From the IMG/VR virus record IMGVR_UViG_3300028925_009268, positions 1-29,985 of that record: a DNA stretch of 29,985 nucleotides. One strand, 5' to 3'. The stretch is from a virus. Under the pieces are notes generated by a model, which was not told the DNA's origin, made no database searches, and worked only from the letters and a program-made list of their open reading frames with translations. Positions 1-29,985 of the stretch are shown here, one piece after another (position 1 is the stretch's first letter; the number at the start of each line of letters is the position of its first letter). The translations under genes were made by a program, and so were the position numbers.

Positions 1-390
1 ATCGCTTTCTATCTCTGCAATAACTTGCGCTGTTGTTATGTTAGGGTCTGTACCGTTCGTAAAACGTGGCACACCCAAAGAGCGAATGTGGTCTAGTGGG
101 GTGTAGTTGCTCAGTGACGATGCGGCTGCGTAATAAGAACCCTGCTGGCCGTCTAATAAATCAGCATCTAAACCTGAACCTGAACCATCGACTGTTTTGA
201 TGTCGGCCAAAAGCTCCGCAGGAGTTTGACTACTTCCGCCGCCCCCACCGACCTCGTTCCCCCCGGCGGTGGAGCCATCACCGACATAGACTTTTTTTGT
301 GTCGGTTGTGTATAGCAGCTCACCTTCCGCCGGGGTAACGCCTGCGCGGTTTGCATCAGTGCCGCGCTTCACTTTGATGGTGTTTGCCAT
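1..390 (-). CDS. Tail fibre protein, N-terminal part (runs off the window)
   Basis: 130 codons from an ATG at 390 down to position 1 with no stop, so the gene is cut by the window edge. The N-terminus has the fibre pattern TPAEGELLYTTDTKKVYVGD (about residues 19-38), then a poly-Gly linker, then LDADLLDGQQGSYYAA, a motif repeated in many phage tail fibres. It is the last leftward gene before the edge. The other end of the window starts in the middle of a leftward fibre gene with an S74 chaperone domain, and I infer these are the two ends of one gene. The role is adsorption to the host surface; the receptor-binding part is not visible. Confidence 0.75.
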   Translation of the reverse strand, partial: MANTIKVKRGTDANRAGVTPAEGELLYTTDTKKVYVGDGSTAGGNEVGGGGGSSQTPAELLADIKTVDGSGSGLDADLLDGQQGSYYAAASSLSNYTPLDHIRSLGVPRFTNGTDPNITTAQVIAEIESD

Positions 391-399
391 GCGAACCTC

Positions 400-1314
400 T
401 TAGTAAGTACCGCCATCTATAGTAGAGTTCGCAGTCAAAATTGCAACCGAGTTGATGGTTGATCCAGTGCCAATGTTGATTGCAGTAGATGTTGTAGCGC
501 CTCGGCCTGTTACGCTGGCAAGTGTGTCAGTCTCAGTGTAGCTGGTAAGGTAGCCAGCAGATGCGTGGTTGCCCCAACCATAGGCTGTGTCCCAGTTGGT
601 AACCTGTGTGCTGGTAATTCCAGATGCGGCAGAGGCAGTCCAAGTGCTAGTGTCTAGCTTAGTGCCAATGCTGGCGGTAATAGTACCGGCAAAGTTGGCA
701 TCATCGCCTAAAGCGGCAGCTAACTCGTTTAGCGTGTCTAATGCAGCAGGAGCAGCGTCAACCACATTGGCAACAGCGGTAGTCACATACCCTTCTGTCG
801 CATAACCTTCATCAGCGTGATTTCCCCAGCCGTGTGCAGTGTCAGCCTTTGTGCCTTGTGCGGCAGTTGCGTAGTCGGTCGATGCGGTAGTCGCAGCACT
901 TCCCAGCCCCAAAGATGAGCGAGCAGTTGCGCCAGACTCGGCAACCCAGCCAGACGCGCTACCAACAATAAAGTTGCCATCGGCAGGCGATAGCGCAGCG
1001 ATTGCAGACAGGTCAGAGTCGAGCGGTTGGAAACGCCCGTCAATGTCTACAGTTACTGTGCTGGCATCGCTTTTAGTTAAGGTAATAACGCCTGTCGAAG
1101 TGCTAAAAGATGCGCTTGATAGGCTGACATCGCTTAGAGCTGAAATTTCGTTATCTACATAGGTTTGGTCGGCAAACACAATGTTGCCTGTGCCAGTACC
1201 AACGTAGAGCTTTTTTCCGCTCGCATTGATGTTCGATGCAATCTCACCTGCCAACAACCCGGTGGGTTCTGCGGTGTCACTGCTGCGATGTTTTAAAACG
1301 ATTTTGTTAGCCAT
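400..1314 (-). CDS. Tail fibre-like structural protein
   Basis: 304 aa, rich in Ala, Thr, Ser and Gly, with the low-complexity style of beta-helical phage fibres. The N-terminus resembles the neighbouring fibre (LLAGEIASNINASGKKLYVG). It carries two copies of a W-G-N-H-A-x-x-G-Y motif (near residues 162-170 and 247-255), a known tail-fibre repeat, and near its end the motif TLASVTGRGATTSTAINIG, which has a relative in the next gene upstream (TLDDVTGRGNTTTNDITVG). Its ATG overlaps the stop of that gene (TAATG), so the two are translationally coupled. Which fibre part it forms cannot be told from sequence. Confidence 0.7.
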   Translation of the reverse strand: MANKIVLKHRSSDTAEPTGLLAGEIASNINASGKKLYVGTGTGNIVFADQTYVDNEISALSDVSLSSASFSTSTGVITLTKSDASTVTVDIDGRFQPLDSDLSAIAALSPADGNFIVGSASGWVAESGATARSSLGLGSAATTASTDYATAAQGTKADTAHGWGNHADEGYATEGYVTTAVANVVDAAPAALDTLNELAAALGDDANFAGTITASIGTKLDTSTWTASAASGITSTQVTNWDTAYGWGNHASAGYLTSYTETDTLASVTGRGATTSTAINIGTGSTINSVAILTANSTIDGGTY

Positions 1315-2249
1315 TAGTAATTGCCTCCGAGGACTACTTTAGTTTGCTCCAGCTCAAGTGCTGATTGAATGGTTTGCGCTCCGCTGTTACTGCCATCAGA
1401 CAGCGTGTATTCAGTTAGCGGTGCGCTTGCCACTAGCTGGTTTTCCCATCGGCCTGTTGATGAATTCCACATCAGCGCATCTTTATCAGCCTGATTGCTG
1501 ACCTGCACATCGTGCGAATCAAATAGCCTGTGGCCTTTATCAGACCTGACCATCACTGTGCCGTTGTTTGCGTGCACATTGACAACAAAAACAGCGCCGA
1601 TTTTAAGGTTGGGGGCGGCAGGCTCGGTCATTGTAAACCCACCAGGATTTACCGGGTCGCACCAGAGAACAGTGCCCTCAGTGTAGCCGCTGGTATCTAA
1701 ATCTCTAACTTTACCAAAGTGAGTAACCTTGCCATCATCACCATTCGCTATAGATTCAGTTGTCAGGCCGAGAAAAAATCGCGGGGCTACTGACCCATCT
1801 GCAACCATAGGCGCGATGAGAATCCGGCCTGATGCGCCTAAAGTGCCAACAGCCATCACTGGAGTGCCGTTTGGTATGTCGGAGCCTGTCTGGTTTTTGG
1901 CGTGGAAGTGTATTTCTTGGCCAACCTGCAAAGTCGCGCCATTTTGAATTAGGTCGAGCGTTTCCTCGTCCACATTCCATGACAGCGTACCCTGTGTGCC
2001 GCTGCCGCCTGTGAGCTGCAATGAGTCGGCAGTAATGCCTCCGACAGTAATATCGTTGGTGGTTGTATTGCCGCGCCCAGTTACATCGTCAAGCGTGTCG
2101 TCCTCTGGGCTTGCCGCGATTATTGCGCCAATATCGACAGTTGTTACTGTGTTAGTGCTTAATCCAACTTCAACCACATCAGTCGAAAAGCTGGGCGATA
2201 CTACAACAGTAGTCGTGCTGCCGTTATCTATTTCGACTGAGCCGCTCAT
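1314..2249 (-). CDS. Virion or tail fibre-associated protein
   Basis: 311 aa starting at MSGSVEIDNGS. This start makes an ATGA overlap with the preceding gene; a longer in-frame extension to 2351 would lie wholly inside that gene and reads as out-of-frame sequence. The N-terminal part has the fibre-type motif DDVTGRGNTTTNDITVGGI. The middle (about residues 105-235) is a beta-rich stretch with GTPVMAVGTLGASGRILIAP, a type seen in phage fibre or decoration proteins. The C-terminus (MWNSSTGRWENQ) also recurs in phage fibres. It lies between the accessory tail genes and the fibre genes, so an outer tail role is likely. The exact position is not known. Confidence 0.65.
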   Translation of the reverse strand: MSGSVEIDNGSTTTVVVSPSFSTDVVEVGLSTNTVTTVDIGAIIAASPEDDTLDDVTGRGNTTTNDITVGGITADSLQLTGGSGTQGTLSWNVDEETLDLIQNGATLQVGQEIHFHAKNQTGSDIPNGTPVMAVGTLGASGRILIAPMVADGSVAPRFFLGLTTESIANGDDGKVTHFGKVRDLDTSGYTEGTVLWCDPVNPGGFTMTEPAAPNLKIGAVFVVNVHANNGTVMVRSDKGHRLFDSHDVQVSNQADKDALMWNSSTGRWENQLVASAPLTEYTLSDGSNSGAQTIQSALELEQTKVVLGGNY

Positions 2250-2572
2250 CGTGTTACATCTCGAACAACAGGCTGACGGAATGTTTCTGTGCTTTTGACG
2301 ATACTGCCTAATGTGAACTGGATATCCATAATATGATCGCCAACCTCCCAATCCTCTGTAGAGGCCGCTGGAATCGAGATTGTGAATTTGCCAGTGTTTG
2401 TCACTTGGTCTGCATCAATTGTCACCGATGCGGAAGACAGCAAGACATCAGCGGCTGTTCTAATTTGGCTGGTTATTGTGTAGCCAGTTAGATCAGTTGC
2501 AACGCCGCCAACCTTGTAAGTGCAAGCCAGCGAGTAGGTGTCTCCAGTTTTAAATTGTGGTAATTTTGTCAT
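2246..2572 (-). CDS. Baseplate/tail-tip Ig-like protein (BppU N-terminal domain type)
   Basis: 108 aa. The whole protein looks like one beta-sandwich: a GDTYSL(A)C strand near the start, a turn with DLTGYTITSQIR (about residues 27-38), then a DADQVTNTGKFTISIP stretch and a WEVGDHIMDIQFT strand. This matches the general look of the small Ig-like modules that start baseplate upper proteins or stand alone in siphovirus tail-tip regions. It probably links fibres to the tip. The stop overlaps the next start (ATGA). Family assignment is by pattern only. Confidence 0.5.
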   Translation of the reverse strand: MTKLPQFKTGDTYSLACTYKVGGVATDLTGYTITSQIRTAADVLLSSASVTIDADQVTNTGKFTISIPAASTEDWEVGDHIMDIQFTLGSIVKSTETFRQPVVRDVTR

Positions 2573-2578
2573 TTTTCC

Positions 2579-3013
2579 TCACTCCGGCTTGGTTGGCCAG
2601 ATTATATCATTAATGGAAGTGGCCGACTGATTGTCCTGCGGTACGTCCCGCAATGCTTGGCGATAGGCTACCCATTCTGCGCGTTTGGCTTCGGTTAGTG
2701 GTGCATCAGGCATTTGCGTCCAGTCTGATTTTAGTAGCAAATTATCTCGCACTGACCTCATGCTAATTAGTAGAGTATCTTGGTCAAAAAACCATTGATG
2801 CCCCTCCCAAATATATAGGCCATCTGGCTTTATTGGCTTATCGTGCCATGCTCCTTGCTTCCAATATTTTTTTTCAGCAAACTCTGAGTCGCTAAGCTCT
2901 GTTTGTATTTCGACAATAGTAAGAAAATTCCAAGTGTCTCCATCAACATAATCATTACTGTTGATGATATATTTTATATCACCACCCTCAGCTACAAACG
3001 CAAACTTCTTCAT
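2579..3013 (-). CDS. Putative tail assembly chaperone (Phage_tail_APC type)
   Basis: 144 aa from MKKFAF, chosen because a good Shine-Dalgarno (AGGGG) lies just upstream and the start sits 1 nt after the previous stop; a start 7 codons earlier would run into the upstream gene. The C-terminal 60 residues (RDNLLLKSDWTQMPDAPLTE, then AEWVAYRQALRDVPQ and a terminal W-P-T-K-P) match the widespread fibre-linked assembly chaperone domain whose hallmark is D-W-T-Q followed by Y-R-Q-A-L-R-D. Such proteins sit beside fibre genes and are thought to help fibre assembly. The N-terminal half is not recognised. Confidence 0.75.
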   Translation of the reverse strand: MKKFAFVAEGGDIKYIINSNDYVDGDTWNFLTIVEIQTELSDSEFAEKKYWKQGAWHDKPIKPDGLYIWEGHQWFFDQDTLLISMRSVRDNLLLKSDWTQMPDAPLTEAKRAEWVAYRQALRDVPQDNQSATSINDIIWPTKPE

Positions 3014-3014
3014 A

Positions 3015-3644
3015 TCAACCCCTAATCTTTGCAATAACTACTCTTTGCGGCCTGACAAATACGCCGTTGACAGTTTTTAGCTCTATTCGCCCAGTGGTTG
3101 AGCTAGTCCAAACATATTTTGCGCCAAGATAGCTTCCAGACCTTACCGATACAGTAAAATTTATCAGTATAAAATAGTCCTGAAAATCACTGTAAGTTCC
3201 TGCTGTTCCGGGGAATACAAGATCAGCATTTGCGCCCGGCCACTCCGCATAATTTATTACATCAAAACTTTTGACATCTGGGGGCGTGAATAACAGATCG
3301 CCAGAATCATTTTTTGCTTCTACTCCGTATGTCAAACCAGAAGTAAATCCACCATCAGTATATTTTCTCGCAATATAATATCTGTAAGAGCTGGGGTGGT
3401 CAGTGAGATAATCATTCCAGACATCATTTGCAGGATCATCGTCCCTATAGATTCCAACATAACCATCACTACTAACAGCGGGAGCGGCAAGCACAAAATC
3501 TGTATATTGATTAACACCCGGCGGCGGCCATGATGCGCCCGGCAAGGCTGTGTAAGGGGTGTCAGTTGTCAGGTAATAATTTGAATAGCTATCATCTAAA
3601 ACAACCTTTTGCCTGCCGTTTCTTATCTCTATGCCGTATGCCAT
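3015..3644 (-). CDS. Accessory tail-tip protein, unknown function
   Basis: 209 aa, Tyr- and Asp-rich, beta-strand character throughout, no membrane segment. It opens with YGIEIRNGRQKVVLDDSYSN, which resembles an internal stretch of the next upstream gene (YGLQVFNENGDLIIDPRTSF), so the two proteins share a small module. A second YGVEAKNDSGDLLFTPPDV stretch near residue 105 repeats the same pattern, so the module occurs twice here. The C-terminus (RPQRVVIAKIRG) is basic. It sits between the tip protein and the fibre chaperone, 1 nt from each neighbour, so it is probably a tail-tip or fibre-attachment part. No catalytic motif was seen. Confidence 0.6.
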   Translation of the reverse strand: MAYGIEIRNGRQKVVLDDSYSNYYLTTDTPYTALPGASWPPPGVNQYTDFVLAAPAVSSDGYVGIYRDDDPANDVWNDYLTDHPSSYRYYIARKYTDGGFTSGLTYGVEAKNDSGDLLFTPPDVKSFDVINYAEWPGANADLVFPGTAGTYSDFQDYFILINFTVSVRSGSYLGAKYVWTSSTTGRIELKTVNGVFVRPQRVVIAKIRG

Positions 3645-3645
3645 G

Positions 3646-4269
3646 TCACCACCTAATTACCCACCATGCTAAATTTGTAGATGTCCAGCCACCATCGCTG
3701 CCATCTATAGTAAATTGGTTAGTTCCTATCGACATAGAATAATCGCAAGCTATAACCCCAATATCTGTGCTTGGTTGATTGTTTATTGTCCAGCCAGTTA
3801 TAACGTCCCAAGTGCCATCATTAACCATGCCGACAATTGGAATAGTGTAAGTCGTGCCGGGCGATACTGTAGGAATTAATCCGTTAGATACAAGTCGAAC
3901 AAATGAAGTTCGCGGGTCAATTATAAGATCGCCGTTTTCATTAAAAACCTGTAGACCATAATTAGCATCTACCGCAGTATAATTAAAAACACCAATTGTT
4001 TGGCCTTGTACAGTATTGTCTAAAACGCCTCGAAAAAGAGAAAAGCATCTACAATCTAAGTCCTCAAAAAAAGGCGTTATTGTTACAACATCACCGCTCG
4101 CGCCTGTAGTTGGCACTGTTGTGCAATTTAGGTCTTGCGATAAATACCAATCTTCACCTGTTTCTGTTATCACCTCTACTGTAAAGGAAGTTCCCTCGTA
4201 CTCAGTGATCGGCAATCTCGGCCTAGTACCTACTGTGCTATCTTCTAAAGTTAAAGTATAATCAGCCAC
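3646..4269 (-). CDS. Accessory tail-tip protein with YGLQV-type module
   Basis: 207 aa. The start is GTG, overlapping the stop of the tip gene (TAGTG), with only a weak Shine-Dalgarno, so translation probably depends on coupling. Around residue 109 it has YGLQVFNENGDLIIDPRTSF followed by VRLV, a module found in phage tail proteins and shared with the next gene downstream. The N-terminal 100 residues are acidic and beta-rich and include a C-R-C-F cysteine pair near residue 73. The C-terminus ends in several Trp residues. A tail-tip role is inferred from context. Confidence 0.6.
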   Translation of the reverse strand: MADYTLTLEDSTVGTRPRLPITEYEGTSFTVEVITETGEDWYLSQDLNCTTVPTTGASGDVVTITPFFEDLDCRCFSLFRGVLDNTVQGQTIGVFNYTAVDANYGLQVFNENGDLIIDPRTSFVRLVSNGLIPTVSPGTTYTIPIVGMVNDGTWDVITGWTINNQPSTDIGVIACDYSMSIGTNQFTIDGSDGGWTSTNLAWWVIRW

Positions 4270-6815
4270 TAGGTAAGATTCCCAATCTTAACCCTGAGAG
4301 TGCTGCCGTCATAAATTTCAATCTTGTCTGACTTTATCTCCATTCTTGAGCCAGTAGCCGCGCTCTTTATGTTTATGCCTGACGATGAAGTGCCCGCAAT
4401 ATTTACTAGATTTACATCGAGCGTCCCTGTCTTAACCAGCCCGCCATCAATGGTAGTTATTTCTGTACTGTTAGGGTCTGCCAACTCATTGTTGAGATTT
4501 GTAAATGTTACCAGCCCATCAAAGTTGTAAGAAGTAAACGGGCTTGAGAATGTAATGGTCTGAGAGCCGCCATAAGAGTCCTCTACAACAACATAACTAG
4601 CAGCCCAATACTTTCCATCTGACCCGTCTATCGTTACAGGGTCTTTCTGCCAGCCAGAAGTTAGCCCGGTTAATACGGCAGTGTCATAATTATAAGACGA
4701 TGCCGATGGTGTAGCGGGAGCAGATGCACTTGCAGTAGTATAAAAAACGTAACCTTTGCTTGCTCTTGGTGGTTGTGCTGGCGCGTCAGTTGTTGCGCTT
4801 AGCTCAATCGTAGTGCCTGACTCGTTGCCGGAATAGTCAACCGATGACAGCTTGTAAAAATACTCGGTCGAATCATCAAGCCCGCCATTTGTAAACTCAG
4901 CGGCCACGCCATAACCGCCACCAACAGTTGCTATTGCAGTAAATGTGCCGCCAGAAGTGTCAGACCTATATACAACAACATTAGAAAAATCTTTGTCTAT
5001 TGGGTTAACCCATGACAATGTTATCGAACCGATGCCGCCTGATATGCTGGCAGATTGTGGAATTCCCGGCGCTGTAGTGTCGCCTGATACAGCTTTGTTG
5101 ATAGTGACGTAATCGCTTGCAACCTCAAGAGTGTTAAAAGCGCGCACTCTTATATTATAAGTGGCAGCAGGCTCTACATTGTTTATATAGTACCTTGAAC
5201 CCGATGAAGTTCCGACAGTGTATTCTGTGTCTGTTGATTTTTTATATTCTATTTCATAGCGCGAAACGAAAGCATCATCGCTAGGTGTCCAGCTTACAAG
5301 TATTGACGGCAAAGCTGTGCCATCACCTGAAATAAATGTTGTATCGGTAGCACTTAATGCAGTGGGTGCAGAGACTACTGTCCCATCGTATAAATCAATC
5401 TCACCGCCAATCAGATAATCTATTTGGTCTGATGATGTCCAATCGTAAATTGATGAGGCTGTCTCAATGCAGTTTAGATTGACGATTATTTGCCCATCTT
5501 GGCTTACGTTTATGGCGTAGTCAATAATTTCAAACGGCTTGGCAGACCAACCCATTTTTGCGCTGCTGATATTTACAAAATCGCCAGCCTTTAATTTAAG
5601 GCCAGCCATGTTCACTGGGACTTCAATTGTAGTTTGCTGTCGAGACTTCAAAAGCGCAATCTTTGCCAATCTTTGAGCGCGCACATTGTTGACAGTAAAC
5701 GGCAGAGCCATGTCGAGATATTCTGGATCACCATCGTCTAGCTGGTATTCTGAGCTAATCTGGGCGGGGTAATCTGACAGGGTGTAGTTGTTCTCTTCAG
5801 ACAAGAAAACGCCTTTGACGGCATTGTAGAGGCTTCTGCGCGATTGCTTTGTCTTAACTGAGATGCCGCCGACCATCACCGACTCATCAATCGTGATTGT
5901 TGGTGTGTAATACTTTGCACCTTGCAGGAAATACTGACCACCAGAGAAAACCAAACGGCCTCCCATAGATGTCAGCATTCCCTCAATGTTTGCTTTGCGG
6001 CTGTTTTCTGTATTGATAACACCATCTAGCTGATAGCGTGAGTGCGAGCCGCCACCAGATAGATCGACAGATTCATCGCAGAGAGCGATTGCATCGTTCA
6101 TGTATGCGGAGTTTATTGAGCTGGCATCTTCTGCTAACCCATAATCTTGGTCTAGCAAATAATCCCTTATGCAGAGTGCAGGGTTACTTGTCCACTCAGT
6201 TATCCCGGTGACAGGGTTGTAAACCTTTTTGCCCCGAATAACAAATGAAAAGTTCGGAACTCCGTTTGCAAACTTTTTCTGATCAAATTCTATTCTTATA
6301 GCTGCATAGGTAATGCCCAGCAGTTTGTGATTACTTGTCCAATATATAGATTCAGAGACTAGATCAGAATCAGCAGTCGTTTGCGTACCATCGTAGAAAT
6401 TAATTCGCGCATAAGTAGCCCAGTCAGATAGATAACTGCCGCCAGACCAGACCTTCTCATCGTTAAAATATATCTCCTCAAGCCCATCGCATTCGTGCGA
6501 GGCAAGAGTCAAAACTATGTGTAGGTATTTGTTGTCAGTTCCACTGTTGGCAAGAAATACCATGTTGCCGCCAAGTCTAGCTCGGCCATAAAGAATCTGG
6601 CGCGGGGCTGTAGCTTCTCGAACTGTGGTTGATAGGCCACCCATCTGTTGGCCTAAATCTGGCTTTGGCATCAATGCGCGAGATACCATAGATAATCCAG
6701 CGCCAATTGCAAACGCCGCCGCCGCCGCAGCAAATCCCGTCAAGCCAAAAACAACAGCACTTGTAGCGACAGCTCCTACACTAGCAGCAAGCCCGGCAAC
6801 AGCAGCAATAGCCAT
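4269..6815 (-). CDS. Tail tip / host-specificity protein (J-like) with fibronectin III domains
   Basis: 848 aa, the largest protein here. The N-terminus (residues 1-50) is Ala/Gly-rich and hydrophobic, as in tip proteins that close the tail tube. Residues about 55-480 look like the phage-tail_3 region of lambda gpJ relatives, with STTVREATAPRQILYGRARL, a signature of this family. Two fibronectin type III-like domains follow (about 480-575 and 580-675), each with the W-x-P and Y-x-(I/V)-R-V-R-A or Y-F-Y-K-L patterns. The last 60 residues (GSRMEIKSDKIEIYDGSTLR) are a fibre-like strand. It follows the tail assembly genes, as in lambda-type modules, and should make the distal tip that contacts the host. 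Shine-Dalgarno AGGGGA upstream. Confidence 0.85.
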   Translation of the reverse strand: MAIAAVAGLAASVGAVATSAVVFGLTGFAAAAAAFAIGAGLSMVSRALMPKPDLGQQMGGLSTTVREATAPRQILYGRARLGGNMVFLANSGTDNKYLHIVLTLASHECDGLEEIYFNDEKVWSGGSYLSDWATYARINFYDGTQTTADSDLVSESIYWTSNHKLLGITYAAIRIEFDQKKFANGVPNFSFVIRGKKVYNPVTGITEWTSNPALCIRDYLLDQDYGLAEDASSINSAYMNDAIALCDESVDLSGGGSHSRYQLDGVINTENSRKANIEGMLTSMGGRLVFSGGQYFLQGAKYYTPTITIDESVMVGGISVKTKQSRRSLYNAVKGVFLSEENNYTLSDYPAQISSEYQLDDGDPEYLDMALPFTVNNVRAQRLAKIALLKSRQQTTIEVPVNMAGLKLKAGDFVNISSAKMGWSAKPFEIIDYAINVSQDGQIIVNLNCIETASSIYDWTSSDQIDYLIGGEIDLYDGTVVSAPTALSATDTTFISGDGTALPSILVSWTPSDDAFVSRYEIEYKKSTDTEYTVGTSSGSRYYINNVEPAATYNIRVRAFNTLEVASDYVTINKAVSGDTTAPGIPQSASISGGIGSITLSWVNPIDKDFSNVVVYRSDTSGGTFTAIATVGGGYGVAAEFTNGGLDDSTEYFYKLSSVDYSGNESGTTIELSATTDAPAQPPRASKGYVFYTTASASAPATPSASSYNYDTAVLTGLTSGWQKDPVTIDGSDGKYWAASYVVVEDSYGGSQTITFSSPFTSYNFDGLVTFTNLNNELADPNSTEITTIDGGLVKTGTLDVNLVNIAGTSSSGINIKSAATGSRMEIKSDKIEIYDGSTLRVKIGNLT

Positions 6816-6818
6816 TTA

Positions 6819-7271
6819 TTATTCCCCTAGATACTTTGAATAGATGCGCTCAATTAGATTGAACCCCATGCGCTGCATTATGACATCAAACGGCGCGTGG
6901 ATTTTTGTGTTGACGTTCATCAAAGAAACGCCTTCATCTCTCAATGATTGCTCGGCAAAACGAATCAGTCGAAGCCCGGCAGTTCCCTTTCGGTGGTCAG
7001 GGTGCAAAAACAAAATATCGTTGTTAGCAAATAAGTGATCTTTGTAATGCAGGCTGCGGCTCACTATTAGTAAAAAATAACCAATCAACTCGCCATCTTG
7101 CCTAGCAGTAAAGAATCGCAACATTCCAGCCCGGTCTAGCTCTGCATAGCCTTCCCAGTTTGGGTTGAGCTTTATCTTGTCTTGATTCAGCGCAATGTCT
7201 TCCCAATGTCGTTGGATCAATTCCCTGACATCGTTTTTGACTACTGAGTAAGCCTCTAGCTGTATATTCAC
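6819..7271 (-). CDS. GNAT-type N-acetyltransferase-like protein in the tail module
   Basis: 150 aa with the GNAT layout: a beta-strand pair around residues 51-71 (LRFFTARQDG, ELIGYFLLIV), the acetyl-CoA pyrophosphate loop at HPDHRKGTAGLRL (90-102, an R-x-x-G-x-A pattern) and a late strand ending MGFNLIERIYSKYL. The start is GTG in a GTGA overlap with the upstream gene. GNAT-like genes occur in tail operons of several siphoviruses and their substrates are unknown. Position between a minor tail gene and the tip gene suggests it acts during tail assembly, on a tail or host protein, but this is inference. Confidence 0.75.
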   Translation of the reverse strand: MNIQLEAYSVVKNDVRELIQRHWEDIALNQDKIKLNPNWEGYAELDRAGMLRFFTARQDGELIGYFLLIVSRSLHYKDHLFANNDILFLHPDHRKGTAGLRLIRFAEQSLRDEGVSLMNVNTKIHAPFDVIMQRMGFNLIERIYSKYLGE

Positions 7272-7900
7272 CTATAGTTACCAATGTAGAAATTAAATTG
7301 CGGAGTATGGCTGGGATATTTAATGCCTGATCCTGGCCTTCCCCATACAATCTCTTTTTCTTGTATTTCTGCGACATACTCCAGACCTCGATCGTTAGGG
7401 TGGTCGATCTTTTGATCTTCATGCGTATAGCGGCGAACCCTTGCGCGGTCAAAAGCGATTAGCTTATTTTCCACTGCAACTGATATTGTCCCGGTTGCAC
7501 CATCGTCAGAAATGCTCATAACGTCCATAAAGCCGATGAACAACTCAACAGGCGATGAGATGATGTCGTTGTTTTCGTCCATTGCGCCGAGCTTAATGGT
7601 CAGCTTGCGTCCTTGGTAGTCAGCATCTCTTGCCTTTGTAAGAAGCGGTTCACTTATCCCGGTAAGCGTTACACTCGCACCATTAGCAGTTAGCTCTGTT
7701 GCCTCGCTAATTTGTCCAATGCTTAACAGGTTTCCTGCCCCAACATAGAGCTGAGAGTTATAGGTTATCTGCCCATATCCCGACCAAAAGTTTAGCTGCC
7801 CACCATCTGCGGCATCAAACTCGCACTCAACAAATAAAACAGGCCGAACAATATCAGCGGTCGCAACCGCCTGCATTTCTGCGGATAGTGATCTACTCAT
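7268..7900 (-). CDS. Minor tail protein (DUF2163-like)
   Basis: 210 aa from MSRSLSAEMQ, a start that gives an ATGA overlap with the upstream gene; the 19 extra codons back to 7957 would lie inside that gene. The opening (RPVLFVECEFD, then LNFWSGYGQITYNSQLYVG) is typical of conserved minor tail proteins between the tape measure and the tip, in the place held by lambda gpL-like factors. The C-terminus has an FDRARVRRYTHEDQ stretch, also characteristic. It probably joins the distal tail ring to the tip. No cysteine cluster was seen, so it is not a plain gpL copy. Confidence 0.65.
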   Translation of the reverse strand: MSRSLSAEMQAVATADIVRPVLFVECEFDAADGGQLNFWSGYGQITYNSQLYVGAGNLLSIGQISEATELTANGASVTLTGISEPLLTKARDADYQGRKLTIKLGAMDENNDIISSPVELFIGFMDVMSISDDGATGTISVAVENKLIAFDRARVRRYTHEDQKIDHPNDRGLEYVAEIQEKEIVWGRPGSGIKYPSHTPQFNFYIGNYR

Positions 7901-8439
7901 AATGCTTCCATTAGTGGGATAGTAAAACCGTAAATCGAAGCGGTATCTATCGACCAATTAACTTCGCTTGTAGATAGCCGCCAAGTTCCTTTCGGTAGGG
8001 TAAAGTCTAAAGCAGTCGATGTGCTGATTGCAGTGCGAAGCGGCGGCATGATTTTAAACGTACCTCCAGAAGCGCCCTCAGTGATGATATGCAAGGCGTT
8101 ATTGACCTCGAAGTAATCACCTACAACAGCGCCTGTTAGCGTCCCAGTAACCTCTGTGTCGCCTATATCGCCTGCTGTTATTGTGCCAGTTGCGGTTGTC
8201 GTGTGAATCGGGCAACCTAGCTTGAAAGTGCCTGACATTCCGCGCAGCCCAGCCAAAAACCCTTCGATTGCTTTAGCATCTTGGCGAGTTAGTGGCGGCA
8301 AAGTCACTTCAGCCTCCCACATCACTCCCTGATGCTCATAAACCTGCTGCTGATAGGTAAATGGCGATGAGCTCATAGATACAGCAGAGCGCAACCGCAT
8401 TGTCATGCTCTGGATTCCTATGCTTGGAAAGTCTGCCAT
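7897..8439 (-). CDS. Minor tail protein (distal tail type)
   Basis: 180 aa. It has a Met-rich start (GIQSMTMRLRSAVSMSSSP), an E-x-x-V-T-L-P-P-L-T-R-Q-D-A segment near residues 44-57 and a beta-rich Thr/Gly middle. These patterns recur in minor tail proteins just after the tape measure in marine and lambda-like siphoviruses. Its ATG follows the tape-measure stop directly (TAAATG) and its stop overlaps the next gene (ATGA). The likely role is the distal tail ring. The specific family cannot be confirmed by eye. Confidence 0.6.
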   Translation of the reverse strand: MADFPSIGIQSMTMRLRSAVSMSSSPFTYQQQVYEHQGVMWEAEVTLPPLTRQDAKAIEGFLAGLRGMSGTFKLGCPIHTTTATGTITAGDIGDTEVTGTLTGAVVGDYFEVNNALHIITEGASGGTFKIMPPLRTAISTSTALDFTLPKGTWRLSTSEVNWSIDTASIYGFTIPLMEAL

Positions 8440-10233
8440 TTATCCACCCACCAATTGTTTAGAGTATGTACCGCCGCGCAATCGACCCTCGGCAACGGCA
8501 GCCTTAGCGTGTGCTGCAATTTGCGGCATCAGGTTTACGATCTCAGAGCGTACTGTTTGCGATACGCCAGTAGATACGTTAATCGTCTGGTTTACTGTAA
8601 CGCCAGCGCCTGATTGCAGCCTGTCATTTGGGATTATAGACCCGCTCTGACTTGGCACAAATAGTTCTTGGCCTCGCTCGCCAACCATGTAAGGTTGCCC
8701 AGCCTGTACAGAACCACCAACAGCTTTCCCAGTGGGCGCAGTAGCTCCGCCTCCGCCAGCGCCTCCGCTTATGCCTCCCGTAATTGCATCAAACAGCGGC
8801 TTAGTAATGTAATACTGCACAAGCATTTTAATTAATGAATCAACAATTGACTTGGCCATTGATTTTATTGCGTCTGCAAATTTAGCCGCTCCAGTTATTG
8901 CAGCCGTTACAGCATTGGTGAATCCATCCATTCCTTGCTTTGCCAAATCCTTCATCGACTCTTGCAAAGTAGGAAGCTCATTCGACCAATCAGTAAACGA
9001 TTGACGAACATTATTCACGCTTTCGCCAATGTTAGCTGTTGTGCCCGATACGGTTTCTTGAGTTGATACCAAAGCAGAGCGCAGCAAGCCCAGTTTCTCA
9101 ATCCAAGCATCGGCAAAGTTCAGCTCTGGGGTGGCCATGCCGGATTCCAAATCCTGAGCTTGCCACATCAATTCCTCAAGCTCTGCAATGGTCGCAGCAA
9201 ACCTGTCGCCTGTCTGCATTATTGCTTCATCAGACATCCCAACGCCTGAGCCACTCATAAATCTTTCTTGCGCGGCCTTTGCTTTGTCCAGCTCCTCACG
9301 ATATTCCTGCGAGCTTTTTAGACCGAGGCCGAAAACGCCAGCAATCTTGTTCTTGACTTGAAGGGAGGTTGTATAAACAGAGATGAAGCCGTTGGCCAAT
9401 TCCTGCAATCCAACAATAGCCGCCTCAACGCCGCCAAGGAAATCATAGGCAAGCGTTCGAGCAAAGCCAGCAATGCCGCCCTCGCTCTTTGTAATCTCTA
9501 AAACCCAATCCTTTAGGACGGTGGTGGCGATCTCAATTGCCGGAGCTAGTGCAGCAACAAACTGATCTTTAATGCCGCCGGTCAAAGTGCCTAGCCGTAC
9601 AAGCGCGTCAGATGCTCTCTCAACGCCTTTGGCTGCACTTGTACTCATCACAGCGCCAAGAGTCTCGGCCTCGTTAAACATATCTTTAAGGCCGTCAGAA
9701 CCCATCTTCAAGACATTAACAAGAGAAACACCTTCCGAGTCGAACAGCTTAAACGCCAAACGCACTTTGTCAGCCTCGCTGCCAACACCCTCAAAGGCAT
9801 CTGCGAGGATAAGCATCTGCTCATCAAGTGGGATTTTCTGCAATGCTCTTGCGTCAATGTTCAGCTCTCGCAATGCGCTTTTGGCTTCACCTGTACCCTG
9901 AGCGGCTTCAGCTAGTCGGCGAGTAAACCGCTGCATCGCCATATCCATTGTGCGAGTTTCTACGCTCGCCAGACCTGCCGTATAGTGCAGCCGGGATAAA
10001 GCCTCAGTTGTTGTGCCGATCTTGGTAGCGGTCTTTGCTAGGGCATCTGTCGCATTTAATGACTGACGCACCAAAAAGCCGAAGCCGGCAATACCGGCAG
10101 CAGATAATAGAGCGGTCTTTAAGTTTAGAGCAACTCTGGCAACAGAGCGCAGCCCTTTGGTAATACCTGCTAATCCGACTTTGGTTTTATCCAATGCCGT
10201 TATGACAATCTTAACATTTTGCTCATCAGCCAT
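8440..10233 (-). CDS. Tape measure protein
   Basis: 597 aa, Ala-rich and mostly helical, with a hydrophobic patch at about residues 33-57. The C-terminal region has a Gly-rich linker and then GGSVQAGQPYMVGERGQELF followed by VPSQSGSIIPND, the classic tail end of proteobacterial tape measures. The gene follows the tail chaperone pair and precedes the minor tail genes, the universal order in siphoviruses. By the usual ruler of about 0.15 nm per residue, it would set a tail of roughly 90 nm. Its ATG lies 8 nt inside the frameshifted chaperone frame, so translation of the two is coupled. Confidence 0.93.
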   Translation of the reverse strand: MADEQNVKIVITALDKTKVGLAGITKGLRSVARVALNLKTALLSAAGIAGFGFLVRQSLNATDALAKTATKIGTTTEALSRLHYTAGLASVETRTMDMAMQRFTRRLAEAAQGTGEAKSALRELNIDARALQKIPLDEQMLILADAFEGVGSEADKVRLAFKLFDSEGVSLVNVLKMGSDGLKDMFNEAETLGAVMSTSAAKGVERASDALVRLGTLTGGIKDQFVAALAPAIEIATTVLKDWVLEITKSEGGIAGFARTLAYDFLGGVEAAIVGLQELANGFISVYTTSLQVKNKIAGVFGLGLKSSQEYREELDKAKAAQERFMSGSGVGMSDEAIMQTGDRFAATIAELEELMWQAQDLESGMATPELNFADAWIEKLGLLRSALVSTQETVSGTTANIGESVNNVRQSFTDWSNELPTLQESMKDLAKQGMDGFTNAVTAAITGAAKFADAIKSMAKSIVDSLIKMLVQYYITKPLFDAITGGISGGAGGGGATAPTGKAVGGSVQAGQPYMVGERGQELFVPSQSGSIIPNDRLQSGAGVTVNQTINVSTGVSQTVRSEIVNLMPQIAAHAKAAVAEGRLRGGTYSKQLVGG

Positions 10234-10716
10234 CGCGGTCGCCCTGAATTTTAAAGAAAGCGAGCCACTCGTTAAATTCGGTCAACGATATTTGCTCAAT
10301 TTCTTCAATTGTTTTATTTAGCCGACAAGCCAAGGAAATAAGGTTATATCGAGACTGGTCGGCTATAAGTTTTTTTCGGCTTCCTCTACTGACTCGATCT
10401 CTGCGAACATTTGTTGAGCAATGTCAGAGACAACAACAGTCTCCTCACCCATCAGATCAACTTTGTCCTCAGCAGCAGTGAACAGCTTTTCGCCGTCCTC
10501 TCCCTCAGCCTTCATGCAGATCAGATCAACCATTGACGCAATGGTAGTCTCCTCAAGAAAGCGCGGGTGCTTCTTTTGCAAGATGCTCAAGTCATAGCAG
10601 GTTATTGGCCGACAATATAAAGCAAAAGGCTGACCTTCCTTGTCAGCCCATGCCTTAACCTCTATGCGTCTGCGTTTGATTTCGCGCCGTTGGCGTAATT
10701 CTTTAGCAAGACCCAT
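10226..10716 (-). CDS. Tail assembly chaperone long form (gpGT-like, made by -1 frameshift)
   Basis: Predicted 163-aa fusion. The ribosome reads 116 codons of the short chaperone, slips back one base on A AAA AAC (10375-10369) and continues for 47 codons to a TGA at 10228-10226. The new tail has SRYNLISLACRL and then TEFNEWLAFFKI, the look of the T-domain of lambda gpGT-like proteins, which recruits the tube protein to the tape measure. The added segment fills exactly the 130 nt between the short stop and the tape measure, a stretch with no other gene. The long form should be a minor product bound to the tape measure during tail assembly. The reading was made codon by codon from the sequence. 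Confidence 0.85.
10319..10375 (-). promoter_or_regulatory. Programmed -1 frameshift signal: slippery heptamer plus downstream stem
   Basis: In the leftward transcript the heptamer A AAA AAC (10375-10369) is in the right register for -1 slippage (gaA AAA AAC, then TTA TAG in frame 0). Three nucleotides later comes TAGCCGAC (10365-10358), which is perfectly complementary to GTCGGCTA (10326-10319), giving an 8-bp stem with a 31-nt loop. If the two outer pairs open, the spacer becomes 5 nt, close to the usual range. The 0-frame stop codon lies within the first arm. A pseudoknot using the loop is possible but was not worked out. Confidence 0.85.
10363..10716 (-). CDS. Tail assembly chaperone short form (gpG-like)
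   Basis: 117 aa, basic at the start (KELRQRREIKRRRIEVKAW) and acidic at the end. The size, the place between tail tube and tape measure, and the slippery site within the last five codons all fit the gpG class of chaperones that coat the tape measure during tail building and are absent from the finished virion. A strong Shine-Dalgarno (AAGGAG) lies 7 nt before the ATG. It ends in frame with EKNL and TAG; a minority of ribosomes should shift into the T-like extension. Confidence 0.85.
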   Translation of the reverse strand: MGLAKELRQRREIKRRRIEVKAWADKEGQPFALYCRPITCYDLSILQKKHPRFLEETTIASMVDLICMKAEGEDGEKLFTAAEDKVDLMGEETVVVSDIAQQMFAEIESVEEAEKNL

Positions 10717-10727
10717 GTGTTACTCCT

Positions 10728-11135
10728 TTATGCGACAGTAGTTTCGGTTACTGCTCCGCTTACTTGTACTGCGAAGCTAACCTCTACCATACCATCAAAG
10801 CTGGCTGTAATGCTACGGCTAGTAACAATTCCAGAGCCAGACATATAAGTCTCGCCTGAACCTGTCCCGGTAGGATACAGCTCAAAATCAATGCTTGCGC
10901 CTTCGTCCAGCACCAATTGGCCAGTGGTGTCGCTCTCGTCCCAGTAAGCGTCAACGCTCAAGGTGCTAGATTTCAGACCAGCCTTGTAGGTGCGAGCAGA
11001 ATCGCCCATGCTTGAATCTTCAATGGTATCGGCAGTGCCGTCCAGAGTGTAAGTGCGAACTTCCGCGACAGCAGCAACAGAACCGCCTGATGCCGCAACT
11101 TTAATAACGCCTGACGCGCCTGTTGATGTTGCCAT
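10728..11135 (-). CDS. Major tail tube protein
   Basis: 135 aa, rich in Ser, Thr, Gly and Val, without cysteine, with repeating beta-strand patterns. The segments VRTYTLDGTADTIEDSSMGD (26-45) and FELYPTGTGSGETYMSGSGI (84-103) match the style of siphovirus tube proteins, in which a long loop lies near the first third. It sits directly before the chaperone genes and after the tail terminator. It should polymerise as stacked hexamers around the tape measure. The protein is short for this family but covers the single tube domain. Confidence 0.85.
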   Translation of the reverse strand: MATSTGASGVIKVAASGGSVAAVAEVRTYTLDGTADTIEDSSMGDSARTYKAGLKSSTLSVDAYWDESDTTGQLVLDEGASIDFELYPTGTGSGETYMSGSGIVTSRSITASFDGMVEVSFAVQVSGAVTETTVA

Positions 11136-11146
11136 GATAATTCCTC

Positions 11147-11581
11147 TTAGGTTGTGCCTCGATTATACCGATAAATCACTCGCACTGTTATTAGCACTCC
11201 ACCAACCGGGTCGATCGACCCATCGTCAGTTTCAACGCTAATTACTTGAGTGTTTACAGCATAACCGCCGCGTGTGCGATCAATGTCTAACTTTTCTTCA
11301 ACCGCTTCAATGATGTTATTTCTAGCTGTGTCGATGTTTTTGGCTTTCACATAGCAGACTAGCTGGTAGTCAATAGACCCGCTTCGCTGAGTCATTGAGC
11401 CGCCAATGGTTGAGTCCTCTCGGCTTTCGTTCTGGGTTCGCACCAAGATTGCCGGGAATTGCGCATTCGATAACTTGTCAAAATCAAAAGGCTCTCGTGT
11501 AACCAACTTAACTTTGTTGGGGTATCCGATAGCCTCAAGCGTTTCGACTAGATTGTCAGCAATGTTTTCTCTAGTGCTCAC
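11147..11581 (-). CDS. Tail terminator protein (gpU-like)
   Basis: 144 aa with an alpha/beta layout: N-terminal helix (ENIADNLVETLEAIG), a strand with FPAILVRTQNE, a central YQLVCYVKAK strand, a helix with NNIIEAVEEKLD, and a final ITVRVIYRYNRGTT strand. This order is that of gpU-type terminators, which cap the growing tail tube and join it to the head. It lies between the tail-completion gene and the tube gene, as expected. The stop is 11 nt before the tube start; its own start overlaps the upstream gene by 4 nt (ATGA). Confidence 0.75.
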   Translation of the reverse strand: MSTRENIADNLVETLEAIGYPNKVKLVTREPFDFDKLSNAQFPAILVRTQNESREDSTIGGSMTQRSGSIDYQLVCYVKAKNIDTARNNIIEAVEEKLDIDRTRGGYAVNTQVISVETDDGSIDPVGGVLITVRVIYRYNRGTT

Positions 11582-12033
11582 TTCATCTGCCTCATAAAGT
11601 ATTTAACTAGCCTGTCTTTTTCTGCATCGTTAAAACCAAAGAAAGGCCGCAGCTTGTTATTCATTGCAGCCTTTTTAGCCTCGGTCGCCCGACTGAAAAA
11701 GATTTCAGCTTCGTTTTGATTGGACTTGTGAGTAATAGATCCAAGCATTTGCCCGCTGACCCGTAGATTGACTATGCCAGAGGCATCGCCGCCAAAGCCT
11801 CTAGTTCTGCCAGAACCTTCCCAGCCCAGAGACTTTTGCATTGCATACCCGGCAGAGTATGGCTCAAACTTTCCATCAAAACCCTCACCCTTGGCAGTTC
11901 TATCTAAAATGATATTTGTGCCTAGAATTGCGGTTCTGTTTAGAGCCTTTTCCCGATGTTTTAACTTTTCTGAGACAGCCTTGCCAGCCAGCTTCTCAAA
12001 AGCCTTCGGCAAGATTGTCACCAAAAAGCGCAT
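11578..12033 (-). CDS. Tail completion / head-tail joining protein (HK97 gp10 or gpZ type)
   Basis: 151 aa, basic. The first third (FEKLAGKAVSEKLKHREKAL) is a helix, followed by ILGTNIILDRTAKGEGFDGK and a YSAGYAMQKS segment that resembles virion-morphogenesis proteins of the gpZ/HK97 gp10 group. The C-terminus has RPFFGFNDAEKDRLVKYFMR, a feature of this group (R-P-F-F-G-F). It sits between the connector and the tail terminator. Expected role: joining a full head to a finished tail. Start and stop overlap both neighbours (TAATG and ATGA). Confidence 0.75.
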   Translation of the reverse strand: MRFLVTILPKAFEKLAGKAVSEKLKHREKALNRTAILGTNIILDRTAKGEGFDGKFEPYSAGYAMQKSLGWEGSGRTRGFGGDASGIVNLRVSGQMLGSITHKSNQNEAEIFFSRATEAKKAAMNNKLRPFFGFNDAEKDRLVKYFMRQMK

Positions 12034-12446
12034 TATCGGGTTAACCTACCTGCGCCATATGCCCGCTTTTCGTCATTAGCAACAACGCCATCATCGTCAG
12101 CATCGTAGTCAACGCCGTCTTCAAATATCGCTGCCATCTCTTCCGAGTAGCGGGACTTATAAAACTCAATCATGCTTTGGAACCTATCTCCATCAACCCA
12201 GTTGGTCAATTGAGGCAGAGCATACTTCCAAAGTGTTAGGTAAGCACTGGCAAGGCGAAACTGTGATTCAGTCAATAAAGACGAATCCATCTCACCCTGT
12301 AGCCCACGCTTGTTCCACCACTTATTCCGCAGCTCTCGCTCAATATCAGCCTGAGCCAATACTTGTTCCGCAGCAAACGTGTCTAATCCAAAATCCAGAA
12401 TATCTGGAATCAGATTTAGCAAGTCTGTGTCTGTACTAAATGCCAT
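12033..12446 (-). CDS. Head-tail connector / head completion protein with an EF-hand-like loop
   Basis: 137 aa, mainly helical, with WWNKRGLQGEM (43-53) and a long helix region to about 108, the style of gp6-like adaptor proteins that bind under the portal. It follows the capsid gene and precedes the tail-completion gene, the usual place. Residues 115-126 read DADDDGVVANDE, a full match to the EF-hand calcium loop pattern (acidic at 1, 3, 5, Gly at 6, Val at 8, Glu at 12). Calcium binding is inference. The C-terminal tail after the loop is basic (KRAYGAGRLTR). Confidence 0.75.
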   Translation of the reverse strand: MAFSTDTDLLNLIPDILDFGLDTFAAEQVLAQADIERELRNKWWNKRGLQGEMDSSLLTESQFRLASAYLTLWKYALPQLTNWVDGDRFQSMIEFYKSRYSEEMAAIFEDGVDYDADDDGVVANDEKRAYGAGRLTR

Positions 12447-12462
12447 AAGTCACCTAATAACA

Positions 12463-12482
12463 CCCCGCCCCGAAGGGCGAGG
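12463..12482 (-). terminator. Stable UUCG-loop hairpin after the capsid gene
   Basis: In the leftward RNA this reads CCUCGCCC UUCG GGGCGGGG: an 8-bp stem capped by a UUCG tetraloop, 12 nt after the capsid stop. One pair is U-G, which works only in the leftward transcript (it would be C-A in the other), so the hairpin is built for this strand. No U-run follows, so it is more likely a partial terminator or an mRNA-stabilising element that raises capsid output than a full stop. Confidence 0.7.
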
Positions 12483-12494
12483 CATTAAGCTAGA

Positions 12495-13328
12495 TTAAAG
12501 GCCAGCGTCAAAGTACATTTCAACGCCATAGGAATCGTCCAGCTCACCTACGCCGTAAACGGCAGTGGCGTTCAGTTCCCAAGCGCGGTTAGACGCATCA
12601 CGCTGAGGCTCGATCTGGAAGTCGCGCTTCATTGCGATAGCCATTGCTTCTGGAGCAAAGACAGCACCTTTCGCATCACCAGAGCCGTCAACAACAATGT
12701 TGGCGCTCTCGTAGATGTCGATGCCAGCGATAGTGCCGACATAGCCGTTGCGCATTGCTGCGTTCTGGGCATCGCCGCCATTCGGGTTGGCAAAGGTGTT
12801 GGTCAGGTTAGCTTTCAGAGCATAGGCTTGATAGGGGTGCAATACAGCACTCATCTGACCCATTACCTTGTTAGCGCGCAGAGTAGCAGCAGCCTTGAAG
12901 ATGTCAGCAACTGACAGCTCTTGGGTAGTTGCGCCGAATGAAGCAGAGAAGCCATCGAAAAGGGCGATGATGTCTTGATCCATTTTGGTAGCGATAGCGT
13001 TACCGAGCACAGTGCCAAGCTCCTGAGCAGGGTTGCCAGCGCCCATAGCAGCTAAATCGGTGAGCAATACTTGTGCGCCAACTTCTGCAACAGTGATGTT
13101 GACTGAGCTAGTGCTAACAGTAGTGCTGCTCATGTCAGTGCCTTCGGTAAGGTCGGCAGCGGCGATTGCAGGGTACTTTGGCACTTGGATAGTTTTGCCA
13201 GCTTGGTTGCCGATTTCGTAACGAGTGATCAGACCAGCGAGCAGTGAGTTTTCTTCGGCGGTGAATCGAGCCTGAGCGATGATATTCGCAAACAGGTCGT
13301 CTAAAGTTGAGCTAGTAGTAGCAGCCAT
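12495..13328 (-). CDS. Major capsid protein (HK97 fold)
   Basis: 277 aa. Features typical of the fold: N-terminal helix, an E-loop-like region with the strand pair IQVPKYPAI (47-55) and NITVAEVGAQVLLTDLA (76-92), the long spine helix NPAQELGTVLGNAIATKMDQ followed by DIIALFDGF, and a P-domain strand set with LHPYQAYALKANL and AIAMKRDFQIEPQRDAS near the C-terminus. It follows the scaffold gene and has a GAGGAAAT Shine-Dalgarno. At 277 aa it is among the smaller coat proteins. There is no sign of a fused protease or delta domain; scaffolding is provided by the separate upstream gene. Confidence 0.92.
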   Translation of the reverse strand: MAATTSSTLDDLFANIIAQARFTAEENSLLAGLITRYEIGNQAGKTIQVPKYPAIAAADLTEGTDMSSTTVSTSSVNITVAEVGAQVLLTDLAAMGAGNPAQELGTVLGNAIATKMDQDIIALFDGFSASFGATTQELSVADIFKAAATLRANKVMGQMSAVLHPYQAYALKANLTNTFANPNGGDAQNAAMRNGYVGTIAGIDIYESANIVVDGSGDAKGAVFAPEAMAIAMKRDFQIEPQRDASNRAWELNATAVYGVGELDDSYGVEMYFDAGL

Positions 13329-13360
13329 GATTATTTCCTCAAAAGTTTAGGGGGGTTTGG

Positions 13361-14017
13361 TTACTGGCCTTTCATCATTGCAGCATAAGCCTCTCGGCCT
13401 CCACTGCTCCAATTTTCGACCATTTCAGCCACAGATGAAGGCTTCTGTGTAGAGCCACCAGCATTCCCCTGTGACCCCATGCCGCCAGAACTGGCTCGCA
13501 CGAAGTGAGGATTCGCTGTTAAAAAGTCATCAACCAACTCGTTTACGGATAAAAGTTCGCCATTGTCGTTATATCTAGGTGTTCCGTTATCGTCTAACAC
13601 CTCGACATTGCCGTCATCAGCTAATTTCAACTTGCCGCGCAATAGAGCAGAGACTTGCTCAGGCTGGTGTGCATTCTTTTGGCTTGCCGCGTTTAGTAGT
13701 GCGCCATCAACCAAAGTTTGCTCCAGCTTTTGCTTGTATGCTGAAATCTCTTTTTCCTTTTTCTCGACAGTTGTTTTCAGGATAGATTCAAACTCGCCGC
13801 GTTCTTTTTGCCGTTCAATTTCGGCTTGCTCTTGCTCTTGCATGAGCTGGCGCGCTTTGTCTAAATCAATGCCGTCTAACTTCTTTTCGAGTTTCCTTTG
13901 TTCTCTAGCTAGGCGGTCGGCAACTATCTTGTCGATCTCTGCTTGAGTAAAGGTTTTTTCCTGAGTAGTTTCTACTGCCTCAGTTGCAGTTTCTTCTTGC
14001 TCCATGATTTCGCTCAT
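13361..14017 (-). CDS. Scaffolding protein
   Basis: 218 aa, highly charged. Residues 1-25 are acidic; about 25-100 form a coiled coil rich in Glu, Lys and Gln (ADRLAREQRKLEKKL, then EQEQAEIERQKERGEFESIL); then LVDGALLNAASQKNAHQPEQ, the conserved core of phage scaffolds that have an A-x-K-x-N-A-x-x-x-x-x-V/A-x-x-L-L segment. The C-terminal 30 residues, Gly/Ser-rich then basic, would bind the coat protein. It lies directly before the capsid gene, as usual, and should guide procapsid building and then leave. No protease gene is evident nearby, so exit without cleavage is likely. Confidence 0.9.
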   Translation of the reverse strand: MSEIMEQEETATEAVETTQEKTFTQAEIDKIVADRLAREQRKLEKKLDGIDLDKARQLMQEQEQAEIERQKERGEFESILKTTVEKKEKEISAYKQKLEQTLVDGALLNAASQKNAHQPEQVSALLRGKLKLADDGNVEVLDDNGTPRYNDNGELLSVNELVDDFLTANPHFVRASSGGMGSQGNAGGSTQKPSSVAEMVENWSSGGREAYAAMMKGQ

Positions 14018-14065
14018 GTGACGTTACCTCTTTCGAGTGGTTGGTGTGTGGATTCTATCATAAAT

Positions 14066-14947
14066 TCAAGCGTCTACATCTACAGGCCGCCAATGATGGC
14101 CGCAGTTATAACCGCCTCGAACTATAAATGGATCACCGGGCGCTTTGCCCTGCCATGAATTATTATTCCACAGCTCATAGATTTCTTCTGTTGTGTAAAT
14201 TTTATTTGAATGCTCTCTGCACCAGTCCCGGCTATCGTTTACAGTGTCGCCGTAATACTTCCAATTATCAAGCCCAGCCTCTCGGCCTGCTGCTGTCACT
14301 ATGTTAGCATCAAACTGCATCAAAGAATCGTGAACTATCTGTCCGCTATACTTTCGCAAGTTATTGCCAACTCGATCTCTGGCGTAAATAGTCTGGAGCT
14401 TTTGCACTGCTTCCTCTGCTCTTGCCCCGCCACCTTGAGCAATGCGAACCAACCGCTGCGCTTCTTCATCGTCTGACTCAATATAAACGCCGTTTATCTT
14501 TTGGCGTAGGTTTAGGATTGAGTCGTTAATCGGGCGGCCTGTGATTGTGTTCTGATATATTTCTGTAGCTATTTCGTCAATGTATCTGTTAGCTATAGCT
14601 TCGAACCCTTGAAAGGCCAGGCTCTGTAGGTTCTGAACTATCTCTCTATCGACATAGGTGAAAGAGCCGAACTTCTTGAGCATATCAACAGACTGGCGAG
14701 CGACAGCAGGGTATTCGCGTATGATAGCGTCAACCTCTGCTAGGTATTCGTCCTCTAAAACTTGCCTTATCTCATCTCTTGCAGCTACAGCCCACTCCAG
14801 ATCAAAAAGCTCCCCATCTCTTTGGGGGGCGTTGACCATTAGAGCAGCAATGCGATTCTCTAGGGTTTTGAGCGCAGCAGCAAGGCGCTTCTGATGCCCA
14901 ACTGCTAGATTATCGAGAGTATCCGCAAATGTGTCGTCTGCTGCCAT
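14066..14947 (-). CDS. Minor head morphogenesis protein (SPP1 gp7 / Mu F type)
   Basis: 293 aa. The first 230 residues are helical. The C-terminal domain contains R-D-W-C-R-E-H-S-N-K (240-249), a TTEEIYELWNN helix and FIVRGGYNCGHHWRPV (274-289). The pattern C243-x2-H246 followed by C282-x-H-H is the conserved end of phage head morphogenesis proteins and may bind a metal. Such proteins bind the portal and are packaged or ejected with DNA. It starts in a TAATG overlap with the portal gene, the usual order. The middle stretch YNCGHHWRP is diagnostic. Confidence 0.88.
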   Translation of the reverse strand: MAADDTFADTLDNLAVGHQKRLAAALKTLENRIAALMVNAPQRDGELFDLEWAVAARDEIRQVLEDEYLAEVDAIIREYPAVARQSVDMLKKFGSFTYVDREIVQNLQSLAFQGFEAIANRYIDEIATEIYQNTITGRPINDSILNLRQKINGVYIESDDEEAQRLVRIAQGGGARAEEAVQKLQTIYARDRVGNNLRKYSGQIVHDSLMQFDANIVTAAGREAGLDNWKYYGDTVNDSRDWCREHSNKIYTTEEIYELWNNNSWQGKAPGDPFIVRGGYNCGHHWRPVDVDA

Positions 14948-16326
14948 TACTCGGCGTTATCCTCTTGATCGGCAAACTGTCCTAGTGCAGTTGTTGTTGA
15001 TTCTATCTCGCCATGAGACTTGGCCAACAACTCATCATCAAGAACCAGATCGGCAATCTGCTTGTCCACTTCCTGCATCAAAGTGGTTGATCGAACAGAT
15101 GAAGCCTTAACGCGTTGCAGGAATGTTAGCTCTTGATCATAGTCTCGGATATCAAACGAGTCTGGATAGCTGACCTCGATGTCGTTTTGTATTCCCTGCC
15201 AGCGGCAGAATACGTCCCAAAGCTGTTCTTCGCATAGCTCAAGTATATCTGCTTTTTCTGACAGCTTGGCATTGAGCATTTGAAACTCTGTTTGCATGGC
15301 AACGCCAGATTGGGTGACAGCATCAGTGCCGCGAATTGCGCCCATGTGACTCATTCGGTTAATTGCTTCAACCTTGTCGGTAATTGATGCCCTCACAGCG
15401 TCCAGATTCGATCCTGACGGCTGCAATTGATAAGGCTTTAGGTTGCCATCAATATCGTCCGGAATGTTAATCACAGAGCCAGCCCCGGCGTTTGCGTCAG
15501 TCTCGTAAGTCTTAACTAGGGTGGGGTGGTTGGCGATCCGAATAAGTTGCTCAATTTCAGACAGCTCCTGATAAATAGCTCGTTGCATATATGCAATATC
15601 AGATAGATCACTAATGCCGATGCCGCGAACAACGCTGCGAGCAGACGGCAAGTAAACAGCGGGAATGATACCAAGCGGGTTAGCAGCTTCTTCAAGTTTT
15701 GTCTCCTCGTCTCCGTCAAACTTCCACAGCTCTACAGTGTCCCTTCTCCAGACTCTGAAATAAGCAATAGTGTCAGTTAAATTTATCCGATCAACAGCCT
15801 CTCGCACCTTCAGATAGGTCAGCTCATAGCGACCATTTGGCTGGCGTTCCCATTTCCAATCAAATACGTTTTCAGGCGTGAACATTGTCACATATGGGCG
15901 AACACCTTGCTCTAGCTCCTGTGCGCGAGTCTCTGCCGCAATGCTTGGCTTGTCTAGCATCAACCAAACGTGGCCATAGACAGAAGCCCAAACCTGAGCC
16001 TGTCGCATGAATTGGTCAAAGCCCATGCCATCTAGGTCGGCATCTGCCAAAAAGTTAACTACTGCCGGGTTGTTGGCATTAGCGTTAAAGTTCCGCGTGG
16101 GCGGTACTCGCCAAAGGAATGAACTGTAAATGTGGACTACATTGCGGCAATGATTATCCAGAGGAGTCAGCTCAATGCGGCGACTGTACTCGTCTTTATT
16201 CTCGTTAATGTATTTGGTTAGGTATGAGCCGTTCTGGTAATCCTCGCCCCCCATATAACTGCGAATGTAAAACTCCCATCGCTTTTCGTTAACGTCATAA
16301 TCGGGGTGAGTGCTGTCAATTGGCAT
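14947..16326 (-). CDS. Portal protein
   Basis: 459 aa. It has the portal layout: an N-terminal region with THPDYDVNEKRWEFYIRSYM and GSYLTKYINENKDEYSRRIE, a clip and stem region with WKWERQPNGRYELTYLKVRE, the helix ELSEIEQLIRIANHPTLVKT, and the crown helix region with GVAMQTEFQMLNAKLSEKAD. It follows the large terminase directly (TAAATG) and precedes the minor head protein. It should form the dodecameric vertex ring for DNA entry and tail docking. The first 130 residues, with LDNHCRNVVHIYSSFLWRVP, are typical of portals in this family. Confidence 0.92.
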   Translation of the reverse strand: MPIDSTHPDYDVNEKRWEFYIRSYMGGEDYQNGSYLTKYINENKDEYSRRIELTPLDNHCRNVVHIYSSFLWRVPPTRNFNANANNPAVVNFLADADLDGMGFDQFMRQAQVWASVYGHVWLMLDKPSIAAETRAQELEQGVRPYVTMFTPENVFDWKWERQPNGRYELTYLKVREAVDRINLTDTIAYFRVWRRDTVELWKFDGDEETKLEEAANPLGIIPAVYLPSARSVVRGIGISDLSDIAYMQRAIYQELSEIEQLIRIANHPTLVKTYETDANAGAGSVINIPDDIDGNLKPYQLQPSGSNLDAVRASITDKVEAINRMSHMGAIRGTDAVTQSGVAMQTEFQMLNAKLSEKADILELCEEQLWDVFCRWQGIQNDIEVSYPDSFDIRDYDQELTFLQRVKASSVRSTTLMQEVDKQIADLVLDDELLAKSHGEIESTTTALGQFADQEDNAE

Positions 16327-17538
16327 TTATGTCCACCTTTGCGGCTGAGCCGTTTCATGATATTTCTTGATTGGGTACAAGTATTCGACCAAATAACCGA
16401 GCGCGTCATTCATGTGATCGTAGCCGTCTTTTTCTGGCTGGCTTGTCCCCTCTTTGTAAACTTGCCTCTCAAGGCTGCTAATCGTCTGTTTGCATTTAGG
16501 GTCAACAAATAAATGCCGGGTTCCTGCGCTTGAGCAAAGCCGCGAGTTTACCGAGTTTATTCTGTCCCTAACAGCAGCGTGTCGATTCTTTGCCTTAACT
16601 GTAAAGCCTGCATTCTGCAAAATACTTAAATCAGTTCTGCCGCCTGCCGATGTCTTGCGCTGCCGACTAGCAGGGTCGGGGTAGATAATAACATTTTTGC
16701 GCGGGTAGCGTTGTTTGATCTCATCGACTATTTCGTCAGTGTTGGAGCCATACATCACAATCTCGTCAATGGCGTGTAACGTGTCTCCCATCTTAACGCA
16801 AACAACCGCCGACATAGGATCAAGGTTAAAGTCCATTCCAATGTGCAGTGTGTCAGATTCCATTGAACACTTTTGGACTGACTCCTCTCGCTTAAATGCG
16901 TAATAAATAATCCCGGAGTAGTTTACAAATTGGGCAAGGTATTCCTGATTAAAAGTCCTGTCGTCCAGATCGCGCCGAGCAGCTACAACCTCAGACTCTG
17001 GAACATTGCCGCCATCAAGAGTTGTAAATTGCCAGCTCTGCCAATCTTCAATTTTATCCGTTCCGGTAGTCCACAGATCATAGAAATGATTTCTACCCTT
17101 TGGTGTACCGATAAACAATGCTGAACCCATGCGGTCAGATAGCGATGGCCTTATAACCTCGAACCATGCCTCTCGCCTCATGTCTGCAACTTCGTCCATA
17201 ACAACAAAATCAAGCGACCTACCGCGCAAGTTGTCCGGCTTCTCTGCACCTTTGAGACTAATCTTTGACCCGTTTATCAGTAGCAGTGAAAGCTCTGTCT
17301 CGTTGCGCTTTACAATGTAAGACTCTGGGACTGTTGCTATCAGCATATCCCAAGCAATCTCTTTAGCCGACTTGTAAGTTGGGGCTACATACCAACAATT
17401 TTTCTCTTTGCCAGATATTGCGTGTTTAAGCAGCTCCATTGTTGACAGGTAAGTTTTGCCAAAGCGCCGACCTGCAACGCAAACTCGGAACCTTGCATCG
17501 CTTTTGTATATTCTACTTTGTGGAATCGTCAGCAACAA
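16327..17538 (-). CDS. terL: Terminase large subunit
   Basis: 403 aa. The ATPase domain has Walker A GRRFGKT (23-29), Walker B FVVMDE (111-116, catalytic Glu116) and the coupling motif FIGTPKG (142-148). The RNase H-like nuclease domain starts with HIGMDFN (Asp236) and ends with DHMNDAL, whose acids (374, 378) complete the metal site. All key residues are present. It packages DNA into the procapsid through the portal and cuts the concatemer. The start overlaps terS by 26 nt. Whether packaging is by cos cutting or headful cannot be read directly; the cut fibre gene at the window edges is compatible with a circularly permuted (headful) genome. Confidence 0.97.
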   Translation of the reverse strand: MLLTIPQSRIYKSDARFRVCVAGRRFGKTYLSTMELLKHAISGKEKNCWYVAPTYKSAKEIAWDMLIATVPESYIVKRNETELSLLLINGSKISLKGAEKPDNLRGRSLDFVVMDEVADMRREAWFEVIRPSLSDRMGSALFIGTPKGRNHFYDLWTTGTDKIEDWQSWQFTTLDGGNVPESEVVAARRDLDDRTFNQEYLAQFVNYSGIIYYAFKREESVQKCSMESDTLHIGMDFNLDPMSAVVCVKMGDTLHAIDEIVMYGSNTDEIVDEIKQRYPRKNVIIYPDPASRQRKTSAGGRTDLSILQNAGFTVKAKNRHAAVRDRINSVNSRLCSSAGTRHLFVDPKCKQTISSLERQVYKEGTSQPEKDGYDHMNDALGYLVEYLYPIKKYHETAQPQRWT

Positions 17539-17884
17539 TTTGAGTGGTCACGTTTATTGGCGGTATATCAACAATTTCGGCCTGCTGTTCTTTCCAGCCG
17601 CCCTGAGTTTTTAAGTAGAAAATTGTCGCACTTGTGTTACCTGCGTCAGACTGACTGACTAGGTTCCCGGCTACTCTTATAAGTTGATCCACTTTTCCCT
17701 TTTTATAGGCGGCAAAAACCTCCGGCTGGCGTTTCTCGATATTCAATAAAGTGCGCTCGCTGATGCCAAAATAATCAGCCATTTGCGCCTTTGTCAAAAA
17801 AGCAGATAGCGCCTTAACTTCAATCACTTGCTCCTCATCAAAGACGATTAAAGGTCGGCCACCAGTGTTGGCTTCTTCGCTCAT
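17513..17884 (-). CDS. terS: Terminase small subunit
   Basis: 123 aa. The N-terminal half carries a helix-turn-helix (AFLTKAQMADYFGISERTLL followed by NIEKRQPEVFAAYKKGK, residues 28-64), then a helix and FYLKTQGGWKEQ (89-100), a pattern common to many small terminases. It lies just before terL and overlaps it. It should bind the packaging site in the phage DNA and load the large subunit. The final 20 residues are variable and acidic. Confidence 0.88.
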   Translation of the reverse strand: MSEEANTGGRPLIVFDEEQVIEVKALSAFLTKAQMADYFGISERTLLNIEKRQPEVFAAYKKGKVDQLIRVAGNLVSQSDAGNTSATIFYLKTQGGWKEQQAEIVDIPPINVTTQIVADDSTK

Positions 17885-17886
17885 CT

Positions 17887-18105
17887 CTAGCTGTACTCGA
17901 CAACCAGCAAGATATTGCGGCGCGCAGAATCAGAGGGCACTATTGTGTAATCCTCAAGGATAGCAAAGCTGCGCTTGAACTCTTTTGCGAGAGCGTTGGC
18001 TTTCTCTACCGCCTCGGTCAGGCTGTCAGACTCTTGCCCAAATTCCTCAACTTGCTCAACTTCCTCTATTTCTTCAATATCTTCAATCTTATCTAAATCG
18101 CTCAT
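17887..18105 (-). CDS. Small acidic protein of unknown function
   Basis: 72 aa. The first 30 residues are nearly all acidic or hydrophobic (DLDKIEDIEEIEEVEQVEEF), a likely coiled coil or disordered acidic arm; the rest has a helix (LTEAVEKANALAKEFKRSF) and a strand-rich end. It is the first gene after the intrinsic terminator at 18117-18138 and has a good AAGGTG Shine-Dalgarno. It lies 2 nt before terS, so it belongs to the packaging operon. No family was recognised. The acidic arm could mimic DNA or bind a basic partner, but that is only a guess. Confidence 0.7.
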   Translation of the reverse strand: MSDLDKIEDIEEIEEVEQVEEFGQESDSLTEAVEKANALAKEFKRSFAILEDYTIVPSDSARRNILLVVEYS

Positions 18106-18116
18106 AGTGTCACCTT

Positions 18117-18138
18117 AAAAAAGCCCTCCGAAAAGGGC
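18117..18138 (-). terminator. Intrinsic terminator between early and packaging genes
   Basis: In the leftward RNA: GCCCU UUUCGG AGGGC followed by UUUUUUAA. This is a 5-bp GC-rich stem, a 6-nt loop and six U residues, a textbook Rho-independent terminator. It sits after the last small early gene (stop at 18167) and 12 nt before the start of the packaging operon, so early transcripts should end here unless read-through is arranged. No convincing sigma70 promoter was seen in the 60 nt between the two genes. Confidence 0.85.
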
Positions 18139-18166
18139 AAGTGGGGGAGAGTTCTACGTATTTAAT

Positions 18167-18382
18167 TTATAGCTCAGTGCCAAATTGGGCGTCTGTAAAT
18201 ATCTCATCAAGGTCTGGCGGTATAGCGTGAAATCTATCAGCTACTGACTCGCACCATAACTCTACAGCCGAGCGCATATTTGCACCCTCGCTTGTGTCGA
18301 TTATATTGCCAAGGGTTTCTATCAAGTCACCCCAGCCATACTCATAGGCTGTTAATAGCCAGAATTTAGTCATCGAACTCAT
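18167..18382 (-). CDS. Small hypothetical protein
   Basis: 71 aa, acidic, with three Trp residues and several aromatic ones (FWLLTAYEYGWGDLIETLGN at residues 7-26). Start at 18382 has GAGG 10 nt upstream; a second ATG three codons later is possible. It overlaps the previous gene by 17 nt and is the last gene before the terminator. No family recognised. It may act in the early phase, as it shares the transcript with replication genes. Confidence 0.6.
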   Translation of the reverse strand: MSSMTKFWLLTAYEYGWGDLIETLGNIIDTSEGANMRSAVELWCESVADRFHAIPPDLDEIFTDAQFGTEL

Positions 18383-18578
18383 TGAAATATGCCTCGATTA
18401 TTTCAGCCCTTGCTACGTCCATTGAGAGTATTATATCAGCATCACCCATATTGCTACCGACAGCCATGCAGTTATTGTCGTCCCAAGTAATTACAACAAC
18501 GTCACGCATATTTTCAGGCAATGACCCCATCACCTCGTCAACTGTATATCTTGTTTTGAATTCAGTCAGTTTCGCCAT
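18366..18578 (-). CDS. Small hypothetical protein
   Basis: 70 aa from MAKLTEFKTRYTVDEVM. A longer in-frame extension exists to 18665 but its sequence is Arg/Ser-rich and lies within the upstream gene, so it was not used. Strand-helix composition with VVVITWDDNNCMAVGSNMGD (about 27-46) suggests a small alpha/beta fold, and the C-terminus is acidic. It overlaps both neighbours by about 17 nt. No family recognised. Confidence 0.6.
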   Translation of the reverse strand: MAKLTEFKTRYTVDEVMGSLPENMRDVVVITWDDNNCMAVGSNMGDADIILSMDVARAEIIEAYFNEFDD

Positions 18579-18798
18579 ACTTCTCAAGCCTCTCGATTTC
18601 CGCATCAATGTAGAACCTGATTTTCTTTGCGTCCCTGAGCATCTCTGAGTGCGCCACCTCGCCATATCTGTAACAGGCTCGGAATATCTCTCCCATCTGT
18701 GCGTTCATATTCTTATAGGATATAAGGTGCTGCAATTCGCTCGCACCTTTTGGCAGCTCGTAATAGCTTGCCGTTGACCCGTCCGACTTTACCTTCAA
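18562..18798 (-). CDS. DUF3310-like small protein
   Basis: 78 aa. The core SYYELPKGASELQHLISYKN (11-30) followed by MGEIFRACYRYGE (36-48) and a helix ending in IDAEIERLEKYGE resembles the short DUF3310-type proteins of phages (pattern: Y-x-L-P-x-G-x-x-x-x-x-x-I, N-x-x-x-G-x-x-x-(K/R)-(Y/A)-x-x-R). They occur alone or next to nucleotide-metabolism genes in phages; their function is unclear. Starts in an ATGA overlap with the upstream gene. Assigned by pattern. Confidence 0.55.
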   Translation of the reverse strand: MKVKSDGSTASYYELPKGASELQHLISYKNMNAQMGEIFRACYRYGEVAHSEMLRDAKKIRFYIDAEIERLEKYGETD

Positions 18799-18962
18799 GA
18801 CTTAATCCTCATCAGCGCCTCAATAGCGCCTTCGATTATCTTGTCCAGCTCTTGTTTGTTCTTCTCGTTATCATCTGACCAGTACCAATCCAAGTGGTCT
18901 TCAATCAGCGACAGAGCTTTGCGATAAACCCGCAATCGCTTTTCTAGCTCTGGGCGTGTCAT
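18795..18962 (-). CDS. Small helical hypothetical protein
   Basis: 55 aa from MTRPELEKRLRVYRKALSLI. The ATG overlaps the stop of the metallophosphoesterase gene (TAATG), which fixes the start; an upstream extension would be inside that gene. The protein is almost entirely helical and charged. It ends in an ATGA overlap with the next gene. No family recognised. It may be a small partner of the upstream enzyme, judged by coupling only. Confidence 0.6.
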   Translation of the reverse strand: MTRPELEKRLRVYRKALSLIEDHLDWYWSDDNEKNKQELDKIIEGAIEALMRIKS

Positions 18963-20125
18963 TAGGTGATCTCCTGCGGAGTTACTGTGACCCTCAAATA
19001 TTCGCCGTATTTCTTGTGGTATGTAATCGCGTGTGCTGCGCGCCATGACACATAGCCCCCTCGTGCCGCGTAAGCATCGCGTGACGCTAGAGTTGGGTGA
19101 CGCTCAACGATTGCCCCGCCCCCTTCTGCCATGTCCTGCTCAGTGTGATGATAATGGCCTGTATGAATATAGCAGTATTTTGCCTGCCCCCACATAGCCC
19201 GGTAGCGCGGCTCACTGCTAAATAATGCCGGTAGCTGAGTGTTTTTCTTCTTGTGGCCGTGATGAAAGCCGATCATTATCTCGCCATGCAGGTGGGCGTA
19301 ATAAGGAAACTCAGTGTCGTCTATCTCCACCCTGTTGTTGCGCGAGTAGATAACTTTCATTGCCTTGCGCAGCCATAGGGAGCCGATCAGATCGTGATTG
19401 CCCTCAACCATCAATACCTTAACTTTTGCAAAGTGCTTTAGCATTAGCTCAACAGCAGCCATTATCACCTTGATAGCAACCTCTACCATCTTTCCAGTTC
19501 GACTGTCTCGATCAAGGTTATGGCCTGACAGGGTGGTTACTGCGTCCAGTAAGTCGTAGTGCAGGAAATCGCCCTGCAAGTTTAGAATGCCCAGCCCAGA
19601 CTTAGGCGAGCCGTCAATCATTCTCTGGATAGCACCTAGTGCAACCTTTGTAGCTATCTCCATATCCCAGTCATCGCCTGTCTCATCTTGCCAAGCGTAC
19701 ATTCCTAGATGGAAGTCAGTAAGGGTGATAAGTGTGCAGAGAGATGAATCGGTTACAGTAGGCTTTGCAATGATGGGGGCGGGCTTCCAAGTAAAGCCTT
19801 CGATGGCTTCAAGTGCAGCTTGGTACTGGGCTTCTTTTTCTGGCTCTTGGATATGCCATTGGGTTTTTATATTGCCGTCTAGGTCGTAGAGGGTAGAGAC
19901 TCTTTTGGTGGTGAATCCACTGGCGGTTGGGTGAGATAATCCGCGTTCTGGCTGATAACCTGACAGGGCGGCTTTTTTCTCTACAGCAGATTTTGCCTTG
20001 CTGACTGTAGAGTGATCAACATTTAGCGCCTTTGCCGCTTTCTTTATGCTGCCGTACTTCTCAATGGCTTGCATATACTCTAGCTGCCTCGGCGTTGCAT
20101 ACTCTGCCAGTAGTCCGTTATCCAT
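18962..20125 (-). CDS. Metallophosphoesterase with N-terminal helix-turn-helix
   Basis: 387 aa from MDNGLLAEYATPRQ, chosen for the GGAGG Shine-Dalgarno 5 nt upstream and because it avoids overlap with the previous gene. Residues 11-48 form a helix-turn-helix (YGSIKKAAKALNVDHSTVSK) of the type that binds DNA. Residues 130-387 hold calcineurin-like phosphoesterase motifs: D137-x-H139 (TDFHLGMY), GD at 185-186, GNHD at 242-245, HHGH at 288-291 and GHYH at 323-326, so the two-metal site looks complete. Similar fusions occur in phages of unknown role. A DNA nuclease or phosphatase targeted by the HTH is a reasonable guess. Confidence 0.85.
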   Translation of the reverse strand: MDNGLLAEYATPRQLEYMQAIEKYGSIKKAAKALNVDHSTVSKAKSAVEKKAALSGYQPERGLSHPTASGFTTKRVSTLYDLDGNIKTQWHIQEPEKEAQYQAALEAIEGFTWKPAPIIAKPTVTDSSLCTLITLTDFHLGMYAWQDETGDDWDMEIATKVALGAIQRMIDGSPKSGLGILNLQGDFLHYDLLDAVTTLSGHNLDRDSRTGKMVEVAIKVIMAAVELMLKHFAKVKVLMVEGNHDLIGSLWLRKAMKVIYSRNNRVEIDDTEFPYYAHLHGEIMIGFHHGHKKKNTQLPALFSSEPRYRAMWGQAKYCYIHTGHYHHTEQDMAEGGGAIVERHPTLASRDAYAARGGYVSWRAAHAITYHKKYGEYLRVTVTPQEIT

Positions 20126-20162
20126 TCCAACCTCCATAGGTTTCGCAGATACTAACAGATTT

Positions 20163-20588
20163 TCAGTGTATTCCCAATCGTTTTTCTTGTTCAATAATCT
20201 GCTCTTTTAGCTCAATCTTCATTTCTTCCAACTCTTGGCGATCATATTTGTGAGTAGTCCATGCCTTTGACTCTAACTCTTGCACAAAATCTTCTCCGTA
20301 AAAATCGACCATATATTGGCGATATTTGAGAACATAATGGGTCTGCTTCATGCCAAAGCAGTTGCAGCCTCGGCACTGTGGTTTAATGTTCTCTTCCATT
20401 AGCTTTGTGGCCAATATCCTACGGCCTACAAAATGCCCACCTTGCATCTCACTAAAGTGCTCGACCTTCTCACAAGTAACGCACCTACAGTAGCCCTGAT
20501 CGTCTGCGGCTTTGAGCCTGACTAGGCGCTGTAATAAAGTAGCGCACTCGTCAGACAGCTTGGCCAGCGTTTTATGTTTTTTCGGCAT
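20163..20588 (-). CDS. ninG: NinG/Rap-like recombination nuclease
   Basis: 141 aa. Cysteines C34, C36, C39 and C72, C75, C77 bracket MQGGHFVGRR (48-57) and EENIKPQCRGCNCFG (65-79), the hallmark of NinG (Rap) proteins, an HNH-like zinc-binding family. In lambda this protein helps resolve recombination branches and supports RecA-independent or Red-dependent recombination. The C-terminus is a charged helix. It lies in the leftward early operon; the recombination genes erf and exonuclease are in the opposite operon. It fits a Holliday or flap-cutting role in concatemer formation. Confidence 0.9.
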   Translation of the reverse strand: MPKKHKTLAKLSDECATLLQRLVRLKAADDQGYCRCVTCEKVEHFSEMQGGHFVGRRILATKLMEENIKPQCRGCNCFGMKQTHYVLKYRQYMVDFYGEDFVQELESKAWTTHKYDRQELEEMKIELKEQIIEQEKRLGIH

Positions 20589-20722
20589 TACAATTCCTTT
20601 TTTTCATAGTTTTTGTCTTGTTCTATTTTCTGTTCAAGCTCAACAATATATTTTTGCAATTGCTCTATTTCATACTCCAGCGAGTCGATTTTGCTGCTCG
20701 CCCATGCGTCTAGCTCATTCAT
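20588..20722 (-). CDS. Small coiled-coil protein
   Basis: 44 aa, read directly: MNELDAWASSKIDSLEYEIE then QLQKYIVELEQKIEQDK and a basic end. A strong Shine-Dalgarno (GGAGGGGAGA) lies just upstream of the ATG. Hydrophobic residues fall at heptad spacing through the middle, so a short coiled coil is likely. The stop overlaps the ninG start (TAATG) and the start overlaps the upstream gene by 8 nt. No family recognised. Its tight coupling to ninG hints at a shared function. Confidence 0.65.
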   Translation of the reverse strand: MNELDAWASSKIDSLEYEIEQLQKYIVELEQKIEQDKNYEKKEL

Positions 20723-20939
20723 TCTCTCCCCTCCAATCAACCAACAATTCCAGCAAATTAAATTCACCGTATGTCATGCTAAACCTTTCAAAGTGATTTT
20801 TGCGATCAATGCAAAGGTCAAAGCCCTTGCCGTTCGGCCACTCAGTAAGCTCCATCAAGTCTCCATCTTCGGCTAGATAACAGTAGTTTTTAATTTCAGA
20901 TATTACTGCCAATTTCTGCTTAAATTTAATCCCGTACAT
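20715..20939 (-). CDS. Hypothetical protein
   Basis: 74 aa. Starts MYGIKFKQKLAVISEIKNYC; the end is MTYGEFNLLELLVDWRGENE. The mix of short strands and a final helix suggests a small globular protein. It overlaps the zinc-ribbon gene upstream by 14 nt and the coiled-coil gene downstream by 8 nt. No motif seen, no family recognised. Confidence 0.6.
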   Translation of the reverse strand: MYGIKFKQKLAVISEIKNYCYLAEDGDLMELTEWPNGKGFDLCIDRKNHFERFSMTYGEFNLLELLVDWRGENE

Positions 20940-21105
20940 CGTTTTTTCTCCTTGGTTTAAGTCTTGGGTCTGGCGCGTTGTCGATCATCTCTGACGTTGT
21001 AAATCTATAGGCGCAAAACGGGCAGTGGTATCGCCTCCACCTGTAGTCCTCACCTTGCCGGGTATCTTTGCAGTTCGCTCGGCCATCACATTCTGGGCAC
21101 TTCAT
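20926..21105 (-). CDS. Zinc-ribbon protein (NrdR/Ogr-Delta type)
   Basis: 59 aa from MKCPECDGRANC, whose ATG overlaps the previous stop (ATGA). Two CxxC pairs, C3/C6 and C28/C31, frame an RxxEDYRWRRYHC segment and a R-F-T-T-S-E motif at 34-39, close to the zinc ribbon of NrdR and also to phage Ogr/Delta late activators. The ATP-cone of NrdR is absent. Two readings are possible: a transcription activator of late genes (Ogr/Delta) or a regulator of ribonucleotide reductase genes (NrdR-like). The C-terminus (LKPRRKNDVRD) is basic. Two lines of evidence, the zinc ribbon and small size, favour DNA binding. Confidence 0.7.
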   Translation of the reverse strand: MKCPECDGRANCKDTRQGEDYRWRRYHCPFCAYRFTTSEMIDNAPDPRLKPRRKNDVRD

Positions 21106-21293
21106 ATCTTTTGGTACTCCCACCGCATATTTAACGTGTATCCACCGGTCGTGTACTGCTGGCCTTGCCTGCGCTTCACCAGTTTTTTCTTACGCAAACC
21201 GTCTAGGCTTAGCTCGTTTGTCTCTAAGCTTCTGGCTGTGTACCACCGATCAGGGTGCATCTTTTCAAGCGTCTTTTGTTGTCTCTCTGTCAT
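21102..21293 (-). CDS. Small basic protein, possible winged helix
   Basis: 63 aa. The sequence RQQKTLEKMHPDRWYTARSL (4-23) then LSLDGLRKKKLVKRRQGQQY (29-48) reads as a small helix-turn-helix with a wing (K-R-R-Q-G-Q-Q-Y-T-T-G-G-Y-T-L). It starts and ends in ATGA overlaps between dUTPase and the zinc-ribbon gene. Basic residues near the wing support nucleic-acid binding. No specific family recognised. Confidence 0.6.
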   Translation of the reverse strand: MTERQQKTLEKMHPDRWYTARSLETNELSLDGLRKKKLVKRRQGQQYTTGGYTLNMRWEYQKI

Positions 21294-21706
21294 CGCCCTG
21301 TGCTCCCAAAGCCGCCAGCACCGCGCTCGGTATCGCCCAGCACATCAACAAGCTCTGATTCTGCCATATATGGAACAACAACCATCTGAGCTATTCGATC
21401 ACCTTGGCGCACCTCGATGGTTTTGTCGCCGCTGTTGTATAGAACCGCGTGAATTTCTCCCCTGTAGTCAGAGTCGATTAACCCGGCCAGCTTGTCCAGA
21501 CCTTGCTTAACCGCCCAACCACTGCGCGGGTAAATCATTCCGCACCAGCCGTCAGGTATAGCGCAGCGAACCCCAATCGGAAAGGCGTGGCGAACACCGG
21601 GGCGCAAGTCAAAAGACAGTGTTGAGTACAAGTCAAAGCCTGCTGCTTGTTCTGTGCCGCGTGTCGGCTGCTTTGCATCTTGATTCATAAGTTGAAACTG
21701 TATCAT
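21290..21706 (-). CDS. dut: dUTP diphosphatase
   Basis: 138 aa from MIQFQLMNQD, whose ATG overlaps the stop of the previous gene and has an AAGGA Shine-Dalgarno. All five motifs of trimeric dUTPases are visible: AAGFDLYS (21-28), PRSGWAVKQG (60-69), GLIDSDYRGEI (75-85), GDRIAQMVV (102-110) and the C-terminal RGAGGFGSTG (128-137). Motif 2 has W where L is common. It turns dUTP into dUMP, keeping uracil out of phage DNA and supplying a dTTP precursor. It belongs to the leftward replication operon. Confidence 0.97.
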   Translation of the reverse strand: MIQFQLMNQDAKQPTRGTEQAAGFDLYSTLSFDLRPGVRHAFPIGVRCAIPDGWCGMIYPRSGWAVKQGLDKLAGLIDSDYRGEIHAVLYNSGDKTIEVRQGDRIAQMVVVPYMAESELVDVLGDTERGAGGFGSTGR

Positions 21707-22065
21707 GCTGAAATCCTTATACTTTTTGACAGCCATTTTTGGCTGATTTTGTTTAACTCTAACTGGCTTATGTCGCCATCTACGTTAATGCTGTACCTTG
21801 TCAGGTTGAATGGCATATCTTCACTAGGGTTTAGCGACCTTTTGCCGGGCTTACCTTGCGGCCTTAGATATTTATCTGTACAAACAAAACACATCTGGCC
21901 GTTAATATATTCGCGCTCTGCTGTGCGGTATAACCTAGATCGTAGAGTGCCGGGATTTATATCAGTCCCGACAACCAACTCGCTCAAGCTGTACAGCTCC
22001 CCTTTGTATAAAATGTGTTTTTTGTAGTTGCCGTTTCCTGCACCTTTTGGTGCTCCAATTTTCAT
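21703..22065 (-). CDS. Hypothetical protein, possible DNA-binding module
   Basis: 120 aa from MKIGAPKGAGNGNYKK; a TTG six codons earlier is possible. The segment HILYKGELYSLSELVVGTDI followed by NPGTLRSRLYR (22-53) looks like a helix-turn-helix of the type seen next to homing nucleases and in phage regulators. A C-x-x-C is absent; the single C-F-V-C pair is at about 65-68. The start overlaps the stop of a 35-aa membrane gene (ATGA). No clear family; a DNA-binding role is inferred. Confidence 0.55.
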   Translation of the reverse strand: MKIGAPKGAGNGNYKKHILYKGELYSLSELVVGTDINPGTLRSRLYRTAEREYINGQMCFVCTDKYLRPQGKPGKRSLNPSEDMPFNLTRYSINVDGDISQLELNKISQKWLSKSIRISA

Positions 22066-22169
22066 TGCAAGCCCGCCATGCAAGCCTCTGTGTCACAAAT
22101 CGACATACTGTGCGCAATAATGAAAAAAACCAATGAAGCCCAAATAAATAAAGTCTGCCATGTATTCAT
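22062..22169 (-). CDS. 35-aa membrane protein
   Basis: Read directly from the sequence: MNTWQTLFIWASLVFFIIAH followed by SMSICDTEACMAGLQ. It has an AGGTGA Shine-Dalgarno 5 nt before the ATG. Residues 7-23 form one hydrophobic span with a cysteine-bearing acidic tail, so it is probably an inner-membrane protein. Its ATG overlaps the stop of the P-like gene and its stop overlaps the next ATG, both by ATGA, the same coupling style as its neighbours. That fully coupled placement argues it is translated. No family recognised. Confidence 0.65.
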   Translation of the reverse strand: MNTWQTLFIWASLVFFIIAHSMSICDTEACMAGLQ

Positions 22170-22573
22170 AAGTCACCTACTATGCTTTTTAGTTTGTTTA
22201 GACCAGTCTTTGCGGCCTGCTTTTTCTTTGCCTTTTGTTCGTCCGATTCCAGCGCGGCAAACTGAAACGGCTTGTGAATTGCTAGTTGCTTCTCTGTCCT
22301 GCACATCTTGGCAAACTCAATCGCACTTGGCGGCCAGCTCTCACCAGACTCGTGCAGCTCATCAAGCCCCTTTGCTATTTGCTGTGGTGAAATCCCCTTC
22401 AATGATCTCGCCCAGCTCTCCGTTGGCTCCGACCCGAAACTGCTCTCCCACCTGTGGCCGTAAATTTCCAGCATCACCAGCCATAGCCTTTCCATCACCT
22501 TCTTGCTCGGCAAGTCTTTGACGGAATCTGTCTGCTGGCGAGCGTGGTTTTTCACCATTTCTTTGATGTCCAT
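22166..22573 (-). CDS. Lambda P-like replication protein
   Basis: 135 aa. Residues 32-92 (LVMLEIYGHRWESSFGSE, then SWARSLKGISPQQIAKGLDE and SWPPSAIEFAKMCR) match the core of P-family replication proteins, which load the host helicase DnaB at the phage origin. The ATG has a strong AAAGGAG Shine-Dalgarno 7 nt upstream, although this lies inside the DUF1376 gene, giving a 212-nt out-of-frame overlap. Shorter starts would still overlap the core. The last 30 residues are a basic tail. It lies directly after the O-like gene, as in lambda. Confidence 0.8.
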   Translation of the reverse strand: MDIKEMVKNHARQQTDSVKDLPSKKVMERLWLVMLEIYGHRWESSFGSEPTESWARSLKGISPQQIAKGLDELHESGESWPPSAIEFAKMCRTEKQLAIHKPFQFAALESDEQKAKKKQAAKTGLNKLKSIVGDL

Positions 22574-23189
22574 GTCTATCTCCTTTGACCCATTCTGCTT
22601 TAAACCCTCTCCAGCCGCGTAGAATGCATTCTGAGAGCGTTTCCTCTAGTGACCAGCCCGCTAGTACCGCCTGCTTTCTAATCGCCGTTAGAGCGGTTTC
22701 TGTGAGGTTTGCCTTCAATCGCTTTCGATGGGCTAAATAATCAGACCAAACTTGTTCGGATACACTCTCAGGGCGCGCAAGCGCCTTTGTCTTTGTTTGG
22801 TTATTGGTTATTGGTTTATGGTTATTGGTTGCCTTTCCAGTGGGTTCCGACTGGGTTCCGGCTGGTAACCCGCTGGGTTTTTTTGGCCTACCTCCAAGCT
22901 TGCCATTTTTGCGGTTTCTATCAGCTAAAACGTGATATTTCTCGATCTCTTCATCGCACCGCTCGTGATGCCAGCCATCATCTGCAAGGGTGAAGAAATC
23001 ATCTAATACCGCGCTAACCACTTCGATACCGACTCGCAACCTTCTGGCAACCCGCTGGGTATCCACTGGGATAGGCTGTTCGGTGTCGTAGTACATATCT
23101 ATCAGACGGCGGTAGGCAAGGTCTTCTGCATTACTTAGGTGTGCAGTCGATGACCTATAATCGCCAATATGAAATGAGTAGTAATGCAT
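22362..23189 (-). CDS. O-like replication initiator (DUF1376 protein)
   Basis: 275 aa. The N-terminus (MHYYSFHIGDYRSSTAHLSN, then EDLAYRRLIDMYYDTEQPIP and ARRLRV) is the DUF1376 domain, residues 1-85, of phage replication initiators. A linker with NNHKPITNNQ and Gly/Pro-rich repeats follows, then a second helical domain about residues 138-200 (VWSDYLAHRKRLKANLTETA and GWRGFKAEW), and a tail RFRQRLAEQEG, LRPQVGE. The linker DNA holds direct repeats and may contain the origin, as in lambda O. The C-terminal 70 codons are shared with the P-like gene in another frame. The start overlaps the previous stop. Confidence 0.85.
   Translation of the reverse strand: MHYYSFHIGDYRSSTAHLSNAEDLAYRRLIDMYYDTEQPIPVDTQRVARRLRVGIEVVSAVLDDFFTLADDGWHHERCDEEIEKYHVLADRNRKNGKLGGRPKKPSGLPAGTQSEPTGKATNNHKPITNNQTKTKALARPESVSEQVWSDYLAHRKRLKANLTETALTAIRKQAVLAGWSLEETLSECILRGWRGFKAEWVKGDRHGHQRNGEKPRSPADRFRQRLAEQEGDGKAMAGDAGNLRPQVGEQFRVGANGELGEIIEGDFTTANSKGA
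22799..22880. repeat. Iteron-like tandem repeats inside the O-like gene (origin candidate)
   Basis: Positions 22799-22830 hold about 4.5 tandem copies of the heptamer GGTTATT (one copy reads GGTTTAT), giving three overlapping copies of GGTTATTGGTT at 22799, 22806 and 22820. Positions 22841-22873 hold three 11-bp units starting TGG (TGGGTTCCGAC, TGGGTTCCGGC, TGGTAACCCGC). The 7- and 11-bp periods do not follow the codon period, so protein-level repetition does not explain them. A related 19-nt stretch (17 matches) recurs at 23044-23062 in a different reading frame. In lambda the origin iterons also lie inside gene O. Confidence 0.5.
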
Positions 23190-23395
23190 CAGATTAGCCT
23201 ATATTCGGCGTATTGCTTGCCGTTCCGTTTAATTGTTTTGGTGATTATGTTGTAGCCTTCTTGTCGCAGCTCACCAATCCGAGCAGCCAACCTAAAACAG
23301 CCCCACCGCTCTAGTGCGTCAATTGCTGTTATGCCTTCTCCAGCCTCAAGCGCGTTGACTATTTCTTCTGTCTGTGTAAATTCTCTAGTTCGCAT
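23189..23395 (-). CDS. Winged-helix / HTH protein
   Basis: 68 aa. NALEAGEGITAIDALERWGC (14-33) then FRLAARIGELRQEGYNIITK (34-53) forms a helix-turn-helix in which C-F-R-L-A-A-R-I-x-E-L-R is the recognition helix, and KRNGKQYAEYRLI is the wing. This short protein is common upstream of replication genes in proteobacterial phages and is annotated there as an HTH domain protein of unknown role. Its stop overlaps the ATG of the O-like gene. It may regulate the operon or bind the origin. Confidence 0.85.
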   Translation of the reverse strand: MRTREFTQTEEIVNALEAGEGITAIDALERWGCFRLAARIGELRQEGYNIITKTIKRNGKQYAEYRLI

Positions 23396-23424
23396 TTTTT
23401 CTCCTTTGGCCTATGGCCTGCATA

Positions 23425-23440
23425 GGGGGCTTTCGCCCCC
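23425..23440 (-). terminator. GAAA-loop hairpin between early genes
   Basis: In the leftward RNA this is GGGGGC GAAA GCCCCC: a perfect 6-bp stem with a GNRA tetraloop, which forms as GAAA only in this strand. It lies 12 nt after the stop of the 126-aa gene (23453) and 30 nt before the HTH gene. There is no U-run, so it may be a processing or attenuation site rather than a full terminator. The downstream sequence GGCCATAGGCC is a second small dyad. Confidence 0.6.
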
Positions 23441-23452
23441 GTTTGTTGTGAA

Positions 23453-23833
23453 TTAAAAATGTGGATCTTCGTGCTTAACGCGTACGCCTATTGTTAGGCC
23501 GTATGTGCAATCTAGCTTGATCCATCGCTTGGTCTCGCTGTTGTAGGTAACTGCCTGCTGGCAGGGATATTGCTCACCATTATGGACATTGATGTATGTG
23601 ATGCGAAAAGTCCACTGACGGCCATTTTGATCAAGCTCGTAATCGTACTTTTGCTCGCCGTAGTAATCATGGCCTTCAGATGGTGTTGCCTTATCTTGTG
23701 TCACCACAATGTACTTTGACTTGCCTACGTTGAATATGCGAGTGATTGTGCCAGCGTAGCGGTCAGACCACCCACTAACTGTCGCTGCTGCGCCTAACTC
23801 GATTGCTGCTTCGTTTTTAATGCTAATGTACAT
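23453..23833 (-). CDS. Conserved phage hypothetical protein
   Basis: 126 aa, beta-rich and Tyr-rich. ELGAAATVSGWSDRYAGTIT (12-31) and GKSKYIVVTQDKAT (37-50) suggest a small SH3-like barrel; the middle has a Y-x-Y-x-x-D-x-N-G-R-Q-W strand. I recognise the general type in phage early regions but cannot name a family. It is the first gene after the promoter at 23873-23902 and its start is preceded by the conserved leader at 23839-23856, whose GGAGG is the Shine-Dalgarno. Confidence 0.6.
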   Translation of the reverse strand: MYISIKNEAAIELGAAATVSGWSDRYAGTITRIFNVGKSKYIVVTQDKATPSEGHDYYGEQKYDYELDQNGRQWTFRITYINVHNGEQYPCQQAVTYNSETKRWIKLDCTYGLTIGVRVKHEDPHF

Positions 23834-23838
23834 AATTG

Positions 23839-23856
23839 TTGCCCTCCGGGGCTGCT
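23839..23856 (-). promoter_or_regulatory. 18-nt leader with Shine-Dalgarno in a hairpin (left copy)
   Basis: In the leftward mRNA the sequence AGCAGCCCCGGAGGGCAA ends 5 nt before the ATG at 23833. GCCC-CGGA-GGGC can fold as a 4-bp stem with a CGGA loop that covers part of the GGAGG Shine-Dalgarno. The same 18 nt occur, identical, before the first gene of the rightward operon at 24782-24799. The promoter at 23873-23902 should start the mRNA about 10 nt upstream of this element. Confidence 0.6.
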
Positions 23857-23872
23857 TTGTTGGTGTATTTGT

Positions 23873-23902
23873 ATTAGATCACAACATATTGTGTAGTGTA
23901 AA
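23873..23902 (-). promoter_or_regulatory. Leftward early promoter with internal operator-like dyad
   Basis: On the minus strand: -35 TTTACA (23902-23897), an 18-nt spacer, -10 TCTAAT (23878-23873); each hexamer matches five of six consensus positions. The spacer contains CACAATATGTTGTG (23893-23880), arms CACAA/TTGTG with a 4-nt gap, placed where a repressor would block polymerase. The start point would be near 23866. It should drive the 126-aa gene and the replication operon. Assignment is by eye. Confidence 0.6.
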
Positions 23903-23926
23903 CACCTTTTGACAAAAAAATGTAAA

Positions 23927-24292
23927 TTACTTTTCGCATGGAAACTCGACAGAAATACCAAACTTGCTGGCGGTGTGCCTGTTGATAGTGTCGTATATCT
24001 GTGTGACCTCTTCCCTAGTCAATTGGGTAGTGGACTCTTTTTGCGTCTTAGCTTTCATGATTGGTCGCCATATATGCTCCCGCACAGTGTCTTTGCCCCA
24101 AGGTATGTCTACATCTTCACGCAGCACTGCGCGCATATCCATTCCAGCATCGTTAAAAGCTTCGGCCAAAAGCTCGCAGTATTTTTGCAGGGCGTTGTTT
24201 TGCTTGTTAGTGCGTTTGGCAACTGAGCCATTTGTCTGAAGGTAGTGAAGGGCTTCTAATGCATCAGCCAGTTTTTCGGAAGGGGTCGCCAT
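23927..24292 (-). CDS. Conserved phage protein of unknown function
   Basis: 121 aa. It contains RTNKQNNALQKYCELLAEAF (27-46), then DMRAVLREDVDIPWGKDTVR (52-71) and EHIWRPIMKA (72-81), followed by KESTTQLTREEVTQIYDTIN (85-104) and FGISVEFP near the end. This order recurs in phages next to replication or recombination genes and I recognise it as a conserved type without a firm function. Start has GGGAGA upstream. Mostly helical, probably cytoplasmic; recombination or replication support is a guess from context. Confidence 0.65.
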   Translation of the reverse strand: MATPSEKLADALEALHYLQTNGSVAKRTNKQNNALQKYCELLAEAFNDAGMDMRAVLREDVDIPWGKDTVREHIWRPIMKAKTQKESTTQLTREEVTQIYDTINRHTASKFGISVEFPCEK

Positions 24293-24297
24293 AATGG

Positions 24298-24480
24298 TTA
24301 TTCTCCCTTATTGTGCGTATCTGTTATTCGCTTATTGTGTTGCACCACTATTCGCTTAGTGCGCTGTTTTGTGCTTCGCACCTTAACTGCCACATTTTCT
24401 TCTTCTTTGTAGCAAGCTTTTAAATACCATATAGCAGTCAAATAACTTTTTTCGTTGTTTATTAACCATTCCTTTTTCAT
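24298..24480 (-). CDS. Small basic protein with an 8-residue repeat
   Basis: 60 aa. The N-terminal half has a short hydrophobic stretch (YLTAIWYLKACY, 13-24). The C-terminal half is strongly basic (KVRSTKQRTKRIVVQHNKRI, 33-52) and includes a repeating K-R-I-x-x-x-H-N unit (residues 42-49 and 50-57), mirrored as a 24-nt tandem repeat in the DNA (starts at 24307, 24331 and 24355). The start overlaps the stop of the HTH regulator (ATGA). Nucleic-acid binding is likely from the charge. No family recognised. Confidence 0.55.
   Translation of the reverse strand: MKKEWLINNEKSYLTAIWYLKACYKEEENVAVKVRSTKQRTKRIVVQHNKRITDTHNKGE
24307..24363. repeat. Three tandem 24-bp repeats, CTTATTGTG-type
   Basis: CTTATTGTG occurs at 24307-24315 and 24331-24339, and CTTAGTGCG at 24355-24363, spaced exactly 24 bp. 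The preceding TATTCG is also shared before the second and third copies (24325 and 24349). The period equals eight codons, so it also gives a repeating octapeptide in the gene on the minus strand. Whether it is selected as DNA (operator-like) or as protein cannot be told. Confidence 0.6.
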
Positions 24481-24680
24481 TTTTTTACATACTCCTTTGT
24501 AACTATCAACTTATAGCCGTAGTGCTCCAGTATCTTATTGCTGACCTTCCTGCGGCCTGCAAACATATCGCTGAGATAGTTGCTGTGGTGCAGATCAAAG
24601 AAGTCCTGGGCTTGCCGCATAGTGGGGAAGTCCCGGCGTACCCAGCTCTTTAGTTGTGGCAAAAAATCCTGCTCTAACAT
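24477..24680 (-). CDS. Cro/CI-like small HTH regulator
   Basis: 67 aa from MLEQDFLPQLKSWVRRDFPT. This ATG has AAGGAG 6 nt upstream; a start 2 codons earlier is possible. MRQAQDFFDLHHSNYLSDMF followed by AGRRKVSNKILEHYGYKL (21-58) is a helix-turn-helix of the lambda-repressor type (Q-x-x-x-D-F-F-D-x-x-x-x-x-Y-L-S-D-x-x-x-G-R-R). It is the first gene on the left of the divergent promoter region 24681-24803, where Cro-like regulators usually lie. It probably controls the leftward/rightward switch. No separate CI-size repressor was seen. Confidence 0.78.
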   Translation of the reverse strand: MLEQDFLPQLKSWVRRDFPTMRQAQDFFDLHHSNYLSDMFAGRRKVSNKILEHYGYKLIVTKEYVKK

Positions 24681-24781
24681 TGTCATCTCCTTGGTTTGTG
24701 TGGCTGTAGTATGCAACAAAAAGAAAGTTAAAAAAAGAGTGTACTTTTGTAAATAGTATCTTTTATAATGTTATCTCCAAC
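24681..24781. promoter_or_regulatory. Divergent promoter region
   Basis: Rightward: a perfect -10 TATAAT at 24764-24769, with a poor -35 (TGTACT at 24740-24745, spacer 18). Leftward: TTGGAG (24780-24775), spacer 16, TACTAT (24758-24753), weaker. A dyad TACT-N9-AGTA at 24742-24758 overlaps both. The start of the rightward mRNA would be near 24776, just before the conserved leader. The region is AT-rich and has no gene. Rightward promoter is well supported; leftward one is uncertain. Confidence 0.55.
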
Positions 24782-24799
24782 AGCAGCCCCGGAGGGCAA
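24782..24799 (+). promoter_or_regulatory. 18-nt leader with Shine-Dalgarno in a hairpin (right copy)
   Basis: AGCAGCCCCGGAGGGCAA, identical to the leader at 23839-23856 but on the plus strand, 4 nt before the ATG at 24804. GCCC/GGGC can pair around a CGGA loop and cover GGAGG. A predicted start near 24776 puts it at the very 5' end of the mRNA, as in the left copy. Confidence 0.6.
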
Positions 24800-24803
24800 T
24801 AAG

Positions 24804-24926
24804 ATGAAAAAAGCAGCAACCGCAACAACTCTCAGCGCAGCAATCGCGCAGCTTCCAGCAAACGCAAGGCCATTAAGTGCTATCCGCAAGGGTGGCGTTT
24901 GGACTGTTACTGTGGAGGCTAAATAA
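24804..24926 (+). CDS. 40-aa hypothetical protein
   Basis: Read directly: MKKAATATTLSAAIAQLPAN then ARPLSAIRKGGVWTVTVEAK, with GGAGG as Shine-Dalgarno in the conserved leader. Its stop overlaps the next ATG (TAATG). It is the first gene of the rightward recombination operon. The N-terminal Lys-Lys and Ala-rich stretch looks like a weak signal but lacks a strong hydrophobic core, so it is probably cytoplasmic. No family recognised. Confidence 0.6.
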   Translation: MKKAATATTLSAAIAQLPANARPLSAIRKGGVWTVTVEAK

Positions 24927-25261
24927 TGACTATTTGCAGAGTATCTAACGACATTCGCGACCACCTCGACAGCTTAGAAAAATCACAAGCCGAGTGGGAG
25001 CTTGATCGCCCTTACCGAGAGGAGCGCATAATTGATCGCAGAGATGAGCTGATCAGTACAGCACATAACGAAAGCGACTACGAAATCATGCTAGATGCAA
25101 ACGTAGTTGCCGCGCTAAAGGAACTGCTCGACACTCCATACAAAAACCCAAACGAATTGACTGTGAGAGAGTGCGACCGAGTAGCGCATGAAGCAATGCA
25201 GCTAATAAAAGCTGTTCAGCAAAAGTGTGAAGAAATAGCAAGATGGGAGGAGGCAAACTAA
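24926..25261 (+). CDS. Helical hypothetical protein
   Basis: 111 aa, strongly charged and helical (DIRDHLDSLEKSQAEWELDR at 9-28, and VAALKELLDTPYKNPNELTV at 61-80). It starts in a TAATG overlap with the 40-aa gene and ends in a TAATG overlap with the next. It is part of the recombination operon upstream of erf. No catalytic motif; a coiled-coil partner role is possible. No family recognised. Confidence 0.65.
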   Translation: MTICRVSNDIRDHLDSLEKSQAEWELDRPYREERIIDRRDELISTAHNESDYEIMLDANVVAALKELLDTPYKNPNELTVRECDRVAHEAMQLIKAVQQKCEEIARWEEAN

Positions 25262-25398
25262 TGAACTTTTCATATTACGAGGGTGTGATGGACTGTGCTG
25301 AGGGCTTACCGCCTTCGGTGGGTCGTGATGAAGATTACTACAACGGATATGGCGATGAATACGCCTACAACATAGACAAACCGGAGAGTGAACAATGA
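25261..25398 (+). CDS. Small acidic Tyr-rich protein
   Basis: 45 aa, read directly: MNFSYYEGVMDCAEGLPPSV then GRDEDYYNGYGDEYAYNIDK and PESEQ. Very acidic and rich in Tyr. It starts in a TAATG overlap and ends in an ATGA overlap with erf, so it is inside the coupled operon. Acidic small phage proteins can act as DNA mimics, but nothing here proves that. No family recognised. Confidence 0.6.
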   Translation: MNFSYYEGVMDCAEGLPPSVGRDEDYYNGYGDEYAYNIDKPESEQ

Positions 25399-25958
25399 AC
25401 AGCAGCACTAAAATAGAATCATTAGCAGCAGCACTGTGCAAGGCGCAGAGCGAGATGGGCGGGGCAGTTAAGGATAGCGCCAACCCATTTTTCAAGTCTA
25501 AATACGCCGACCTTACATCTGTAATTAAGGCAATTAAGCAGCCCTTTGCAGATAACGGCCTTAGCTACACTCAATTCCCCGTCTCAAGCGAGCATGGTGT
25601 TGGCGTACTTACCCGGCTAATGCATAGCAGCGGTGAATATATCGAGCATGAGTATATTTTGCCGCTAGTCAAAAAAGACCCGCAAGCTGCTGGCTCTGCA
25701 ATAACGTACGCTCGCCGGTACGCTTTGCAAGCAATGGCTGGAATACCTACGGCAGACGATGACGCGGAATCTGCAATGCTGAGAGGCGACAAGCCAGAGC
25801 CACTATCAGAAGACACAGTGATTGAAGTAGCCGCCCTGATAGATAAGACGGGCACTGATAAGGCCAAGGTCTTGCAGGCTTACAAGGTTCAGCGCATAGA
25901 GGACTTAACTGCCGACAATGCTAAACACTTGATCGGTGTGTTGAGTAAACGCCTGTGA
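25395..25958 (+). CDS. erf: ERF-family single-strand annealing protein
   Basis: 187 aa. NPFFKSKYADLTSVIKAIKQ (30-49) and the hallmark AGSAITYARRYALQAMAGIP (99-118), followed by a DDDAE run, are characteristic of the Erf family of recombinases, which anneal complementary single strands like lambda Beta. The C-terminus (about 140-187) is a helical tail. It lies immediately before a YqaJ-type exonuclease and SSB, the standard two-component recombination cassette for circularising or concatemerising phage DNA. The stop overlaps the next GTG (GTGA). Confidence 0.95.
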   Translation: MNSSTKIESLAAALCKAQSEMGGAVKDSANPFFKSKYADLTSVIKAIKQPFADNGLSYTQFPVSSEHGVGVLTRLMHSSGEYIEHEYILPLVKKDPQAAGSAITYARRYALQAMAGIPTADDDAESAMLRGDKPEPLSEDTVIEVAALIDKTGTDKAKVLQAYKVQRIEDLTADNAKHLIGVLSKRL

Positions 25959-26578
25959 TTATCCTTAACGATGAGCAAGGCTCTGAGGCGTGGCTGCGGT
26001 CGCGCCTTGGTAATATTTCGGCCAGCAGGGTAGATAGCATTTTAACGCCAACAGGCAAGCCATCTGCCCAAGCTGATAAATATATAAACGAACTAATTGC
26101 GCAGCGGCTATCTGGCGAATTGCCAGAGACTTATACTAACTCGCACATGGAGAGAGGCAATGAACTTGAACCTTCGGCTCGCGCTCTTTATGAGCTTGTT
26201 AATGATTGCACTGTGGATTTGGCTGGATTCTGCCTGCACCCCGACTTACCCGCCGGGTTTTCCCCTGACGGATTCGTTTCTACAGCGGGCGGCTTAGAGA
26301 TCAAATGTCCTGCGCCGCATACCCATGTCGAGAATTTAAGAAAGGGCAAGGCTCCGACTAAATACCTGCCTCAGATGCAGATGGCGCTCTGGATTAGCGG
26401 TCGAGAGTGGTGGGACTTTATGAGTTACCACCCAAAGATGGAGCCGCTTATTGTGCGAGTCGAGCGCGATGAAGAATACATTGAGAAATTACAACAGGAA
26501 GTAACTAAAGCAGCCAAGTTAATCGATAAGGAAGTCGAGCGGCTGGCATCAACTAAAGGTGATAAAGATGGGAACTAA
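25955..26578 (+). CDS. YqaJ-type recombination exonuclease
   Basis: 207 aa, GTG start overlapping erf. Motifs: GSEAWLRSRLGNISASR (9-25), HMERGNELEP (64-73), GFSPDGFV (101-108, Asp105), LEIKCP (114-119, Glu115 and Lys117) and YLPQMQMAL (137-145, Gln140). They form the D-(E)-x-K nuclease core of the lambda exonuclease/YqaJ family. It should digest double-stranded ends 5' to 3', making single strands for Erf. All core residues are present. Overlaps ssb by 11 nt. Confidence 0.95.
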   Translation: MIILNDEQGSEAWLRSRLGNISASRVDSILTPTGKPSAQADKYINELIAQRLSGELPETYTNSHMERGNELEPSARALYELVNDCTVDLAGFCLHPDLPAGFSPDGFVSTAGGLEIKCPAPHTHVENLRKGKAPTKYLPQMQMALWISGREWWDFMSYHPKMEPLIVRVERDEEYIEKLQQEVTKAAKLIDKEVERLASTKGDKDGN

Positions 26579-26939
26579 TACATTTCACGGCAGTGGGTTT
26601 ATCTGCAAAGACGCTGAGAGTGGCCATACTGCAAAAGGTACTGCTGTCTGCCGCATGACAGTCGCAGTCGATTCAGGCTTCGGGGAGTCAAAGAAAGCCA
26701 ATTTTGTTGAAGTCAGTTTATTCGGCAAACGCGCAGAAGGCGGGCTAGTACAGTATCTGCGAAAAGGCCAATTTATTATGTTTAGTGGTGAGCTTTCTCT
26801 TGACGAATGGGAGCATGAAGGCAAGAAATACAGCCGCCTAAAGGTGTTGGCAGACAAGATAGACCTGCCGCCTAAGCCTAAAGCAGAAAGCCAACCAGCT
26901 CAGTCTAATGGTTTTGACGACTCGGATATTCCGTTCTAG
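26568..26939 (+). CDS. ssb: Single-stranded DNA-binding protein
   Basis: 123 aa from MGTNTFHGSG, with AAGGTG upstream. OB-fold strands are visible (TAVCRMTVAVDSGFGES at 25-41, NFVEVSLFGKRAEGGLVQYL at 45-64, GQFIMFSGELSLDEWEHEGK at 67-86) and the C-terminus is the acidic tip DDSDIPF (117-123), the hallmark of bacterial-type SSBs that binds partner proteins. It protects single strands made by the exonuclease and supports replication. It overlaps the exonuclease and precedes a small membrane gene. Confidence 0.95.
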   Translation: MGTNTFHGSGFICKDAESGHTAKGTAVCRMTVAVDSGFGESKKANFVEVSLFGKRAEGGLVQYLRKGQFIMFSGELSLDEWEHEGKKYSRLKVLADKIDLPPKPKAESQPAQSNGFDDSDIPF

Positions 26940-26948
26940 GGGGCGATT

Positions 26949-27104
26949 ATGTTTGACAAATACCCGTGGTTAATCAGGGTAGTGGGGGTTGCGGCTTTGG
27001 TCGCTTCCCCTATCGCTCTGCCGATTTACCTGATTGCCGTCCACTTTGATTCTGTCAAAGAGTATTACGCGGACTGCATTAAAGCGATAAAAAATGACAC
27101 ATAG
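26949..27104 (+). CDS. 51-aa membrane protein
   Basis: Read directly: MFDKYPWLIRVVGVAALVAS then PIALPIYLIAVHFDSVKEYY and ADCIKAIKNDT. It has AGGGGGC upstream of the ATG. Residues 8-30 form one long hydrophobic span, so a single-pass or hairpin inner-membrane protein is likely, with a helical cytoplasmic or periplasmic tail. It ends the rightward operon, followed by the AT-rich repeat zone. No family recognised. Confidence 0.6.
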   Translation: MFDKYPWLIRVVGVAALVASPIALPIYLIAVHFDSVKEYYADCIKAIKNDT

Positions 27105-27226
27105 TGCACTTTTATGCGCCATAAAGTGTACAAATTAGGCACTTATATGCGCTAAAAAATGCGCCTTATTTATTGCTAATCAACATATATGTAGATATAT
27201 ATCAAATTTGTCTACATATATGTTTC
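27105..27226. repeat. AT-rich intergenic zone with direct and inverted repeats
   Basis: No gene. It holds a direct repeat of 14 bp with one change, GCACTTTTATGCGC (27106-27119) and GCACTTATATGCGC (27139-27152); an imperfect hairpin around CACTTTTATG/CATAAAGTG (27107-27128); and a perfect 14-bp inverted repeat, AACATATATGTAGA (27182-27195) and TCTACATATATGTT (27211-27224), 15 nt apart. Each arm contains the palindrome ACATATATGT. It separates convergent operons, so it may end transcription both ways or bind a protein. Confidence 0.8.
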
Positions 27227-27568
27227 CTAATAGCGCCAAGTGACCTCGATGCCGTCCCGGTTGTCTACATGGACGAACCCATTGCCGTAAGCGATACCAT
27301 TAAAGCCTAGCTCGTAGGCGTGTTTTTGTATCAGGTAGGCTTGATGGCCATTGTTGACCTTAATGTCGGCAGCGATACCCTCTGAGTGCGTCCCGCCTTG
27401 CTTTTTGGCCGCCTCTATGGGGTGGGTAATGTCTCTGTAGCCTGACGTAATAACGAACGGAAAACCGCATCGAGCGCGCAGCTCGTCTAGCATCAAAAGA
27501 AATTCAGGCTGCATCTCATTGCGGCCAGTGTGATGGCAGTCAAACTCAGATATATCAAAAAATCTCAC
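27227..27568 (-). CDS. Peptidase M15-type endolysin
   Basis: 113 aa. The zinc-ligand residues H61 (THSEGIAADI, 60-69), D68 and H100 (GNGFVHVDN) and the SGYRD motif (42-46) are those of M15A D-alanyl-D-alanine carboxypeptidase-type phage endolysins. It should cut cell-wall peptide cross-links. No signal peptide or wall-binding domain was seen; export through the holin is expected. It is the last gene of the late lysis cassette and its start overlaps the holin stop (ATGA). Confidence 0.9.
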   Translation of the reverse strand: MRFFDISEFDCHHTGRNEMQPEFLLMLDELRARCGFPFVITSGYRDITHPIEAAKKQGGTHSEGIAADIKVNNGHQAYLIQKHAYELGFNGIAYGNGFVHVDNRDGIEVTWRY

Positions 27569-27939
27569 TTGGCTACCCCTTTGGTTTTTTCGTAGCTGCG
27601 GAGGGAACCTAGCCCCAGCATACCCATAAGAATAGGCATCATAGTACCTGTATCAGCTTGAGGGATAGCCAAGCCAAAAACGGCAGCCAAAGGAGCGACA
27701 AGAAAATTGACCCCAAAGCCAGCAACACAAATCCAGCCAGTTGCGGGTCGCCAGCCCGATTGCCAGAAATTACCTCTGGCTTCGGCTTTGTTGACTTCAA
27801 TCTGCGCCATAGCGATTTCATGGGCTTGTTTCTCGGATAGGGTTGCTATTTCGTGTGCTAATTTGTCGCGTTGGTCTTTGTCGGTAATTACTTTATCCAG
27901 TAGCGTAGAAATAGGGTCAATCAGTGAAAGTAGATTCAT
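27565..27939 (-). CDS. Holin (GTA holin / 3TM type)
   Basis: 124 aa. N-terminal 57 residues are a charged helix (KDQRDKLAHEIATLSEKQAH); then WQSGWRPATGWICVAGFGVN (59-78) with a hydrophobic span to about 91, a second span at about 99-112, and GLGSLRSYEKTKG at the end. The W-R-P-x-x-G-W and G-L-G-x-L-R-x-Y-E-K motifs are diagnostic for this holin class from gene transfer agents and proteobacterial phages. It forms membrane holes to release the endolysin. It lies directly before the endolysin gene. Confidence 0.9.
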   Translation of the reverse strand: MNLLSLIDPISTLLDKVITDKDQRDKLAHEIATLSEKQAHEIAMAQIEVNKAEARGNFWQSGWRPATGWICVAGFGVNFLVAPLAAVFGLAIPQADTGTMMPILMGMLGLGSLRSYEKTKGVAK

Positions 27940-27940
27940 C

Positions 27941-28276
27941 TTAAATACCCATCTTGATTATTGCAGCGATTATCCCGGCGACTGCTACCCAGACAACCCG
28001 CTCAACCCAGAGACCCTTTGCATCGTGCAGCTCAAGGTTCTGAATGCGTTTCTCGTGGCCTTTGATTTCGTCCTTGAGTATATCTTCAACTTCATCTATT
28101 CGTTGGTGCGCGCGATCTGAACTTTGGCGTGTCTGAGCGTGTCTCTCTTCAAGGATGGTGAGCTTTTGCAGTGACTTGTCTATGCTGCTCATAACACCCT
28201 TAATATCGCTTACATCGTTAGCTGTAGCGTTTAGCTTTGACTCAAGCTGGGCGAGTTGGATTTCGGTGGCGGCCAT
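27941..28276 (-). CDS. Coiled-coil membrane protein (XhlA-like lysis accessory)
   Basis: 111 aa: about 80 residues of coiled coil (LAQLESKLNATANDVSDIKG and SSIDKSLQKLTILEERHAQT) followed by a C-terminal hydrophobic span at 89-110 (LWVERVVWVAVAGIIAAIIK). This N-out coil plus C-terminal anchor layout is that of hemolysin XhlA-like proteins found with holins. One nt separates it from the holin gene. It might instead be a short tail-anchored spanin-like protein, but no cysteine lipobox was seen. Confidence 0.65.
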   Translation of the reverse strand: MAATEIQLAQLESKLNATANDVSDIKGVMSSIDKSLQKLTILEERHAQTRQSSDRAHQRIDEVEDILKDEIKGHEKRIQNLELHDAKGLWVERVVWVAVAGIIAAIIKMGI

Positions 28277-28285
28277 TTTGTGTCC

Positions 28286-29095
28286 TTACGCGGTCAATTT
28301 GTTTCTAATATATCCCTTCATGTGGGAAATCTCTTTAGTTTCTAGATTATACACAGCACCCCATATCCATGCTTGGTCTTCAAATTCGTCAGCAAGTGGA
28401 TATTGCAGATTGTGTTTATTGCAGAACCGGCGAATCAGCGCAGAGCTTCCAAAGCCGTAGCAATCAATCATTGGTTCAGAGGTTCCATCTGCGTGGTATA
28501 TCTTGGCAAAGAATGAGCCAACACCTAAGCGCGGTACCTCTTCTGGTATCTGCTCGTTGTCCGGCAAGACAACTTTTAGCATTACTTCTCGGGTTACTAG
28601 GTCAAACTTGCGGCCATACCAAGGTCGATACTGTCTATCAGTAGTTGACGGCAATCCATACTGTGAGAGCAGCGAGTCGCTTGGGTAGTCAAAGTGATAA
28701 AGGCTAATGCTGTCGTTCTTGTATGGCTCACGCAACACATCATAGCTGCCCAGAAGGTTGCCAGTCTGTTCAAGATAAGGCTCATTAGGGAAAAGAGAAA
28801 CCAACCTATCTGCTATCTTTCTGCCTTCTGGGTGTTCAATGCTGTAGTCGTGACGCTGCAATACTCCGCCCATATAAACATCATCTCGAATAATATCCCC
28901 TAAAGCAATCTGAGCATTAGCTTGGCGTTCTTGCAGTTCGGTAAACTCGTGAGCGTGTACAATAGCTTCCGCTATTTTGTCATGGTCTTCTGTGCCATCG
29001 GCTTTATAGATAACGGGCAACTCGTAATAGTGACCATTGTGGCAGGTGCATGAAACATACGACTCACCGTTGCGGGTTATAATTGTGTAATCCAT
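28286..29095 (-). CDS. Hypothetical virion-region protein
   Basis: 269 aa, alpha/beta, no membrane span. N-terminus ITRNGESYVSCTCHNGHYYE includes two C-x-C and His residues, a possible metal site (C16, C18, H19, H22). The C-terminal third has IDCYGFGSSALIRRFCNKHN followed by EFEDQAWIWGAVYNLETKEI. It lies between the virion gene and the lysis genes on the late strand. The N-terminal cysteines/histidines are few for a clear zinc finger. No family recognised; a tail-associated or late role is inferred from place. Confidence 0.6.
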   Translation of the reverse strand: MDYTIITRNGESYVSCTCHNGHYYELPVIYKADGTEDHDKIAEAIVHAHEFTELQERQANAQIALGDIIRDDVYMGGVLQRHDYSIEHPEGRKIADRLVSLFPNEPYLEQTGNLLGSYDVLREPYKNDSISLYHFDYPSDSLLSQYGLPSTTDRQYRPWYGRKFDLVTREVMLKVVLPDNEQIPEEVPRLGVGSFFAKIYHADGTSEPMIDCYGFGSSALIRRFCNKHNLQYPLADEFEDQAWIWGAVYNLETKEISHMKGYIRNKLTA

Positions 29096-29619
29096 TAATT
29101 AAACTCCACACCAATATTAGCGCCTGTTGGCGTGTATGGGTTGGTGGTAACACCATTCCAGATCCATTGCGTTCTGTTGTTGCCGGAGTTATAAGCGTAA
29201 GATGCATCAGCGCGATTAAAAGTTTGACCAGAAACCGTCATAGTAGACCAACCTGAATTTGCTCTATTACCCGAAACTATAAAATATAGAAGATCGTAAC
29301 TTGTCCAATAAAGCCCAAGTATGGTAGCGCCTCCATATAAATCACTTGTCCCATCCGATACAGAGCCAATGCTGCTAACTGAAAGATATCCATAGAAAGC
29401 AGGGCTGTATTGCCCAGCGGGGGAGTAGCCAACAGTTACAGTTTGATAGTCCAAGTAAGTAACAGCACTAGCACCGTAAAAGTCACCAATGCTAATAACT
29501 CCACTGGCTGGAATACCCGCAGCAGCGCCGTAGTATTCAGAGATGGAGATAGGGTTACTACCTCCAAACTCAGTCTGAATGTCTGCCAGCGATATCGGCC
29601 CGCTAGTCTGTAATGCCAT
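29095..29619 (-). CDS. Virion structural protein (tail/fibre-associated)
   Basis: 174 aa. The opening MALQTSGPISLADIQTEFGG then SNPISISEYYGAAAGIPASG, followed by GVISIGDFYGAS, is a motif widely seen in aquatic phage structural proteins near the fibres. The rest is a Ser/Tyr/Gly-rich beta region. The start overlaps the stop of the fibre gene. It probably forms a domain that binds the fibre or host surface. Function not proven. Confidence 0.7.
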   Translation of the reverse strand: MALQTSGPISLADIQTEFGGSNPISISEYYGAAAGIPASGVISIGDFYGASAVTYLDYQTVTVGYSPAGQYSPAFYGYLSVSSIGSVSDGTSDLYGGATILGLYWTSYDLLYFIVSGNRANSGWSTMTVSGQTFNRADASYAYNSGNNRTQWIWNGVTTNPYTPTGANIGVEFN

Positions 29620-29985
29620 TACTTGCTTGCCTCAAGCTTTTCAACTTTAGCACTAAGCTCTTTAACTGCCTCGATCAACAGGGCGATAGTAGCATTGTAG
29701 TCTACAGTCTTTGTGCCGTCCTCAGCCTCACTCACAGCCTCTGGCAGTACAGCCTCGACCTCTTGCGCGATCACACCAGCATACCTACGCTCAGTGTCAG
29801 GTAGATCATTACGAGTGTAGGTGTTGCCGCTCAATTGTTGAACTTTTCCTACAGCGCCTTCGATCTGCTGAATGTCGTCTTTTAGTCGGCGATCAGAGTA
29901 GGCAGTTATGTTACCAGTAGCGGTGAAGCTGCCTGCATCGTCAAAGGTAAAGCGAGTGGTTGCTCCATCACGAATGTAAAAGTTA
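29619..29985 (-). CDS. Tail fibre C-terminal part with S74 chaperone domain (cut by window)
   Basis: 122 complete codons plus the last base of another, open at the right edge of the window. It contains GNITAYSDRRLKDDIQQIEG, then YAGVIAQEVEAVLPEAV and a final coiled-coil end (LIEAVKELSAKVEKLEASK). This is the peptidase S74 intramolecular chaperone of phage tail spikes and fibres. In that family self-cleavage uses a Ser in S-D-x-R-x-K (here SDRRLK) and the Lys five residues later, both present. The domain trimerises the fibre, cuts itself off, and is released. It is probably the C-terminus of the gene that starts at 390. Confidence 0.9.
   Translation of the reverse strand, partial: NFYIRDGATTRFTFDDAGSFTATGNITAYSDRRLKDDIQQIEGAVGKVQQLSGNTYTRNDLPDTERRYAGVIAQEVEAVLPEAVSEAEDGTKTVDYNATIALLIEAVKELSAKVEKLEASK

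Follow-up and report, generated by a model that had tools for sequence, protein, structure and literature searches.

The tail assembly chaperone gene of the window, by which we mean the whole 29,985-base virus record analysed here, is with a probability of about 95% a lambda-type G/GT gene whose longer product is made by programmed −1 ribosomal frameshifting. Membership of the lambda type is supported by position, signal, coding and predicted fold, and comparison with related loci indicates that the conserved frameshift is almost certainly functional. The class itself is a known one, and the addition made here is a set of putative stimulators that are specific to particular clades. From these data we infer the occurrence and rate of slippage, its stimulation by a downstream stem and an upstream GAGG, and the roles of both products.

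Gene context, slip site and protein families

The window carries a siphovirus-type tail module comprising genes for a tail terminator (11147-11581), a major tail (tube) protein (10728-11135, minus strand; phrog_10528, E 1.4e-15; PF06199, E 1.6e-7), a chaperone and a tape measure protein of 597 aa (8440-10233, minus strand; phrog_9483, E 1.1e-51; Tape_meas_lam_C, E 7e-9), with a distal tail protein gene at 7897-8439. The gene order is that of lambda V-G-T-H, and the ORF for the 117-aa gpG-like chaperone (10363-10716, minus strand) lies between the major tail protein and tape measure genes. Genes for an Erf-like annealing protein and a RecE-like exonuclease are found at 25395-26578 on the plus strand, opposite to the structural genes. 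The portal protein is closest to those of pelagiphages HTVC026P, 111P, 112P and 202P (50-52%), and a DNA-level search with positions 8440-11600 matched no cultured phage.

The 3' end of the chaperone ORF reads GCC GAA AAA AAC TTA TAG on the minus strand. It contains the slippery heptamer AAAAAAC (10375-10369), which the 0 frame reads as A|AAA|AAC, followed by a single sense codon (TTA) and the stop TAG (10365-10363). A −1 shift would instead read CTT ATA GCC GAC and continue for 47 codons to a TGA at 10228-10226, producing a fusion of 163 aa with a T-like extension (10226-10369, minus strand) whose last 8 nt are shared with the start of the tape measure gene (ATG, 10233). The original prediction of this signal proved exact on a minus-strand reading with regard to the heptamer and its register, an 8-bp downstream stem, and the lengths of extension, overlap and fusion. 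Its description of the gap as otherwise empty also holds, there being no other ORF of at least 60 aa in 10234-10362. The 41 candidate minus-strand ORFs contain 19 heptamers in register, and that of the chaperone gene is the only one with a −1 extension that passes the 0-frame stop, which argues that this slip site is more than a chance occurrence. We posit that most ribosomes would stop at the TAG and release the 117-aa chaperone, and that a minority would slide one base backwards on A AAA AAC when AAA occupies the P site and AAC the A site, translating the 47 further codons to give the 163-aa G-T fusion.

Assignment of the 117-aa protein draws on both family profiles and predicted structure. 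The tail assembly chaperone family phrog_344 was matched by 14 of 15 members of the window's protein family (best E 2.6e-7), the window protein itself giving E 0.016, and a PDB sequence search returned no chaperone match. Among PDB entries, the HK97 tail assembly chaperone 2ob9 matches the AlphaFold model of the 117-aa protein (pLDDT 80.4) best (Foldseek probability 1.00, E 6.7e-3, TM 0.53-0.58); it resembles the predicted fold but shares 17% sequence identity with the window chaperone. The extension is modelled as three helices (pLDDT 90.7) and matches phrog_337, annotated as 'tail protein', both in the window (E 4.6e-5) and in 12 of 15 family members (best E 2.2e-6); its match to PF06223 fell below the cut-off, and a fold search with the 47 residues gave nothing usable. 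The proposed likeness to T domains is tentative: it draws on phrog_337 and on Moraxella phages, with a profile match to the Moraxella extension at E 1.6e-8, and a direct comparison with lambda T shows little similarity (hhalign probability 6.5%, P 0.0057).

Conservation among marine phage relatives

Four scans of viral contigs, one scan of genome contigs and seven cultured phages yielded 328 usable loci, 319 of them from IMG/VR. Some contigs are present twice, and the loci form 71 clusters below 90% identity, represented by 39 sequences from the window's clade (clade A), 19 from a roseophage clade and 13 from a pelagiphage clade. The genome-contig scan contributed one relative, L329, from a Pseudomonadales MAG contig. 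The original prediction had named relatives without the heptamer or the extension as evidence that would speak against it; all 328 loci retain both, with the slippery heptamer in register within the last chaperone codons. The heptamer is A AAA AAC in 326 loci, A AAA AAG in HTVC112P and G GGA AAC, another canonical heptamer, in L329 (L329:3339-3345). Heptamer and extension are likewise present in HTVC111P, freshwater phage DSL-LC06 and Moraxella phage Mcat3. Of the two elements that the original prediction proposed to look for in related phages, the heptamer is conserved throughout and the stem in the window's clade only.

Codon choice within the heptamer runs against that of the genes carrying it. 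The lysine codon is AAA in all 38 clade-A representatives with lysine at this position, against an AAA:AAG ratio of 69:158 in their genes, and the pelagiphage asparagine codon is AAC in 13 of 13 representatives, against an AAC:AAT ratio of 10:66. Counted by codon position in the −1 frame, mismatches in the extension amount to 0.247/0.136/0.479, much like the 0.252/0.156/0.558 of G when read in the 0 frame; from this pattern we conclude that the extension evolves as −1-frame coding sequence under selection at the protein level. Between the window and the roseophages, the extension is 49-55% conserved and G 39-41%.

Alternatively, the extension might be a separate small gene, translated by termination-reinitiation at the chaperone stop, and a −1-frame ATG overlapping or directly following the stop (TGATG, TAATG) does occur in 55 of the 161 loci of the window's clade. 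The window, however, lacks a −1-frame ATG near the chaperone stop, ATG occurs as the second −1-frame codon at none of the 82 pelagiphage loci and at one of the 84 roseophage-clade loci, and neither ATG nor GTG is found between the upstream stop and codon +15 in 20 of 39 representatives of the window's clade, 12 of 19 roseophage and 13 of 13 pelagiphage representatives. Nor would reinitiation explain why the heptamer is fixed in opposition to codon usage. Because of this fixation and the missing ATG we reject reinitiation for the window and regard it as very improbable.

In none of the nine cultured relatives examined is the gene annotated as joined (frameshifted), and T domains are thus missing from their protein sets. 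The word 'frameshift' is absent from the paper describing the roseophage family (PMC12629253), and a paper on pelagiphages brings up tail frameshifting in general terms (PMC8163748).

Stem, GAGG and stop codon around the slip site

The two arms of the downstream hairpin (10319-10365, minus strand), TAGCCGAC at 10365-10358 and GTCGGCTA at 10326-10319, form a perfect 8-bp stem. RNA folding indicates a larger structure than originally described, as pairing in the same register runs inwards beyond a C-C mismatch (10356-10353 with 10331-10328). The 59 nt from 10368 fold at −18.2 kcal/mol, with a z-score of −4.95 against dinucleotide shuffles and of −2.15 when the shuffling preserves the −1-frame protein, in which case 9 of 200 shuffled sequences reach an equally low value. 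Across 31 representatives of the window's clade, shuffles preserving the −1 protein gave a mean z of −2.68; with codon-preserving shuffles no common stem was found in roseophages (mean z −0.35) or pelagiphages (−0.21). In an alignment of 36 sequences, 87.2% of the cells of the 18-pair hairpin pair, compared with 22-46% when the columns are shifted by one to three positions. Covariation is seen in 38 cells in which both partners have changed; shuffled data average 16.3, and none of 500 shuffles attains 38. This count overstates independence because cells count sequences and not independent events. One subclade has the stem rewritten from CCGATC/GATCGG to CCTCTC/GAGAGG, and the window's own change from T-A to C-G turns an otherwise conserved Asp codon into Cys.

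Outside the window's clade the heptamer is kept with other surroundings. In HTVC111P and 112P the stem is a different one, of 7 bp and set off by a 5-nt spacer; the window-type stem is absent from roseophages and from HTVC026P and 202P, and most pelagiphage relatives retain the heptamer without it. The stem is therefore probably a stimulator specific to the window's clade rather than a universal one. Four roseophage-clade loci (L138, L106, L136, L122) have a strong stem about 18 nt past the heptamer (GGCTCAACCTG / CAGGTTGGGC).

A published rule for stimulatory hairpins calls for a G-C pair at the start of the stem 4-10 nt past the motif and an unfolding energy of at least 7.6 kcal/mol (PMC4066793). 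The window's hairpin agrees with this once its two outermost pairs, U-A and A-U, are disregarded, which places the first G-C pair 5 nt past the motif; the full stem starts 3 nt past the heptamer and falls under the 4-10 nt range unless those pairs are discounted. Going by the mRNA-channel geometry given in PMC8861025, the outer two pairs would lie within the ribosome when the slip codons occupy the P and A sites, so that the working stem would be the inner part, from near 10363.

Upstream of the slip site, a Shine-Dalgarno-like GAGG (10383-10386, minus strand) ends 7 nt before the heptamer, as it does in 35 of 39 clade-A and all 19 roseophage-clade representatives. It is kept through several different second amino acids, and the glutamate codon at this site is GAG in 55 of 58 cases, compared with 272 GAG to 317 GAA in the gene bodies. 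Pelagiphages, which carry an A9 run, lack it. A GAGG located 6-17 nt before the second base of the motif is listed as experimentally stimulatory (PMC4066793), and that of the window lies 8 nt before this base; a review places such elements at 9-14 nt (PMC5009743). Set against these two ranges, a role for GAGG is plausible, and we regard it as a candidate stimulator in the window's clade and in the roseophages. A subclade without GAGG (L311, L315, L285, L295, L313, L325) is the one with the rewritten stem, and clade members without the element fold slightly more strongly (−24.6 versus −22.5 kcal/mol; 5 versus 28 sequences, too few for a trade-off). Within the window's clade, the hairpin 3-5 nt downstream and the GAGG 7 nt upstream probably raise the rate of slippage.

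The 0-frame stop lies one codon past the heptamer in 36 of the 161 loci of the window's clade, as in the window, and directly abuts the heptamer in the other 125 as well as in all roseophage and pelagiphage relatives. The abutting stop may be TAA, TGA or TAG, its position being kept while the codon varies. The original prediction further held that the stop, being situated in the stem arm, leads ribosomes that reach it to melt the stem; this overlap is not conserved, given the 36 loci that stop one codon on, and such a mechanism is not needed. A rather doubtful extension of the model is that the abutting stop is itself part of the switch, with competition from release factors tuning the G:GT ratio and with the hairpin, the GAGG and a longer A run acting as interchangeable aids in different clades.

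Slippage is possible on long A runs, and the change of frame might be attributed to RNA polymerase rather than to the ribosome; the window has an A7 run, and each of the 82 pelagiphage-clade loci an A9 run. Yet the run is just 6 or 7 nt long in the window's clade and in the roseophages (6 in 16 and 23 loci, respectively), the longest run in the GGGAAAC of L329 is 3, and the covarying downstream stem and strict codon register point to the ribosome. On the strength of the short runs, L329 and the stem, we reject polymerase slippage for the window, where it is even less probable than reinitiation. In pelagiphages it is possible that polymerase slippage supplements or replaces ribosomal frameshifting, since their slip site sits in a fixed A9 run. 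This run reads GTA AAA AAA AAC TAA in the loci concerned (L169-L248, L085, L086). Poly-A heptamers are common in the window, and one might suppose that the −1 frame is open by chance and that the heptamer simply results from a Glu-Lys-Asn end. This is refuted by the conserved −1-frame protein, the fixed codons, the conserved stem and the PHROG matches, and is exceedingly improbable.

Comparison with known systems and implications

A conserved tail assembly frameshift of dsDNA phages was described by Xu, Hendrix and Duda in 2004, as cited in PMC5009743. With lambda gpG/gpGT the window shares the order major tail protein, G, T and tape measure, an in-register −1 heptamer near the end of G, and a T frame that ends at the start of the tape measure gene. 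It differs from lambda in the slippery sequence (A AAA AAC against G GGA AAG), in the length of the T part (47 aa against 144 annotated) and in having a conserved hairpin and a GAGG, and neither its G nor its T part shows significant sequence similarity to the lambda counterpart. Roseophages CRP-406, -811, -821 and -823 of the CRP-822-type family (PMC12629253) and pelagiphages HTVC026P, 111P, 112P and 202P have the same chaperone, heptamer (A AAA AAC or, in HTVC112P, A AAA AAG) and extension, but differ from the window in their directly abutting stop, and their frame change is unannotated.

Moraxella phage Mcat3 resembles the window in having A AAA AAC, one codon and TAG, the same 5' arm TAGCCGAC and an extension starting LIAD, whereas its partner arm follows after a 4-nt loop and is succeeded by T7, its T part is 109 aa long and GAGG is lacking. 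Directly after the Mcat3 slip site come a 7-bp stem with an AAAA loop and then T7 (L331:1480-1540), an arrangement that resembles an intrinsic terminator, and the downstream reading frame is annotated as starting 36 nt later. The −1 frameshift of Escherichia coli dnaX likewise combines an A-rich heptamer with an upstream Shine-Dalgarno-like element and a downstream hairpin (PMC5009743, PMC8861025), but concerns an unrelated gene, uses A AAA AAG and operates at 50-80% efficiency; A AAA AAC is less slippery than A AAA AAG in E. coli (PMC5009743).

By analogy with lambda, the G part would coat the tape measure protein, recruitment of the tail tube protein would fall to the T part, and the G:GT ratio would thereby set tail assembly. 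The window adds a well-supported case of tail-chaperone frameshifting to abundant marine phages, and its fixed heptamer, together with a stem and a GAGG that vary by clade, provides a natural series on the exchange of putative stimulators at a single slip site.
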